DNA of 64,000 bases from Serratia sp. M24T3 (GTDB lineage: Bacteria; Pseudomonadota; Gammaproteobacteria; Enterobacterales; Enterobacteriaceae). Below, in pieces: positions 1-64,000 of this stretch (positions are counted from its first letter, which is position 1; each line of letters begins with the position of its first letter). A program made the position numbers and the translations under genes. The stretch covers positions 1 to 64,000 of the forward strand of contig NZ_AJHJ01000022.1 of NCBI RefSeq assembly GCF_000257645.1, read 5' to 3'. The notes under the pieces were generated by a model that was not told the origin of the DNA, did not search any database, and worked only from the letters and a program-made list of their open reading frames with translations.

Positions 1-192
1 CAAGGCGGCAAGCGAGTGAATCCCGATGAGCTTACATTTAGTCAATGATTCGGGTGAAAGAGCGAAGCCAACGACGTTACACCCCAAGACCATTGGCGCT
101 GTAACAAGGCGGCAAGCGAGTGAATCCCGATGAGCTTACATTTAGTAAGTGATTCGGGTGAAAGAGTGAAGCCAACGATGTTACAGCGTCAA
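1..192. repeat. Two tandem ERIC-like (IRU) repeats
   Basis: Two direct copies lie 104 bp apart: 1-80 (its left end cut by the window) and 105-184. They differ at only a few bases. The core matches the enterobacterial repetitive intergenic consensus: GTGAATCCC, then GAGCTTACAT, then a GTGATTCGGGTGA arm that pairs with the first. The second copy runs about 93-192 and has near-perfect inverted ends (TTGGCGCTGTAAC at 93-105, GTTACAGCGTCAA at 180-192). Another ERIC in this window is at 51404-51521. The left gene boundary is not visible, so what the repeats separate is unknown. Confidence 0.8.
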
Positions 193-325
193 TGGGGCAG
201 GATAGTGTTGCGCAAACTAGGTGGGAAAGGATAGTATGCGCGCCGCGGTAGCAAATTCGCCGTTTTTAATACAATATTTAGCCCGCACAGCACTCGTCGC
301 ACAGGGCAAGATGCAGCAGGCGTTA

Positions 326-356
326 TTGGGTTCCCTCACCCCAACCACTAAAAAGG
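326..356 (+). promoter_or_regulatory. preQ1-I riboswitch upstream of yhhQ
   Basis: A five-pair stem TTGGG (326-330) / CCCAA (340-344) encloses a C-rich loop and is followed by an A-rich tail CACTAAAAAGG ending in the Shine-Dalgarno bases. This is the small H-type pseudoknot layout of preQ1 class I aptamers; the Thermoanaerobacter one has CTGGG, a short loop, CCCAG, an A-rich tail and AAGG. Loop bases CCT (334-336) can pair with AGG (354-356), so ligand binding would hide the ribosome-binding site 9 nt before the yhhQ ATG at 366. The downstream gene imports queuosine precursors, which agrees with this ligand. Confidence 0.8.
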
Positions 357-365
357 TCACAATTT

Positions 366-1055
366 ATGTATTCCTTTACAGCTCAACAGCGGTTTTCCGC
401 GTTGATATGGCTTTCGCTATTTCATATCGCCATCATTACTTCCAGTAATTATCTGGTGCAATTACCTGTCTCCATCTTTGGTTTTACTACCACTTGGGGC
501 GCTTTTACCTTTCCGTTTATCTTCCTGGCAACCGATCTGACGGTGCGTATTTTTGGTGCTCCCCTGGCGCGGCGAATTATTTTATCGGTGATGGTGCCTG
601 CGCTGGTGATTTCTTATTTCATCTCCGCGCTGTTTTATCAGGGAAGCTGGCAGGGCTTTGCTTCGCTGAGTAGTCTCAACGTTATGGTGGCGCGCATCGC
701 GACCGCCAGCTTTATGGCTTACGTGTTGGGGCAAATCCTTGATGTACAAGTGTTTAACCGCCTGCGTCAGCGCAACAGCTGGTGGGTAGCGCCCACGGCG
801 GCAATGTTCCTCGGTAATATCAGCGATACTCTGGCGTTCTTCTTTATTGCTTTCTATAAAAGTAGCGATGCGTTTATGGCCCAGCACTGGGTTGAAATTG
901 CACTGGTAGATTACAGCTTCAAATTGCTCATTTGTCTGATTTTCTTCCTGCCGATGTACGGTATGCTGCTCAACGTCCTGCTCAAGCGCCTGGCGCAATC
1001 AGGTAAAGGCGAACCCGTAGCGTTTCATGACGACACAAAAGCCGCCAATATCTGA
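366..1055 (+). CDS. yhhQ: Queuosine precursor transporter YhhQ
   Basis: A 229-residue inner-membrane protein of the VUT/ECF-related family (COG1738), closely matching E. coli YhhQ (221 aa). It takes up the 7-deazaguanine precursors preQ0/preQ1 for queuosine modification of tRNA. About six hydrophobic segments are visible, beginning near residue 12. The family-typical stretch FPFIFLATDLTVRIFG lies near residues 50-65 and a LGNISDTLAFF segment near residues 155-170. The ATG at 366 is preceded by AAGG at 353-356 inside the preQ1-I aptamer, so translation is probably ligand-controlled. dcrB follows 106 bp downstream. Confidence 0.93.
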   Translation: MYSFTAQQRFSALIWLSLFHIAIITSSNYLVQLPVSIFGFTTTWGAFTFPFIFLATDLTVRIFGAPLARRIILSVMVPALVISYFISALFYQGSWQGFASLSSLNVMVARIATASFMAYVLGQILDVQVFNRLRQRNSWWVAPTAAMFLGNISDTLAFFFIAFYKSSDAFMAQHWVEIALVDYSFKLLICLIFFLPMYGMLLNVLLKRLAQSGKGEPVAFHDDTKAANI

Positions 1056-1161
1056 CTTGCTTTTCGCCCGTGAATAGGTTGCCATAAAGGCCGTGAAGTC
1101 AATAATCTACATCCGTCACGCGTTGGCGGATGTAAGGTGCGTGAAACTTAAAGGAAGCCCT

Positions 1162-1731
1162 ATGCACAAATTAGCCAAGTTTATGGGAATAACGCTGCTG
1201 GTTGCCGGTTTGGCGGCCTGCGATGGCAAAACTGATGATAAAACAGCATCAGCAGACAAGGGCGCAACGCCAGCCGCTGCGGCTGCCGCAACTAAGCAAA
1301 TTAGCCTGCTGGATGGCAAACTCACCTTTGCATTGCCAAACGGCATGAGTGACCAAAGCGGCAAGCTGGGTACTCAAGCCAATAATATGCACGTTTATGC
1401 CGATAAATCCGGGCAAAAAGCAGTGATCGTTATTCTCGGCGATTCCACCCCGGACTCGCTGGAAGTTATTGCCAATCGACTGGAACAGCAGCAGCACGAT
1501 CGCGACACTAACCTGCAAGTTGTGACCAATAAATCGATTCAGGTAAATGGTCAAACTCTGCAACAGTATGACAGCGTGATCAACTCTGCCGGTTCAAAAG
1601 CCTATTCTTCTATTGTGTTGGCGAAAATTGACAACCAGCTGATGACCATGCAAATCACCCTGCCTGCCGACAACCAGCAACAGGCACAAACTGATGCCGA
1701 AGCGATTATCTCAACGCTTAAAGTTCAGTAA
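1162..1731 (+). CDS. dcrB: Inner-membrane lipoprotein DcrB
   Basis: A 189-residue lipoprotein. I use the ATG at 1162 because AAGGA (1151-1155) sits just upstream and it gives a clean lipoprotein signal: MHKLAKF, a hydrophobic core, then the lipobox LAAC with the lipidated Cys at residue 19. An upstream in-frame codon at 1093 would add 23 residues that spoil this signal. An Ala/Thr-rich linker follows, then a conserved body containing DGKL and SGKLGTQANNMHVYAD as in E. coli DcrB. DcrB was found as a factor for phage C1/C6 uptake and is linked to envelope and lipoprotein maturation. As in E. coli, it follows yhhQ. Confidence 0.93.
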   Translation: MHKLAKFMGITLLVAGLAACDGKTDDKTASADKGATPAAAAAATKQISLLDGKLTFALPNGMSDQSGKLGTQANNMHVYADKSGQKAVIVILGDSTPDSLEVIANRLEQQQHDRDTNLQVVTNKSIQVNGQTLQQYDSVINSAGSKAYSSIVLAKIDNQLMTMQITLPADNQQQAQTDAEAIISTLKVQ

Positions 1732-1747
1732 TATTATCGGTAATAAA

Positions 1748-1772
1748 CGCGGAGCCCGCCTCCGCGTATTTC
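1748..1772 (+). terminator. Rho-independent terminator after dcrB
   Basis: CGCGGAG (1748-1754), loop CCCGC and CTCCGCG (1760-1766) form a perfect 7-bp GC-rich stem followed by TATTTCGT. It lies 16 bp after the dcrB stop and would end the yhhQ-dcrB transcript. The T tract is short. Confidence 0.65.
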
Positions 1773-1991
1773 GTCCCTAAAATCCCGCCTATTTTCAACA
1801 CACCCTCACATTTCGCGCAAAATCGAACGTAAATGCGCATATAAATCCTTAAAACGTGATCTCATCCCGCCAATTCATGCGCATTAATATTTCAAAGTGT
1901 TAATAAATCCGGCAGAATCGCCCCGACAGTCATATTTCTGCAACATTACTGTCATAAAGCAGATTCCATCTTCGTGTGTCGGATCCGTAGG

Positions 1992-2009
1992 ATGCTCGTT
2001 ATGGAACAT
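1992..2009 (+). promoter_or_regulatory. GlpR-type operator before glpT
   Basis: The sequence ATGCTCGTTATGGAACAT is an imperfect palindrome close to the GlpR consensus (ATGTTCG, TA-rich centre, CGAACAT). It lies 33 bp before the glpT ATG. In E. coli, glpT is repressed by GlpR and activated by CRP. The operator is inferred from sequence alone. I did not find a convincing full CRP site, only a GTGAT half-site near 1856-1860. Confidence 0.55.
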
Positions 2010-2042
2010 TTCAATACCTATGGAAAGCACCTCGGAGGCATC

Positions 2043-3395
2043 ATGCTTAGTATTTTCAAACCGGCCGCGCATATCGCGCCAGTGGACGATACGCACGTCG
2101 ATCCACTCTACCGCCGCCTGCGCTGGCAGATATTTATTGGCATTTTCTTTGGTTATGCGGCCTACTATCTGGTGCGTAAAAATTTTGCTCTGGCGATGCC
2201 GTATCTGGTTGAACAGGGATTCTCACGCGGCGATCTTGGGCTGGCGCTGTCAGGCATTTCCATCGCCTACGGTTTCTCCAAATTTATTATGGGTGCGGTC
2301 TCCGATCGTTCTAATCCCCGCGTTTTCCTGCCTGCCGGGCTAATCTTATCCGCCGTAGTGATGCTTTTTATGGGTTTTGTGCCCTGGGCAACGTCAAGCA
2401 TTGCCATCATGTTCGTATTGCTGTTCCTTTGTGGCTGGTTCCAGGGCATGGGATGGCCGCCATGCGGACGAACTATGGTTCACTGGTGGTCGCAGAAAGA
2501 GCGCGGGCGCATCGTTTCAGTATGGAACTGTGCGCATAACGTCGGTGGCGGCATTCCTCCCCTACTGTTTCTGCTCGGCATGGCGTGGTTTAACGACTGG
2601 CACGCCGCGCTGTACATGCCGGCATTTGCCGCTATCGCGCTGGCAGTTTTTGCTTTTGTAATGATGCGCGATACCCCGCAATCCTGTGGTCTGCCGCCTA
2701 TCGAAGAATATAAAAACGATTACCCGGCCGATTATGACAAAGCTTCGGCAGAGCAAGAACTGACGGCAAAACAGATCTTTATGCAATACGTGTTGCCCAA
2801 TAAGCTGCTGTGGTACATCGCACTGGCCAACGTATTTGTTTACCTGCTGCGTTACGGCATTCTCGACTGGTCACCGACCTATCTTAAGGAAGTGAAGCAC
2901 TTTGCACTCGATAAGTCTTCCTGGACCTATTTCCTCTATGAATATGCCGGGATACCGGGCACTCTACTTTGCGGTTGGATGTCAGACAAAGTGTTCAAGG
3001 GCAATCGCGGGGCAACTGGCGTGTTCTTTATGACGCTGGTAACTATCGCCACTGTGGTTTACTGGCTTAATCCCGTGGGAAATCCAGGCGTGGATATGGC
3101 CTGCATGATCACCATCGGCTTTCTGATCTACGGGCCGGTAATGCTGATTGGCCTGCACGCGCTGGAACTGGCACCAAAAAAAGCAGCAGGAACGGCGGCT
3201 GGTTTTACCGGCCTTTTTGGTTATCTCGGAGGATCGGTCGCAGCAAGCGCGATTGTTGGTTACACGGTGGACTATTTCGGCTGGAATGGTGGGTTTATCG
3301 TGATGATCGGCGGCTGTGTGCTGGCGGTGATTTTGCTCGTAATGACGATGCTGAGTGAAAGCAAACACAAAGCGGAACTGGCTAAACGCAATTAG
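2043..3395 (+). CDS. glpT: Glycerol-3-phosphate:phosphate antiporter GlpT
   Basis: A 450-residue MFS transporter of the organophosphate:phosphate antiporter family. It exchanges external sn-glycerol-3-phosphate for internal phosphate and also admits fosfomycin. The ATG at 2043 gives MLSIFKPA as in E. coli GlpT and follows CGGAGG at 2032-2037; the in-frame start at 1974 is rejected. Twelve membrane spans are expected. The substrate-site motif [15 protein letters not shown] and the long conserved segment [20 protein letters not shown] are intact. It is near-identical to E. coli through most of its length. The usual partner glpQ is not adjacent. A bidirectional terminator separates it from yigL. 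Confidence 0.97.
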
Positions 3396-3430
3396 TCATA
3401 AAAAAATCAGATAATGAGCCGGAAAAACAA

Positions 3431-3464
3431 AGGGCCGCGAGTTGCACAACTGGCGGCCCTTTTT
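3431..3464. terminator. Bidirectional terminator between glpT and yigL
   Basis: AGGGCCGC (3431-3438) pairs with GCGGCCCT (3453-3460), with inner pairing AGTTG/CAACT and a run of T on the right. A-rich sequence on the left (3422-3430) gives a U tract for the opposite strand too. It lies between the convergent ends of glpT and yigL. Confidence 0.85.
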
Positions 3465-3477
3465 CGTAAGCGAAGTA

Positions 3478-4287
3478 TTAACGCTCGCTGTTCAGATACA
3501 TTTTACGCAGGTAATGCGGCACGGCGTCGTCGGCGTTGGAGCCGATAATTTCCGCCTCCGGCATCGCCGCTTTCAGACGCGGCAGTGAACCGCTCATCAA
3601 ACAGCCTTTACCCGACATGTTTAGCATCTCAAGGTCGTTCATGCCGTCACCAAAGGCGATACAGTCTTTCAGCGTATAGCCCATCAGCCTGGAAACTTCT
3701 TCCAGCGCGTGGCCTTTCGACACGCCACCGGCCATCACTTCCAGACATACCGGCAACGAGAAGCTGACATTGACCCTGTCGCCCCAGCGCGCATTAATCG
3801 CCTGCTCCAGCGGGATCAATTTTTCGTGATCGTCGCAGGTAAAATACACCTTGGCAATACCGTCAGTTTCCAGCAGGCCCGGCTGATAGATCTTGTACTT
3901 GAAAATCGATTCTTTGAAAAAGTCTTCCTGATCGCGACGATCGCGATTCATGTGCCAATCGTCGTTGCGGTAGACATTGGTCAGAATATCGGGATTGTCG
4001 TGGACAATGGCGAAGAGATCTTCGGCGATATCCGGGTCGAGATTATGGCTAAAAATCAATTCGCCGTCGGTGTTGTGTACACGCGCACCGTTGGAGGTGA
4101 TCATGTACGCGCTGATGCCCAGAGCATCGCGCATCTGTGCAACGTCAATGTGATGACGTCCGGTGGCAAACACAAAGTGAATATCCCGCTGGGTTAATAG
4201 TTGCAGGGTCTCTTTGGCGAAAGGGCTCAGGGAATGATCGGGTGACAGCAGCGTGCCATCTAAATCGGATGCAACAACATGATACAT
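3478..4287 (-). CDS. yigL: HAD-family sugar/pyridoxal phosphatase YigL
   Basis: A 269-residue Cof-type haloacid dehalogenase hydrolase (class IIB). E. coli YigL (266 aa) dephosphorylates pyridoxal phosphate and sugar phosphates and relieves sugar-phosphate stress. HAD motif I is ASDLDGTLL with nucleophile Asp8 and general acid Asp10. The motif III Lys is probably K191, and motif IV is GDGMND with Asp214 and Asp218. The start ATG is at 4287. In E. coli its 3' side leads to yigM/metR; here glpT lies there instead. pldB is immediately upstream on the same strand, 48 bp away, so the two may be cotranscribed. Confidence 0.95.
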   Translation of the reverse strand: MYHVVASDLDGTLLSPDHSLSPFAKETLQLLTQRDIHFVFATGRHHIDVAQMRDALGISAYMITSNGARVHNTDGELIFSHNLDPDIAEDLFAIVHDNPDILTNVYRNDDWHMNRDRRDQEDFFKESIFKYKIYQPGLLETDGIAKVYFTCDDHEKLIPLEQAINARWGDRVNVSFSLPVCLEVMAGGVSKGHALEEVSRLMGYTLKDCIAFGDGMNDLEMLNMSGKGCLMSGSLPRLKAAMPEAEIIGSNADDAVPHYLRKMYLNSER

Positions 4288-4335
4288 AACGTTAGGTTCT
4301 AACCTCTGATGGAGTTGTGCGCGGCAGGCCGCGGT

Positions 4336-5328
4336 TTAAGTTCGTCGCGCATAAAAGCGCATGATGGCGTCTAACGCCTTTGCCCGCATATCGTCCCGCT
4401 CGAACAGGATCTCATGGCGTGCGCCTTCGATAACCAGCGGCTTACCCCCAACGCAGGGGTGTCCGGCAATGGCCATGGCCTGACAAAAAGCAGCATGCGA
4501 CCTGTTATCGACAACGTGGTCTTCACCTGCCTGCAATAACAACAGTGGCGTAGTAATATTTTTGGCTTGTTCCAGAATCTTGACGCCTGCCTGAATGCTT
4601 TCGCGCACCCAATGGTAGGTCGGCCCGCCCACCCGCAACTCGGGATAATCGGCATAAAAACGCTGATTACGACGATAGCGCTCGCGGCTGTGGGTCAGGC
4701 GATTGACCACAAACGGCAGTGGCCGCCAGGTGCCGGTACCCAGTGCATATTTATTGCGATAAAGCGGACGCCGTTCAGCCCAGTTAAGAATATTGCGCGT
4801 TAGCCAGTCCGGTGTGCGCAACGAAATACCGGTCATCGGTGCACAAAGCACTGCTGCATCGAAGTTTTTAGGTTCACTGGCTAAAAACAGTGCCATGATC
4901 GCGCCACCCATCGAATGAGCCAGCGCAAACTTTTTAGCATAATTGCGCGGAGCGATCTCGAGCTTATAAAAGGTCGATAAATCTGACACGTAGTCGTCAA
5001 ACTTGTCGACATGCCCCAAGTGCGGATCTTTAAGTAATCTTCCTGAACGACCTTGACCACGGTGGTCGAGAATCATGACGTCGTAGCCACAGTGAAACAA
5101 ATCGTAGGCCAGCTCAGGATATTTTACGTAGCTTTCGATACGCCCGGTGGATATAAAAATGACTTTGTTATGACGAGCGGAACAGAAACGCACGTAGCGG
5201 ATCGGGACGTTATCAACCCCGTTAAACTCGGCTTCTTCGCGTGTGCGCCAGAAATCCAGCAAGGGTCCGGTAGCAAAGGCTGAAAAGCCGTATTCTCGCG
5301 TTAACCAGCGATCGTAATTAGATGGCAT
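4336..5328 (-). CDS. pldB: Lysophospholipase L2
   Basis: A 330-residue alpha/beta hydrolase matching E. coli PldB (340 aa) but lacking about ten C-terminal residues. It hydrolyses lysophospholipids at the inner membrane. The nucleophile elbow is AHSMGGA with Ser139. The likely acid lies in GEDHVVDN and the His in ARHEILF near the C terminus. The oxyanion region HRGQGRSGR is at residues 89-97. The downstream gene is yigL, and rhtB is divergent with 145 bp between. A short GC-rich hairpin (CGCGGC/GCCGCG, 4320-4333) lies after the stop. Confidence 0.95.
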   Translation of the reverse strand: MPSNYDRWLTREYGFSAFATGPLLDFWRTREEAEFNGVDNVPIRYVRFCSARHNKVIFISTGRIESYVKYPELAYDLFHCGYDVMILDHRGQGRSGRLLKDPHLGHVDKFDDYVSDLSTFYKLEIAPRNYAKKFALAHSMGGAIMALFLASEPKNFDAAVLCAPMTGISLRTPDWLTRNILNWAERRPLYRNKYALGTGTWRPLPFVVNRLTHSRERYRRNQRFYADYPELRVGGPTYHWVRESIQAGVKILEQAKNITTPLLLLQAGEDHVVDNRSHAAFCQAMAIAGHPCVGGKPLVIEGARHEILFERDDMRAKALDAIMRFYARRT

Positions 5329-5473
5329 CGACTGTCCCAGAACAAAAATACCGCGTGGAGAAATAAGTTGTTTTCAGGCCGTAGCGCATTAATAAGCAAT
5401 AGCGTATTGTGCCACAAAAAGACGGTTCTCAATAGATTTCAAGCTGCAGAGTCAGCATTAAGGAAGAAGTAAA

Positions 5474-6094
5474 ATGACAGTAGATTGGTGGCTGACGTAC
5501 CTGCTCACAACCTCAATTTTAAGCCTTTCACCGGGTTCTGGTGCCATTAACACCATGAGTACCGGTATCAGCCACGGTTATCGCGGTGCGGTCGCCTCTA
5601 TCTCCGGATTACAGCTCGGCCTGTCGATTCATATCGTGCTGGTGGGTATCGGTCTTGGCGCGCTGGTGTCACAGTCGCTGCTGGCGTTTGAAATTCTGAA
5701 ATGGTGCGGGGCGGCGTATCTTATCTGGTTGGGGATCTGCCAATGGCGCGCAGCGGGAGCTATCGACATGAATGCGCTGGCCAGCAATATGCCGCGCCGT
5801 CGTTTGTTCAAACGCGCGGTGTTGGTCAATCTTACCAACCCAAAAAGCATCGTGTTTCTCGCCGCGCTGTTCCCGCAGTTTATCGTTCCACACCAACCGC
5901 AAGTTGCGCAGTATCTGGTGCTGGGAGTTACCACCGTCGTCGTCGATATTATCGTGATGATCGGTTACGCCACGCTGGCAAAACGCATTTCTGGCTGGAT
6001 AAAAGCGCCAAGGCAAATGACCCTGCTCAATCGCATCTTCGGCTCGCTGTTTATGATGGTTGGGCTGCTGCTGGCAACGGCGCGGAAAATTTGA
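5474..6094 (+). CDS. rhtB: Homoserine/homoserine lactone exporter RhtB
   Basis: A 206-residue LysE-superfamily inner-membrane exporter of the same length as E. coli RhtB, with nearly the same sequence. It exports homoserine and homoserine lactone and gives resistance to their accumulation. Five to six membrane spans are visible. The family signature [12 protein letters not shown] is at residues 17-28 and the conserved FVLT-type loop appears as [28 protein letters not shown] lies just upstream of the ATG. It is convergent with rhtC across a terminator at 6267-6290. Confidence 0.96.
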
Positions 6095-6218
6095 CCACAG
6101 CGAAGAAGGCCCGTTTTATCCCTATCATGGACAACAACTCACTCACCATGGTGAGGGTATTCCTGAAAGCGCGATTTACAGCGAGCATCCGGATAAAAAG
6201 TTTGGGGTGTGGTATTAA
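6093..6218 (+). pseudogene. Possible C-terminal remnant of an unidentified gene
   Basis: Directly after the rhtB stop, a different frame is open from 6057 to the stop at 6216-6218. It encodes a protein-like tail containing EEGPFYPYHGQQLTHHGEG and SEHPDKKFGVWY. The residue mix (Tyr, His, Gly, Trp, a clean ending) looks like the conserved end of a real protein rather than noise. There is no ATG and the frame is closed upstream at 6054 inside rhtB. I do not recognise the family. It may be what remains of a gene lost between rhtB and rhtC, or chance. Confidence 0.3.
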
Positions 6219-6266
6219 TTGCCGAAGATAAACGAAAAATAGCTGCTTTAGTCGCTTAATAATGCG

Positions 6267-6291
6267 AAAAACCGCCATCGGCGGTTTTTTA
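6267..6291. terminator. Bidirectional terminator between rhtB and rhtC
   Basis: ACCGCC (6271-6276), loop ATC and GGCGGT (6280-6285) form a perfect stem flanked by AAAA on the left and TTTTTT on the right. It is suitable for both converging transcripts. Confidence 0.85.
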
Positions 6292-6308
6292 TTACATGAC
6301 GTTGAAGA

Positions 6309-6938
6309 TTAGCGGGAAATAATCAGGTGGATACCGATACCCGCGAACAGCACGCCCGCTACGCCATCAATCCACTTGGCTAAGCGCTGATAACCTCGGC
6401 GCATCACTGGCAGAGCAAACACCATCGCGACTACCGAGAACCAGGCCAGCGTTTCGAGACTGATCAACGCAAACAATCCCCAACGCTCGCCATTGCCGAC
6501 GCTATCGCCAACGAACAGCGAGAAGATACTGCCGAAATAAATAACCGCTTTCGGATTAGAAAGATTGGTCAGCAAACCGCGCATAAAGGTTTTACCGCGC
6601 TTGGGCAAGATTACCGGCTGAATCTCGGATACGCTTTCACCCGCCGCTTTTTGCGCCCGCGCAGACTTCAGCAGTTGCCAGCCCATCCAGCAAAGATACA
6701 GCCCGCCGCCCACGGTAATGATTTGATGCAGCCAGGCCATTTTTTGCAGCAAAAGGTGCAGGCCCATTAATGCGACGGCGGCCCAAACCAGCACCCCCAG
6801 CGTAATGCCAAACACGCCCATCATTGCCTCTTTGCGCGAGCGGCTCATTGCCGTCTGAGAAACAAAGAAGAAGTCTGGCCCCGGCGACATCAATGCTACG
6901 AGATGCACGGCGGCAACGGTTAAAAACAGAATTAACAT
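6309..6938 (-). CDS. rhtC: Threonine exporter RhtC
   Basis: A 209-residue LysE-family inner-membrane exporter orthologous to E. coli RhtC (206 aa), which exports threonine. The signature LMSPGPDFFFV is at residues 16-26. The conserved GLLTNLSNPKAVIYFGSIF loop follows near residue 120, and a C-terminal hydrophobic segment ends in GIGIHLIISR. The start ATG at 6938 is preceded (on its strand) by AGGAG. It lies 57 bp downstream of recQ on the same strand, as in E. coli. Confidence 0.95.
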   Translation of the reverse strand: MLILFLTVAAVHLVALMSPGPDFFFVSQTAMSRSRKEAMMGVFGITLGVLVWAAVALMGLHLLLQKMAWLHQIITVGGGLYLCWMGWQLLKSARAQKAAGESVSEIQPVILPKRGKTFMRGLLTNLSNPKAVIYFGSIFSLFVGDSVGNGERWGLFALISLETLAWFSVVAMVFALPVMRRGYQRLAKWIDGVAGVLFAGIGIHLIISR

Positions 6939-6995
6939 GATTTACTGCTCCTCTTTACGCTGACTTATTTGATTGTTGACGGTCGGGCATTGTAC

Positions 6996-8828
6996 TCATT
7001 CGTCGTCGTTATCAATGTGATCGCGGATCAATGCCATAAACGGACGACCAAATTTTTCAAGCTTGCGCTGGCCAACCCCGGTAATACCAAGCATTTCGCC
7101 GGGGCTGACTGGCAGCTGTTCGGCCATTTCCAACAGCGACGTGTCGTTAAATACTACGTAAGGTGGAACGTTTCCTTCATCCGCAAGGGTCTTACGCAGC
7201 TTGCGTAGTTTGGCAAACAGCTTGCGGTCATAGTTGCCACCATAGGTTTTCTGCGTGTTGGTGCCGCGAATTTTAAGTGTTTGCAGGCGCGGAACGGCCA
7301 GCTGCATCGCTATCTCGCCACGCAATACCGGTCTGGCAGCCTCGGTGAGCTGCAACGCGGAGTGCATGGCGATATTTTGGGTAATCAGCCCGAGGTGAAT
7401 GAGCTGGCGCACCACGCTTATCCAGTGCTCATTGCTTTGCTCGCGACCCATGCCGTAAATCGGCAACTTGTCATGGCCGTATTCGCGGATACGCTGATTG
7501 TTCGCCCCACGCAGCACCTCAACGATATAGCCTAAGCCAAAGCGCTGGCCGACACGATACACGCAGGACAGCGCTTTTTGCGCATCCATCAGGCCATCGT
7601 AGCGTTTAGGTGGGTCAAGGCAGATATCGCAGTTGCCGCAGGCTTCCTGCTTGCCTTCGCCAAAGTAATTCAGCAGCACTAAACGACGGCAGGTTTGCGC
7701 TTCGGCAAAGGCGCCCATCGCGTTGAGCTTGTGGCGTTCGACGTCCTGCTGTGGCCCTGCCGGTTTTTCATCAAGGCATCGGCGTAGCCAAGCCATGTCG
7801 GCCGGATCGTAAAGCAGTAAAGCTTCGGCAGGCAAACCGTCACGCCCCGCGCGTCCGGTTTCCTGATAATAAGATTCGATATTGCGTGGGATATCAAAGT
7901 GCACCACGAACCGCACATTGGGCTTGTTAATCCCCATGCCAAAGGCGACAGTCGCGACCACAATTTGCACGTCGTCACGCTGGAATGCTTCCTGCACCTG
8001 CGATCGGCGATCGTTTTCCAAACCGGCATGGTAGGCACCCACGCTGATGCCACGGCTTTGCAGCCGGGCGGCGGTGTCTTCAACCTTGGCTCGGCTACCA
8101 CAATAAATAATGCCGCTTTTGCCGCGTTGGTCCTGCACGAAACGCAGCAGCTGGTCGAGAGGTTTAAACTTCTCGACCAGAGTGTAGCGAATATTGGGAC
8201 GGTCAAAGCTGCTAACCTGCACCAGCGGGTCGTTGAGTTCGAGCAGGCGCACGATATCGTTACGCGTAGCATCATCGGCGGTTGCGGTCAGGGCAATCAC
8301 CGGCAGCTGTGGATAACGCAGTTTCAGCTGGCCGAGCGCGCGGTATTCTGGACGGAAATCGTGGCCCCACTGAGAAATACAGTGAGCTTCATCGACCGCC
8401 AGCATAGCCGGATTCCACTGTTGCAGCTGCTCCAGGAAATCGCCCATGGTCAGACGCTCAGGGGCGATATAGAGCATTTTAATACGCCCGCTGCGACAGC
8501 CAGCCATGACTTCCTGCTGCTGTTCGCGGGTTTGGGTAGAATTGAGGCAACCGGCTTCTACACCGGCAGCCATCAGCTGATCGACCTGATCTTTCATCAG
8601 GGAAATCAGCGGAGAGACCACCAACGTCAGGCCATCCATCACCAGCGCAGGGATCTGATAACACAGCGACTTTCCGCCGCCAGTAGGCATCACCACCAGG
8701 CAATCTTTACCTAAGATGGCTGCATTTATGATCGTCTGCTGACCCGGTCGAAATTGCTGGTAGCCGAAGGTATCTCGCAACACCTGCTCTGCCAGTAACT
8801 CCTTATTTATCACTGCCGCCGTTGACAC
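6996..8828 (-). CDS. recQ: ATP-dependent DNA helicase RecQ
   Basis: A 610-residue 3'-5' DNA helicase of the RecF recombination pathway. I use the GTG at 8828, preceded by GGGG-AAAC, giving nearly the E. coli length (609); an upstream in-frame TTG at 8840 would add four residues. Walker A MPTGGGKS is at 47-54 (Lys53) and Walker B DEAH at 146-149. The RQC zinc-binding cysteines are in the segment ending [14 protein letters not shown]. The C-terminal HRDC domain covers roughly the last 80 residues. pldA lies upstream on the same strand, 87 bp away, and rhtC downstream. Confidence 0.96.
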
Positions 8829-8915
8829 TCGTTTCCCCAAAATTTATTACACCCGAACGCTTCTCCTTGAATAACATGAAGATAGCGTCGGGTTATGCTG
8901 GTGCCGATCGGTCGG

Positions 8916-9794
8916 TCACATCATATCGTTCATCATGATACCAATACCGAAGCGAGTCTGCTTGTGGTTGTAGTCAATCATTGACTCACCGTAGCCACTA
9001 AACAGCTGGGTATAGAAGCGCACATGACGAGTAATTGGATAACTCCAACCCAGTTCACCGCTGCCGTAACCGGTGTTCCAGTTATAGTGGCTGGTTACGG
9101 TGATAACGCTATCGCCCAGCGCATAGCCGACTTTCACCTGGTAATAACCCATATACTTGGTGATGTCCGGATTATCATCATTACTTTTACTTTCTGGAAT
9201 ACGGTACCAGGGTTTTAGCTCAACTTGCCAGTTGCCATGCTGCGCCATATAACGAGCATACACGCGGTTCCAGCTGCGCGAGGTGGGATCGGCACGACCG
9301 TTGGATTCATGGTTGAATCCATACTCGGCTTCACGCAGAGTCCAGCCAAGGAACTCGTAATCAGTGGCCCAGGCGAGGAATAACTGTGGCTCGTAGTTGG
9401 TTTCACGGAAAGGCGAGGACTCTTTACTGTTGGAAATCTGCCACCAGGATCTCTGCGTATAAGACGCACCCAATACCGAGTTATCGCCAGCAATACCGCG
9501 CCAGATTGGGAACGCCAGACTCAGCTGGAATTTTAGCTCATCGTGTCTGGCATTATGGGCCCAGTTATAAGACTGGATCGCCTGCTTGTTGATATTACTG
9601 GTGTCAGTATAAATGACATAGTTTGTATCGTAAGGATAAAGCGTAAACGGATTATCGTGTTCCTGGAGCATGTTGGCAATGATGCTGCCGCGCACGCTCG
9701 GTGTGTCATGCACGTCCTGAATTTTTGCTTCATCAGCATAGCTGAGTAGCGGTAAAGCCAGCATGGCAGCGCCAGCAGCCCAAGATTTACCCAT
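8916..9794 (-). CDS. pldA: Outer membrane phospholipase A
   Basis: A 292-residue precursor of OMPLA (E. coli 289). It is a 12-strand beta-barrel that dimerises with calcium to hydrolyse phospholipids misplaced in the outer leaflet. A signal peptide covers about residues 1-20, ending LSYA-DEA. The catalytic triad is intact at His162 and Ser164 (GFNHESNGR) and Asn176 (SRSWNR), the same positions as the E. coli precursor. The conserved block EHDNPFTLYPYDTNY is present. The start ATG at 9794 has GGGGTG about five bases upstream. yigI is divergent across 209 bp. Confidence 0.96.
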   Translation of the reverse strand: MGKSWAAGAAMLALPLLSYADEAKIQDVHDTPSVRGSIIANMLQEHDNPFTLYPYDTNYVIYTDTSNINKQAIQSYNWAHNARHDELKFQLSLAFPIWRGIAGDNSVLGASYTQRSWWQISNSKESSPFRETNYEPQLFLAWATDYEFLGWTLREAEYGFNHESNGRADPTSRSWNRVYARYMAQHGNWQVELKPWYRIPESKSNDDNPDITKYMGYYQVKVGYALGDSVITVTSHYNWNTGYGSGELGWSYPITRHVRFYTQLFSGYGESMIDYNHKQTRFGIGIMMNDMM

Positions 9795-10003
9795 CCTTTC
9801 ACCCCAAAAAGTTAATTGCCGCGAATCGGCATAATCAAAAAATGTTGATACATATTGTTAAAAAAACAGGCCATTCTACACACAATTTTAAACCTGTAGA
9901 GGATTAGCATAAGTAAGCTAGAAAACAATCACCAGGATGCTTAAAATCAACAATTCATTCACAAAGCAAATACTATCCTCGTCATTCGCTATCAGGAAAT
10001 GTT

Positions 10004-10486
10004 ATGTCTGCCACACCATTGAGTCACGATGCAGCCCGCCAGCTAATAGGTGAGATTTTTATCTATGACATGCCATTCAATCGCGAGCTTGGTCTAGAAC
10101 TTTGCCGCCTTGATGCTGGCTGTGCCGAGCTGACTTTTCAAAATCAATCGAAGTTAGTGGGCAATGCGGTGCAAAAGATTCTGCACGGCGGCGTGATTGC
10201 GTCAGTGCTGGACGTCGCCGCCGGACTGGTGTGCGTTAACAGCGCACTGATCCGCTTTGATAAACCTGAACATCCACTGCTGGAACCGGAACTGCGTCAG
10301 CGTTTATCGAAGATGGGCACCATTGATCTGCGAGTTGACTATCTGCGTCCCGGTCGTGGCGAAAATTTTGCAGTAAAAAGCACACTGATCCGCGCTGGAA
10401 ATAAAGTTTCCGTCGCGCGCGTCGATTTATTCAATGAAACCGCGATTCATATCGCCACCGCCACCGCGACCTATCTGGTTGGCTAG
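10004..10486 (+). CDS. yigI: Acyl-CoA thioesterase YigI
   Basis: A 160-residue hot-dog-fold thioesterase of the PaaI/YigI family; E. coli YigI is 155 aa and acts on medium- and long-chain acyl-CoAs. The conserved segment [19 protein letters not shown] (about residues 62-80) holds the usual HGG motif, and [10 protein letters not shown] lies near residue 110. AGGAA precedes the ATG. rarD follows 25 bp downstream on the same strand, so the two are probably cotranscribed. Confidence 0.93.
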
Positions 10487-10511
10487 GAACATGAATTAAC
10501 AGGGAATTGCC

Positions 10512-11450
10512 ATGGATGCCAAAAGAACCCGCGAGGGAGTAATCTTTGCCTTTATCGCCTATTTTATCTGGGGCGTTGCGCCTGCCTACTTCAAGTTGCT
10601 GCAACGAGTCCCCGCCGAAGAAATCCTGACCCATCGGGTGATCTGGTCCTTCTTCTTTATGCTGGTGTTGCTGTCAGTCAGCCGAGGCTGGGGCGGCGTG
10701 CGCAAAGTGTTTGGCACCCCGATTAAGGTTGGATTACTGCTGGTGAGCGCCCTTCTGGTCGGTGGAAACTGGCTGCTGTTTATCTGGGCCATCAACCATG
10801 ACCATATTCTCGAGGCCAGCCTGGGCTATTTTATCAGTCCGCTGGTGAACGTTTTGCTGGGGATGATGTTTCTCGGCGAGCGCTTTCGTCGATTACAGTG
10901 GGTGGCGGTGGTGCTGGCGCTAGCCGGGGTGCTGGTACAGCTGTGGATATTTGGCTCGCTGCCGATTATTGGCCTGGGGATTTCACTGACCTTCGCGTTT
11001 TATGGCCTGCTACGCAAGAAGATCGCCGTGGATGCTCAATCGGGAATGTTGATTGAAACGATGTGGCTGCTACTGCCTGCTGCAATTTATCTGTTCTATT
11101 TTGCCCACAGTTCGACCAGCAATCTGATTAATAATCCGCTGTCTCTGGACCTGTTACTGGCGGCAGCAGGGGTGATCACCACCGTGCCGCTGCTGTTCTT
11201 TACCGCCGCGACCTCACGACTGAAATTCTCCACGCTAGGCTTTTTCCAGTATATCGGCCCAACATTGATGTTCCTGCTCGCGGTGCTGTTTTATGGCGAG
11301 TCGGTTAAACAATCTCAGTTGGTGACATTCGCTTTTATCTGGGCCGGTTTAGCCTTTTTTATCTATGACGCGGTTCAGCATCAGCGCCAGCAGAAAAACC
11401 TCAAGGCGGTAGGCATCGCCACCGCCGAGGCCGTCGAAATCAAAAACTAA
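10512..11450 (+). CDS. rarD: EamA-family permease RarD
   Basis: A 312-residue inner-membrane permease of the drug/metabolite (EamA/RarD) superfamily with ten predicted spans; E. coli RarD has 296 residues. Its substrate is unknown (the name reflects a proposed link to chloramphenicol resistance). The N-terminal FAFIAYFIWGVAPAYFKLL and ILTHRVIWSFFFML segments are family-typical. The C terminus is about 15 residues longer than in E. coli and polar. Its last four bases overlap the end of the convergent AbrB-family gene. Confidence 0.93.
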   Translation: MDAKRTREGVIFAFIAYFIWGVAPAYFKLLQRVPAEEILTHRVIWSFFFMLVLLSVSRGWGGVRKVFGTPIKVGLLLVSALLVGGNWLLFIWAINHDHILEASLGYFISPLVNVLLGMMFLGERFRRLQWVAVVLALAGVLVQLWIFGSLPIIGLGISLTFAFYGLLRKKIAVDAQSGMLIETMWLLLPAAIYLFYFAHSSTSNLINNPLSLDLLLAAAGVITTVPLLFFTAATSRLKFSTLGFFQYIGPTLMFLLAVLFYGESVKQSQLVTFAFIWAGLAFFIYDAVQHQRQQKNLKAVGIATAEAVEIKN

Positions 11451-12508
11451 GAGGGGGCCGGCGTGGCGCTGCGTGAGATAAAGCGCGCCATTGCAGGGCC
11501 AGTGACAATAATGGTCAACAGCCGCAGTGTCTGCATCGCCATTATAAACGAAATATCCACGTGGCTACCGGCCGCGATAATTGCCACCGTATCCAGCCCG
11601 CCCGGGCTGGTTGCCAGATAGGCCGTCAGCATGTCGACGTGCAGGATTTTAGTCAGTACCCAGGCCATTGCGCCGCACAGCAAAATCAAACCAATAATCG
11701 AGACCACCATCTGCGGCAGCGTGCGTAAAGCCAACTTGAAGATAGGACGAGTAAAACGCAGGCCTACACTCCAGCCAATCAGGGTATAGGCAATCGCCAA
11801 CAACCATTCGGGAACTTCTAATAATACCGTGCCTGTAGAGTGTAGGAACGCGCCGACCACCGCCGGGATAAGCAGCGCACCCGAGGGAATACGCAGCTTG
11901 GGGGCAAGCCAGACGCCGGCGAGCGCAAGCGCGGGTGTCACCAGAAAGCGCCAGTCCAATGCCGGAAACCATTCTACTGCCGCCGCACCCGTGGCATGAT
12001 CGCCCAAGCTTAGCCGCGAGACAATCGCTGCCGCCGTGGCGACAAACAGCACGCGCAAGTACTGCATAAACGCGACTAATCGCACGTCGGCCCCAAAGTC
12101 GCCAGCCATTGCCACCATCGCGCTGGCACCGCCCGGAGAAGACCCCCACGCACCGGTCGGACCGGGAAGATCGCTGAATTTCACCAGTAGCCAGCCGGAA
12201 AGGCCGCTGGCCAGCAGCGTGCAGACCAACACCATCAACACTAAAAACCAGTCGTGCAGCAGCGGCGGCAAAATGGAAGGTGAAAGCGCCTGCGCAATCA
12301 TACAGCCAATCACGCCTTGCGCGATTTTGAAAAATACGCCTGGAATGCGCACCGTAGCGCCAAACAGGCCCATCACGACGCCGACGATCATCGGCCCCAA
12401 CAGCAATGCGGCCGGAACATTAAAATATTGAAAGATAAAGCCTAAAATCAGCGACGCGACGACCAGACTACACCACTGGGCGACGGGAGCCATTCTTTCC
12501 ATGTACAT
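11447..12508 (-). CDS. AbrB-family membrane protein (AbrB/DUF family, PF05145)
   Basis: A 353-residue polytopic membrane protein, about ten hydrophobic segments in two similar halves. Each half contains a PGG-type loop (GAWGSSPGGASAMVAMA and LATSPGGLDTVAIIA), typical of the AbrB family named after the putative E. coli aidB regulator. Members of this family have been suggested as transporters; the substrate is unknown. The ATG at 12508 has no strong ribosome-binding site, and a second ATG lies two codons later. It is absent from this position in E. coli, where yigF/yigG lie between rarD and corA. It converges with rarD, overlapping by 4 bp. Confidence 0.85.
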   Translation of the reverse strand: MYMERMAPVAQWCSLVVASLILGFIFQYFNVPAALLLGPMIVGVVMGLFGATVRIPGVFFKIAQGVIGCMIAQALSPSILPPLLHDWFLVLMVLVCTLLASGLSGWLLVKFSDLPGPTGAWGSSPGGASAMVAMAGDFGADVRLVAFMQYLRVLFVATAAAIVSRLSLGDHATGAAAVEWFPALDWRFLVTPALALAGVWLAPKLRIPSGALLIPAVVGAFLHSTGTVLLEVPEWLLAIAYTLIGWSVGLRFTRPIFKLALRTLPQMVVSIIGLILLCGAMAWVLTKILHVDMLTAYLATSPGGLDTVAIIAAGSHVDISFIMAMQTLRLLTIIVTGPAMARFISRSATPAPS

Positions 12509-12630
12509 TATTCGAGTCTACGTAAAAGCAACAGGAGGGATATTTTTAGCACATTTAAGGAACTAGCGGGTAAAGATAAGGCGGGATTTCCCCCGGCGAA
12601 CCGGAGGATCTGTTACTGAGAAAAGAGGCA

Positions 12631-13584
12631 TTACAGCCAGTTTTTTCTTTTGAAATACAGGTATGGCGCGAGACCGGCGAGCAGCATTAACACCAATGCT
12701 GCCGGATAGCCGAATTCCAGCTTCAGCTCTGGCATAAACTGGAAGTTCATCCCGTAGCTTGAGGCAACCAGCGTCGGCGGCAGGAACACAACCGAAACCA
12801 CCGAGAAAATTTTGATGATGCGGTTCTGCTCGATGTTGATAAAGCCCATCGCCGCCTGCATCAGGAAGTTGACCTTTTGGAACAACGATTCGTTGTGCGG
12901 CAGCAGCGACTCGATGTCACGCAATACTTCACGCGCCTGCTCAAGCTGTCCGCCAGGTAAACGGGCTTTACGCACCAGGAAATTCAGCGCGCGCTGGGTG
13001 TCCATCAGACACAGGCGAACCTTCCAGCCGATATCTTCCAGCTCGGCCAGCGTAGAAAGCGCGGCGTCGTACTCATCGCCCTGATGACCTTCCATAATCA
13101 CGCGCGAGAGCTTCTCCAGATCGCTGTAGATGTTTTCGATCTCATCGGCCAGCTGTTCGATTTTAGTTTCGAACAGATCGAGTAGCAGCTCGTAGGCATT
13201 GCCGTCGGTCAGTTGCTGATTTCTGGCGCGCATGCGGTACAGACGAAACGCCGGCAGTTCGCGCTCACGCAGAGTAAACAGGCGGCCATCGCGGATGGTA
13301 AATGCCACGGTGCTGTTACCCGCGTGATCTTCCGCGTCTTCGTAATAGAAGAAGGAGTGAATATGCAGGCCGTCTTCGTCTTCAAAAAAACGTGCCGACG
13401 CTTCGATATCGTCCAGTTCTGGCCGGGTTGCCAGACTTTGCCCTAATTCGTTCTGTACGCGATCGCGTTCCAGATCGTCAGGCTCAACCAAATCGACCCA
13501 CAGAGACTCAGACAGAGAGGTCTCTGATTCATCCAGTTCCAAACGGGATAAGCGGCTGTTATCTAATTTAAAAGCACTCAGCAT
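12631..13584 (-). CDS. corA: Magnesium/cobalt transport protein CorA
   Basis: A 317-residue pentameric Mg2+/Co2+/Ni2+ channel, very close to E. coli/Salmonella CorA (316 aa). The start at 13584 gives MLSAFKLDN as in orthologues; twelve residues of open frame upstream are not used. The large cytoplasmic N domain contains [20 protein letters not shown]. The pore signature YGMN ends at Asn280 after the first membrane helix, and the second helix is followed by the basic tail KRKNWL. GGAG lies upstream of the start. A structured leader with a short ORF lies upstream at 13585-13860. Confidence 0.97.
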
Positions 13585-13722
13585 GTGCCCGTTCTCCCTA
13601 ATGGTGACAGGTTTAGACAACGCATTGAAGCACTAGGGGAAACACAGGTGAAAGTCACCAGCATGTTTCAGACCCGATTCAGGTCTGACTCACAGCGACG
13701 GGTTGGAGCCGCTGACAACCAA

Positions 13723-13792
13723 GTTAAGCAGGATTCGATTATCCGCTCTCTGGCCGTCAGCAATGAGGGCCTAGGAGTGGAACCTGCTTAAC
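13723..13792 (-). promoter_or_regulatory. Structured corA leader hairpin
   Basis: Perfect 10-bp arms (13723-13732 and 13783-13792) form a long-loop hairpin that includes the last codons of the candidate leader peptide. A ribosome translating that ORF would disrupt it. The function is inferred from the known Salmonella corA leader, not shown here. Confidence 0.5.
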
Positions 13793-13860
13793 AGATTATT
13801 GAGCCAGTATCGACTGGGTGCGTCCAAGGCGAAAATCCTCATAAATAATAGTGCGCGCAT
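13771..13860 (-). CDS. Candidate CorL-like leader peptide upstream of corA
   Basis: A short ORF of 29 codons, or 23 codons from an internal ATG at 13842, sits 186 bp before corA on the same strand. The shorter form reads MRIFALDAPSRYWL then NNLLSRFHS. Its 3' end lies in one arm of a 10-bp perfect inverted repeat (GTTAAGCAGG/CCTGCTTAAC at 13783-13792 and 13723-13732). Further hairpins follow (GGTGA/TCACC near 13648-13660, CAGACC/GGTCTG near 13669-13687). In Salmonella, translation of a short corL ORF in the corA leader controls Rho-dependent termination; the position and layout match. The start codon is uncertain and no strong ribosome-binding site is visible. Confidence 0.5.
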   Translation of the reverse strand: MRALLFMRIFALDAPSRYWLNNLLSRFHS

Positions 13861-14040
13861 GTTACGCCGATAAGAAAAAGACTGTCAACCGGGAAGGTGC
13901 TTAATTCCGCAACATTTCGGCATGATTTTCAACCGTCGATCAACAGTCTGCCTGCTTACCCGCAAGACGTTTTTTGACTACACTCTATAGCACACCAAAT
14001 CGAAATTCGCCCCACCACTCCATACTTTTCAGGATCAAAA

Positions 14041-14517
14041 ATGATTAAGCAAATTACCCGTGAAAATCTTGGCCAACTCGCGACCAAAGCGGAACAATCG
14101 CCACGCCTGCGCACCAATCTTAACCTGCATCCTGACGTTAACGATCCGGTACAACGACTGGCCGTGACCATGGAGCCACAAAGCTATGTGCGCATCCATC
14201 GCCATCCGCATACCTGGGAATTATTGAGCATTTTGAGCGGCCGTCTTGTTGTATTGATTTACAATTCAGAGGGAAAAATAACCGAACGGCTGGTGTTGGG
14301 TGAAGAGACGCGAACGCTGGAAATTCCGGCGGGTATTTGGCACAGCGCGATTGCATTGGATAAAGGCACCACTTTCCTGGAAATTAAACAGGGGCCTTAT
14401 GTTCCTGTGCCAGAGGAAGATACCTTCACCGGCAGCCCGGCCGAAGGCGACGACAAATCCGCAGCGATTATGGCCTGGTATCCGGATGCCAAAGTGGGTG
14501 ACACCGTGAAGTTTTAA
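14041..14517 (+). CDS. WbuC-like cupin-fold metalloprotein
   Basis: A 158-residue single-domain cupin. Metal-binding residues are visible in VRIHRHPHTWELLSILSG (H-x-H-x-H pattern, about residues 57-62, and Glu in WELL) and in the second cupin motif PAGIWHS near residue 102. The overall pattern fits the WbuC family of cupin metalloproteins, best known from O-antigen clusters, but here the gene stands alone between corA and uvrD. AGGA lies just upstream of the ATG. Its biochemical role is unknown. The 3' side runs straight into the tandem repeats at 14534. Confidence 0.7.
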   Translation: MIKQITRENLGQLATKAEQSPRLRTNLNLHPDVNDPVQRLAVTMEPQSYVRIHRHPHTWELLSILSGRLVVLIYNSEGKITERLVLGEETRTLEIPAGIWHSAIALDKGTTFLEIKQGPYVPVPEEDTFTGSPAEGDDKSAAIMAWYPDAKVGDTVKF

Positions 14518-14533
14518 GCTTTTAAACACAAAA

Positions 14534-14828
14534 AACGCCCAGATAAGGGCGTTATTGTCGCAGGCAGTTTGAGTGCTCTACTCTTTGAAAAATCAACATT
14601 TAAGCGCAAGCGATTTATAGCCTTTGAATTCTAACGCCCAAACGAGGGCGTTATTGTCGCAGGCAGTTTGAGTGCGCACTCCTCGCAAGCTCAACATTTA
14701 AGCGCAAGCGATTTATAGTCTTTGAATTCTAGCGCCCAAACGAGGGCGTTATTGTCGCAGGCAGTTTGAGTGCTCTACTCTTTGAATATCAACATTTAAG
14801 CGCAAGCGTCGCGGCTATGTTGAGTGCG
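14534..14828. repeat. Three tandem copies of a ~98-bp repeat
   Basis: Units begin at 14534, 14633 and 14731 (spacing 99 and 98 bp). Each opens with a hairpin of the type AACGCCC...GGGCGTT, continues with ATTGTCGCAGGCAGTTTGAG, a variable 20-base core, then ATCAACATTTAAGCGCAAGCG (with one change in unit 2). Units 1 and 2 end in GATTTATAG(C/T)CTTTGAATTCT; the third breaks off after AAGCGCAAGCG at about 14809 and runs into a palindrome. The opening hairpin of unit 1, followed by ATTGT, may act as a weak terminator for the cupin gene. The middle unit's variable core differs most. No coding sequence is evident. Confidence 0.85.
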
Positions 14829-14892
14829 GACAGCGCGGAGAAACCGGAGCGTACATTAGTACGTGAGGATTTCGAGCACTGCCCAAGCTCAA
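14820..14892. repeat. 73-bp imperfect palindrome between the tandem repeats and uvrD
   Basis: TTGAG (14820-14824) and CTCAA (14888-14892) are the ends. Within, TGCGG/CTGCC, GAAACC/GGATTTC-like arms and a central GTACATTAGTAC allow a long stem-loop. It begins 18 bp beyond the uvrD stop codon on the uvrD-reading strand. The flanks (GTTTGAGTGC...GCTCAACAT) resemble the variable core of the 98-bp units, suggesting those are shortened derivatives of the same element. Confidence 0.7.
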
Positions 14893-14910
14893 CAGAGCAA
14901 GTAAGCTAGC

Positions 14911-17076
14911 TTAAACCGCCTCAAGCCGGGCATAGGCGGCGACTAACCATTTAATGCCTTCGCCGGGGAAGGCGATCTGCAGGCGGCTGTGTTCACCGCT
15001 ACCTTCCAGATTGACGATGGTGCCTTCACCGAATTTTGGATGACGCACTCGTTGCCCCAAAGCGAAGCCGCTGCTGTTTTCACTGAGCACCGGCGTGCCC
15101 ATGCTGCGGTGTTTGACCTGACGCGTCACGCTGGCGCGTAATCGCACCTCTTCAACGCAGTTTTCCGGCAGTTCGCCAACAAAACGTGAAGGCCGATGAT
15201 AGACCTCTTTACCGTACAATCGGCGAGTTTCGGCGTAGGTCAGAGTCAGCTTTTTCATTGCACGGGTTACGCCAACGTAGGCCAGTCGACGCTCTTCTTC
15301 AAGACGCCCGCCCTCATCCAGCGACATCTGGCTCGGGAACATCCCCTCTTCCATGCCGACAATAAACACCTGCGGGAATTCCAGTCCTTTAGCCGAGTGC
15401 AGCGTCATTAGTTGCACCGCGTCCTGATAAGCATCTGCCTGCCCTTCACCGGCTTCCAGCGCGGCGTGAGAAAGGAAAGCCTGCAACGGCATCAGATCCT
15501 GGTCTTCATCCTGATAGCTGAACTGACGCGTTGCCGTCACCAGTTCCTCAAGGTTTTCAATACGCGCCTGGCCTTTTTCGCCTTTTTCCTGCTCATACAT
15601 GATAAACAGGCCTGAATCTTTGATCACACGGTCGGTCTGAACGTGCAATGGCATCTCTGCCGTTTCGTGCGCCAGCGCGTCCACCAGCTCGGTAAAGCGT
15701 TGTAGTGAAGACGCTGCGCGACCGGCCAATACCTTTTCCTGCAACAGCACGCGAGTTGCCTGCCACATAGTCAGCTGACGATCGCGAGCCGTTTGACGCA
15801 CCACGTCGAGGGTGCGATCGCCGATGCCACGCGTCGGGGTATTCACCACGCGCTCAAAAGCGGCATCGTCGTTGCGGTTAGCCATCAGGCGAAGGTAAGC
15901 CAACGCGTCTTTAATTTCCTGACGTTCAAAGAATCGCTGGCCACCGTAGATGCGATATGGCATCGCCATCTGCAATAAAGCCTCTTCCAGCACGCGCGAT
16001 TGGGCATTGCTGCGATAAAGAATCGCGCAGTCGTTCAGCGCCCCACCGTTGTCCTGCCACGCCTTGATGCGGTTAACCACGAAGCGGGATTCATCCAGCT
16101 CGTTAAACGCACAGTAAAGAGAAATGGGTTCGCCTTCGACACCCTCGGTCCAGAGGTTTTTACCCATACGGCCATTGTTATTGGCAATCAGCGAGTTGGC
16201 AGCGGTCAGAATGGTGCTGGTGGAACGATAGTTCTGCTCGAGGCGAATAGTTTCCGCGCCGGGGAAATCCTGCAGGAAACGCTGGATGTTTTCCACCTGC
16301 GCACCACGCCAGCCATAGATTGACTGGTCATCGTCGCCGACGATCATCACGTTGTTATTTTCACCGCACAGCAGGCGGATCCAGGCGTACTGAATGCTGT
16401 TGGTATCCTGGAACTCGTCCACCATCAGGTTGGTAAAACGCTCACGGTAGTGTTGCAAGATATGCGGCTTGTTCAGCCACAGCTCGTGAGCGCGCAGCAG
16501 CAGCTCGGCGAAATCCACCAGACCGGCGCGATCGCAGGCTTCCTGATAGGCCTGATAAATCCTCAGCCAGGTAGCTTCAACTGGATTACCATAGCTTTCA
16601 ACGTGTTGAGGACGAAGACCTTCATCTTTTTTGCCATTGATGTACCACATAGCCTGACGCGGCGGCCACTGTTTGTCGTCGATGTTCAGCGCTTTGATAA
16701 TACGCTTGAGCAGGCGGAGCTGGTCGTCGCTGTCGAGGATCTGGAAGTCCTGCGGCAAATTGGCGTCAAGATGATGGGCGCGCAGCAGGCGGTGAGCCAG
16801 GCCGTGGAAAGTACCAATCCACATGCCACCCTGGCTGGTGCCAATCAGCTGTTCAATACGGTGGCGCATTTCGGCTGCGGCCTTGTTGGTAAAGGTCACC
16901 GCCATAATGGAATACGGGGAGCAGTTCTCTACTGACAGCAGCCAGGCGATGCGATGCACCAGAACTCGGGTTTTCCCGCTGCCTGCACCTGCCAGCACTA
17001 AAAGATTGCTGCGCTTGGCGCCTACGGCTTCGCGTTGTTTTTCATTAAGGCTGTCGAGCAGGTCAGAAACGTCCAT
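14911..17076 (-). CDS. uvrD: DNA helicase II UvrD
   Basis: A 721-residue superfamily 1A 3'-5' helicase for nucleotide excision and mismatch repair and Rec filament removal; E. coli UvrD has 720. The ATG at 17076 gives MDVSDLLDSLNEKQ; an upstream start at 17142 would add 22 unrelated residues. Walker A AGAGSGKT is at 29-36 (Lys35). The motif II region reads VDEFQDTN and motif [16 protein letters not shown]. The C-terminal Tudor-like RNA polymerase contact region (FGEGTIVNLEGSG) is present. A LexA box lies upstream at 17150-17169, and a hairpin (ACCTCC/GGAGGT, about 17133-17149) lies between promoter and start. Confidence 0.97.
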   Translation of the reverse strand: MDVSDLLDSLNEKQREAVGAKRSNLLVLAGAGSGKTRVLVHRIAWLLSVENCSPYSIMAVTFTNKAAAEMRHRIEQLIGTSQGGMWIGTFHGLAHRLLRAHHLDANLPQDFQILDSDDQLRLLKRIIKALNIDDKQWPPRQAMWYINGKKDEGLRPQHVESYGNPVEATWLRIYQAYQEACDRAGLVDFAELLLRAHELWLNKPHILQHYRERFTNLMVDEFQDTNSIQYAWIRLLCGENNNVMIVGDDDQSIYGWRGAQVENIQRFLQDFPGAETIRLEQNYRSTSTILTAANSLIANNNGRMGKNLWTEGVEGEPISLYCAFNELDESRFVVNRIKAWQDNGGALNDCAILYRSNAQSRVLEEALLQMAMPYRIYGGQRFFERQEIKDALAYLRLMANRNDDAAFERVVNTPTRGIGDRTLDVVRQTARDRQLTMWQATRVLLQEKVLAGRAASSLQRFTELVDALAHETAEMPLHVQTDRVIKDSGLFIMYEQEKGEKGQARIENLEELVTATRQFSYQDEDQDLMPLQAFLSHAALEAGEGQADAYQDAVQLMTLHSAKGLEFPQVFIVGMEEGMFPSQMSLDEGGRLEEERRLAYVGVTRAMKKLTLTYAETRRLYGKEVYHRPSRFVGELPENCVEEVRLRASVTRQVKHRSMGTPVLSENSSGFALGQRVRHPKFGEGTIVNLEGSGEHSRLQIAFPGEGIKWLVAAYARLEAV

Positions 17077-17149
17077 AAGCACCGTTTGTCTGGATAGAGA
17101 ATTGCATCCACGGGAAGGTCGAAGAAATGTCGACCTCCCCAAGGAGGTT

Positions 17150-17169
17150 TACTGCTGTTATATACAGTA
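17150..17169 (-). promoter_or_regulatory. LexA (SOS) box upstream of uvrD
   Basis: A 20-base near-palindrome with CTG (17152-17154), ten A/T-rich bases and CAG (17165-17167), flanked by TA on both sides, matching the LexA consensus. It lies 74 bp upstream of the uvrD ATG. E. coli uvrD is SOS-induced through an equivalent box. Confidence 0.85.
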
Positions 17170-17196
17170 TATTATCACAAAAGGCTACCCGAGGTA

Positions 17197-17913
17197 TCAC
17201 AGTAGCGTGGTGAGAGAGCTTAGTGCGTTGATCTCGATGTGCGGCAACAGGCGCGCATCGGGAATAGTCATCAGATTACCCTGACGCAGGTTGATCCAGC
17301 AGGCCTGCATGCCACAGCGTACAGAACCGGCGACGTCTGTGGTCAAGTCGTCGCCAACGTGGAGAATATTGGCTAGCGGCAAGTCAAGACGCTCGGCCGC
17401 CAGTTGGTACATGTCGTCCCACGGCTTGGCGCGCCCGTCCCGCCCGGCAACCAGTGTAAACTCGAAATGCTTCGACAGGCCGCACAGGTCGGGATTGGCA
17501 TTGCCGTTGGTGATCGCCACCAGCGGGAATTTTTTGCCCAGCGCGGCAAGCGTGTCGTGGGTTTCCTGCGGTACATCAATGCGGCTGCGCCATTGAGCAA
17601 AGTTCTGCATCGTAGCTTCGGCACCGGCTGTGGATTCTGCCTCGCTCAACCCGCGACGCAGCAACGTGTGGTACAGCGCCTTATGACGCCACGCGGTAAC
17701 GTCATGATAAATTTCTGCATCCTGTTCGAGCAGCTCCGCTCGCACCGCCCGCCATTCTGCCGATTCGATATCTGCGGTCGCCGGATGGTACTGACGCAAA
17801 AACTGCATCGTTTCCGACTCGGTACGGACAATCACCGGATAGTTATCGTAAAGCGTATCGTCGAGATCGAATGTGATCGCCTCGATCTGTTGCAGGGGAC
17901 GGTAGAACTTCAT
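17197..17913 (-). CDS. yigB: HAD-family phosphatase YigB
   Basis: A 238-residue HAD class I hydrolase, the same length as E. coli YigB, which dephosphorylates 5-amino-6-ribitylamino-uracil phosphate (riboflavin pathway) and FMN. Motif I is TFDLDDTLYD with Asp16 and Asp18. The motif II region is AITNGN and motif IV HVGDDLTTDV. Its ATG at 17913 overlaps the xerC stop (TGATG), indicating translational coupling at the end of the dapF-yigA-xerC operon. Confidence 0.95.
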   Translation of the reverse strand: MKFYRPLQQIEAITFDLDDTLYDNYPVIVRTESETMQFLRQYHPATADIESAEWRAVRAELLEQDAEIYHDVTAWRHKALYHTLLRRGLSEAESTAGAEATMQNFAQWRSRIDVPQETHDTLAALGKKFPLVAITNGNANPDLCGLSKHFEFTLVAGRDGRAKPWDDMYQLAAERLDLPLANILHVGDDLTTDVAGSVRCGMQACWINLRQGNLMTIPDARLLPHIEINALSSLTTLL

Positions 17914-18824
17914 CAGGATTTTCCTCGTTTAGCGCGGGGATGCGCGGCATCGTAAACTGACGCCAAATGTTGAAAGTCGAGATGGGTATAGATTTGCGTG
18001 GTCGACAGGTTGGCGTGGCCCAGTAGCTCCTGGACGGCGCGCAAATCACCACTCGACTCCAGAACGTGCGTCGCAAAGGAGTGGCGCAGCTTGTGGGGAT
18101 GAATATGACTGTTCACGCCCTGCTTGATGCCCCACTCTGCAAAGCGCTTTTGCACGTTGCGGGTTGAAATTCTTCGGCCTTGATTAGATAAAAACATCGC
18201 GTCATCTTCAGGCCCGAACAGGTCACGCAGCGCCAGCCAGTTCTCAAGCCAGGTGACCGCCGTGCGGCCAATCGGCAGTTTTCGCTCTTTGCTCCCTTTA
18301 CCCATCACCCAAACTTCGCCGGAAGGTAAATCAACGTGTCCGAGATTTATGCCCACCAACTCAGATAAACGCAGGCCCGCGCCATACATTACTTCAAGCA
18401 TAGCGCGATCGCGAACCGCGAGTGGATCATTGAGGTCGATATCCAGTAACTGCCCGACTTCATCGACGTCGATATTTTTAGGCAGATGGCGCGGCGCGCG
18501 CGGGGTAGAAATTCCTTTCGCTGGATTAGCCTTGAGCACGCCCTGATGCACCTGCCAGTCAAGGAAGCTGCGCAACGCCGAAAGGCGCAATGCCAGGCTG
18601 GACGCGCCGAGACCCGCGCGTTTACTGCGAGCTGTGAGCATGCGAACTTTGGCGGCGTCAAGGTCGCGCCAGTCAGTCAGATTCAGATCGGCAGCCATGC
18701 CAATCAGCGCCTGAAGTTGATGGTGATAACTGCTTTGCGTTAGCGGGCTGAGCTGGCGCTCGACCCGCAGATAACGTAAGAATGCCTCGACCGCGGGTTG
18801 CAGTGGCGAGTCAGTTTCACTCAT
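17913..18824 (-). CDS. xerC: Site-specific tyrosine recombinase XerC
   Basis: A 303-residue tyrosine recombinase that, with XerD, resolves chromosome dimers at dif; E. coli XerC has 298. The N-terminal SAM-like core-binding domain covers about residues 1-95. The catalytic set is complete: Arg152 (GLRLSE), Lys176 (GKGSKE), His244 and Arg247 (HPHKLRH), His270 ([11 protein letters not shown]) and nucleophile Tyr279 (QIYTHL). It overlaps yigA by 4 bases (ATGA) and yigB by 1. Confidence 0.97.
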
Positions 18825-19531
18825 GCGCGCTCTATCCAGCGCGACACCAGGCCGGGTAGCATTTTTGCCAGCTGGTCGAGCATCACGGTGCCCATTCCTG
18901 CCTGATAGTGTTGCGGATCGCGGCTGCTGAAAATCAGCATCCCCAATTCGCCTTCCTCGCCCATCAGCGACAGCGCAACTGAGCCGACCGCCTTGGCCTG
19001 AGGCAGAACCAGCAACAGTTCCGGGCCGTTAAGACTGCCGAGGAAATGGTGGGTATCACCAAGTCGTTGAATACGTAAAGATTCAAACGAGCTGCGCGTC
19101 AAAGCAAGATGCGTGAAATCGGAAGGCGCGCCAATTCGCCAGCTTTCGCTAAACAGCCGAACGTTGGCACCCGCCAATCCAAAACCTCGGCCCCAGCGTT
19201 GCAAACGGTTAAGCATGTCTTGCAGGCTGGTAGCGTCGGCGAGATTGGCTTGCAGCTCAATCAGGCGGCCAAACAGGGTTTCATTGATGGTTGCCTGTTC
19301 CATCAGCAGGGTAATTTCTTCTTCCAGCCGGGAAATCTGGTTACGTTGACGTCCAAGCTGCCATTCCACCAGCGAGATACTGCCTTTCACCGGGTGCGGA
19401 ATGTGCATTTGCTCAACGCTGCGCGAATTTCTAATAAAGAAATCAGGGTTTTGCAGCAGATACTGCATTACCAGCTCGTCATCGAGCTCGGCAACGTTGG
19501 CGCTTTCTATCTGATCATCAAGATTGTTCAT
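18821..19531 (-). CDS. yigA: DUF484 protein YigA
   Basis: A 236-residue protein of the DUF484 family, found in operon with dapF and xerC in enterobacteria. A predicted coiled coil (about residues 50-80, containing [19 protein letters not shown]) precedes a GAF-like domain with LLLVLPQAK and [14 protein letters not shown]. Its molecular function is not known. It overlaps dapF and xerC by 4 bases (ATGA) on each side. Confidence 0.92.
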
Positions 19532-20352
19532 AGATGAATGAATCCGTCATAAACATGGGTGGCAGGTCCGGTCATAAACAGCGGATGGCCCGGCCCTTTC
19601 CAGCGAATGTTGAGGCTGCCTCCCGGCAGGTCCACCTGAACTTCTTCCGCAAGCAGCCCTTGATGTATGCCAATTGCGACTGCTGCACAGGCACCGCTTC
19701 CGCAGGCCTGCGTTTCTCCCGCACCACGCTCGTACACTCGCAGCTTGATGCTGGCAGTGTGAATCACCTGCATAAAACCGACGTTAACACGTTCTGGAAA
19801 ACGTTCGTGACTTTCGAGCAGCGGGCCAAGATGTTCTACGCCGGCAGTGACCACGTCGTCAACCTGTAACACGCAATGAGGATTGCCCATCGAGACGACG
19901 CCACACAGTACAGTGTGTTCTTCTGCCCGTAAAATATAGGTTTTTTCAGGTTTAGGGGCACGGAAAGGAATTTGCTGCGGCTCAAAAATCGGCTCGCCCA
20001 TATTCACTTCAACCAGCTCGTCTTCCGTCACCGTGAGAGTCATGCGCCCGTTTTGGGTGCTGACCTGAATTTCACGTTTGTTGGTTAGCCCCTTGATACG
20101 GACAAAACGGGCGAAACAGCGTGCCCCGTTGCCGCACTGCATGACTTCGCTGCCGTCGGCGTTGAAGATGCGATAATGAAAATCCAGTTCAGGATCGTAA
20201 GGAGGCTCGACGACCAGCAATTGGTCGAAGCCTACGCCTCGGTTACGATCGGAAAGTCGGCGGATCAGTTCGGGAGAGAAGTAAACATTTTGGGTGACGG
20301 CGTCAACGACCATAAAGTCATTGCCCAGGCCGTGCATTTTAGCGAACTGCAT
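19528..20352 (-). CDS. dapF: Diaminopimelate epimerase
   Basis: A 274-residue PLP-independent epimerase that converts LL- to meso-diaminopimelate for peptidoglycan and lysine, the same length as E. coli DapF. The two catalytic cysteines are Cys73 ([11 protein letters not shown]) and Cys217 ([11 protein letters not shown]). The ATG at 20352 starts [13 protein letters not shown]. It lies 57 bp downstream of lptM and overlaps yigA by 4 bases. Confidence 0.98.
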
Positions 20353-20409
20353 ATCTTACTCCGCTTGACCTCTGGCCATCGCCAGAAGAGTGATCCTGTT
20401 GCTTGACGA

Positions 20410-20604
20410 TTAGTAAAGCTGCCCGCTGTTTTTAGCCGCGTCTTTATCAGGAGAAACACCGGTTGCCTGATTCGCGTTAGGCGCTACTGCTTTTTGGTTG
20501 GCAGATTTAGCGGCTGGCGGGAAGTACAACGGCCCTTTCAATCCACAGCCGGAAAGTGCAAACAGGGCCATAGCAGCCATAGAGCAACGTAGTGCGGTTT
20601 TCAT
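20410..20604 (-). CDS. lptM: LPS-assembly lipoprotein LptM (YifL)
   Basis: A short lipoprotein (64 residues from the ATG at 20604). The signal runs MKTALRCSMAAMALFALSGC with the lipidated Cys at residue 20, followed by the family-defining CGLKGPLYFPPA. LptM helps the LptD/LptE outer-membrane LPS translocon mature. The start is uncertain: in-frame ATGs at 20619 and 20634 would lengthen the N-region, and none has a strong ribosome-binding site; 20604 gives the same signal length as E. coli. A possible -10 (GATTAT) lies near 20675-20680. Confidence 0.88.
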   Translation of the reverse strand: MKTALRCSMAAMALFALSGCGLKGPLYFPPAAKSANQKAVAPNANQATGVSPDKDAAKNSGQLY

Positions 20605-20749
20605 ATGCAAATTTTTCATTTTGATTGTTTTCATTTTAACCAGGATCTGCGATCCACCGTCCAAGCTCTCTATAATCGCAGTTGGATCATGAAAAGCAAT
20701 AGGAATCGATTATCAAAAACAGGGAACAGTCGCGAAGGCTATCGACAGA

Positions 20750-23308
20750 TCAGTGGATTTGAAACTGCTGCGCCAGGCTGGCAGGTTCCGAACCGACTTC
20801 CGGCACCGCCGCGTAAAGGTGCGACAGAACGTTGCTGCGGAAAGGGATAACCTGGGTACGCCCTTCCAGCGAGACAATCTGGTAGAACTGCGGCAAGTTA
20901 AAATTCACAAAACTTGAACCGTAGGTGAATCGATCGTGGGATGACGAATAAAAACGGCTGACGTCGCGCACCAGATCTTCTTTGCTGCCTTCGCAATGGT
21001 GATAAACCTCGACGCGATTCGACTCATCCAGAATATAGATGTTAAAGCCGACCTCATCGCTGCTGGTTTCGAAGAAAAACTGGATGATCCCTTCGCTGGC
21101 GTAGCCGTCAACTACCGACGGCAGATGCACCTGTGAGGTATCCACTTTGACCGACAAACCGTGCAGTTTGTTATTGGAGATAGCGCCGTAGAATTCGATG
21201 GCGTTTTCGAGTTTTTGCACCGAAACGGAGAGACGTTCGAAGAACAGTCCCCAAGTCTGACCGGAAACTCTCACCGCTTTGAAACGACCTGGCTCAAGGC
21301 GCTTGCTCGACAGGCGCAACTCAATGCACTCAGACACTAACTGCTGAATACGGGTGCGGATCAGGCCGCGCAAATGCTGGCTGTAACAGAAGACTTCTAC
21401 AGACTCCGGCGGCGCGGCATCCTGATGCATTTTACCCAGGATGGTTTTCAGCGCTTCAAGCACCGCTTGCTCACTGCTGAAATGCAAGGTACGCACTTCA
21501 TTCCACGAGTTGCGATACAGCAGATCAATACTGCCCACCAGGCACTGCTGCTGTTCGCCGAAGCTGAATACGTCGAGCTTGCGGAAATCAAAATGCACCA
21601 CCTGATTACGAAATGCCGCGGTCGGATCGTGCTCTAGATTGACGATGATCGACAAATGACGGATTTCACAAGGGCTATACAGCGCCTTTGGCGTCGGGGC
21701 AGGCAGGCGGATAGGGAAATTGTTTGAGATATCTGCCACCAGCTCGCGCAGTTTGGAGATATCACATAAGTTGCTGCTTTTGATGTGCAGACGCGTAGTC
21801 GGCGTCAGCAGCCCGTTGAAATAGGCCCAGGCCACCAGCTTGCTTAGGTAGCGGTTATATTCCAGCGGCTGATGGCTGATGATCGAATCCATCGACGGCG
21901 ACTGATTATAGAGATACCAGCCTGTCCGATTGGCGCGCCCGGTCGGAACGTGAATAAAGGTCAAATCGCTTTCGGAAAGGTCAGGCGAAATCTGTGGGTT
22001 AACCAGCGTGACTTTACCCGGCAGCGCTTCAAAGGCGGCATACAGTTTACGGGTCAATACGCCGATATCCTGCGGACTGGCGCTGACACTAAGGTTGTTA
22101 CGGCGCGCAAAGCGGATCAGGTTACGATAACTTTGCATCATCGCATCAAGCAGCTCGTTGTGTGCTTCACGCACGCGCTCGATTTTCCAGTTGGCTCGGT
22201 TATCAAGTATCGCCAGACGCTCTTCACTCCAGCCCCACTCGCTGACCAGCTGAGTCAGAATTTCACGACGCCAGCCCACCGTGGCGCGAGTGCGAGAGAG
22301 TTTTTCATGCACTTTGAGATAGAAACAGCGGCGAACCAGGTCAAGACGGGTGAAGTCTTCCACCTGCGTCAAATAACGGGTCACGCGGTCGAGCATCATG
22401 CAGTAGGCGTCAAGACCGAAGCAGACAATCTCCCCTTGGTGCAGACGCTGTTTGATGTCCATCGCCAACAGCTGGGTATTAGGGTATTCCCAGGAATAGG
22501 CTTCAAGCAGCAAGGTTTTCAACACCGCCTTGTAAGGCGAGTCGATACTTTTATATAGCTGCCACAGGCTGGCACCGAAATACTCCTCGGCAGACAGCGT
22601 GCTCAGGCCGCCGAGGTCAAGCCACTCGTTCGGCGTGAGCGCACCCTGTGAATAAAGGGAGAGCACGTACTCATCGTAATGCGCCTCTTCTTCGCCCGGC
22701 ACCATATTCCACAGAATACGTTTGCCGGCGAGACGCACGGCGGTACGGTAAAATTCATCCAGCAGCAAGATATGCTGAGTGGAACCGCAGTCCTCACCGC
22801 TCAGGCTGCCGCTTTCATTATGGCGGAAGCGGTTTTCATCAATCAGGAAGAAGCTGACCTCAACGCCCATCGACGCCGCCCATTTTTCGAGCAGCAGGCA
22901 TTTTTCCTGCAGGCGATTGCGCTCTTCGTTGTCTAGCCAGGATTGATGACAGACCCAAATGTCGAGATCGGAAGATTGGCTCTGACCAATCGACGAGGTG
23001 CTGCCCATTGAATAGACGCCGGTAATCGGCAGTTCGCCTTTAACCGTCGGCTCAAAAGGACTGCCCCATTTCTCGGCAAGGGTGTTCAAATAGGTTTGTT
23101 GGGATTCATCAGGCGTAAAAATGCAGACGCCATGGGGCGCTTTACCTTCAAGGTAACCCGGCATCAGGGGATGGTGGTGATGTAACAAGACGGGCAACAG
23201 ACTATAGACCTGCTGGAAAGCGGGTCCTTGAGCCACAACTGCGCGATCAACGCGAAGCTGATTAATTGCATCCAATCTTTGCTTTAATGTCTCGATGTAG
23301 AGGTACAA
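20750..23308 (-). CDS. cyaA: Adenylate cyclase, class I
   Basis: An 852-residue class I adenylate cyclase (E. coli 848) producing cAMP for CRP. The N-terminal catalytic domain starts [14 protein letters not shown] and contains [19 protein letters not shown], the nucleotidyltransferase-type active site. The C-terminal half holds the glucose-sensitive regulatory region. The start codon is TTG at 23308, as in E. coli, where a UUG start limits synthesis. A CRP site lies in the promoter. In E. coli, cyaY lies just beyond the 3' end; here only 145 bp separate the cyaA stop from the lptM start and cyaY is absent. Confidence 0.97.
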
Positions 23309-23421
23309 GACTTTTCGCCCGATTTTCTTCCAGTGTCTAGAAACAACCCCGTATCCAAATACGCCATTAGTTTTTAAAAACTTTAATTTGAAATATGTAT
23401 TTGACGTATTATTGCTGGAAA

Positions 23422-23437
23422 CGTGATCAATTTAACA
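23422..23437 (-). promoter_or_regulatory. CRP site in the cyaA promoter region
   Basis: On the cyaA strand the site reads TGTTAAATTGATCACG, fitting TGTGA-N6-TCACA with one main mismatch, 114 bp upstream of the UUG start. E. coli cyaA is repressed by cAMP-CRP at an equivalent position over its main promoter. The remaining 310-bp gap (23309-23619) between cyaA and hemC is A/T-rich and must hold both divergent promoters; I could not place these confidently. Confidence 0.7.
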
Positions 23438-23619
23438 CCTTGCTGTTTGACCGTAAAGGAAGTAACGCACCACAATTACTGTTGCGTCTCTATACATTTT
23501 ACTTCCTGATCCGTCATGCCACAAATTTCCCTGTTAAACCGTCACAACTTCCCTGATCGCTGACACCTCATCACCGTAGGTGGTAGGATGGTCTGCGAAA
23601 TTAAAAAACGGTAAGAAGA

Positions 23620-24561
23620 ATGTTAGACAAAACCATCCGAATTGCCACTCGACAGAGCCCGCTAGCCCTGTGGCAGGCACAATTTGTTCAAAGTCAGCTC
23701 AAAGCTTTTCATCCGGATTTGCAGGTTGAATTAGTCCCGATGGTCACCAAAGGTGACATCATTCTGGATACGCCACTGGCCAAAGTTGGCGGTAAAGGCT
23801 TGTTCGTCAAAGAGCTTGAGCTGGCCTTGCTGGAAGGACGCGCCGATATCGCCGTTCATTCAATGAAAGACGTACCGGTCGATTTCCCGAAAGGCCTTGG
23901 GCTGGTCACGATTTGCGAGCGCGAAGACCCGCGTGATGCTTTCGTTTCCAATCACTTTGCCAGCCTCGACGATCTGCCTCAGGGTAGCGTAGTAGGCACC
24001 TCAAGCCTGCGTCGTCAGTGTCAACTGCGTCAGCAACGCCCAGACCTGCAAATTCGCGATCTGCGCGGCAACGTTGGCACCCGTCTGGGTAAGCTCGATA
24101 ATGGCGATTACGACGCAATTATTCTGGCTGTCGCCGGTCTGAAACGCCTGGGTCTGGACTCACGCGTTCGCGCTGCGCTGACGCCGGAAGAGTGCCTGCC
24201 CGCCGTCGGTCAAGGTGCCGTGGGTATTGAATGCCGTCTCGACGACGTTCGCACTCGGGAGTTACTGGCTCCGCTGGCTCATGTCGAAACGACACTGCGC
24301 GTTGCCGCAGAGCGTGCGATGAACATGCGTCTTGAAGGCGGTTGTCAGGTTCCGATCGGCAGTTATGCGGAGCTTGAAGGCGATACCCTTTGGCTGCGCG
24401 CGCTGGTTGGCGCGCCGGACGGTAGTCAAATGGTGCGCGGCGAACGTCGTGGTCCGACATCCGAAGCGGAAAGCATGGGCATCAGTCTGGCGGAAGAGTT
24501 GTTGAACGCCGGAGCACGCGAAATATTGCAGGAAGTCTACCAGGGTAACGCACCAAAATGA
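23620..24561 (+). CDS. hemC: Hydroxymethylbilane synthase
   Basis: A 313-residue porphobilinogen deaminase (E. coli 313) joining four porphobilinogens into hydroxymethylbilane in haem synthesis. The dipyrromethane cofactor Cys is Cys242 (LEGGCQVP). The catalytic Asp is Asp84 (HSMKDVP), and the Arg-rich substrate-binding run [11 protein letters not shown] is at 128-138. The start ATG at 23620 has GGTAAGA upstream. Its end overlaps hemD by 4 bases (ATGA). Confidence 0.98.
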
Positions 24562-25298
24562 CCATTCTGGTGACCCGCCCTTCACCTTCGGGAGAACAGC
24601 TTGTAGCCCGGCTTCGTACGCTGGGCAGGGTCGCCTATCACTCGCCTTTAATCGAGTTTGCACCGGGTAGCGAGCTTGCGCAGCTGCCCACAATGCTATC
24701 CTCGTTAAAGCCGCAGGATATGATTTTTGTCCTTTCCCAGTATGCGGTGAACTACGCTGACCGTGCGATACGTCAGCAGGCTCAACACTGGCCTGATTTT
24801 GTAAGCTATTATGCTATTGGGCGAACCACTGGTTTGCTGACGCATCGCGCCAGCAGCCTGCCGATAATTTATCCACAGGATGGCGAGACCAGCGAAACAC
24901 TGTTGAATCTTCCTGCCTTGCAATCAATTAAAGGCCGTAATGCTTTGATTTTGCGTGGGAATGGCGGGCGAGAACTGCTGGCGGATACGCTAAGGGAGCG
25001 CGGTGTTAACGTAAGCTACTGTGAGTGTTATCGACGCAGCCCGATTTTCTACGACGGCAGTGAGCAAAGCTCAAGCTGGCAACGCGCCGGGGTGAATACT
25101 CTGGTGGTCACCAGCGGAGAAATGTTACAACAGTTATATACGTTAGTTCCTGATTACTATCGAACAAGTTGGCTTTTAAGCTGCACGTTGATAGTGGTCA
25201 GCGAACGTTTGGCAACCCTTGCCCGCCAACTTGGCTGGCAATCTATTAGGGTTGCAGATAACGCAGATAATGATGCGCTGATCCGTGCATTAAAATAA
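24558..25298 (+). CDS. hemD: Uroporphyrinogen-III synthase
   Basis: A 246-residue cytosolic enzyme, the same length as E. coli HemD, that cyclises hydroxymethylbilane with D-ring inversion. It starts [16 protein letters not shown] and shows the two-domain HEM4 pattern with [25 protein letters not shown] and [12 protein letters not shown]. It is translationally coupled to hemC (ATGA overlap); hemX follows 22 bp downstream. Confidence 0.96.
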
Positions 25299-25320
25299 CC
25301 TGACTAAGGGACGTGCCCAG

Positions 25321-26484
25321 ATGACGGAACAAAAAAATCCTTCCGCAAAGGTAGATGAAACTCACATTGCGGTTGAGAGCCCCCAACAGCCAGACATTGC
25401 TTCTCGTGAAACCGTACAGAAAGAAAAACGTACGGGCCCCGTTTTGGGTGCAATCGCCATTGTGTTGGTGATCGCGCTTGGCGTAGGCATTTATTATCAC
25501 GGACACCAACAGGCTCAGGCGGAAGTTGCTGCCAACGAAGCATTGCAAGACCAACTGGCGACGCTCAAGAGCAGCCAGCAGCAGGACAAGCAACAAATCG
25601 ACACCTTGCTGAGCCAGCAGGATAAATCTCAGCAGGAAGCCACGCGCCAGCAAGCCTCTTACAGCCGTCAGTTAAGTGAGTTGCAGGATAAAGTCGCCAG
25701 CATTTCCGGCAGCGATGCCAAAACCTGGATGCTGTCGCAGGCAGATTTCCTGGTCAAACTGGCTGGTAGAAAACTGTGGAGCGATCAGGACGTTACCACT
25801 GCCGCCGCGCTGTTGAAAAGCGCCGACGCCAGCCTGGCCGACATGAACGACCCAAGCCTGATTGGCGTTCGTAAAGCGATTAATGACGATATCGGCAGCC
25901 TGTCCGCAGTGACTCAGGTCGATTTCGACGGCATCATCCTTAAGGTGAATCAGCTTTCAAATCAGGTTGATAACCTGCGTCTGGCTGATAACGACACGGA
26001 TGACACGCCGATGGACAGCGACAGCGGCGAACTCTCCGGTTCACTGACAGAATGGCGTCAAAACCTGAGCAAGAGCTGGCACAACTTTATGTCCGATTTC
26101 ATTACCATTCGCCGTCGCGACACCAGCGCCGAGCCGCTGTTAGCACCGAATCAGGACGTGTATCTGCGCGAAAACATCCGCTCGCGTCTACTGATTGCCG
26201 CACAGGCCGTGCCGCGTCATCAGAATGAAATCTATAAGCAGTCACTGGAAACGGTATCGACCTGGGTTCGCGCCTATTTTGATACAACCGATCCTTCGAC
26301 CAAAGCGTTCCTTGCGGATCTCGATAGTCTGAGCCAACAGTCTGTTTCAATGGACGTTCCGGATCAGCTGAAAAGCCAGCCAATGCTGGAAAAACTGATG
26401 CAAACGCGCGTGCGCAATCTGCTTCAACAGCCTGCCGCGGCGGCGACCAGCAACGCCGCAACGACCAGCAAACAGGGGGAATAA
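25321..26484 (+). CDS. hemX: HemX-family membrane protein
   Basis: A 387-residue protein in the hemCDXY operon (E. coli HemX 393). A polar N-terminal tail is followed by one membrane span (about residues 40-60, [17 protein letters not shown]), then a long periplasmic part that starts with a Gln-rich coiled coil (residues about 65-130). It was once annotated as uroporphyrinogen methyltransferase, but no methyltransferase motifs are visible and the function remains open. hemY starts 3 bp later. Confidence 0.94.
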
Positions 26485-26487
26485 CGC

Positions 26488-27681
26488 ATGCTACGTGTTC
26501 TCATACTGTTTCTAATCATTATTGCCGGAATTGTTGTTGGGCCGATGCTGGCCGGACATCAGGGCTATGTATTGATCCAGACCGACAACTATAACGTTGA
26601 AACCAGCGTTACCGGTCTGGTGATCATGGCGATTCTGCTGTTTGTGGTGCTGTTTTTGATCGAATGGCTGCTGCGCCGTTTATTCCGTACCGGCGCAAAT
26701 ACTCGTGGCTGGTTTGTGGGCCGCAAGCGTTCCAAGGCGCGTAAACAGACCCAGCGCGCGATGATCAAGCTGGCAGAGGGCGATCATCGTCAGATGGAAA
26801 AGCTGCTGACCAGCAACGCTGCCCATGCCGATCAGCCGATGGTGAACTATTTGCTGGCGGCCGAAGCGGCTTCGCAGCGCGGTGACGAGATTCGCACTAA
26901 CCAGTATTTGGAACGTGCCGCCGAGATTGCCGATACCGATCAGTTGCCGGTGGATATTACCCGCGTGCGTATTCAGCTGGCGCAGGGCGAGATCCACGCC
27001 GCGCGTCACGGTGTCGATCGCCTGATTGGCCTGTCGCCACGTCACCCTGAAATTCTGCGTCTGGCAGAACAGGCATACATGCGCACAGGTGCTTACGCGT
27101 CGCTGATGGAAATTTTGCCCTCGATGGCGAAAGCGAATATCTATGACGAAGAGCAGCTGCAACGTGTTCAGGAACAAGCTTACGTCGGCATGATGAACCA
27201 GTTGATGGCTGAGGAAGGCAGTGAAGGCCTCAAGCGCTGGTGGAAGAATCAGAGTCGTAAAACCCGTCACGAACCTGCATTACAGGTAGCAATGGCGGCG
27301 CACTTGATTCAATGCAACGATCACGATCTGGCACAGGAAGTCATTCTTGATGGCCTGAAACGCCAATACGATGAACGCCTGGTAGCGATGCTGCCGAAAC
27401 TGCGCTCAGGTAATTCGGATCAGATTGAGAAATTCCTGCGTCAGTCAATCAAGCAAAACGGTGCTACCCCGCTGCTAAGCAGCACGCTGGGACAAGTTTT
27501 GTTGAAGCATGGTGAATGGTTGCAGGCAAGTGAAGCGTTTCGTGAAGCTCTGCGACAACGGCCTGACGCCTACGATTACGCCTGGCTGGCCGATGCGCTT
27601 GATAAGCTGCACAAACCGGCTGAAGCGGCGGAGATGCGCCATCAGGGGCTGATGCTGACGATTAACAATTCGCAGCAATAA
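26488..27681 (+). CDS. hemY: HemY, TPR protein of the haem operon
   Basis: A 397-residue inner-membrane protein (E. coli HemY 398). Two N-terminal membrane spans (about residues 4-22 and 40-60) precede a basic loop and a cytoplasmic domain with tetratricopeptide repeats; the clearest near the C terminus is LGQVLLKHGEWLQASEAFREAL. It is proposed to act in late haem synthesis or delivery; it is not the protoporphyrinogen oxidase called HemY in Bacillus. It is last in the operon, with a strong terminator beyond. Confidence 0.94.
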   Translation: MLRVLILFLIIIAGIVVGPMLAGHQGYVLIQTDNYNVETSVTGLVIMAILLFVVLFLIEWLLRRLFRTGANTRGWFVGRKRSKARKQTQRAMIKLAEGDHRQMEKLLTSNAAHADQPMVNYLLAAEAASQRGDEIRTNQYLERAAEIADTDQLPVDITRVRIQLAQGEIHAARHGVDRLIGLSPRHPEILRLAEQAYMRTGAYASLMEILPSMAKANIYDEEQLQRVQEQAYVGMMNQLMAEEGSEGLKRWWKNQSRKTRHEPALQVAMAAHLIQCNDHDLAQEVILDGLKRQYDERLVAMLPKLRSGNSDQIEKFLRQSIKQNGATPLLSSTLGQVLLKHGEWLQASEAFREALRQRPDAYDYAWLADALDKLHKPAEAAEMRHQGLMLTINNSQQ

Positions 27682-27701
27682 CTCGCTTTAAAACTGTTTA
27701 A

Positions 27702-27729
27702 AGCTCGCCAATCTGGCGGGCTTTTTTTT
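27702..27729 (+). terminator. Terminator of hemCDXY
   Basis: AGCTCGCCA (27702-27710), loop ATC and TGGCGGGCT (27714-27722), with one G-T pair, are followed by TTTTTTT. It lies 20 bp beyond the hemY stop. Confidence 0.9.
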
Positions 27730-27763
27730 CGCCGCAGGATCGTGCGATTAATAAATCACAGGC

Positions 27764-27979
27764 AAAAAAAACACTTGCCGGAGAGACAAGTGTCAAAAAC
27801 AATCAGGTCTTGGACAACATGGGTAGTGTCACACTCAACGTTTTGTCTGCTGGTTGATAACGTTTGTCAGAGAGAACAATGGTTATCGGGCAGATAGACA
27901 AGAGACACTGTAATTTGGCTCTGCGTCATTCCCAGGGTTATGAAGCTACGCAATCATAAAAGGTGGAATGAGCATCTAC
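27764..27979 (-). ncRNA. glmZ: Small RNA GlmZ
   Basis: The minus-strand transcript would begin GTAGATGCTCATTCC (27979 downwards) and later contain GGAATGACGCAGAGCC and ACGTTGAGTG, matching recalled conserved blocks of E. coli GlmZ, the Hfq-binding RNA that activates glmS translation unless cleaved by RNase E/RapZ. It sits between hemY and the argX-hisR-leuT-proM tRNA genes, the E. coli location. A perfect hairpin ACACTTG/CAAGTGT (27771-27777, 27787-27793) followed by eight U bases ends it, giving about 216 nt (E. coli 207). The 5' end is set by the sigma-54 promoter spacing. Confidence 0.9.
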
Positions 27980-27990
27980 GACAGAGATAT

Positions 27991-28006
27991 TGCAGGGAGC
28001 GTGCCA
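27991..28006 (-). promoter_or_regulatory. Sigma-54 promoter of glmZ
   Basis: On the minus strand TGGCAC (-24), five bases and CTGCA (-12) match the RpoN consensus TGGCAC-N5-TTGCA with one change. The -12 GC is about 12 bases before the conserved first G of GlmZ at 27979. Sigma-54 control of glmZ is known in several Enterobacteriaceae including Yersinia. Confidence 0.85.
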
Positions 28007-28145
28007 GATCGGTTGATTACCTTATCCGACATGGCGATATAAAAATTATGCCTATGATAAATAAGTATAAATATTCAGTCATCCAAGAGCAGCATTTCCG
28101 GAATGAATTAACTTATTGTTAGAAAAGGATTTTTAACAGCAAATT

Positions 28146-28331
28146 TGTCGTCTTTCAGCGACACTATTAAGCACCAAGGTTTTTATCTTTTACTTTTCAG
28201 ATAGATGAGTGTCTCTTACCAACGACAATCAATACTGGAATTTAAAGTATTACCTTTCCTGCCGATTATACTCACAGTTAAATGTCTATTAAAAACAAAA
28301 ACTTAACAGTTAGTGTCGCTGAAAGGGAACA
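28146..28331 (-). promoter_or_regulatory. Array of GlrR (QseF)-type activator sites upstream of glmZ
   Basis: Two exact matches to TGTC-N10-GACA lie at 28146-28163 and 28210-28227, and a third with one mismatch (GACA to AACA) at 28314-28331. They lie about 170-350 bp upstream of the GlmZ start, typical enhancer distance for a sigma-54 activator. GlrR recognises TGTC-N10-GACA upstream of glmY and, in some genera, glmZ. A 15-bp inverted repeat (28152-28166, 28311-28325) is partly explained by sites 1 and 3. The A/T-rich DNA at 28010-28140 could bind IHF; no clean IHF site was seen. Confidence 0.75.
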
Positions 28332-28390
28332 GAGGATGATTTAAGGGAAAGTAATGAGGTAATTCAACGGAATATGACAAAGAGGAAAAA

Positions 28391-28417
28391 CAAAAAGCCC
28401 CGCATTTCTGCAGGGCT
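28391..28417 (-). terminator. Terminator of the argX-hisR-leuT-proM operon
   Basis: On the minus strand, AGCCCTGCA, loop GAAA and TGCGGGGCT are followed by TTTTTG. It begins 13 bp beyond the 3' end of the proline tRNA gene. Confidence 0.85.
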
Positions 28418-28429
28418 CTTTATTTGAAT

Positions 28430-28506
28430 TGGTCGGCGAGAGAGGATTCGAACCTCCGACCCACTGGTCCCAAACCAGTTGCGCTACCAAGCTGCGCTAC
28501 TCGCCG
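28430..28506 (-). tRNA. proM: tRNA-Pro (anticodon TGG)
   Basis: A 77-base cloverleaf with encoded CCA at the 3' end (28430-28432). The acceptor arm is CGGCGAG/CTCGCCG, the T arm contains GGTTCGAATCC, and the anticodon loop is TTTGGGA. It is the last gene of the four-tRNA cluster, as in E. coli. Confidence 0.97.
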
Positions 28507-28574
28507 ATGTCGTGCTTTTACTCTTTACAACCTGTCTTACGGATTACGTGGTACAGAGCTATTAAAGTTTTGTG

Positions 28575-28661
28575 TGGTGCGAAGAGAGGGACTTGAACCC
28601 TCACGTCCGTAAGAACACTAACACCTGAAGCTAGCGCGTCTACCAATTCCGCCACCTTCGC
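28575..28661 (-). tRNA. leuT: tRNA-Leu (anticodon CAG)
   Basis: An 87-base class II tRNA with long variable arm and encoded CCA. It begins GCGAAGGTGGCGGAATTGG; the anticodon loop is CTTCAGG and the T arm has GGTTCAAGTCC. Third in the cluster. Confidence 0.97.
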
Positions 28662-28713
28662 ACTGTCACAAACTTTACTCTTTACAACTCACACTCACTT
28701 CACAAGGAAGAAG

Positions 28714-28790
28714 TGGGGTGGCTAATGGGGCTCGAACCCACGACAACTGGAATCACAATCCAGGGCTCTACCAACTGAGCTATAGCCACC
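28714..28790 (-). tRNA. hisR: tRNA-His (anticodon GTG)
   Basis: A 77-base tRNA with encoded CCA and the extra 5' G typical of tRNA-His. It begins GGTGGCTATAGCTCAG, the anticodon loop is TTGTGAT, and the T arm contains GGTTCGAGCCC. Second in the cluster. Confidence 0.97.
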
Positions 28791-28856
28791 ATTGTATCTT
28801 TACTTCACGTCCGAAACTAACACCGCAACTCTTTGCGCAAAACCAACCGAGGTCAA

Positions 28857-28933
<77 letters not shown>

Positions 28934-28954
28934 TTAGCGCCGTTGCGGGTGGGG

Positions 28955-28983
28955 ATACTACGGCTTAACCGCCATGCTGTCTA
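28955..28983 (-). promoter_or_regulatory. Promoter of the tRNA operon
   Basis: On the minus strand, -35 TAGACA (28978-28983), a 17-bp spacer and -10 TAGTAT (28955-28960) are followed by a C-rich discriminator (CCCCACCCGC), typical of ppGpp-repressed stable-RNA promoters. Confidence 0.75.
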
Positions 28984-29085
28984 GTGCTTTTTTTTGAAAA
29001 AGTTTCGATTGATTACGAATTGTCCATTAAGCACTAAAAGTAAGCATATCAGGCTCCCCACCCACGCTTTTTTCTTTAAAAGCGC

Positions 29086-30459
29086 TTAACGGCTGCGGCG
29101 ATTCATTCCCAAAGCCAGGTAAATAAGTGATACCGCAGCAATAAAAATTGCCCCAACCAGCAAAGAAATTCGCGTATCAGGGTTAATTGCCATACCAACC
29201 AGCACACAAAGCAGGAAAGCCAGTGTCAGATAGTTGGTATACGGGAATAAAATTGACTTAAACGGGTGCGCTTTCAATGCAGTGCGATGTGCTTCACGAA
29301 AACGCAGTTGGCTAATCAGCACCACAAACCACGGGATCATCCCCGGTAATACACTCGCACTATAGACATAGACGAACACTTGCTCGGGATTCGGGATCAA
29401 ATAGTTCAGGCACGAGCCGACCAGCAGGCAAATAATCGTTACGGTAATGCCGTACACCGGCACGCCGCTGGCAGAGACTTTAGACAGAAACGCCGGCAGC
29501 TGGCCGTTTTGCGACAGCGCGTAGAGCATACGGCCACAGCTGTACATGCCGCTGTTACAACCTGATAGCGCAGCAGTCAGCACCACAAAATTGATAATAC
29601 CGGCCGCGGCGGTGATCCCGACTTTGGCGAAGGTCAGCACAAACGGGCTGCCGTGGGTGCCCATCTCATTCCATGGGAAAATGGTAATGATGACGAAAAT
29701 CGCGCCAACATAAAAAATCAGAATGCGCCACAGGATGTTATTAATCGCGCGTTTAAGGGTAACTTGCGGATTCTTGGCTTCACCGGCAGTGATCCCCACC
29801 AGTTCAACCCCCTGATACGACGCCACAACAATACAGAGCGCAAACAGGAAACCTTTCCAGCCTCCGGCAAAGAAACCGCCATGAACGGTCAGATTATCGA
29901 AACCGATGGCCTGTCCGTGGTTGCCAAAACCAAAGAAAATCACCGCCAGGCCGACGACGATCATCACAATAATGGTGGTGATTTTAATCAGCGCAAACCA
30001 GAACTCCATCTCACCGTAAAGCTTGACCGCCGCAAGGTTGGCAGCTGCAACGATGGCAACCGCCGCCAGCGCGGGGATCCACTGTGGCAAATGCGGGAAC
30101 CAGTACTGGGCATAAACGCCGATGGCGGTAATTTCCGAAATCCCCACCGCTATCCACATAAACCAATAGCCCCAGGCGGTTAGATAACCGAAATACGGAC
30201 CAAGATATTTATGAGCATAAACGGCAAACGATCCGGCGACGGGTTCGAGATGCAACATCTCGCCCATTGAACGCATAATAAAGAAGACAAACACGCCAGC
30301 CAGAATATATGCCAGCAAAACAGAAGGGCCTGCCCATCTCAATGTACTGGCGGCCCCCATAAACAATCCAACCCCGATAGTCCCGCCTAAGGCTATCAAT
30401 TCAATGTGGCGGGCCTCCAACCCTCGATGAAGTCCGTTTTTTTCTTCGTTACTCGCCAT
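29086..30459 (-). CDS. thrP: Threonine/serine transporter ThrP (YifK)
   Basis: A 457-residue APC-superfamily amino-acid permease with twelve spans, close to E. coli YifK/ThrP (461), a proton-coupled threonine and serine importer. The start at 30459 ([18 protein letters not shown]) follows AGAGGA; the upstream in-frame codon at 30477 is not used. The conserved N-terminal [18 protein letters not shown] is the substrate-binding helix 1. Its position between the tRNA cluster and wecG is as in E. coli. The 235 bp upstream hold its promoter; I found no clear operator. Confidence 0.93.
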
Positions 30460-30694
30460 AAATCCTCTGTTTCTCAAAGTGTTGTGTTTGTTCTGTTTTC
30501 CGGATTTTCCGGAATATTATTGTTATTTCCCAAGGTCAGGGCAGATAAAACGGCGGTATGGTTTCGTATTTTGGGGTCAGTTGCAAATGAGAATGAATAA
30601 AATAGCGGGGCAGGTCGAATTTTCAGCAATTTTGCAGTGAAATTACGCTGAGAGTAAGGATAAAAGCCCGCGACCAGACACGGGCATGAAACGA

Positions 30695-31444
30695 TTACAG
30701 CCGACGGGTGTAATAATAAAGAACGAACTTTAGCAGTTTAAGTTGGCGCGGCAGGCGGCCAGGCTGATTGATTAATCGGTAAAGCCACTCTAGTCCGAGC
30801 TTCTGCCAACCTTTAGGAGCACGCTTTACCGCGCCGATAAATACGTCGTAGGTTCCGCCAACGCCCATGTACAGCGCGTCGGGATAAACCTTGCGACAGT
30901 CACGCATCAAAATCTCCTGACGCGGAGATCCCATCGCCACGGTAATCACTTTCGCCCCACTGGCTTTAACCCGCTCGAAAAGCGCCTCTCGCTCTGCTGG
31001 GGTAAAGTAACCGTTTTGACTGCCGACAATATTGACGTTCCATTGCTTACGCAGCTTGTCCCTGGTTTGTGATAACACAGCTTCTTGACCGCCGATCAAA
31101 AATACCGGCGTTCCAAGTTGTCCTGCGCGTTGCATTACGGCTTCCCACAGGTCGGCACCCGGCACGCGTTCAACGTTGGCGGCGGGATATTTTCGACGGA
31201 TGGAAGCCACAATACTGACCCCGTCGGCATACTTATAATCCGCCTCTTTGATCAAACTGCGCAGCTGGGCGTCACGCTCGGTCGCCAGCACTTTCTCGGC
31301 ATTGATCGCGACCAGAGTCCCCGTTTTTACTGCGTCCTCAGTAATGAGATAGTCGCGGAACTGGTCCATGTCGCGAAATCCCCACAGCTCAATGTCACGG
31401 ATGCTGTATTTCGGAATAGACAGGGGGATTGAGCTTGAATTCAT
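30695..31444 (-). CDS. wecG: UDP-ManNAcA:lipid I transferase (ECA)
   Basis: A 249-residue GT26 (WecG/TagA) glycosyltransferase adding N-acetylmannosaminuronic acid to lipid I to make ECA lipid II; E. coli WecG has 246. The family signature [12 protein letters not shown] and [20 protein letters not shown] are present. It is the last gene of the ECA operon; wzyE ends 2 bp upstream. Confidence 0.95.
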
Positions 31445-31446
31445 TA

Positions 31447-32826
31447 TTATCCTTTATCGCGCACGAACGGCTCTGTCACCACAACGGGTTCAACATTGGC
31501 CAGGTGGTCAACACGCATTCTTATTAATCCGGCGGTATCAAACAACCAATACAGCAACTTGGCGGCGATTAGGCAAAGGCCAAAAACCACGGCAAAAAAT
31601 ATTACCCGCGAAAAGAATGAATCCACCCCTTCACGAGCCAAGACAATAATATTGAATACCGCACCGAAACAAAAGCTCTGCAAAATCGCCGCCTTGTAAG
31701 GATTGGTCGCGTTCCGAGCCAGCGCATACAGCCAGTCGAACCACTTGATAATCATGCCTACCGCGACTGCACCCAACGGGATAAACGCCGCCCCGCCCAT
31801 AATTACCAGTGAACCAATCAGCGTTGGAGAAATCGCCAGGCCAGAGTGATTGTCGAGCACTTCCCAAGTGAAATAGTTACCGGTATTCATCACCGCAGAC
31901 GGCCTGCCGTGCCATAGCCAGGTCGGGATAAACACGTAGAAATCACGGATAATTGGCATCAGCCCCTGGAAGTGGATCTTGTCGTAATTTTGCAGCAATA
32001 GCGCAAGATTCTCCCACGGCGAGAAAGTATCGCGGGTCAGATAAAGGAAAGTATAGAAAGCTTCGGGGCCACTGACGTCAAGGTTGTAGCGTTTCAGCGC
32101 CAGCCAGAACATTCCCACCACTGCCATAATGCCCGCCAGCAACAACATCCACAGCGTGATCCAGCCGCGAATAATGCCGATAAACAGGAACAGCGCCAAT
32201 GCGATGATGATATTGGCGCGCGTGCCCCCTACCACTACATAGGTCAGCAGACCAAAGGCAAAAGTAGTAAACAGAAACAGGAACCAGTTAGTCCGAGTCT
32301 GCCTGAGGAAATAAACCACCAGCATCGCCGGAATAAAGAAATAGAAGAAACGTTTTAGCGCCACGCCGGACACGTTGCTGGAGAAAATCTGACTATAAGA
32401 GGTCAGTTTGAAAAGCAGGAAGCCGTTGTGGGCGAAGAAAATCCCCAGCGTCACAAAGGCAACCAGCGCCATCAGGATCCAGGTCAGATTGGTTTCAACC
32501 CGATTCATGCTAAACACTTCCCGCCTCGGCACGGCTCGTGGTTTACGCAACCGCGTTTTATATACCACGTAATAGATGCCATAAAAGCAGGTTGCCGACA
32601 GCATTGCCTCCAACAGAAAAGGCACCGGTACCACGGCGGTGTTGAATTCAAACACCAGCAGGCAGGTCAGCGGGAAGCCAAAATAAAAGGTCAGCAGATA
32701 CAACACGGAGAAAAAAAGATTGAAGCTAAACCGCACCCGCCGGAATTCCAGATAGGTCAGACTCAAAATAAATAGCAACGAGAAAGCATAGACGATGCTT
32801 AGACCGCCCAACTGCGCCAGCGTCAT
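31447..32826 (-). CDS. wzyE: ECA polymerase WzyE
   Basis: A 459-residue inner-membrane polymerase (E. coli 450) with about eleven spans that links ECA trisaccharide repeats in the periplasm. The conserved [18 protein letters not shown] and TPFDWL-like loops (here [22 protein letters not shown]) are visible. It overlaps wecF by 4 bases (ATGA). Confidence 0.94.
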
Positions 32827-33908
32827 GATGAAACTCCCACGGCGTTGTTCAAGGCCTGCACCCAGCCCTGAATGTAATTCGGGCTAAAAAAGGCAATATT
32901 TTGCCGATCGGCATTCAGCAACTGACGACGAGCCTCGTTCAGAGTGGCACCATCGAGCTGGTCGTCGTCAAATAACACCGGCAAATCCTGTTCCGCCATA
33001 TCCTGCCAGAAAGGGTTTTTGCGCGAGAGCACAAACGGCACGCCAAACTGGATCAGCAGACAAAGCGTGCCAATCCCCTGCTGTCTTTCAAAGATAAAAT
33101 ATCCTAGCGCGCAGCTTTTCAGCATGCTCAGGTAGTCGGAAAACGCCATGGACTCGGTTAACAGCTCGATGTTTTCCGCAGGGAAAAGTGCCAGCGCTTC
33201 ACCGCGTACCAGCTCGATATAGGTCTGATTATTTGCAGGATAGCCCATTGGGATAATCACTTTTATCCCCGCGCCCCACTGTTTGTGCAGCGCGCGCAGA
33301 GCGTCGATATGGCGATTGCTCGGATCCCCCGAGTTGCCGACCAGCACTGTTGGCTGCCCTTCGGGAACAGGGGCGTCAGCGGGCAAGGTCAGCGACGGAT
33401 CCATGCGGGTCGGGAAATACAGTAATGAAGAAGGCACCCGAGGATGTCGCTGGTGATAGTGTGACAAATCGCCCCGGGTGGCGAATACGCGCCCGACTCG
33501 CCCCTGAGCCAGGCGGCGCAATAAATAAAACAGTCGATATTTCAAGCTGCCGGAGTTTTCGTACAGGTCCGCGCCCCAGACATGCCAGAAGGCCTGTCGG
33601 GTATTGATCTTACCGCTTAACAAAGCCAGCCAGATGCCAGGATTAAATTGGCCATGAAAAAAGAAACGGCAATTTCTGTCAGCCTGCGCTCTGGCGATCA
33701 CCGCCTGCGCCAGCGATTTTTTGTCGGCCAACACCTCGATACTCAACTTTTCACACGCCGGTAGCGCCTGTGAATCAAGGCTGGCGACCATAAAATGCTG
33801 CCCCTGCTCTAGCGGGACGTGATCGAGTAACACCTCGTTAAAGAAGCGCAGCACGGTCGAATTATGATGCGGGATATCAGATCCCAAAACGTGAATCAGC
33901 GTTTTCAT
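32823..33908 (-). CDS. wecF: TDP-Fuc4NAc:lipid II transferase WecF
   Basis: A 361-residue GT56 glycosyltransferase (E. coli 359) adding the third sugar, 4-acetamido-4,6-dideoxygalactose, to complete ECA lipid III. It starts [16 protein letters not shown], with the conserved [10 protein letters not shown] and [14 protein letters not shown] segments. Four-base overlaps with wzxE and wzyE indicate coupling. Confidence 0.95.
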
Positions 33909-35155
33909 GGTCGTCTACGATAAATAACAAAAAAGGTACAGCACAGCGCAAAGTAAATAGTGTAAGTCGCCATATAAGCCTGCGCGGCACCGAGTGCGCC
34001 GTGTAACGGGATCAGCCAATGCGAAAACAGAGTCAGCAAAAGAAACTGGCTGATTTCGGTCAACAGATAAAAACGCAGCGACGCTTTGGCAATCACTAGA
34101 TAACCAAAGATATAAGCACTGACTTTAAGCACATCACCAACCAGCTGCCAGGCGAAAAGATCGCGCATCGCCGTAAACTGTGGCGAGAACAGTAGCCAGA
34201 CAGCAAAATCACGCAGCAGCCAGACAGTCAAGCTGGCCGCGGCTACCATCGGCATCACAAACTTCAGCGCCTTGACGATCTCGCGGCTAATCTCTTCTTT
34301 ATTGGTGAGACGAGCCAGCGTCGGCAACAGATACACGCTAAACGAGGCGGTAATAAATTGCAGATAGGCGTCAGATATACTGCTCACGCCCTGCCAGATC
34401 CCCACAGCCTGCCAGCCGTCGTGCTCGGCCAGTAAATTACGCATCATCACGTAAGCCACCGGCAAAGTGACTGAGGTGATCAGCGCCATAATTGTAAACT
34501 TGGCGAACTGGCGCGCCAGCTGTGGATCCCAGCTTGGAGCTAAAAATTTCGCAGAAAAAAGCTGACGACGCCAGAGCACAATTCCCGCCGGTAATACCAC
34601 CAGCGCCGGAACCAGCGCAAAACCGACCAACGCGCCGCGATAACCGCCGACGCTAAAGCATAACCAATAGGCCAGCAAACCTGTCAGACTGCCACCGATT
34701 ACTGCCAGCGAATTGCCTTGTGCATCACGATAGCCTTTTAGAATCGCCTGAAACAGGTTGGCGTATGCGATGCCCATCTGGATAAGCGCGACAGCCCGCA
34801 CTACCGACTGATAGTCGCCGTGTCCAAAAAGCGCCACACTAATGGGCGCGGCGGCCAGCAACATAACCAGCGCCAGCGCGGTGGAAAATCCGAGAATCAG
34901 CGTAGAGGCTGTACCTAATATTGCCCTAAGCTTTTCCGGCTCCTGCCGTGATTGGGCGACATGCTTGGTGACGCCGTTAAAAATCCCCGCTCCCGACAGC
35001 ACGCCCAGCACGGTGATCAGCTGGCGGAAATTTCCTGCCTGACCCACGCCGACCGGGCCGAAAGCGACGGCCAATAGTTTAATGACCACTAGCCCGGCAC
35101 CAATTTTAATCAGTGTCGAACCGGCGGTCCAAAGAGACGCTTTTGCTAAAGACAT
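33905..35155 (-). CDS. wzxE: ECA lipid III flippase WzxE
   Basis: A 416-residue MATE/MOP-superfamily flippase with twelve spans, the same length as E. coli WzxE, moving ECA lipid III to the periplasmic face. It starts [26 protein letters not shown]. It is coupled to wecF, and wecE ends 1 bp upstream. Confidence 0.95.
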
Positions 35156-35156
35156 A

Positions 35157-36287
35157 TCAGGCGAAGAAGCTCCGCAAGGTAGAAATTACCGCCTGCTGCA
35201 TGACGTTACTCATGTTGTAAAACAGCGGTAATCGCACCAGTTTGCTGCTCTCTTCGGTGGTATAAACGTCTTCACCGCAGAAATAGCCAAACTTCTTACC
35301 CGCAATCGAGGAATGCAAAGGAATGTAATGAAAGACGGTAAGAATTTCAGCCTCTTTCATATATTCAATTAGCGCATCGCGTTTTTCACTGTCTTTAAAC
35401 TTGATGTAAAACATGTGCGCATTGTGTACGCAACCCGGCGCAATGGTGGGTAACACTAGGTCGCCAGCGTCCTGCAAAGGTTTCAGCGCCTTGTAGTAAC
35501 TGTTCCACAGTTTTAAACGTTGCTGGTTAATCTGCTGGGCGGCTTCAAGCTGAGCCCAGAGATAGGCGGCCTGCAAGTCGGCCATCAAATAGCTGGAACC
35601 GATATCACGCCAAGTATATTTATCAACCTGGCCGCGAAAGAACTGGCTGCGATTGGTGCCCTTTTCGCGAATAATTTCAGCACGCTCCACCAGCTCAGGG
35701 CTGTTAATCAGCGTCGCGCCACCTTCGCCCCCGGCGGTGTAGTTTTTAGTCTCATGAAAGCTAAAGCAGCCAATATGGCCGAGGGTACCCAAAGCGCGCC
35801 CTTTATAGGTCGACATCACGCCCTGCGCCGCATCTTCGACCACAAAGAGCTTATATTTTTCGGCCAACGCCATGATGGTGTCCATTTCACAGGCGACTCC
35901 CGCGTAATGCACCGGCACAATCGCCCGCGTTTTCTCAGTGATTGCGGCTTCAATCAATGTTTCGTCGATGTTCATGGTGTCTGGTCGGATATCGACAAAC
36001 ACGATTGTCGCGCCGCGCAGAACAAAGGCGTTGGCCGTCGAGACGAAGGTGTAGCTCGGCATGATCACTTCATCGCCGGGCTTGATGTCCAACAAAATGG
36101 CGGCCATCTCTAAGGAGGCAGTGCAGGAAGGCGTTAAAAGCACTTTTGGACAGCGGAAGTTTTTTTCAAACCACTGCTGGCAGCGGCGGGTAAAACCGCC
36201 ATCGCCACACAGTTTACCGCTGCCCATGGCAGCCTGCATGTAGTCCAGCTCAGTGCCGACAATCGGCGGAGAGTTAAATGGGATCAT
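35157..36287 (-). CDS. wecE: dTDP-4-amino-4,6-dideoxygalactose transaminase
   Basis: A 376-residue PLP enzyme of the DegT/DnrJ/EryC1 family, the same length as E. coli WecE (RffA). It aminates dTDP-4-keto-6-deoxyglucose to dTDP-Fuc4N. The start at 36287 (MIPFNSPPIVGTELDY) matches orthologues; fifteen upstream in-frame residues overlap wecD and are not used. The PLP Lys is in SFHETKNYTAGGEGG. Its substrate comes from RffG/RffH-type enzymes, whose genes are not in this operon. wecD ends 4 bp upstream. Confidence 0.96.
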   Translation of the reverse strand: MIPFNSPPIVGTELDYMQAAMGSGKLCGDGGFTRRCQQWFEKNFRCPKVLLTPSCTASLEMAAILLDIKPGDEVIMPSYTFVSTANAFVLRGATIVFVDIRPDTMNIDETLIEAAITEKTRAIVPVHYAGVACEMDTIMALAEKYKLFVVEDAAQGVMSTYKGRALGTLGHIGCFSFHETKNYTAGGEGGATLINSPELVERAEIIREKGTNRSQFFRGQVDKYTWRDIGSSYLMADLQAAYLWAQLEAAQQINQQRLKLWNSYYKALKPLQDAGDLVLPTIAPGCVHNAHMFYIKFKDSEKRDALIEYMKEAEILTVFHYIPLHSSIAGKKFGYFCGEDVYTTEESSKLVRLPLFYNMSNVMQQAVISTLRSFFA

Positions 36288-36291
36288 AAAA

Positions 36292-36999
36292 TTACCTGTA
36301 CAGCCAGTAAGCTGAATGAGACAGAACAGCACCGCAGGTACGATACAAATTCAACGCTGCGATATTGCCTGTTTGCGTGGCAACCTTGAGTTGCTCAATT
36401 CCATGTGCGAGGCACCAGCTCTGTGCCGCTTTCATTAACTGCTTGCCAATGCCACGCCCGGTAGCCTGAGGCTGAACGGCCAGCAATCCAACACGGGCAA
36501 CCTTGGGTTCAATGGCGCGCAGCGTGACAAATCCCAGCAGCTGGCCATCATTGTCGCTTAAGGTCAGGCAATGAGTATCAAAGGTCCCCAGAATCGCCTT
36601 CTCGGCCCACAGCGCATAAAAACGACCAGAATCATGTGGTTGATACCAGGGCGAGCGAAAACGACTGAGCTGAAAAGCGCTGCCGGCCAACTGGCACACG
36701 CGGGATAAATCACGACGAGTCGCTAACTGATATTCGATTGTTGCAGGCTCGGCATCGCGGAGATCCAGAGAGAAATCGATTTCCCCCTCAACCATGCGAA
36801 ACCCTAAATAGTACAGGCCGTCGATTATCTCGCTCTGATCGGCCGGCACTTTGGCATGCACCAGCGGATATTCACCCAAATCACTGCGCTGTAAAACCGG
36901 GCCAGCGAAATCCAGTATCAGTTTAGCGCTTGGCCGGGAGAAAAAATCGCTTTCCCACTGCAAATACTCAAGTCGCCCGCGGATTAGATTATCGTTCAT
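36292..36999 (-). CDS. wecD: dTDP-fucosamine acetyltransferase
   Basis: A 235-residue GNAT acetyltransferase (E. coli WecD/RffC 224) that acetylates dTDP-Fuc4N. The acetyl-CoA pyrophosphate loop is QATGRGIGKQLM near residues 175-186, and the C-terminal AYWLYR is conserved. GGAGG lies ahead of the ATG. In E. coli, rffG and rffH precede it; here 87 bp of non-coding DNA separate it from wecC. Confidence 0.94.
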   Translation of the reverse strand: MNDNLIRGRLEYLQWESDFFSRPSAKLILDFAGPVLQRSDLGEYPLVHAKVPADQSEIIDGLYYLGFRMVEGEIDFSLDLRDAEPATIEYQLATRRDLSRVCQLAGSAFQLSRFRSPWYQPHDSGRFYALWAEKAILGTFDTHCLTLSDNDGQLLGFVTLRAIEPKVARVGLLAVQPQATGRGIGKQLMKAAQSWCLAHGIEQLKVATQTGNIAALNLYRTCGAVLSHSAYWLYR

Positions 37000-37086
37000 T
37001 TTTCCTCCAAGCCTTGAAGTCGCGCAACGACGGACCTAACGCCATTGGCCAGAGTAAACTATTACACCGTTTAGTTTAAGGGAGGC

Positions 37087-38382
37087 TTAGCGCCACACAC
37101 CTTTAGTATCGACCACCCAGTTTTGGGTGATCAGTTGGCCAGGAATCTGCTTAAACGCCGAGTGATCGACCAGCATGACCACCACGTCGGCATGCTGCAA
37201 CGCCGAGTCGAGCGATTTTAGGCTGGCCTTGTTTGCCAGTGCAGTGGGTAAATGCTCAACGTGCGGCTCAACCACCCAGGTTTCGCCTGCGTGCCAATCG
37301 GCAATCAGCTGCGTGACGTGTACCGCCGGGCTTTCACGTAAATCGTCAATATCTGGTTTAAACGCTAACCCAAAGCAGGCAATGTTGATTTCACTGGCGC
37401 GTTTTCCAGTAGCAGCCAGGCAGTCCGCCACCGCTGTTTTAACTTTATCAACGACCCAGAAAGGCTTGCCGTCGTTGACCACCCGCGCGGTGTGAATCAA
37501 TCGGGCCAGATCAGGATGCTGAGAAACGATAAACCACGGATCGACGGCGATACAGTGGCCACCGACGCCTGGTCCGGGCTGCAAAATGTTGACTCGGGGA
37601 TGGCGGTTTGCCAAACCAATCAGCTCCCAGACGTTGATCCCCTGTGCATCGCAAATCAGCGACAGTTCATTGGCAAAGGCGATATTAACGTCGCGGAAAC
37701 TGTTTTCAGTCAGTTTGCACATCTCGGCCGTGCGGCTGTTGGTCACCACGCATTCCCCTTCCAGGAAAATACGATACAGACTGCTGGCCCGCTGCGAGCA
37801 TTGGGGAGTCATTCCGCCAATAACGCGATCGTTCTTGATAAGTTCTACCATCACTTTACCCGGCAGTACGCGTTCCGGGCAGTAAGCGATGTTAACGTCT
37901 GGCGCGTTAGTATCAGTTGCCGAGGCCTCTGACAGCGGGAATCGCAGGTCTGGACGCAATGTAGCCAGCCACTGTGCCATTTGTTCGGTAGCACCCACCG
38001 GTGAGGTCGATTCCAGTATGATCAGATCACCTTTTTTCAGCACCACCGCCAGCGCGGTAACCGCTTTCTCGACATAGCTCATATCAGGCTGGTGACCGTC
38101 TTTGAACGGCGTCGGCACGGCTATCAGGAATGCGTCTGCTGGCTGCGGCACTGTCACGGCTTGCAAAAAGCCTTGTTCGACAGCCTGTTGCACCAGCGCA
38201 TCAAGCTCGGGTTCGACAATATGTACCCCGCCGCGATTGATGATATCGACCGCGCGCTGGTTGATATCCACACCGATAACCTTTTTATGACGTGAAGCAA
38301 AGGCGGCCGCTGTTGGCAGGCCGATATAGCCCAAACCAATGATGGAAATAGTTTCAAACGAGGCGTTGGTCATTACAGTCAT
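37087..38382 (-). CDS. wecC: UDP-ManNAc dehydrogenase
   Basis: A 431-residue UDP-glucose/GDP-mannose dehydrogenase family enzyme (E. coli 420) oxidising UDP-ManNAc to UDP-ManNAcA. The Rossmann motif is IIGLGYIGLPTAAAF; the active-site region has TENSFRDVNIAFANELSL and GPGVGGHCIAVDPWF (catalytic Cys). Start choice is uncertain: ATG at 38382, ATG at 38373, or a TTG at 38394 overlapping wecB. I use 38382. Confidence 0.95.
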   Translation of the reverse strand: MTVMTNASFETISIIGLGYIGLPTAAAFASRHKKVIGVDINQRAVDIINRGGVHIVEPELDALVQQAVEQGFLQAVTVPQPADAFLIAVPTPFKDGHQPDMSYVEKAVTALAVVLKKGDLIILESTSPVGATEQMAQWLATLRPDLRFPLSEASATDTNAPDVNIAYCPERVLPGKVMVELIKNDRVIGGMTPQCSQRASSLYRIFLEGECVVTNSRTAEMCKLTENSFRDVNIAFANELSLICDAQGINVWELIGLANRHPRVNILQPGPGVGGHCIAVDPWFIVSQHPDLARLIHTARVVNDGKPFWVVDKVKTAVADCLAATGKRASEINIACFGLAFKPDIDDLRESPAVHVTQLIADWHAGETWVVEPHVEHLPTALANKASLKSLDSALQHADVVVMLVDHSAFKQIPGQLITQNWVVDTKGVWR

Positions 38383-38390
38383 GATTTCAC

Positions 38391-39509
38391 TCAAGTATTC
38401 TTTAACGCATCCAAAATGCGGCTACAGGCATGCCCGTCACCGTAAGGATTGTGGGCTCGGGTCATTGTCTGATAGGCATCGTCATCGGTGAGAAGCCGCG
38501 AGACTTCGCTGACAATCGCCGCAGTATCTGTGCCCACCAGTTTAACCGTGCCCGCATCTACAGCTTCCGGTCTTTCCGTGGTATCTCGCATCACCAACAC
38601 GGGTTTACCCAGAGACGGCGCTTCTTCCTGTATCCCACCAGAATCGGTGAGGATCAAATACGCTTTATCCATCAGATAAACGAAAGGCAAATAATCCTGC
38701 GGATCGATTAAAATAACGTTATCAATGCCCTGCAAAATTCGGTTTACCGGTTCGCGAACCAAAGGATTGAGATGCACCGGATAAATAATTTGCACATCGG
38801 CGTGAAGCTTGGCGATTTCTGCCAACGCGCTACAAATGCGCTCAAAGCCATTACCAAAGCTTTCGCGTCGATGGCCGGTAACCAGAATCAGTTTTCTTTC
38901 GGGGCAAATAAAATCGTAGTTTTTGGCAATTCGCGCAGTGAGATCCGGCGACTGTTGCAGCAGGTTGCGTACCCAAAGCAGCGCATCTATTACCGTATTG
39001 CCGGTCACTGTAATGCGACTTTGGTCCACGCCTTCACGCAGTAAGTTATTGCGCGACAAGGCCGTTGGGGCGAAATGCCACTTTGCCAAATGTCCGGTCA
39101 GACGGCGGTTGCCCTCTTCTGGCCACGGTGACAACATGTCGCCGGTGCGCAGGCCAGCTTCAACGTGGCCAATCGGGATCTGCTGATAAAATGCCGCCAG
39201 GCTGGCAGAAAGCGCCGTTGTGGTATCGCCATGGACTAGCACCACGTCCGGCTTGAATTCTTCCAGCACCGGCTTCAGCCCCAGCAAAATCCTGCTGGTT
39301 ATCTCGGTCAGCCCTTGGCCGGGCTGCATAATATTGAGATCGTAATCCGGCTTGATGGCAAATAAATTTAGGACCTGGTCCAGCATTTGACGATGCTGGG
39401 CCGTCACACAGACTCTTGAATCAAAGGCATCATCCTGAGCCAAAGCATGTACCAGGGGTGCCATTTTTATTGCTTCCGGCCTGGTACCGAAAATCGTTAA
39501 TACTTTCAC
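38391..39509 (-). CDS. wecB: UDP-GlcNAc 2-epimerase (non-hydrolysing)
   Basis: A 372-residue epimerase (E. coli WecB 376) producing UDP-ManNAc for ECA. The start is the GTG at 39509, giving [20 protein letters not shown] as in orthologues; the longer in-frame extension to 39581 is rejected. Conserved segments are [26 protein letters not shown] and [21 protein letters not shown]. wzzE lies 90 bp upstream. Confidence 0.96.
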
Positions 39510-39599
39510 AGAGGCACTCTCTTTTGATAGGCGCAGCGCTTTCCTGCGGAGCGAGCGCGTCAATGGCGCTCGATTTTTCATCGCTATCTTTTTTATTTT

Positions 39600-40661
39600 T
39601 TAATTTACTAGCGCGACGCGTCGACGGGCCAGTGCAACACCAGCTCCGATCAATCCACCGACAATTCCCCACATAATCATCAGCAGTACCCGGCGTGGAC
39701 TGTCGCGTTTTACCGGCTCTTCCGGTGTACGCAAATAACGATAAGTCTGGAATTTGGCGTTTAAAACTGGCCCCACATTAAGCGTAGCCAACATCGCTTT
39801 GTTCTGATCGTAATCGATATCAAAACTCGGGCCAGAGGCCTGTAACAGCTGGAGCCTGGCTTGCAGCATTGGCGTGCCGAGCAGGAACATGTCAGCATCG
39901 GCAAGGCTATCCGGCGTGGCATCGGTCATGCCGTGATCGATGTTTTTCTGTTGGGCAATTTTCAGTGCCTGCGCAGTGTTATTCAGCTCGCGATTATAAA
40001 TGGCCGTTGCCACCTCTTCCTGGCGTTTGACCTGCGCTTTCATCGATTGCGTTCGCGCAGCCCAGGCCCCTTGAATCTCATCATAAAGATGTTGTGCTGC
40101 ACGAGCGCTGGCAAAGTTGACGTACTGGCGTAACAGTTTGTTGGCATCGGCCGCGGTTTCGGCCGTCAGTTTTACGCTGTCGTTAGGGATTTTCTTGTCG
40201 TCACGCGGTGTAAACTGAATCGCGCTAATCAACTTGTCGAGGAGAACCGCGTTCGCTCCGCTATCCCCAGTCTTGCGCTGGGCGTAATAGGGATTATCCA
40301 GCCAAAAGTCGCGACGAGTGTCGTAAGCCGCCAGCTGCATCACAAACTCGTTGTAGGCGTCGTCGGAAATGGAGGCCTGGTCACCCGCGGGAGTAAAGGT
40401 GTTTTTGGCATCAAGATTACGCAGGAACTGTTCCTGGGAGAAATAGGAGGCCAGATTGTTTACCGTAGGTTTATCGGTAACCGCCGTGGTGCTCCACTCC
40501 TGTTTCATCAGCAGGGAGATAAGCAAAGCCGCGATGGCAAACCCCAGTCCCAGGCCGATAATCCACAGTTTGCCTTGCCAGAGTGTTCTGCAAAGCCCGC
40601 GAATATCCAGCTCGTTATCAAGGGCGAGTTCATTCCTTGTAGACATCGTCTCTGACTTCAT
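39600..40661 (-). CDS. wzzE: ECA chain-length regulator WzzE
   Basis: A 353-residue Wzz/PCP1 protein (E. coli 348) setting ECA chain length. Two membrane spans, near residues 33-55 (LWIIGLGLGFAIAALLISLL) and at the C terminus (LLMIMWGIVGGLIGAGVAL), flank a periplasmic coiled-coil domain. The Pro-rich segment before helix 2 (TPEEPVKRDSPRR) is typical. The start is one of ATGs at 40664/40661, just after GGTGG. Confidence 0.94.
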   Translation of the reverse strand: MKSETMSTRNELALDNELDIRGLCRTLWQGKLWIIGLGLGFAIAALLISLLMKQEWSTTAVTDKPTVNNLASYFSQEQFLRNLDAKNTFTPAGDQASISDDAYNEFVMQLAAYDTRRDFWLDNPYYAQRKTGDSGANAVLLDKLISAIQFTPRDDKKIPNDSVKLTAETAADANKLLRQYVNFASARAAQHLYDEIQGAWAARTQSMKAQVKRQEEVATAIYNRELNNTAQALKIAQQKNIDHGMTDATPDSLADADMFLLGTPMLQARLQLLQASGPSFDIDYDQNKAMLATLNVGPVLNAKFQTYRYLRTPEEPVKRDSPRRVLLMIMWGIVGGLIGAGVALARRRVALVN

Positions 40662-40761
40662 CATTACCACCAACTATTTGAATTTAAAGTAATATTGTCA
40701 TCCAACTGCAGTCATGCCTGGATTTTGATCATTGCAAGCGGCAAGTATTTGAAAGGTAAGG

Positions 40762-41856
40762 CTAATGAACAGAATGGCGGCGCAGTCTTCTTTTGACGCG
40801 CTTCATGAAACGAGCGACACGCCATGCACGCTTTATACAATAGCCGTAGAGCATAAAAGCAACCAGGAATAGCCCCAACATCAACCATTCCGGGAAACGC
40901 AGATGTTCGCCGACAACACCAATAATCGCCAGCAGAGCCGCAGACAGAGTGATCAGCACAAAGGCCTGACGGGAAGAAAATCCGGCACGCATAATCAGAT
41001 GATGGATATGTTGGCGGTCGGCAGAGAACGGGCTCATTCCCTTGCGCAGACGACGATACATAATGGCAATCATGTCCATCAACGGAATGGCAATCAGCCA
41101 CAGCGCAGTCACTGGCGTCATTGGAGGATGGAAAGATGTGCGCGAAGTCTGGGTGCATTGCAACAAAATCCAGATCACAGTAAAGCCAATTAGCGTACTG
41201 CCCGCATCGCCCATAAACACTTTATAGCGACGACCAAACACGCCGAGGTTAAGCAGGACGTAAGGAATGATGGCGGCAATCATGGAGAAACACCACAGTG
41301 CCAGGGATTGATTGCCCGCGTATAGCATCACCACCCCCATCGATCCGAAGGTGACGCAAGACAGTCCTCCAAGCAGGCCATCGATTCCATCAACCATGTT
41401 AAATGCATTAATGGAAGCCCAAACGGCAAACAGGGTGACTAGATAACCAAATGGGCCGAGAAACATCTGCCAGGGGCCAATAATTCGTCCGAGATCGTGC
41501 AGCACCATATCGCCGTAAGCCATCATGACTACGGCAACCAGCGCCTGAACGCAGGCGCGAATTTTTACACTGATGTCGTATTTGTCGTCCAGCGCACCAA
41601 TCAGAACCAGTAGACCCGCACAGCCGAGATATAAAAGCTTATGCGGAATTTGTGGATTACCGATCCAAAATGCGAAGCAGACCCCGGCATAGACAGTTAT
41701 GCCGCCCACCAAAGGAATAAGCCCTTGATGACGTTTGCGGAAGTCTGGTTTATCAACTAATCCAATTTTTTTGGCAACTTTCCTGGCCAAAAACAAAAAG
41801 AGAAATGAAAACAAGAAAACAAGAACAAGCTCAGTACTCAGATTGAGTAAATTCAC
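40762..41856 (-). CDS. wecA: UDP-GlcNAc:undecaprenyl-phosphate GlcNAc-1-P transferase
   Basis: A 364-residue polyprenyl-phosphate sugar-1-phosphate transferase (E. coli 367), starting ECA and often O-antigen synthesis. The start is GTG at 41856, as in E. coli. Family motifs are visible: LIGALDDKYD, NMVDGIDGLLGG, VFMGDAGSTLIGF, and the cytosolic HIHH motif in DRQHIHHLI. First gene of the ECA operon, 351 bp downstream of the rho stop, with its own promoter in the gap. Confidence 0.96.
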   Translation of the reverse strand: MNLLNLSTELVLVFLFSFLFLFLARKVAKKIGLVDKPDFRKRHQGLIPLVGGITVYAGVCFAFWIGNPQIPHKLLYLGCAGLLVLIGALDDKYDISVKIRACVQALVAVVMMAYGDMVLHDLGRIIGPWQMFLGPFGYLVTLFAVWASINAFNMVDGIDGLLGGLSCVTFGSMGVVMLYAGNQSLALWCFSMIAAIIPYVLLNLGVFGRRYKVFMGDAGSTLIGFTVIWILLQCTQTSRTSFHPPMTPVTALWLIAIPLMDMIAIMYRRLRKGMSPFSADRQHIHHLIMRAGFSSRQAFVLITLSAALLAIIGVVGEHLRFPEWLMLGLFLVAFMLYGYCIKRAWRVARFMKRVKRRLRRHSVH

Positions 41857-42024
41857 AGTTAAAACGTCTCTGCAATATTGGTAAAACTACACGACTTTTC
41901 GGGCAGCCAAGACTCTATTCTGGTAGTAGCCATTACCACCTCGCGGTTTGATGCCATATTCTAGAATGACAGCTCGGATTTTTATTGAGATTTTTAGTGT
42001 GGTCCGAAGGATCCTTCCTACCCG

Positions 42025-42053
42025 CTTATACACAGCGACAAATTAATGAACAA
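42025..42053 (-). promoter_or_regulatory. Putative promoter of the ECA operon
   Basis: On the minus strand, -35 TTGTTC (42048-42053), a 17-bp spacer and -10 TATAAG (42025-42030) lie about 170 bp upstream of the wecA GTG. The rest of 41857-42136 is a leader with no ORF or clear JUMPstart/ops element. Confidence 0.5.
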
Positions 42054-42136
42054 TGACAGTTTTGACTATCGGGGGTTATCTGATTCTTTCGTAAAAAGCC
42101 CGTAGCCACTACACATCGTAGCGACCAAAAGCAAAA

Positions 42137-42165
42137 AACGCCACGTCTAGACGCAGCGTTTTTAA
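42137..42165. terminator. Terminator after rho
   Basis: AACGC (42137-42141) and GCGTT (42156-42160) close a stem around the palindrome CGTCTAGACG, flanked by A6 and T5. It lies 44 bp beyond the rho stop and could work on either strand. Confidence 0.75.
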
Positions 42166-42208
42166 CAATGTTGAAGCAAAAACTTCAACTGTCATCGGCA
42201 AAGACGAA

Positions 42209-43468
42209 TTATGAACGTTTCATCATATCGAAGAATTCATCGTTGGTTTTGGTCATTGCCAACTTGTTGATGAGGAATTCCATTGCGTCGATTTCACCCA
42301 TTGGATGGATAATCTTGCGCAGGATCCACATTTTCTGCAGCTCTTCCGAAGTGGTAAGCAGCTCTTCTTTACGCGTACCGGAACGGTTGTAATCGATAGC
42401 AGGGAAGACACGCTTCTCGGCGATTTTACGCGCCAGATGCAATTCCATGTTACCTGTACCTTTAAATTCTTCGTAGATAACTTCATCCATTTTAGAACCG
42501 GTATCAACCAGCGCGGTGGCGATGATTGTCAGGCTGCCGCCCTCTTCCACGTTACGCGCAGCACCGAAGAAGCGCTTGGGACGGTGCAGGGCGTTGGCGT
42601 CAACACCACCGGTCAGCACTTTACCTGAAGCAGGAACCACGGTGTTATAAGCACGCGCCAGACGAGTGATGGAGTCCAGCAAGATGATAACGTCTTTCTT
42701 GTGCTCAACCAGGCGTTTGGCCTTTTCAATTACCATTTCGGCAACTTGAACGTGGCGAGATGCTGGCTCGTCAAAGGTGGAAGCAATAACTTCACCTTTA
42801 ACCAGACGCTGCATCTCGGTCACTTCTTCCGGACGCTCGTCAATCAGCAGAACCATCAGTACGCAGTCCGGGTGATTGTAGGCGATGCTTTGCGCAATGT
42901 TCTGCAGCAGCATGGTTTTACCGGCTTTCGGCGGTGCCACAATCAGACCACGCTGGCCACGACCAATTGGCGAAGCCAGGTCGAGAACGCGAGCGGTCAA
43001 GTCTTCAGTAGAACCGTTACCGCGCTCCATACGCAAACGTGAGTTGGCGTGCAGTGGGGTCAAGTTCTCGAACAGGATCTTGTTACGGGCGTTTTCCGGT
43101 TTGTCATAGTTAACTTCGTTAACTTTTAACAGGGCAAAATAGCGCTCGCCTTCTTTTGGCGGTCGGATTTTACCTGAAATGGTGTCACCAGTACGGAGGT
43201 TGAAGCGGCGGATTTGGCTAGGAGAAACGTAGATATCATCAGGACCGGCGAGGTAGGAGCTGTCTCCAGAACGGAGGAAACCAAACCCGTCCTGCAAGAT
43301 CTCCAGAACACCGTCACCGAAGATATCTTCTCCGCTCTTGGCGTGCTGCTTCAGTATAGAAAAAATAATGTCTTGCTTGCGCATGCGGGCCTGGTTTTCC
43401 AGTCCCATATTTTCGCCGAGTGTAATCAGGTCAGAAACCGGCGTATTCTTTAATTCGGTAAGATTCAT
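42209..43468 (-). CDS. rho: Transcription termination factor Rho
   Basis: A 419-residue hexameric RNA helicase, the same length as E. coli Rho. The N-terminal RNA-binding domain includes DGFGFLR (RNP-like, residues 60-66). The P-loop is APPKAGKT (178-185), with [14 protein letters not shown] following. Its ATG overlaps the stop of a short upstream ORF, suggesting coupling. Rho is known to autoregulate through its leader. Confidence 0.98.
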
Positions 43469-43539
43469 AATGGTGGGTTCTTAAACTCGGGGTGTATCTC
43501 GAAGATCTGTCGTGAATGGGGATGGCAGGGGTTGTCCAT
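43465..43539 (-). CDS. Candidate rho leader peptide (rhoL-like)
   Basis: A 24-codon ORF starts at ATG 43539 and ends TGA overlapping the rho ATG as ATGA. It reads [16 protein letters not shown] then PEFKNPPL. E. coli has a 33-codon rhoL in the same place, but I see no sequence similarity and the ribosome-binding site is weak. Support comes only from position and the exact overlap. The remaining gap to trxA (43540-43924) is A/T-rich and must hold the rho promoter; I see no other feature there. Confidence 0.4.
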
Positions 43540-43924
43540 GCCAGCTTAAAATTTCTTAGGGTAGAGACTCTCAATTTGCAGCTTCTGATTACAGGTCGCG
43601 ATTTTGCTCACGAGCTATTTCTTGAAAGAGGGCAGACTTAAATTGAAGGTGTCTCAAAGCCGATTTTTATAAAACCGTTTGATTGTCAAAGCACATCGCC
43701 AGTTCGCCTGTTTTTATAAACAAGTCATTTTCTATATAAGCAGTTTTATGAAAGCACTTATAGGCAGATGGTTTCGACACAGAGTAAAACGTTAGAATCA
43801 AACTACAGGTAAGCTCAAATATGCAGTAAGCGTAAACTTAGCACGCTTCTTTGCAGGCGTCTAGCGGTCAGTGTGAAAAACACACGTTGCCCACCAAACG
43901 CCTGATTTAGGTCATTCGGAACGA

Positions 43925-44251
43925 TTACAGATTAGCGTTCAGGAACTCTTTCAACTGACCCTTCGACAGTGCGCCGACTTTAGTTGCCGCCACTTCGCCG
44001 CCTTTGAACAGCAGTAAAGTAGGGATGCCACGAATACCGTATTTTGGAGCGGTACCCGGGTTTTCATCGATATTCAATTTGGCAATGGTAAGTTTGCCTT
44101 CGAACTCGCTGGCAATTTCGTCCAGGATCGGAGCAATCATCTTGCACGGACCACACCATTCTGCCCAGAAATCGACCAGCACCAATCCATCGGCTTTTAA
44201 TACGTCTTTGTCGAAACTGTCATCAGAAAGGTGAATAATTTTATCGCTCAT
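43925..44251 (-). CDS. trxA: Thioredoxin 1
   Basis: A 108-residue thioredoxin (E. coli 109), the general cytosolic disulphide reductant. The active site WCGPCK is at residues 32-37 (Cys33, Cys36); the cis-Pro lies in [18 protein letters not shown] precedes the ATG. It is divergent from rhlB across 132 bp. Confidence 0.98.
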
Positions 44252-44383
44252 GTTCTACTCCAAAGGATTAACTTTACCTTGTTGATGTAGCATTAACCAA
44301 CAGTAGGTTGACTCTATTTCACCACGTTTATTTCAACGGATATGCTTTCGTAAAGCAATAGTTAGCTGATATTCTACCACACT

Positions 44384-45679
44384 ATGAGCAAAACACACTT
44401 AACTGAACAGAAGTTTTCCGACTTCGCCCTGCACCCGCTAGCAGTCGAAGCCCTTGAAAAGAAAGGGTTTCATTACTGCACGCCTATCCAGGCACTCGCA
44501 TTGCCTATCACGCTCTCAGGACGTGATGTTGCGGGTCAGGCGCAAACCGGTACCGGCAAGACGCTGGCTTTTCTAGCGTCTACTTTCCATTATCTGCTTT
44601 CTAACCCTGCTGCTGAGGGTCGTCAGACTAATCAGCCGCGTGCTTTAATTATGGCACCAACGCGGGAATTAGCAGTGCAAATTCATTCGGACGCCGAAGC
44701 GCTGTCTGAATCTACCGGGCTGAAACTCGGTCTGGCCTACGGTGGCGACGGCTACGACAAACAGCTTAAAGTGCTGGAAAGTGGCGTCGATATTCTTATC
44801 GGCACGACTGGCCGTTTAATCGATTACGCAAAACAGAACCATATTAATCTGGGTGCAATCCAGGTCGTGGTGCTGGACGAAGCCGATCGCATGTTCGATC
44901 TGGGCTTTATCAAAGATATCCGCTGGTTGTTCCGTCGTATGCCGCCTGCGACTCAGCGCCTGAATATGCTGTTCTCCGCCACCCTGTCTTATCGTGTGAA
45001 AGAGCTGGCATTCGAAAACATGAACAATGCCGAATCGATAGAAATCGAACCGGAACAGAAAACGGGTCACCGTATTCAGGAAGAGCTCTTCTACCCTTCT
45101 AACGAAGAAAAGATGCGCCTGTTGCAAACGCTAATAGAAGAAGAATGGCCAGATCGCTGCATCATCTTCGCCAACACCAAGCACCGTTGTGAAGACGTTT
45201 GGGGCCATCTGGCTGCTGACGGACACCGCGTAGGCTTGCTGACCGGCGACGTGGCGCAGAAGAAACGCCTGCGCGTGCTGGAAGACTTCACCAAGGGTGA
45301 TATCGATATTCTGGTTGCAACCGACGTAGCCGCTCGTGGTCTGCACATTCCTGCCGTTACGCATGTCTTTAACTATGACCTGCCTGACGATTGCGAAGAC
45401 TACGTTCACCGCATCGGTCGTACTGGTCGTGCTGGCCTTAGCGGTCACTCAATAAGCCTGGCCTGTGAAGAATATGCCCTGAATCTGCCAGCCATCGAAA
45501 CTTATACCGGCCACAGTATTCCTGTCAGCAAATATAACAGCGATGCATTATTGACTGACCTGCCTGCGCCAAAACGCCTCGCGCGTACTCGCAATGGCAG
45601 CGGCCCACGCCGTAATTCATCATCATCTTCACGACGCGGTAGCAGTGCGCCACGTAACAACCGCAAACGTTCGGGCTGA
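44384..45679 (+). CDS. rhlB: DEAD-box RNA helicase RhlB
   Basis: A 431-residue ATP-dependent RNA helicase of the RNA degradosome (E. coli 421). Motifs in order: Q motif [32 protein letters not shown], and [10 protein letters not shown]. The basic, Ser/Arg-rich tail ([20 protein letters not shown]) is typical of RhlB. There is no clear ribosome-binding site, and a small hairpin (GCTTT/AAAGC, 44344-44356) lies upstream. gppA follows 5 bp downstream. Confidence 0.97.
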
Positions 45680-45684
45680 AAATC

Positions 45685-47181
45685 ATGCTGAGTTCCACCT
45701 CACTTTATGCAGCGATCGATCTGGGTTCCAACAGCTTCCATATGTTGGTAGTCCGTGAGGTGGCAGGCAGTATTCAAACGTTGGCCAGAATCAAGCGCAA
45801 AGTGCGCCTGGCTGCCGGGCTGGATGTAAACAGTCATCTCTCCGCTGAAGCAATGCAGCGTGGATGGCAATGCCTGAAATTATTTTCAGAACGTCTGCAA
45901 GACATTCCCCGCGAGCAAATCCGCGTGGTGGCAACGGCGACACTGCGCCTGGCCAAAAATGCCGATGAATTTTTACAGGTTGCTGAAAATATTCTCGGAT
46001 GCAAGATTCAAGTGATCAGCGGCGAAGAAGAAGCGCGGCTGATTTACCACGGCGTGGCGCACACTACCGGCGGCCCGGACCAACGCCTGGTTGTTGATAT
46101 TGGCGGCGGCAGTACTGAGCTGGTAACCGGAACCGGAGCGCAGGCCAATACATTGTTTAGCCTGTCGATGGGATGTGTTACCTGGCTTGAGCGTTATTTT
46201 ACTGACCGAAGCCTGACGAAAGAAAATTTTGAAAAGGCCGAACTGGCCGCAGTTGAGATGATAATCCCTGTTGCGCCGGAGCTACTGGCCCACGGCTGGC
46301 AGGTCTGCGTCGGAGCCTCAGGGACCGTGCAGGCGCTGCAGGAAATCATGGTGGCGCAGGGAATGGACGAACGCATCACCCTCGCCAAGCTGCAACAGCT
46401 TAAACAGCGCGCCATTCAATGTGGCAAGCTGGAAGAGCTTGAAATTGAAGGCCTGACGCTGGAACGCGCACTGGTTTTCCCAAGCGGCCTGTCTATTCTG
46501 ATCGCTATCTTCAAAACCCTGAAAATAGAATCGATGATGCTGGCCGGTGGCGCGCTGCGCGAAGGGCTGGTTTACGGCATGCTCCACTTGCCGGTCGAAC
46601 AGGATATCCGCCAACGCACCCTGCACAACCTGCAACGGCGCTACCTGCTCGACGTTGAGCAGGCCAATCGAGTAGCGGCTCTGGCGGAAAACTTTTCTCA
46701 GCAGGTTTCGAGTACCTGGCAGCTTGATGCGCGGGCGCGCGAACTGCTGACCAGTGCCTGTCTTATCCACGAGATTGGACTCAGCGTTGATTTCAAACAG
46801 GCGCAGAATCATGCAGCCTATCTGATCCGTCATCTCGATTTACCCGGCTTTACTCCGGCACAAAAAAAACTACTGGCGACACTGCTGCAAAACCAGAGTA
46901 ATAACCTGGATTTACCGCTGCTAAATCAGCAAAACGCCCTGCCTCCGCGTCAGGCCGAACGCCTTTGTCGCATAATGCGTCTGGCAATTATTTTTGCCAG
47001 CCGACGTCGCGACGATACGCTGCCTGCGGTGCGTTTACGCGCCAATGACGATGAGCTGAATGTGCTGGTGCCTAACGGATGGCTGGAACAGCACCCATTA
47101 CGCGCCGAAGAGCTGGAGCAGGAAAGCCATTGGCAGAGCTATGTCCATTGGCCACTGTTTGTTGAAGAAACTGTCAAGTAA
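45685..47181 (+). CDS. gppA: Guanosine pentaphosphate phosphohydrolase GppA
   Basis: A 498-residue exopolyphosphatase/GppA family enzyme (E. coli 494) converting pppGpp to ppGpp. The N-terminal actin-like phosphate loops are [14 protein letters not shown] and [12 protein letters not shown]. The C-terminal HD-like region contains [24 protein letters not shown]. It is cotranscribed with rhlB, as in E. coli. Confidence 0.96.
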
Positions 47182-47248
47182 CGAGTGAAAAAGCAGAATC
47201 GACCTTACGTGGCGTTTCTCTGCTGATCGACGACGTTATCACCTATCT

Positions 47249-47274
47249 GGGAGCTTTTCGGCTCCCATTTTTAT
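47249..47274. terminator. Terminator between gppA and rep
   Basis: GGGAGC (47249-47254), loop TTTTCG and GCTCCC (47261-47266) are followed by ATTTTTAT. It lies between the convergent ends of gppA and rep. Confidence 0.8.
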
Positions 47275-47286
47275 GATTTTTGCGAG

Positions 47287-49323
47287 CTAGCTTTTATTTT
47301 TATCGGCGGCTTTTGCGCTGGCCAACTGCGCACGGATCTTCTCCAGATGGCTCTGACCTTTCACCATTCGCTCCTGCGGCGACACCACTTTTCGCTCGCT
47401 TTCCCACGCTAAATCGTCCTGCGGTAACTCCTGCAAAAAACGGCTAACCTCAGGTCGCAGCAGTTCACCGTATTGCCTGCGCTCGCGGCAGTGAGTAAAA
47501 AACAGTTCTTTCTGCGCACGCGTTATTCCGACATAGGCCAGGCGACGTTCTTCATCGACATTATCTTCATCCATGCTGCTCTGATGAGGCAATAACCCTT
47601 CTTCCATGCCAACCAAAAACACATAGGGGAATTCCAGCCCCTTCGAGGCATGCAGTGTCATTAGCTGAACCTGATCCAGCTCTTCGTCGCTCTCGCCGCG
47701 CTCCATCATGTCGCGTAGAGTAAAGCGAGTGACCACCTGAGTCAGCGACATCGGCTCGTCCAGGTCAGTGCCTTCAAGCATTTCAGTCATCCAGCTAAAC
47801 AGCTGATTGACGTTTTTCATACGCATTTCAGCCGCCTTAGGGCTGGGCGAGGTTTCGAACAGCCAGCTTTCGTAGTCCATGCCGTGGATCAGGTCACGCA
47901 CGGCGGCGATAGGCTCACGCTCGGCAAGTTCGGCGACACTTCCCATCCAATGAGTAAAACGCTGCAGCGATTCCAGACCACGGCCAGTCAGAGTCTGGCC
48001 CAGACCAAAATCAGAGCTGGCCTTGAACAACCCTTTATTACGCTGATTAGCCCATTCACCGAGCTTTTGCAGCGTAGCCGCACCAATCTCACGGCGCGGC
48101 GTGTTGACGATACGCAGGAAAGCGCTGTCATCGTCTGGATTGGTCAGCACTCGCAGATAGGCCAGCAGGTCTTTGATTTCCGGGCGCGAGAAGAATGAGG
48201 TGCCGCCCGAAATACGATAAGGAATGCGGTTTTGCATCAGCATCTTTTCAAACAGCCGCGACTGATGGTTACCGCGATATAAAATTGCATAATCGCCGTG
48301 GTTGGTTTTATTCATAAAACGATGGGCAATCAATTCCCCCACTACACGCTCCGCCTCGTGGTCCTCATTATTGGCGGTGATTACCTTTAGCGCCTCACCG
48401 TAGGCCAGCTCGGAAAACAGTCGTTTCTCGAACACGTGCGGATTGTTGGCGATCAGGATATTGGCAGCTTTGAGAATACGCTGCGAGGAGCGGTAATTCT
48501 GCTCCAGCTTAATCACCTGCAAGGCCGGGAAATCTTCTTTTAGCAGCACCAGATTTTGCGGTCGAGCACCGCGCCAGGAGTAGATTGACTGATCATCATC
48601 GCCCACCACTGTAAAGCGCGCGCGGTTGCCCACCAGTAGTTTCACCATCATATACTGGCTGGTGTTGGTATCTTGATATTCGTCCACCAGCAGATAACGC
48701 AGCTTGTTCTGCCAGCGCTCGCGAACTTCTTCATTGCGTTGCAACAACAGCGTCGGCAGCAAGATTAGGTCGTCAAAATCGAGGATATTACAGGCGCGCA
48801 TATGGTCATGATAAAGGCCATAGCAAAGTGCGAAAATCTGATCGCGCTCGGATCGAGCCAGCTTGGCGGCGCCAGACGGGTCAATAAGATCGTTTTTCCA
48901 GTTGGAGATCGTCGAGATCAATTGCTGCAACAGGGTTTTGTCGTTTTCCAGCCACTTTTCACTCAGCTCTTTGAGCAGCGCCAGCTGGTCCTGATCGTCG
49001 AACAGTGAGAAGTTGGATTTCATTCCCAGCGCCGCGAACTCGCGCTTGATAATTTCCAGCCCCAGCGTGTGGAAAGTCGAAATCAGCAAACCGCGTGATT
49101 CCTTACGACCCAGCGTTTGCGACACGCGTTCTTTCATTTCGCGCGCGGCCTTGTTGGTAAAGGTCACAGCGGCAATATGCCGTGCCTGATAGCCACATTC
49201 GCGGATCAGGTGAGCGATTTTATTGGTAATAACCCGCGTTTTACCCGAGCCGGCGCCGGCCAAGACCAGGCAGGGTCCGGTGACGAATTCGACGGCGTGT
49301 TGTTGGCTGGGATTCAATCGCAT
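47287..49323 (-). CDS. rep: ATP-dependent DNA helicase Rep
   Basis: A 678-residue SF1A 3'-5' helicase (E. coli 673) that works with the replisome to clear protein roadblocks. The start at 49323 gives [17 protein letters not shown]; 39 upstream in-frame residues are not Rep-like. Walker A AGAGSGKT is at 22-29. VDEYQDTN and [13 protein letters not shown] follow, and the SF1 motif [14 protein letters not shown] lies near residue 560. The C-terminal tail, which in E. coli contacts DnaB, is basic. Confidence 0.97.
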
Positions 49324-49507
49324 TGGGTTATTTTTGCTCACTTGATAGACGCGGGAGGAGGATTGTAGCAGAAACTTCCGCCAGAAATGAGAGTCAAAAG
49401 TGTAAGGTTCAGAGCTTGAGAGGCATCGCGCAGTGCACATCCGGCGTTGCAGGTGTTACATTACGCCCTGAGTAGTTATTGATTAATTTTATCTAAAGGT
49501 CACGATT

Positions 49508-49789
49508 ATGGCGAACACCGCTTCAGCATTACACATCCTGGTGGATGACGAGAACAAAGCCAACGAACTGCTGGCTCAGCTGCAACAAGGCGCTGACTTC
49601 CAGGAACTGGCGCGTAAGCACTCTACCTGCCCATCCAAGCGCGATGGCGGTTCACTGGGTGAATTCCGCAAAGGCGACATGGTTCCTGCTTTCGACAAAG
49701 TGGTATTTAGCGGTGAACTGCTTAAACCATTGGGTCCGGTTAAAACTCAGTTCGGTTACCATCTGATCAAAGTTCTGTACCGCAACTAA
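49508..49789 (+). CDS. ppiC: Parvulin peptidyl-prolyl isomerase C
   Basis: A 93-residue single-domain cytosolic parvulin, the same length as E. coli PpiC. Conserved features are [29 protein letters not shown] and [11 protein letters not shown]. An AAGGT lies ahead of the ATG. It is divergent from rep across 184 bp. Confidence 0.96.
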
Positions 49790-49825
49790 GTTTGCTTCGC
49801 AGGCTGTAACAGTAATAGAAAGTAA

Positions 49826-49855
49826 AAAGCACCGCCAAGGCAGTGCTTTTTTATT
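49826..49855. terminator. Terminator after ppiC
   Basis: AAGCAC (49827-49832) and GTGCTT (49843-49848) form a stem followed by TTTTTATTTT, with AAAA on the left. It lies between ppiC and the convergent ilvC. Confidence 0.8.
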
Positions 49856-49886
49856 TTATACGGCATTGCAGGTAAAACGCTGTTTA

Positions 49887-51362
49887 TCAGCTGGCAACCG
49901 CGATGCGTTTCATGTCGGTCATGTAGCCGCGCAGTTTGTGGCCCACAGATTCGATAGCGTGAGCACGGATTGCTTCGTTCACGTCACGCAGCTGAGCGTT
50001 GTCTACTTCAGTTGCAGCAACAGATTTGCCCAGGTCACCGGCTTGCAGCGTGGTCATGAACTCTTTCAGCAATGGTACTGCCGCGTTAGCGAACAGGTAG
50101 TTACCGTATTCAGCGGTATCAGAGATAACCACGTTCATTTCATACAGACGCTTGCGGGCAACAGTGTTGGCGATAAGCGGCAGCTCGTGCAGTGATTCGT
50201 AGTAAGCAGACTCTTCGATGATGCCAGAAGACACCATGGTTTCGAACGCCAGTTCAACGCCAGCTTTAACCATCGCAATCATCAGCACGCCGTGGTCAAA
50301 ATACTCTTGCTCAGAGATTTTGCCTTCGAACTGTGCAGCGTTTTCGAACGCAGTTGCGCCGGTCTCTTCACGCCAGGTCAGCAGTTTAACGTCGTCTGCC
50401 GCCCAGTCAGCCATCATGCCGCTAGAGAATTCGCCAGAGATAATGTCATCCATGTGTTTCTGGAACAGTGGAGCCATGATCTCTTTCAACTGCTCTGACA
50501 GTGCGAAAGCACGCAGTTTAGCCGGGTTGGACAGGCGATCCATCATCAAGGTGATGCCGCCCTGCTTCAGTGCTTCGGTAATGGTTTCCCAACCGAACTG
50601 CAGCAGTTTTTCTGCATAAGTTGCGTCTACGCCGTCAGCGACCAGTTTGTCGAAGCACAGCAGTGAACCGGCCTGCAACATACCGCACAGGATGGTCTGC
50701 TCGCCCATCAGGTCAGATTTAACTTCAGCAACGAATGAAGATTCCAGAACGCCTGCACGATGACCACCGGTCGCCGCAGCCCAAGCTTTGGCAATCGCCA
50801 TGCCTTCGCCTTTAGGATCGTTTTCCGGGTGAACGGCGATAAGCGTAGGAACGCCAAAGCCGCGTTTGTATTCTTCACGTACTTCAGTACCTGGACATTT
50901 CGGGGCAACCATCACCACGGTGATGTCTTTACGAATTTGCTCGCCAACTTCAACGATGTTGAAACCGTGAGAGTAACCCAGCGCCGCACCGTCTTTCATC
51001 AGAGGCTGAACCGCTTTAACTACCGCGCTGTGCTGCTTGTCTGGAGTCAGGTTAACCACCAGGTCGGCCTGCGGGATCAGTTCTTCGTAGGTGCCAACTT
51101 TAAAGCCGTTTTCAGTCGCTTTGCGCCATGAAGCACGTTTCTCGGCAATCGCTTCTGCACGCAGGGTGTAGGAAACGTCCAGGCCGGAGTCGCGCATGTT
51201 CAGACCCTGGTTCAGGCCCTGTGCGCCACAGCCAACGATCACCACTTTTTTACCCTTTAGGAAGCTGGCTTCATCAGCGAATTCATCGCGAGCCATAAAG
51301 CGGCACTTGCCTAATTGCGCCAACTGCTGACGCAGGTTCAATGTGTTGAAATAATTAGCCAT
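49887..51362 (-). CDS. ilvC: Ketol-acid reductoisomerase
   Basis: A 491-residue class II KARI, the same length as E. coli IlvC, catalysing the second common step of isoleucine/valine synthesis with NADPH. The Rossmann loop is [21 protein letters not shown]. The duplicated knotted C-terminal domain is present, including [16 protein letters not shown]. Regulated by the divergent activator IlvY. Its 5' leader carries an ERIC element. Confidence 0.98.
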
Positions 51363-51403
51363 GGTAAAACTCCGTTGCGTTTGTTTGGTACGAAAATGTT
51401 GAG

Positions 51404-51521
51404 CCCTAAATGATTCGAGTGGCAGGAAGGCGGCAAGTTCGTGAGTCCCCGGAGCTTAATCAGGTAAGTGACTGGGGTGAACGAGCGTAGCCAACGCATC
51501 TGCAACTTGAAGCATGACGGG
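51404..51521. repeat. ERIC element in the ilvC leader
   Basis: About 118 bp containing the ERIC core GTGAGTCCCCGGAGCTTA...GTAAGTGACTGGGGTGA and the ends TGATTCGAGTGGCAGGAAGG and GCAACTTGAAGCATGACGGG. It lies between the ilvC start (51362) and the likely ilvC -10 (TATAGT, 51535-51540), so it would be transcribed in the ilvC 5' leader. Confidence 0.9.
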
Positions 51522-51534
51522 TTGCTTGAGAAAC

Positions 51535-51600
51535 ACTATATGTCATGCACGGCATTGCTTAAATTGATATATTAAGAAGATGACATTGCAGTTTATGCAA
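51535..51600 (-). promoter_or_regulatory. ilvC promoter and IlvY operator
   Basis: TTGCA-GTTTA-TGCAA (51586-51600) is a perfect LysR-type palindrome (T-N11-A) between ilvY and ilvC, as expected for IlvY. A -10 TATAGT lies at 51535-51540 on the ilvC strand with a poor -35, which fits activator dependence. A weaker second half-site (ATTGCTTAAATTGAT, about 51554-51568) may be the second operator. Confidence 0.65.
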
Positions 51601-51645
51601 CATCAATAAATCCACAGCAAACGCATGACTTAGCCGGAAAACTTT

Positions 51646-52548
51646 ATGGACTTACGCGATCTGAAACTGTTTCTCAACTTGGCTGAAAGCCGTCATTTCG
51701 GGAGGTCGGCCAAGGCTATGCACGTCAGCCCATCAACCCTTTCCCGACAGATACAGCGGCTGGAAGAGGAGCTGGGGCAGGCGCTTTTTCAGCGTGACAA
51801 CCGCACCGTACAGTTGACACAGGCAGGCGACCAGCTAAAAATTTTCGCCCAGCAAACCCTGTTACAGTATCAACAGCTGCGCCATGCGATGGGGCAAAAC
51901 GGCCCTACACTTTCCGGCGAACTGCGACTGTTCTGCTCAGTAACAGCGGCGTACAGCCATCTGCCGCCAATTCTTGACCGCTTTCGCGCTCAGCATCCAC
52001 TGGTAGAAATTAAACTTACTACTGGTGATGCCGCCGACGCAGTAGAAAAAGTACAGTCGACCGAAGCCGATTTAGGCATAGCCGGGCATCCGGAAACGCT
52101 GCCTTCAAGTATAGACTTTACGCCGATTGGTGAAGTCACCATGGCGTTGATTGTGCCCTCCTTACCTTGCGCAGTGCGGACTCAGGTCAGTGAGCCAAAA
52201 CCTGAGTGGTCGCAAATCCCGTTTATTATTCCCGAGCACGGCCCGGCCCGAAAACGCATCGACAGCTGGTTCCGTCATCACAAAATCACTAACCCACTGA
52301 TTTACGCCACTGTTTCTGGGCATGAAGCGATTGTCTCGATGGTCGCATTGGGCTGTGGCGTGGCGCTGATCCCCGGCGTAGTGCTGGAAAACAGCCCTGA
52401 TATGATCCGCAACCGTATTTCGGTGCATGACAACGTGACCATCGGCGCGCCGCTGCCATTAGGGGTTTGCGTACAGCGTAAACGCCTCAACGAACCGCTG
52501 ATTGAGGCGTTCTGGCAGTTGCTATTGCACAGAGAGCTAAAGCTGTAG
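51646..52548 (+). CDS. ilvY: LysR-family activator IlvY
   Basis: A 300-residue LysR regulator (E. coli IlvY 297), which activates ilvC when bound by acetolactate or acetohydroxybutyrate. The helix-turn-helix region contains FGRSAKAMHVSPSTLSRQIQRLEEELG. The substrate-binding domain follows. It is divergent from ilvC across 283 bp. A weak hairpin (ACGGCGG/CCGCCGT, 52554-52576) follows the stop. Confidence 0.96.
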   Translation: MDLRDLKLFLNLAESRHFGRSAKAMHVSPSTLSRQIQRLEEELGQALFQRDNRTVQLTQAGDQLKIFAQQTLLQYQQLRHAMGQNGPTLSGELRLFCSVTAAYSHLPPILDRFRAQHPLVEIKLTTGDAADAVEKVQSTEADLGIAGHPETLPSSIDFTPIGEVTMALIVPSLPCAVRTQVSEPKPEWSQIPFIIPEHGPARKRIDSWFRHHKITNPLIYATVSGHEAIVSMVALGCGVALIPGVVLENSPDMIRNRISVHDNVTIGAPLPLGVCVQRKRLNEPLIEAFWQLLLHRELKL

Positions 52549-52621
52549 CTTAAACGGCGGGGAGGAATTCCGCCGTGATCTTTGTCGGCTCTTGTGATGG
52601 GTTTTGTGATCAAAAAAGCGA

Positions 52622-53323
52622 TTAAAGATCGGCAGGATCGACCTGTTTCATGGTTTCAACGCGCATCAGCCAGTGATACAGCGGCTCAAGTTGCAGGAAA
52701 GCTTTTGCCAGTTCATCCACCAGTCTGGGGCTGAACAGCTTCTCGACTTGATTGTCGCTTGCCATTACCGCAAAAGATTTTCTGTTGTACCAGTTGGCGA
52801 TCGCCGGGTCCTGCTCTTTAACCAGCGGACGTTTGTAGCTTTCTCCCGCCAGTTCAAAAGGCGCACGGCAGCATTCGGCCACCTCGAGAAACTGCACCGG
52901 TTGGCGAGTCAACGTGTGGCGGAACAGGTCCATGGTTTGCTTATTGGCGCTGTAATAGCCCAGCCCATAGCGCAGCATATCGGGGCCAAGCTCGAAGAAA
53001 TACACCGGCGCGTCTTTCCAGTCTTTGCTCGGGCGCTTAAAGGTCAACCACATTCGGCTGCGATAACGAGTTTTGTCGTGGGAGAAACGCGTGTCGCGAT
53101 GAATGCGCGACAGCGTTTTACCAATGGCGGGACGGATTTCAAACTGCGGATCAATAGCCAGCATGGTGTCGCTTAATGCTTCCACCAGCGTGCGGAACGG
53201 CGTTAGCAGTGTTTGATCGTAAATGTGACGGTTTTCATCAAACCACGTCTTGTCATTTTCGATGCGAACCTGCTGTAGAAAATTCAGCCCTTGCTGGCTG
53301 AAACCGTTAAACGCAGTGCTCAT
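52622..53323 (-). CDS. DUF2461 / TIGR02453 family protein
   Basis: A 233-residue conserved protein of unknown function. Recognisable family features are the N-terminal FLQQVRIENDKTWFDENR and the central SRIHRDTRFSHDKTRYRSRMWLTF. No catalytic role is established. It lies between ilvY and ilvA, where E. coli has no gene, and is convergent with ilvY. Only 38 bp separate it from the 3' end of ilvA on the same strand, so it could be read from the ilv operon. Confidence 0.8.
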   Translation of the reverse strand: MSTAFNGFSQQGLNFLQQVRIENDKTWFDENRHIYDQTLLTPFRTLVEALSDTMLAIDPQFEIRPAIGKTLSRIHRDTRFSHDKTRYRSRMWLTFKRPSKDWKDAPVYFFELGPDMLRYGLGYYSANKQTMDLFRHTLTRQPVQFLEVAECCRAPFELAGESYKRPLVKEQDPAIANWYNRKSFAVMASDNQVEKLFSPRLVDELAKAFLQLEPLYHWLMRVETMKQVDPADL

Positions 53324-53361
53324 ACGCCGTCCCTGTTTTAATGAACTAAATTACTGCTAAC

Positions 53362-54906
53362 CTATCCCTGCAAAAAGAATCGGAAAGCCGGATTATCTGA
53401 CTCATTGTGGCAGTCATAACCCAGCGCCGAAAGATTCTTCTCGAACTCAGGCTCTTGATCCGTCAACTCAAACGCGGCCAACACGCGACCAAAGTCGGTG
53501 CCATGGCTGCGATAATGGAACAGAGAAATATTCCAGTGCGTGCCCAGCGTGTGCAGGAATTTCAGCAATGCGCCAGGAGACTCCGGGAATTCAAAGCTGT
53601 AAAGACGCTCACGCAGAGGCTTGCTCGGACGACCGCCAACCATATAGCGCACGTGCAGTTTCGCCATCTCGTCGTCGGACAAATCCACGACCTGATAGCC
53701 ACCCTCGTTGAGCAAATCGATAATTTCTTTGCGCTCGGCGTGCCCGCGCGTCAGACGAACGCCAACAAAAATGCAGGCATTATCGGCATCGGCATAGCGA
53801 TAGTTGAACTCAGTCACTGAGCGACCACCAAGTAACTGGCAGAAATTCAGGAAACTGCCTTTGCGCTCGGGGATAGTTACCGCCAGCAAGGCTTCACGCT
53901 GCTCTCCCAGCTCACAACGCTCTGAAACATAACGCAAAGCATGGAAGTTGAGATTGGCACCTGACAACACATGAGCCAAACGTTCGCCCTGAATATTATG
54001 CTCTTGCACATATTTCTTCAGACCGGCGAGGGCCAAAGCGCCGGAAGGCTCGGCGATAGCGCGCACGTCTTCGAACAAGTCTTTAACCGCCGCGCAAATT
54101 GCATCGCTGTCGACGGTGATGACGTCATCGAGATATTCACGGCACAGGCGGAAGGTTTCGTTACCGATACGCTTAACGGCTACGCCTTCGGCAAACAGCC
54201 CGACGCGCGCCAGATCCACCGGCTCACCGGCATCCAGCGCCGCACGCAGGCAGGCAGAGTCTTCGGCTTCAACACCGATAACCTTGATTTGCGGCATCAG
54301 TTGCTTAATCAATACCGCCACACCTGCCGCCAGACCGCCGCCGCCGACCGGAACAAACACCCGGTCGAGGTGCGCATCTTGTTGCAGCAACTCCATCGCC
54401 AGCGTTCCCTGCCCGGCGATCACCGCCGGATGGTCAAACGGTGGCACAAAGGTCATGCCCTGAGACAGTGACAGCTCAATCGCTTTGGCTTTTGCTTCGT
54501 CGAAATTAGCTCCGTGCAGCAGCACTTCGCCGCCAAAATTACGCACGGCGTCAACTTTGATATCGGCGGTCGCCACCGGCATCACAATCAGTGCTTTTAT
54601 CCCTTTTCGGGTGGCTGACAAGGCAACGCCCTGAGCATGGTTACCGGCCGAAGCTGTAATCACGCCGCGCGCCGCTTGCTCTTCAGTCAATCCGGCAATC
54701 ATTGCGTAGGCGCCGCGCAGTTTAAAACTGTGCACCGCCTGACGGTCTTCACGTTTCACCAGGATTACGTTATCCAGGCGAGTCGAGATTTTTTCCATGA
54801 CCTGTAACGGGGTGACTTGCGCCACCTCATAAACGGGTGCTCGCAACACTGCGCGCAGATATTCTGCACCGCAGGGTTGGTCCGGCAGTGGTTGTGATAC
54901 CGCCAT
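53362..54906 (-). CDS. ilvA: Threonine dehydratase, biosynthetic
   Basis: A 514-residue PLP enzyme, the same length as E. coli IlvA, deaminating threonine to 2-oxobutanoate and inhibited by isoleucine. The start at 54906 gives MAVSQPLPDQPCGAEYLRAV; 72 residues of open frame upstream run into ilvD and are not used. The PLP Lys is in HSFKLRGAY; the glycine loop is PVGGGGLAAG. Two C-terminal ACT-like regulatory domains follow. It is 4 bp downstream of ilvD. Confidence 0.98.
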   Translation of the reverse strand: MAVSQPLPDQPCGAEYLRAVLRAPVYEVAQVTPLQVMEKISTRLDNVILVKREDRQAVHSFKLRGAYAMIAGLTEEQAARGVITASAGNHAQGVALSATRKGIKALIVMPVATADIKVDAVRNFGGEVLLHGANFDEAKAKAIELSLSQGMTFVPPFDHPAVIAGQGTLAMELLQQDAHLDRVFVPVGGGGLAAGVAVLIKQLMPQIKVIGVEAEDSACLRAALDAGEPVDLARVGLFAEGVAVKRIGNETFRLCREYLDDVITVDSDAICAAVKDLFEDVRAIAEPSGALALAGLKKYVQEHNIQGERLAHVLSGANLNFHALRYVSERCELGEQREALLAVTIPERKGSFLNFCQLLGGRSVTEFNYRYADADNACIFVGVRLTRGHAERKEIIDLLNEGGYQVVDLSDDEMAKLHVRYMVGGRPSKPLRERLYSFEFPESPGALLKFLHTLGTHWNISLFHYRSHGTDFGRVLAAFELTDQEPEFEKNLSALGYDCHNESDNPAFRFFLQG

Positions 54907-54910
54907 GCAG

Positions 54911-56761
54911 TTAGCCTCCCAGCTTACTCTTATCGCGAATTGCACCTTTGTCGGCACTGGTTGCCAGCAATGCATAGGCGCGCAGAGCGTAGGAAACTTC
55001 ACGCACACGATTTTTTGGCGTCCAGGCTTTATCACCACGGGCCAATTCGATTTCACGACGTGCAGCCAGTTCACTGTCAGCGACATCCAGCACCATGCTG
55101 CGGTTTGGAATGTCGATGTCAATCATGTCGCCTTCTTCGATCAGCGCAATCAGGCCACCGTTGCCCGCTTCCGGAGAAACGTGGCCAATTGACAGACCTG
55201 AAGTACCACCGGAGAAACGGCCATCGGTAATAAGCGCACAGGCTTTGCCCAGACCCATGGATTTAAGATAGGTGGTCGGATACAGCATTTCCTGCATGCC
55301 CGGCCCGCCTTTAGGCCCTTCGTAACGGATAACAACCACGTCACCGGCAACCACTTTACCGCCAAGGATCCCTTCAACCGCTGCATCCTGACTTTCAAAT
55401 ACTTTAGCCGGGCCACGGAAGGTCAGGTTTTCTTCATCAACGCCTGCGGTTTTAACAATGCTACCGTCAACCGCCATGTTGCCGTAAAGCACGGCCAGGC
55501 CGCCTTCGGTGCTGAACGCGTGTTCGATGGAACGAATACAGCCTTCGGCGCGGTCGTCATCCAGCGTGTCCCAACGGCAATCCTGTGAGAAAGCCTTGGT
55601 GGTGCGGATACCGGCAGGGCCTGCGCGGAACATCTTTTTAACGGCTTCGTCTTCGGTCAGCATGATGTCGTATTTTTTCAGCGTTTCCGGGAATTTCATT
55701 TCCAGAACGTTGCTCACATCGCGATTCATCAGGCCAGCGCGGTCAAGCTCGCCCAGAATGGCCCATACGCCACCCGCGCGGTGAACGTCTTCCATGTGAT
55801 ATTTCGGGGTGCTCGGTGCCACTTTACACAGGTGAGGAACCTTGCGGGACAGCGCATCGATGTCAGTCATGTTGAAATCAATATCGCCTTCCTGCGCCGC
55901 GGCCAGCAGGTGCAGGATGGTGTTAGTCGAGCCGCCCATCGCGATATCCAGCGTCATGGCGTTTTCGAATGCTGCTTTATTGGCGATGTTGCGTGGTAAT
56001 ACGCTTTCATCGTCATTTTCGTAATAACGTTTTGCCAGACTAACGATGCGGGTACCGGCAGACAGGAACAGATCTTTACGGTCGGCATGGGTCGCCAGCA
56101 GTGAACCATTGGCCGGCTGGGACAGGCCCAGAACTTCGGTCAGACAGTTCATCGAGTTTGCGGTAAACATCCCGGAGCAAGAACCACAGGTCGGACAGGC
56201 AGAACGTTCGATCTGTGCGCTGTCTGCGTCGCTGACTTTAGGGTTTGCACCTTGGATCATCGCGTCAACCAGGTCGAGCTTGATGATTTTGTCAGACAGC
56301 TTGGTTTTACCGGCTTCCATCGGGCCACCGGAAACAAAGATCACCGGAATGTTAAGGCGCAGCGCGGCCATCAGCATCCCCGGGGTGATTTTGTCACAGT
56401 TGGAGATACAAACCATGGCATCGGCGCAGTGCGCGTTTACCATGTACTCCACCGAGTCGGCGATCAGCTCACGCGAAGGCAGTGAATACAGCATGCCACC
56501 ATGACCCATGGCAATCCCGTCATCCACGGCGATAGTGTTGAACTCTTTGGCAACACCGCCGCAGGCTTCGATCTGCTCGGCAACCAGTTTACCCATGTCG
56601 CGCAAGTGAACGTGACCCGGGACGAACTGAGTAAAGGAGTTGACGACGGCGATAATCGGTTTGTTGAAATCGTCATCGGTCATCCCGGTAGCGCGCCATA
56701 ATGCGCGGGCGCCGGCCATATTTCGGCCTTGAGTCGTGGTAGCGGAACGTAACTTTGGCAT
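54911..56761 (-). CDS. ilvD: Dihydroxy-acid dehydratase
   Basis: A 616-residue Fe-S dehydratase (E. coli 616), the third common step of isoleucine/valine synthesis. Fe-S ligand cysteines are in [10 protein letters not shown] and [18 protein letters not shown]. It starts [26 protein letters not shown]. It lies 72 bp downstream of ilvE in the ilvGMEDA operon. Confidence 0.98.
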
Positions 56762-56833
56762 GCTCTATTTACTCCAATTAATACTTTTTACAGGCGACGT
56801 AATCGCCGCCTGCCTAATAGGGTTTTATCGTTG

Positions 56834-57763
56834 TTATGGGTTAACTTGGTCCAACCAGCCGTACTTGTCTTCGGTTTCGCCGGTGAACAGGCCGAAGAAT
56901 GCGCTCTGGATTTTCTCGGTAATCGGACCACGTTTGCCCGCGCCAACCTGAATGCCGTCTACGCTGCGAACCGGGGTGATTTCGGCTGCAGTACCCGACA
57001 TAAACACTTCGTCAGCCAGGTACAGGGATTCACGAGACAGCACCTGCTCGCGAACTTCGATACCCAAGTCTTTCGCCAGTTTGATGATTGCATCACGGGT
57101 GATACCTGGCAGAGCAGAAGAGGTAAACGGCGGAGTAAACAGGATACCGTCTTTCACTTCGAACAGGTTTTCGCCTGCGCCTTCGGAAACATAACCGTTA
57201 ACGTCCAGGGCAATACCTTCCTGATAACCGTGACGGCGCGCTTCGCTACCCACCAGCAGTGAGGACAGGTAGTTACCACCGGCTTTCGCTGCGGTTGGAA
57301 TGGTGTTGGCCGCAACGCGGTTCCATGAAGAAACCATTGCATCGATACCGTTTTCCAGCGCTTCTGCACCAAGGTACGCGCCCCATGGGAACGCCGCAAT
57401 GATCACGTCAGTTTCATAACCGTCCGGTGGGTTCACGCCCAGACCCACGTCGCCAACGAATACCAGTGGGCGGATATAGGCGCTTTTCAGGTTGTTTTTA
57501 CGCAGCACGTCGCGGCAGGCTTCCATCAGCTCTTCCACGGACTGTTTAACCGGGAAACGATAGATTTTTGCAGAATCGTGCAAACGCTGCATATGTTCAC
57601 GATGACGGAAAACTACTGGTCCTTTGTGCGAGTCGTAGCAGCGCACGCCTTCAAATACTGAAGTGCCGTAGTGCAGTGCGTGGGACATTACGCTTACCTT
57701 TGCGTCTTCCCATGGAACCATCTCGCCGTTGAACCAAATAAAATCAGCTTTCTTCGTAGACAT
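56834..57763 (-). CDS. ilvE: Branched-chain amino acid aminotransferase
   Basis: A 309-residue class IV PLP aminotransferase, the same length as E. coli IlvE, the last step for valine, isoleucine and leucine. The PLP Lys is in AAKAGGNYLSSLL, and GYVSEGAGENLFEV and MSGTAAEITPVRSVDG are conserved. It is 15 bp downstream of ilvM. Confidence 0.98.
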   Translation of the reverse strand: MSTKKADFIWFNGEMVPWEDAKVSVMSHALHYGTSVFEGVRCYDSHKGPVVFRHREHMQRLHDSAKIYRFPVKQSVEELMEACRDVLRKNNLKSAYIRPLVFVGDVGLGVNPPDGYETDVIIAAFPWGAYLGAEALENGIDAMVSSWNRVAANTIPTAAKAGGNYLSSLLVGSEARRHGYQEGIALDVNGYVSEGAGENLFEVKDGILFTPPFTSSALPGITRDAIIKLAKDLGIEVREQVLSRESLYLADEVFMSGTAAEITPVRSVDGIQVGAGKRGPITEKIQSAFFGLFTGETEDKYGWLDQVNP

Positions 57764-57778
57764 TCTTCTGTTCCTTAC

Positions 57779-58054
57779 TTACGCGTTGGCGCGTTTTTGT
57801 TGGTTAGTTAGTTGTGATGTTTGTTGCTGGACCTCAACACTGGCGACGTCCATAAGTTTGCTCAACTGTACTGACAGTAAATCTACCGACCGCAGGCTGG
57901 CAACGGTCAATTCGATATTGATGTTTTCGTTGTTGACCATCTGGCTCATCTTCATGGCGCAGACCTGGAATCCACGGTGACGAACGACGCGCAATACACG
58001 CTCCAGCATTTCTGGGCGGAAGCGGGCCTGAATTGAGACGTTATGCTGCATCAT
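57779..58054 (-). CDS. ilvM: Acetolactate synthase II small subunit
   Basis: A 91-residue ACT-domain regulatory subunit (E. coli 87). It starts [41 protein letters not shown] is the conserved core. It overlaps ilvG by 4 bases (ATGA). Confidence 0.96.
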
Positions 58055-59697
58055 GACATTTTCTCCAACATGGTTTCGTTGCCCGCACCCGGTGGTACCA
58101 ATGGCCAGACATTCTGATTTTCGTCGATGGATACCTGAAGCAGATAAGGACCTTTACTATTGAAGAAGGCGTCCAGAGCATCGTCGACCTGGTCTTTACG
58201 GCTGATACGTTGGCCCGGAATATCAAAGGCGCTGGCCAGCGTAATAAAATCGGGGTTATCTGAGAGGTTGGTTTCACTATAGCGTCCATCAAAAAACAGT
58301 TCCTGCCACTGTCGAACCATCCCTAATCGCTGGTTATCCAGCAGCAGGATTTTCAGCGGCAACTGTTTTCGCTTGATAGTGCCCAGCTCCTGAACATTCA
58401 TCATGAATGAACCATCACCAGAAACGCAGATAACCATATCGTCTGGACGTGCAACCTGTGCGCCTACCGCCGCAGGCACACCAAAGCCCATCGTGCCAAG
58501 GCCGCTGGAAGTGATGAAATTCTCTGGACGAGAGAATGTCATATGCTGCGCAGTCCACATTTGATGCTGGCCCACGTCAGTTGTCACCACGGTGTTGGCG
58601 TCCATACGATCGGAAACTTGTTTCAGCAGCAGCGGGGCAAAAATCGCTTCGCCCGGGTGGTCATAACGCCACTCGCCTGCCGCTTTCATGGTCATGACTT
58701 CGTCACGCCATGCACTGATTGAACATTGCTGTTCCAGCGCAGGCAACATCGCAGGCAAAGAGCCCTGCAACGCAACGTGCGCCTGGCGCAATTTATTTAA
58801 TTCAGCCGGATCGATATCCATGTGGATAACGCTGGCGTTTGGCGCGAAGGTGTTGAGCTTGCCGGTTACGCGGTCATCGAAACGCGCGCCAACGGCAATC
58901 AACAGGTCACAGGACTGAACTGCCAGATTGGCAGCCTTGGTGCCGTGCATGCCCAACATTCCCAGATAACACGGGTCGTTGGCATCAGGTGCGCCCAATC
59001 CTTTAAGTGTAGCAACGCACGGGATTCCCGTGGCACGAATAAACGAACGCAGAGCGGGAACCGCACCGGCCATACCGACGCCACCGCCGACATAAAGCAT
59101 CGGTTTTTGCGCCTTGGCAATCATTTCATAAGCTTGCGCCAGTTCAGCGGTTGGATGAGGCATTTCCTGCTCAACTGGCATCAGGTGCGGTGCTAAATCG
59201 GCAACCGCCAATTGGATATCTTTAGGGATATCAACCAGAACCGGCCCCGGACGACCGCTGCTGGCGATAGCAAACGCTTCAGCCATGATTTCCGGCAGCG
59301 CTTCCAGTGACTCAACCAGGAAGCTATGTTTGGTGCAGGCCAGAGACAGGCCCAGCACGTCAATTTCCTGAAAAGCATCGGTGCCGATAAAGGCGGAACC
59401 TACCTGACCGGTGATTGCCACAATCGGAACGGAGTCCATCAATGCGTCGGCGAGACCAGTAATCAGGTTGGTCGCACCCGGACCCGAAGTGGCGATACAC
59501 ACGCCAACTTTGCCGGTCGAGCGCGCGTAACCGATGGCAGCCATCGCCGCGCCTTGCTCATGACGGCACAGTAGGTGTTCCACGCCGCCGTCGTAGAGTG
59601 CATCGTATACCGGCATGATTGCTCCGCCAGGATAGCCGAAGACCATATCCACCCCTTGCGAACGCAACGCTTGTACTACCCACTGTGCTCCATTCAT
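58051..59697 (-). CDS. ilvG: Acetolactate synthase II large subunit (intact)
   Basis: A 548-residue thiamine-diphosphate enzyme making acetolactate and acetohydroxybutyrate. The catalytic Glu lies in [18 protein letters not shown]; the ThDP/Mg motif runs from [16 protein letters not shown] to [14 protein letters not shown]. It is full length with no frameshift, unlike E. coli K-12 where ilvG is broken and the strain is valine-sensitive. Confidence 0.98.
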
Positions 59698-59789
59698 CTT
59701 TATTCTCCTGCCTTTTGACTACAAGCGCAGAACATTATGCTGTTGTTCATATTTTCTTCCGCCTCATTCCGCTAAAAATTAACCTGACC

Positions 59790-59823
59790 AAAAAAAAACC
59801 CCCGGACCTTTCGGTGCGGGGGT
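59790..59823 (-). terminator. ilvGMEDA attenuator
   Basis: On the minus strand a stem AACCCCCGCACCG / GGTCCGGGGGTT (with a bulge) is followed by eight T bases. It lies between ilvL and ilvG and is the attenuator controlled by ilvL translation. Confidence 0.92.
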
Positions 59824-59844
59824 TCTTTTCAGGTTCAGGCTTGT

Positions 59845-59946
59845 TTAGTAAGCCTTTCTTCGTCCAAGTGCAGCCCCGCACGGTGGGATAATAATCACCA
59901 CCACACGAATAACGACTAGGCTTAGCACACGGACGAGAGCTTTCAT
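59845..59946 (-). CDS. ilvL: ilv operon leader peptide
   Basis: A 33-residue leader beginning MKALVRVLSLVVIRVVVIII and continuing PPCGAALGRRKAY. It is rich in Leu, Val and Ile codons as in E. coli IlvL (32 residues). Stalling at these codons when any of the three charged tRNAs is scarce prevents the downstream attenuator from forming. Confidence 0.95.
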   Translation of the reverse strand: MKALVRVLSLVVIRVVVIIIPPCGAALGRRKAY

Positions 59947-59988
59947 TTTTTGGTTTCTTAAATTCTTGTTTCGAACGATTGCCTACAG

Positions 59989-60017
59989 AGTTATCACAGT
60001 TAGATAAGCAAAGACAA
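59989..60017 (-). promoter_or_regulatory. Promoter of ilvLGMEDA
   Basis: On the minus strand, -35 TTGTCT (60012-60017), a 17-bp spacer and -10 ATAACT (59989-59994), about 45 bp ahead of the ilvL ATG, agree with the E. coli ilvGp2 arrangement. Confidence 0.65.
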
Positions 60018-60078
60018 CACTTTTCTTACGTTATCATCTAAGGCGACTGTGCAACAAATCTAGAAAAACTTAGCGTTT

Positions 60079-61317
60079 TCAGGTGCTCGAGCTGACATTT
60101 GCCTCTTTAGCATTTGATGCGGCATTTATGACCTTGCCTCGAGTATCGCGTCCGAAGAACACCAGCACCGAGATCACAATCGCCACCGTTCCGGCGACCA
60201 TCGCCATCCCTAATCCATAGTTGTGACCATGACTTTCGGCAATATAAACCTGCAACGTTGCATTCACGGAGGCTATCAGATTACCCAATTGATAAACGAA
60301 GCCTGGAAGCACGGCCCGCGTGTTGTCCGGCACCAGCTCGGTAAGATAGCTCGGGATCACACCCCACGCTCCCTGAACCATAAACTGCATCAGGAAAGCA
60401 CCCAGCCCCAGCATCCATGAACCTCCGGCAAATGCCCACAGCGGCAGTACAGGCAGCGACAGCAACGCGGCAATGATAATCGCTTTCTTACGTCCGATTC
60501 GCTCGGACAAGACCCCAAATGTTACTCCCCCCATAATCGATGCGATGTTGTAACAGATAGCGATGATGCTGACAGTGTGGGCATCAAAACCGTGTTGAAC
60601 CTTGAGGAAGGTCGGATAGAGATCCTGCGTACCGTGGCTGAAGAAGTTAAACGCCGCCATCAACACCACCAGATAAACACACAGCTTCCAGTGCGTTTTT
60701 AGCGCTGGCAGCAGCGCGGTACTTTCATGACGCTCGCGGGCCGCCAGCCACACCGGTGACTCTTGAACCTTGAAGTAGATAAACGGCAGCAGGAAGATCG
60801 GCACGGCGCCAATAACAAACATTCCACGCCAGCCCACTACGCTGAACAGTAAACCGTAAACCACGCCCGCCAACAGATAACCAAACGGATAACCGGCCTG
60901 GAAAATCCCGGACATCAGCCCGCGTGAACGGTCTGGGATAGTTTCCATTGCCAGCGAAGAAGCCACACCCCATACCCCGCCCATCGCCACGCCATAAATT
61001 ACACGCAGGATCAGGAAAACGGTCAGTGAAGGGGCGGCAGCGGTACAGAGCTCAAAGAAGGAGAAGAACAGAATGTTGACCATTAACACCGGCTTGCGGC
61101 CATATTTCTCTGCCGCGCGGCCAAACAGCAATGCCCCGATCGGTCGTACTGCCAGGGTCAACAGAATGGCCAGTGTGACTTCTTTAATATCAACGTGATA
61201 GGAGCTAGCAATATCACTCAATAAAAAGACCAGAAGGAAAAAGTCAAAAGCATCCAGTGTCCAACTCAGAAAACTGGCAATGGCGACGTTACGTTGCCGG
61301 GGAGTCCAACCAAACAT
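60079..61317 (-). CDS. MFS transporter, carboxylate/sialate-porter type
   Basis: A 412-residue major facilitator with twelve predicted spans. Two A-type loops are visible: GRAAEKYGRKPVL (near residue 62) and GVLSERIGRKKAII (near residue 270). The N terminus RNVAIASFLSWTLDAFDFFLLVF and the sequence GGVWGVASSLAMETIPDRSRG resemble NanT/Jen1-like sialic acid or lactate/carboxylate porters. The substrate cannot be set from sequence. It sits between the ilv promoter and comM, where E. coli has no such gene. The 319-bp gap to comM (61318-61636) is A/T-rich; I see no ORF or clear operator in it. Confidence 0.85.
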   Translation of the reverse strand: MFGWTPRQRNVAIASFLSWTLDAFDFFLLVFLLSDIASSYHVDIKEVTLAILLTLAVRPIGALLFGRAAEKYGRKPVLMVNILFFSFFELCTAAAPSLTVFLILRVIYGVAMGGVWGVASSLAMETIPDRSRGLMSGIFQAGYPFGYLLAGVVYGLLFSVVGWRGMFVIGAVPIFLLPFIYFKVQESPVWLAARERHESTALLPALKTHWKLCVYLVVLMAAFNFFSHGTQDLYPTFLKVQHGFDAHTVSIIAICYNIASIMGGVTFGVLSERIGRKKAIIIAALLSLPVLPLWAFAGGSWMLGLGAFLMQFMVQGAWGVIPSYLTELVPDNTRAVLPGFVYQLGNLIASVNATLQVYIAESHGHNYGLGMAMVAGTVAIVISVLVFFGRDTRGKVINAASNAKEANVSSST

Positions 61318-61636
61318 GTGATTTACCTTATTCTAATAGGCAGGGGAATGAACGCTACAGGGAAGATGGTTTTGTTTCTTTATTGTTAAATACACAAGTT
61401 TAATTAATACACGCGGTATAAATTACCAGCAAGATTAATAGCTGGCTAATTTGTATCCAAAAAAGGCTAACTGTTAATAGGTATTTCCAGACATTTGGAG
61501 AGACGTCTCAATTTCTTGCACGAGGTATGAATTTGCTGAGATTTTTTGCGGCACGTCGCGGGAAAAATGTTTTAGCCGATAGGGTCATAAGCCGTTAATC
61601 GACATACTGAATTTTTCACCGCTACAGGAAAGCTTC

Positions 61637-63214
61637 ATGTCGATGTCGGTTATTAATACCCGGGCTTCATTGGGCGTGGTCGCTCCGCGCGTATCTATCG
61701 AGGTACACATCAGTAACGGCCTACCCGCCCTCACGTTGGTGGGTTTACCTGAGACCACGGTCAAAGAGGCGCGCGACAGAGTTCGCAGCGCGTTGATCAA
61801 TTGCGGATTCACTTTCCCCTCCAAGCGTATCACGGTGAATCTGGCACCCGCTGACTTGCCCAAAGAAGGCGGCCGTTACGATCTCCCCATCGCTCTGGCA
61901 ATTCTGGCGGCCTCTGAGCAGCTTGCTTCCGACAAGCTAGGACAGTATGAGTTTATTGGTGAGTTAGGGCTTTCTGGCGCGTTACGCGGCGTTAACGGTG
62001 CTATTCCAGCTGCGATGGCAGCAAAAAACTCAGGACGCAGATTAATATTACCCGTCGATAATCAACAAGAAATGCAGCTGCTTGCGGCCGATACCGTATG
62101 GCTGGCCGACCACCTGTTGCAAGTGTGCGCGTTTTTGCAGAGCAGCGGATCATTGGTGGCGGTTGAAAGTCATGACGCAGAAAGAGGCAGTGAAACTTCG
62201 CACCAACCCGAGGTCGGCGATCTCAATGAGATCATGGGTCAGGAACAGTCCAAACGAGCATTAGAGATTGCTGCTGCAGGAGGCCATAATCTTTTACTTT
62301 TGGGGCCACCCGGTACCGGAAAAACCATGCTTGCCAGTCGATTACCTGGAATTCTGCCAGCACTGACGCAGCAGGAGGCGCTGGAAACCGCAGCCATCGC
62401 CAGCCTGATTTATTCACCCGGGCAACCAGACGGGCAAAGCGGTAGAAGCGTGGCTTTTACCCGCCAACGGCCATTTCGCGCACCGCACCACAGCGTTTCG
62501 CTGCATGCTCTGGTCGGCGGCGGTTCGATCCCCAGGCCAGGAGAGATTTCTCTGGCACATAACGGCGTGCTGTTTCTCGATGAGTTGCCGGAATTCGAAA
62601 GAAGAGTGCTGGATGCCCTGCGACAACCCATGGAGTCGGGAGAAATCACTATTTCTCGCACCCGCGCCAAAGTGGATTTTCCGGCGCGGATACAGCTTAT
62701 CGCCGCCATGAATCCCAGCCCGACCGGGCATTATCAAGGGCAGCACAGCCGCACGCCGCCGCATCAGATCCTGCGCTATCTCAGCCGTTTGTCCGGCCCG
62801 TTCCTTGATAGATTCGATTTATCTCTTGAAGTCCCTTTGCTGCCGCCGGGTTTATTAAGCAAGCAGCATCAGCAAACTTCGCAAATATCCCAGGAAAGCA
62901 GCGCGCAGGTGCGTGTTCGAGTACAGGCTGCAAGAGAGCTGCAACTGGGGCGTGCCGGGAAATTAAATGCGCATTTAAGCAGCCGTGAAGTGCAGCAGTT
63001 CTGCCAATTAACTCAAGAAGATGCAGAGTTTCTGGAAAATGTGTTACAAAAGCTGGGAATGTCGGTGCGGGCATGGCATCGAATATTGAAAGTCGCGCGT
63101 ACGTTAGCGGATCTCAATAAGCAGGCGAACATAGAAAAAGCGCAGATTTCTGAAGCATTAAGCTATCGTTGTATGGATCGACTACTGTTAACATTGCATA
63201 AAAATTTGGCATAA
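61637..63214 (+). CDS. comM: ComM/YifB family ATPase
   Basis: A 525-residue Mg-chelatase-like AAA+ protein (E. coli YifB 506). In naturally competent bacteria ComM is a helicase promoting branch migration during transformation; its role in enterobacteria is unclear. The N-terminal Lon-like domain (residues 1-190) precedes the P-loop GPPGTGKT at 223-230 and Walker B GVLFLDELPEF. A C-terminal chelatase-type domain follows. AGGAAAG precedes the ATG; a second ATG lies two codons in. Confidence 0.95.
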   Translation: MSMSVINTRASLGVVAPRVSIEVHISNGLPALTLVGLPETTVKEARDRVRSALINCGFTFPSKRITVNLAPADLPKEGGRYDLPIALAILAASEQLASDKLGQYEFIGELGLSGALRGVNGAIPAAMAAKNSGRRLILPVDNQQEMQLLAADTVWLADHLLQVCAFLQSSGSLVAVESHDAERGSETSHQPEVGDLNEIMGQEQSKRALEIAAAGGHNLLLLGPPGTGKTMLASRLPGILPALTQQEALETAAIASLIYSPGQPDGQSGRSVAFTRQRPFRAPHHSVSLHALVGGGSIPRPGEISLAHNGVLFLDELPEFERRVLDALRQPMESGEITISRTRAKVDFPARIQLIAAMNPSPTGHYQGQHSRTPPHQILRYLSRLSGPFLDRFDLSLEVPLLPPGLLSKQHQQTSQISQESSAQVRVRVQAARELQLGRAGKLNAHLSSREVQQFCQLTQEDAEFLENVLQKLGMSVRAWHRILKVARTLADLNKQANIEKAQISEALSYRCMDRLLLTLHKNLA

Positions 63215-63216
63215 AA

Positions 63217-63240
63217 AACGGGGACAAGCCCCGTTTTATT
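63217..63240. terminator. Bidirectional terminator between comM and maoP
   Basis: AACGGGG (63217-63223), loop ACAAG and CCCCGTT (63229-63235), with AAAA before and TTATT after. It lies between the convergent comM and maoP and overlaps the maoP stop codon. Confidence 0.85.
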
Positions 63241-63577
63241 AATCGTCGCTGTCAGTGTAATCTTCCACCGCGTCAGCCTGCGGTTTTCCGCCTGACAACG
63301 TATGGAATTTCTTGGGACGACGAGTGCGGATAATATATTTGTTCCACACTTTTTCAGCTTCGGTTGCTGGCTCGCGGGTACCGCGGCAAACATCCAGAAA
63401 CAGCTTTTCTTCTTCGGTTGCCGGTTCGCGTTTTCCCAGGTCCAGCTCGTTGAAAGCATAGCCGTAACGCTCCAGCAATTGCGCTTCCTTGATGGTGAAG
63501 TCGCCATGCCGGGAGAACCCGCGAGGGTAATGTTTATTGTCAAAAAAACGATTTGTCGTGGTGAAGCTTTCCGCCAT
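63239..63577 (-). CDS. maoP: Macrodomain Ori organisation protein MaoP (YifE)
   Basis: A 112-residue protein, the same length as E. coli YifE/MaoP, which with the cis site maoS keeps the Ori macrodomain organised. The start at 63577 gives [20 protein letters not shown] and follows AGGAG by 8 bases; an upstream in-frame extension of 26 residues is rejected. The 118-bp gap to hdfR should include maoS, which I could not identify. Confidence 0.95.
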
Positions 63578-63695
63578 CTGACACGCTCCTAATTCATTCA
63601 TGGTCGTGCTGTTATGGCGCGGAGTATTAGATAGGCTTGACAATCTGTAAAACAAAACATTTAAATCTTAACGACAAAAAATTTTGGAGATGGTA

Positions 63696-64000
63696 GTGGA
63701 CACGGAATTACTGAAAACCTTTTTGGAGGTCAGTAGAACTCGTCACTTTGGTCGGGCGGCTGAATCTCTGTATTTGACACAGTCTGCGGTGAGCTTTCGC
63801 ATACGCCAGTTGGAGACCCAGCTGGGGGCAAATTTGTTTACCCGTCATAGAAATAACATCCGTTTAACGCCCGCAGGAGAGCGTCTGCTGCCCTATGCAG
63901 AAAACCTGATGTCGACGTGGCAATTAGCCAAGAAAGAGGTTGTGCGTTCGCTACAGCACACAGAATTGTCGATTGGTGCCACGGCGTCGTTATGGGAGTC
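63696..64000 (+). CDS. hdfR: LysR-family regulator HdfR (5' part)
   Basis: The first 101 codons of a LysR regulator, cut by the window end. The start is the GTG at 63696 ([20 protein letters not shown]), preceded by GGAG at 63686-63689; E. coli HdfR starts the same way. The helix-turn-helix [20 protein letters not shown] is complete. HdfR represses the flagellar master operon flhDC and activates gltBD in E. coli. Divergent from maoP. Confidence 0.95.

Follow-up and report, generated by a model that had tools for sequence, protein, structure and literature searches.

According to excerpts of PMC4585118, glmZ of E. coli is transcribed from a constitutive sigma-70 promoter, whereas glmY and glmZ of Yersinia pseudotuberculosis are both controlled by sigma-54 and GlrR and carry putative IHF sites (Gopel et al. 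2011, as cited there). A preliminary description of the present locus had drawn the same contrast, which agrees with those excerpts. For Salmonella, each of the two sigma-54 promoters has a sigma-70 promoter overlapping it; glmZ is not lowered in an rpoN mutant, its level rises (excerpts of PMC3844500). The consensus of GlrR, also named QseF, is TGTC-N10-GACA, and glmY of Proteus has three putative sites (excerpts of PMC8745638). Publications on Yersinia and Salmonella have already described the promoter arrangement analyzed below; what is new is the shift of the third site, which is a small variant.

The locus lies in a 64-kb stretch of DNA, which was analyzed as a whole and is called the window here. 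Like glmZ of Yersinia pseudotuberculosis, as excerpted from PMC4585118, the window glmZ has a putative sigma-54 promoter and upstream GlrR-type sites, and glmY appears to share the regulator; the putative IHF sites of Yersinia have a degenerate IHF-like counterpart in the window. Like Salmonella glmZ (loci L051 and L117 of our survey), it has a -24/-12 element of the TGGCAC type, and GlrR is the activator named in the excerpts of PMC3844500. Different from Salmonella, in which the overlapping sigma-70 promoter is the stronger one according to the same excerpts, the window has no good -10 hexamer. With E. coli glmZ, the locus shares the RNA itself and the adjoining hemY gene, as seen in Escherichia locus L043; different from the window, L043 has neither a -24/-12 element nor a GlrR-type site, and the Escherichia-labelled locus L052 is of the sigma-54 type. 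The glmY promoters of E. coli and Proteus are similar to the window glmZ promoter with respect to sigma-54, GlrR (QseF) sites and possibly IHF; however, their product is the decoy RNA GlmY, and the Proteus promoter also drives the qseE-qseG-qseF operon (excerpts of PMC6075780 and PMC8745638). The E. coli glmY sites have spacings of 33 and 63 bp, compared to 104 and 64 bp for the sites of the window glmZ. The window contributes a clear case of glmZ control that is probably by sigma-54 alone; its displaced third site is a natural variant in spacing, useful for studying cooperation between enhancer sites.

The GlmZ RNA and its surroundings

The GlmZ small RNA is located at 27765..27979 on the (-) strand. 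In cmscan it matched RF00083 over the full length of the model (1–214) with 141.4 bits, above the gathering score of 60; with the GlmY model RF00128, the same copy scored 77.6 bits. It is the single copy over the cut-off in the genome. The second, weaker match to RF00083 (58 bits) is GlmY, a separate gene on contig C18 that scored 107.7 bits with RF00128. The last stem of RF00083 corresponds to a putative intrinsic terminator (27770..27794, (-) strand), which is composed of one 10-pair stem and a T run.

GlmZ is flanked by the convergent hemY gene (ORF at 26488..27681, (+) strand; PF07219) and, upstream, by a tRNA-Arg-His-Leu-Pro cluster (28430..28933, (-) strand; ARAGORN). Between hemY and tRNA-Pro, ARAGORN found no tRNA, and there is no ORF of 80 or more amino acids. 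The preliminary description had placed GlmZ in this apparently empty stretch and proposed an Rfam scan as the check; the scan confirmed the assignment. By hemY and the adjoining DNA, the genome falls next to Rahnella and one uncultured Enterobacterales, with about 75–79% nucleotide identity, and the hemY tree gave the same placement. No hemY was found in two loci of the window's genus, L122 (genome G005) and L124 (genome G003), the former giving only a 14-residue chance match; glmZ seemingly has a different downstream neighbour there. When a GlmZ segment was paired with the stretch preceding glmS of the same genome, 163 of 500 shuffles were as low in simple duplex energy, a measure that ignores structure and Hfq.

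The -24/-12 element and the GlrR-type sites

The putative sigma-54 promoter of glmZ is TGGCACGCTCCCTGCA, located at 28006..27991 on the (-) strand. Its GG and GC lie 10 bases apart, the context fits TGGCAC-N5-TTGC with one mismatch, and it begins 27 bases before the GlmZ start. Relative to the start given by Rfam, the textbook place of a -24/-12 element is one base nearer than TGGCACGCTCCCTGCA. The element recurs in the same register in most other genera examined, at -27 from the GlmZ start or, in a few cases, at -28 or -29. The loose pattern itself occurs in the window at the chance rate (47 matches with two or fewer mismatches, 47.3 expected), and the weight of the element therefore comes from its position and conservation. 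Both are in favour of the earlier claim of a -24/-12 promoter at the right distance.

Three GlrR-type sites, to which no strand is assigned, are located upstream of the promoter. UAS1 (28146..28163) is centred at -175 and UAS2 (28210..28227) at -239, 64 bp above UAS1; both are perfect TGTC-N10-GACA copies, the only ones in the window. UAS3 (28314..28331) is centred at -343, 104 bp above UAS2, and has one mismatch. All three coordinates are exactly those given earlier. Using one matrix built from 271 GlrR-type sites of other genera, with the window's genus excluded, UAS1 ranked first among 63,983 positions, followed by UAS2 and UAS3. Copies with no more than one mismatch number 17 in the window, compared to 20.8 expected. 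As such short motifs are no commoner than chance at loose settings, the case for the promoter and the sites is one of position, combination and conservation. In the whole 5.25-Mb genome, an extended palindromic form of the motif, TGTCKYYNNNNRRMGACA, is found twice at glmY, twice at glmZ and nowhere else, and its reversed control at 5 places per strand; only the absence of TGTCKYYNNNNRRMGACA elsewhere is informative, because these very sites guided the design of the motif. No fourth site was seen 31–33 bp below UAS1: in the genus this slot has at most 4 of 8 letters, and in 67 other genomes it does not rank with the six best offsets.

Comparison of glmZ promoters among genomes and named loci

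Two surveys were performed, one of 86 family genomes and one of 111 named loci; they share species and are not independent. RF00083 was over the cut-off in 82 of 149 family genomes and in 6/6 genomes of the window's genus. The 86 promoter regions were obtained by dropping eight of 90 matching genomes that were below the cut-off and adding four members of the genus. The -24/-12 element is present in 77 of them. The UAS1/UAS2 pair, which was sought at 62–65 bp, is present in 73/86 genomes, at 63 bp in 63 and at 64 bp in 10; among the 13 genomes in which it is missing, one (G114) has only 238 bp of upstream DNA. In the 67 pair-bearing genomes outside the genus, the strongest upstream peak is located 32 bp above UAS2. 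Sites with at least 7/8 letters at exactly this distance were found in 29/67; when the limits were relaxed to at least 6/8 letters at 31–33 bp, the number increased to 50, and 17 had no such site.

The named set came from one scan for the exact GlmZ 5′ motif. At least 117 loci match, and the 117 listed are a sample, with no Yersinia among the titles. Six loci were left out: L101 and L112 are false pattern matches, and L031, L077, L092 and L098 contain N or have less than 230 bp upstream. The other 111 were usable; we allowed up to three mismatches for the -24/-12 element and required at least 7/8 letters within 300 bp for the GlrR-type sites. Among the matches listed, the element is present in 87/111 loci and missing in 24. 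Of these 87 loci, 62 carry at least three GlrR-type sites and 21 carry two; the remaining four, which are all from Citrobacter, lack such sites. The 24 loci without the element, which include Klebsiella, Raoultella, Kluyvera and Escherichia, comprise 21 with no site, two with one and one with two. This sample of 111 named loci (among the matches listed) shows that a predicted sigma-54 element is the common state at glmZ and its absence the minority.

The element and the sites also go together. Among the matches listed, at least two sites accompany the element in 83/87 loci, and no site is present in 21/24 loci without it; GlrR/sigma-54 control is well supported by this co-occurrence. That GlrR and sigma-54 may drive glmZ here as in Yersinia, as suggested in the preliminary description, gains support from the comparison, in which promoter and sites recur as a set. 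With a probability of about 90%, judged from sequence comparison, we consider the window glmZ to be under GlrR/sigma-54 control. In the four Citrobacter loci without sites and the three element-less loci with one or two sites (among the matches listed), one component persists alone; element and sites can thus each outlive the other. The -24/-12-like Citrobacter loci without any GlrR-type site are L008, L065, L068 and L072, which may be intermediates toward a sigma-70-only glmZ.

Neighbouring sites of the 111 loci (among the matches listed) are separated by 63 bp (79 times), 32 bp (51), 33 bp (12), 64 bp (3), 31 bp (1) and 29 bp (1). In loci of the Pantoea/Erwinia/Mixta type (L015, L033, L081, L090, L106 and similar ones), the three-site spacing toward the promoter is 63 then 32, not 32 then 63; in a number of Pantoea, Erwinia and Mixta loci among the matches listed, a 63-bp pair is followed by one site 32 bp below it. 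The reversed order would fit loss from a four-site 32-63-32 array, at one end in some lineages and at the other end in others. It is confined to some lineages, as the pooled profile of the 67 other genomes has no peak at the inner slot.

A displaced third site in one genus

UAS3 is located exactly 104 bp above UAS2, with 7/8 half-site letters, in 6/6 genomes of the window's genus, which represent five species. The usual slot 32 bp above UAS2 has 0–3 of 8 letters in the six genomes. No pair at 104 bp was found in the other 80 of the 86 family genomes or in the 111 named loci (among the matches listed). Compared with the regularity of our survey (about 63 and 32 bp, which is not a published definition), the 63–64-bp part is kept and the 32-bp part is replaced by 104 bp, equal to 9.8–10.0 helical turns at 10.4–10.6 bp a turn. 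Different from glmZ, glmY of the genus keeps the 32-bp site spacing, with two sites in 3/6 genomes and three in 3/6. The shift of UAS3 looks like a genus-specific one, 72 bp outward and at glmZ only. Neither the displaced site nor glmZ of this genus was found to be treated in the titles and abstracts searched, which cover the literature without most subscription papers.

The spacer between UAS2 and UAS3 (28228..28313, no strand assigned) is 86 bp in length, compared to 14 bp in promoters with the 32-bp spacing; the length is the same in 6/6 genomes. The ungapped identity of the spacer is 35–50% for most species pairs, 73% for G003 and G005 and 95% for the conspecific pair of genomes. In gapped alignments the pairs take equal gaps on either side, as equal lengths require. 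Between UAS1 and the promoter, the length ranges from 128 to 141 bp within the genus.

We lean towards a real function of the displaced UAS3. That UAS3 is a chance remnant, with UAS1 and UAS2 as the only working sites, is a serious possibility, yet one we do not favour. UAS3 alone is not significant: it scored 11.4 bits with the matrix, whereas the best decoy, at 24129, reached 11.2 bits, so that the margin is small, and the mark for the lowest 5% of the training sites is higher, at 13.1. Two sites only are present in the 21 named sigma-54-type loci mentioned above (among the matches listed), and conservation inside one genus is partly plain descent. However, the identical 104-bp spacing in all six genomes and the poor match at the usual slot speak against a remnant. 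Among the five species, 7/8 half-site columns are invariant, compared to 18/132 neighbouring columns (Fisher p 1.9e-5; neither species nor columns are independent).

Coding could also account for part of the site. In other species of the genus, one glycosidase gene, assigned to GH3 by Pfam on the G002 protein, lies between tRNA-Pro and glmZ (1059–3440 in L256, 3343–5892 in L257 and 2047–3201 in L122; the tRNA side was seen in L256 and L257). Its Leu-stop end overlaps the left half of UAS3 in G001, G002 and G005 and, by eye, in G003; owing to this stop codon, the TGT of UAS3 is partly explained in these four genomes by coding, without GlrR. In the window's species, the GH3 gene is absent from the interval between glmZ and tRNA-Pro, and tRNA-Pro follows directly. 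The hemY tree, which is based on one gene and from which G003 and G005 are left out (no hemY in the locus), places the window's species inside the gene-bearing species, with a fork support of 89/86. Because of this nested position, the GH3 gene was probably lost at this place in the window's species; TGT and GCGACA stayed. The retention of TGT in the two genomes of this species, which lack the GH3 gene here, argues against the remnant explanation. A functional UAS3 would offer a natural experiment on how freely the sites of a bacterial enhancer can be spaced.

Sigma-70-like sequences at glmZ

The best -10 hexamer overlapping the window promoter has 3/6 letters. Within the genus, the best hexamer has 3/6 letters in the conspecific genome G004, 2 in G001 and 3 in G005, and at least 5/6 in G002 and G003. 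All 24 named loci without the -24/-12 element have a 5/6 hexamer (among the matches listed). The 87 loci of the sigma-54 type (among the matches listed) have 5–6 letters in 49 cases, 4 letters in 31 and 2–3 letters in 7; as more than half of them have such good hexamers, overlapping sigma-70 promoters and dual control may be common.

Dual control, in which an overlapping sigma-70 promoter makes most of the GlmZ RNA and sigma-54/GlrR contributes little, would be in line with these 49 loci, with G002 and G003, and with the overlapping promoters and the rpoN mutant of Salmonella described in the excerpted PMC3844500. For the window we consider it unlikely: owing to the poor -10 hexamers of the window and its conspecific, and of G001 and G005, a sigma-70 start has little to build on here. 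Scanning of 27650–28450 identified two sigma-70-like pairs. The better one, TTAATA/TATAAT at 28292..28265, is located about 290 bp upstream, and we rejected it as the glmZ promoter because its TATAAT is absent in G004; the weaker pair (9/12) ends at 28054. Sigma-54-only control of the window glmZ is likely, as predicted from these comparisons. That another promoter has taken over glmZ and left the -24/-12 element and the sites as relics is very improbable, since the element, UAS1 and UAS2 are intact in six genus genomes despite wide divergence of the DNA in between, even if the four Citrobacter loci are partly decayed in such a way.

IHF-like motifs

The preliminary description had also suggested looking for IHF sites. 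The result is mixed: at -72 to -74, IHF-like motifs with 0–1 mismatch are present in four other species of the genus (G001, G002, G003 and G005), but the window itself has only the degenerate TATCATAGGCATA (28047..28059, (-) strand, centre -74), with 2 mismatches to WATCAANNNNTTR. Among the 86 family genomes, near-consensus sites between -130 and -35 are present in 26 on the plus strand (shuffle mean 7.7, largest 14) and in 22 on the other strand (shuffle mean 8.7, largest 16); at -80..-65, on the strand of the TATCATAGGCATA slot, only 16/86 genomes have one. One more weak IHF-like motif, AAACAAAAACTTA, is located in the UAS2–UAS3 spacer at 28293..28305 on the (+) strand, with 1 mismatch. It occurs at the same offset in 6/6 genus genomes, with 1–2 mismatches of 9; as a putative IHF site it is only suggestive, and we treat it as a lead.

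Regulators and a possible mechanism

The genome encodes one clear GlrR orthologue (85% identity over residues 4–444), RapZ (93% identity) and GlmS (84%). Its glmY gene has a -24/-12 element and two perfect GlrR-type sites. In the conspecific genome G004, which consists of two contigs, glmY and glrR are about 2.3 kb apart on one strand, as in E. coli.

For the window glmZ, we infer the start site and the dependence on RpoN from these elements. In the mechanism we propose, glmZ would be transcribed from the sigma-54 promoter upon activation by GlrR (QseF), a response regulator. GlrR would bind UAS1 and UAS2, plus the displaced, weaker UAS3, and would contact the polymerase via DNA looping, perhaps aided by IHF at about -74. 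The glmY gene, with its own sigma-54 promoter and two GlrR sites, would be co-regulated with glmZ, and, as in E. coli, glmS would be the target on which GlmY and GlmZ act together with RapZ.

For the third site we offer one further, tentative scenario, to which we give somewhat less than even odds. The distal site of glmZ, not that of glmY, would have moved 72 bp out and then been held at 104 bp although the spacer diverged, outlasting both the stop-codon overlap and the probable gene loss; a second bend at the IHF-like motif of the spacer may return the far site to the enhancer.

Other elements in the window

Apart from glmZ, the window has one match to Rev39_5p_UTR (RF02744) at 59713–60022 on the (-) strand. 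This stretch encodes MKALVRVLSLVVIRVVVIIIPPCGAALGRRKAY, which we take to be a leader peptide of the ilvL type, and RF02744 may simply be the ilv attenuator leader. The TrxA 5′ UTR thermometer family (RF02773) matches the window at 44222–44309 on the (-) strand, with 93.3 bits.
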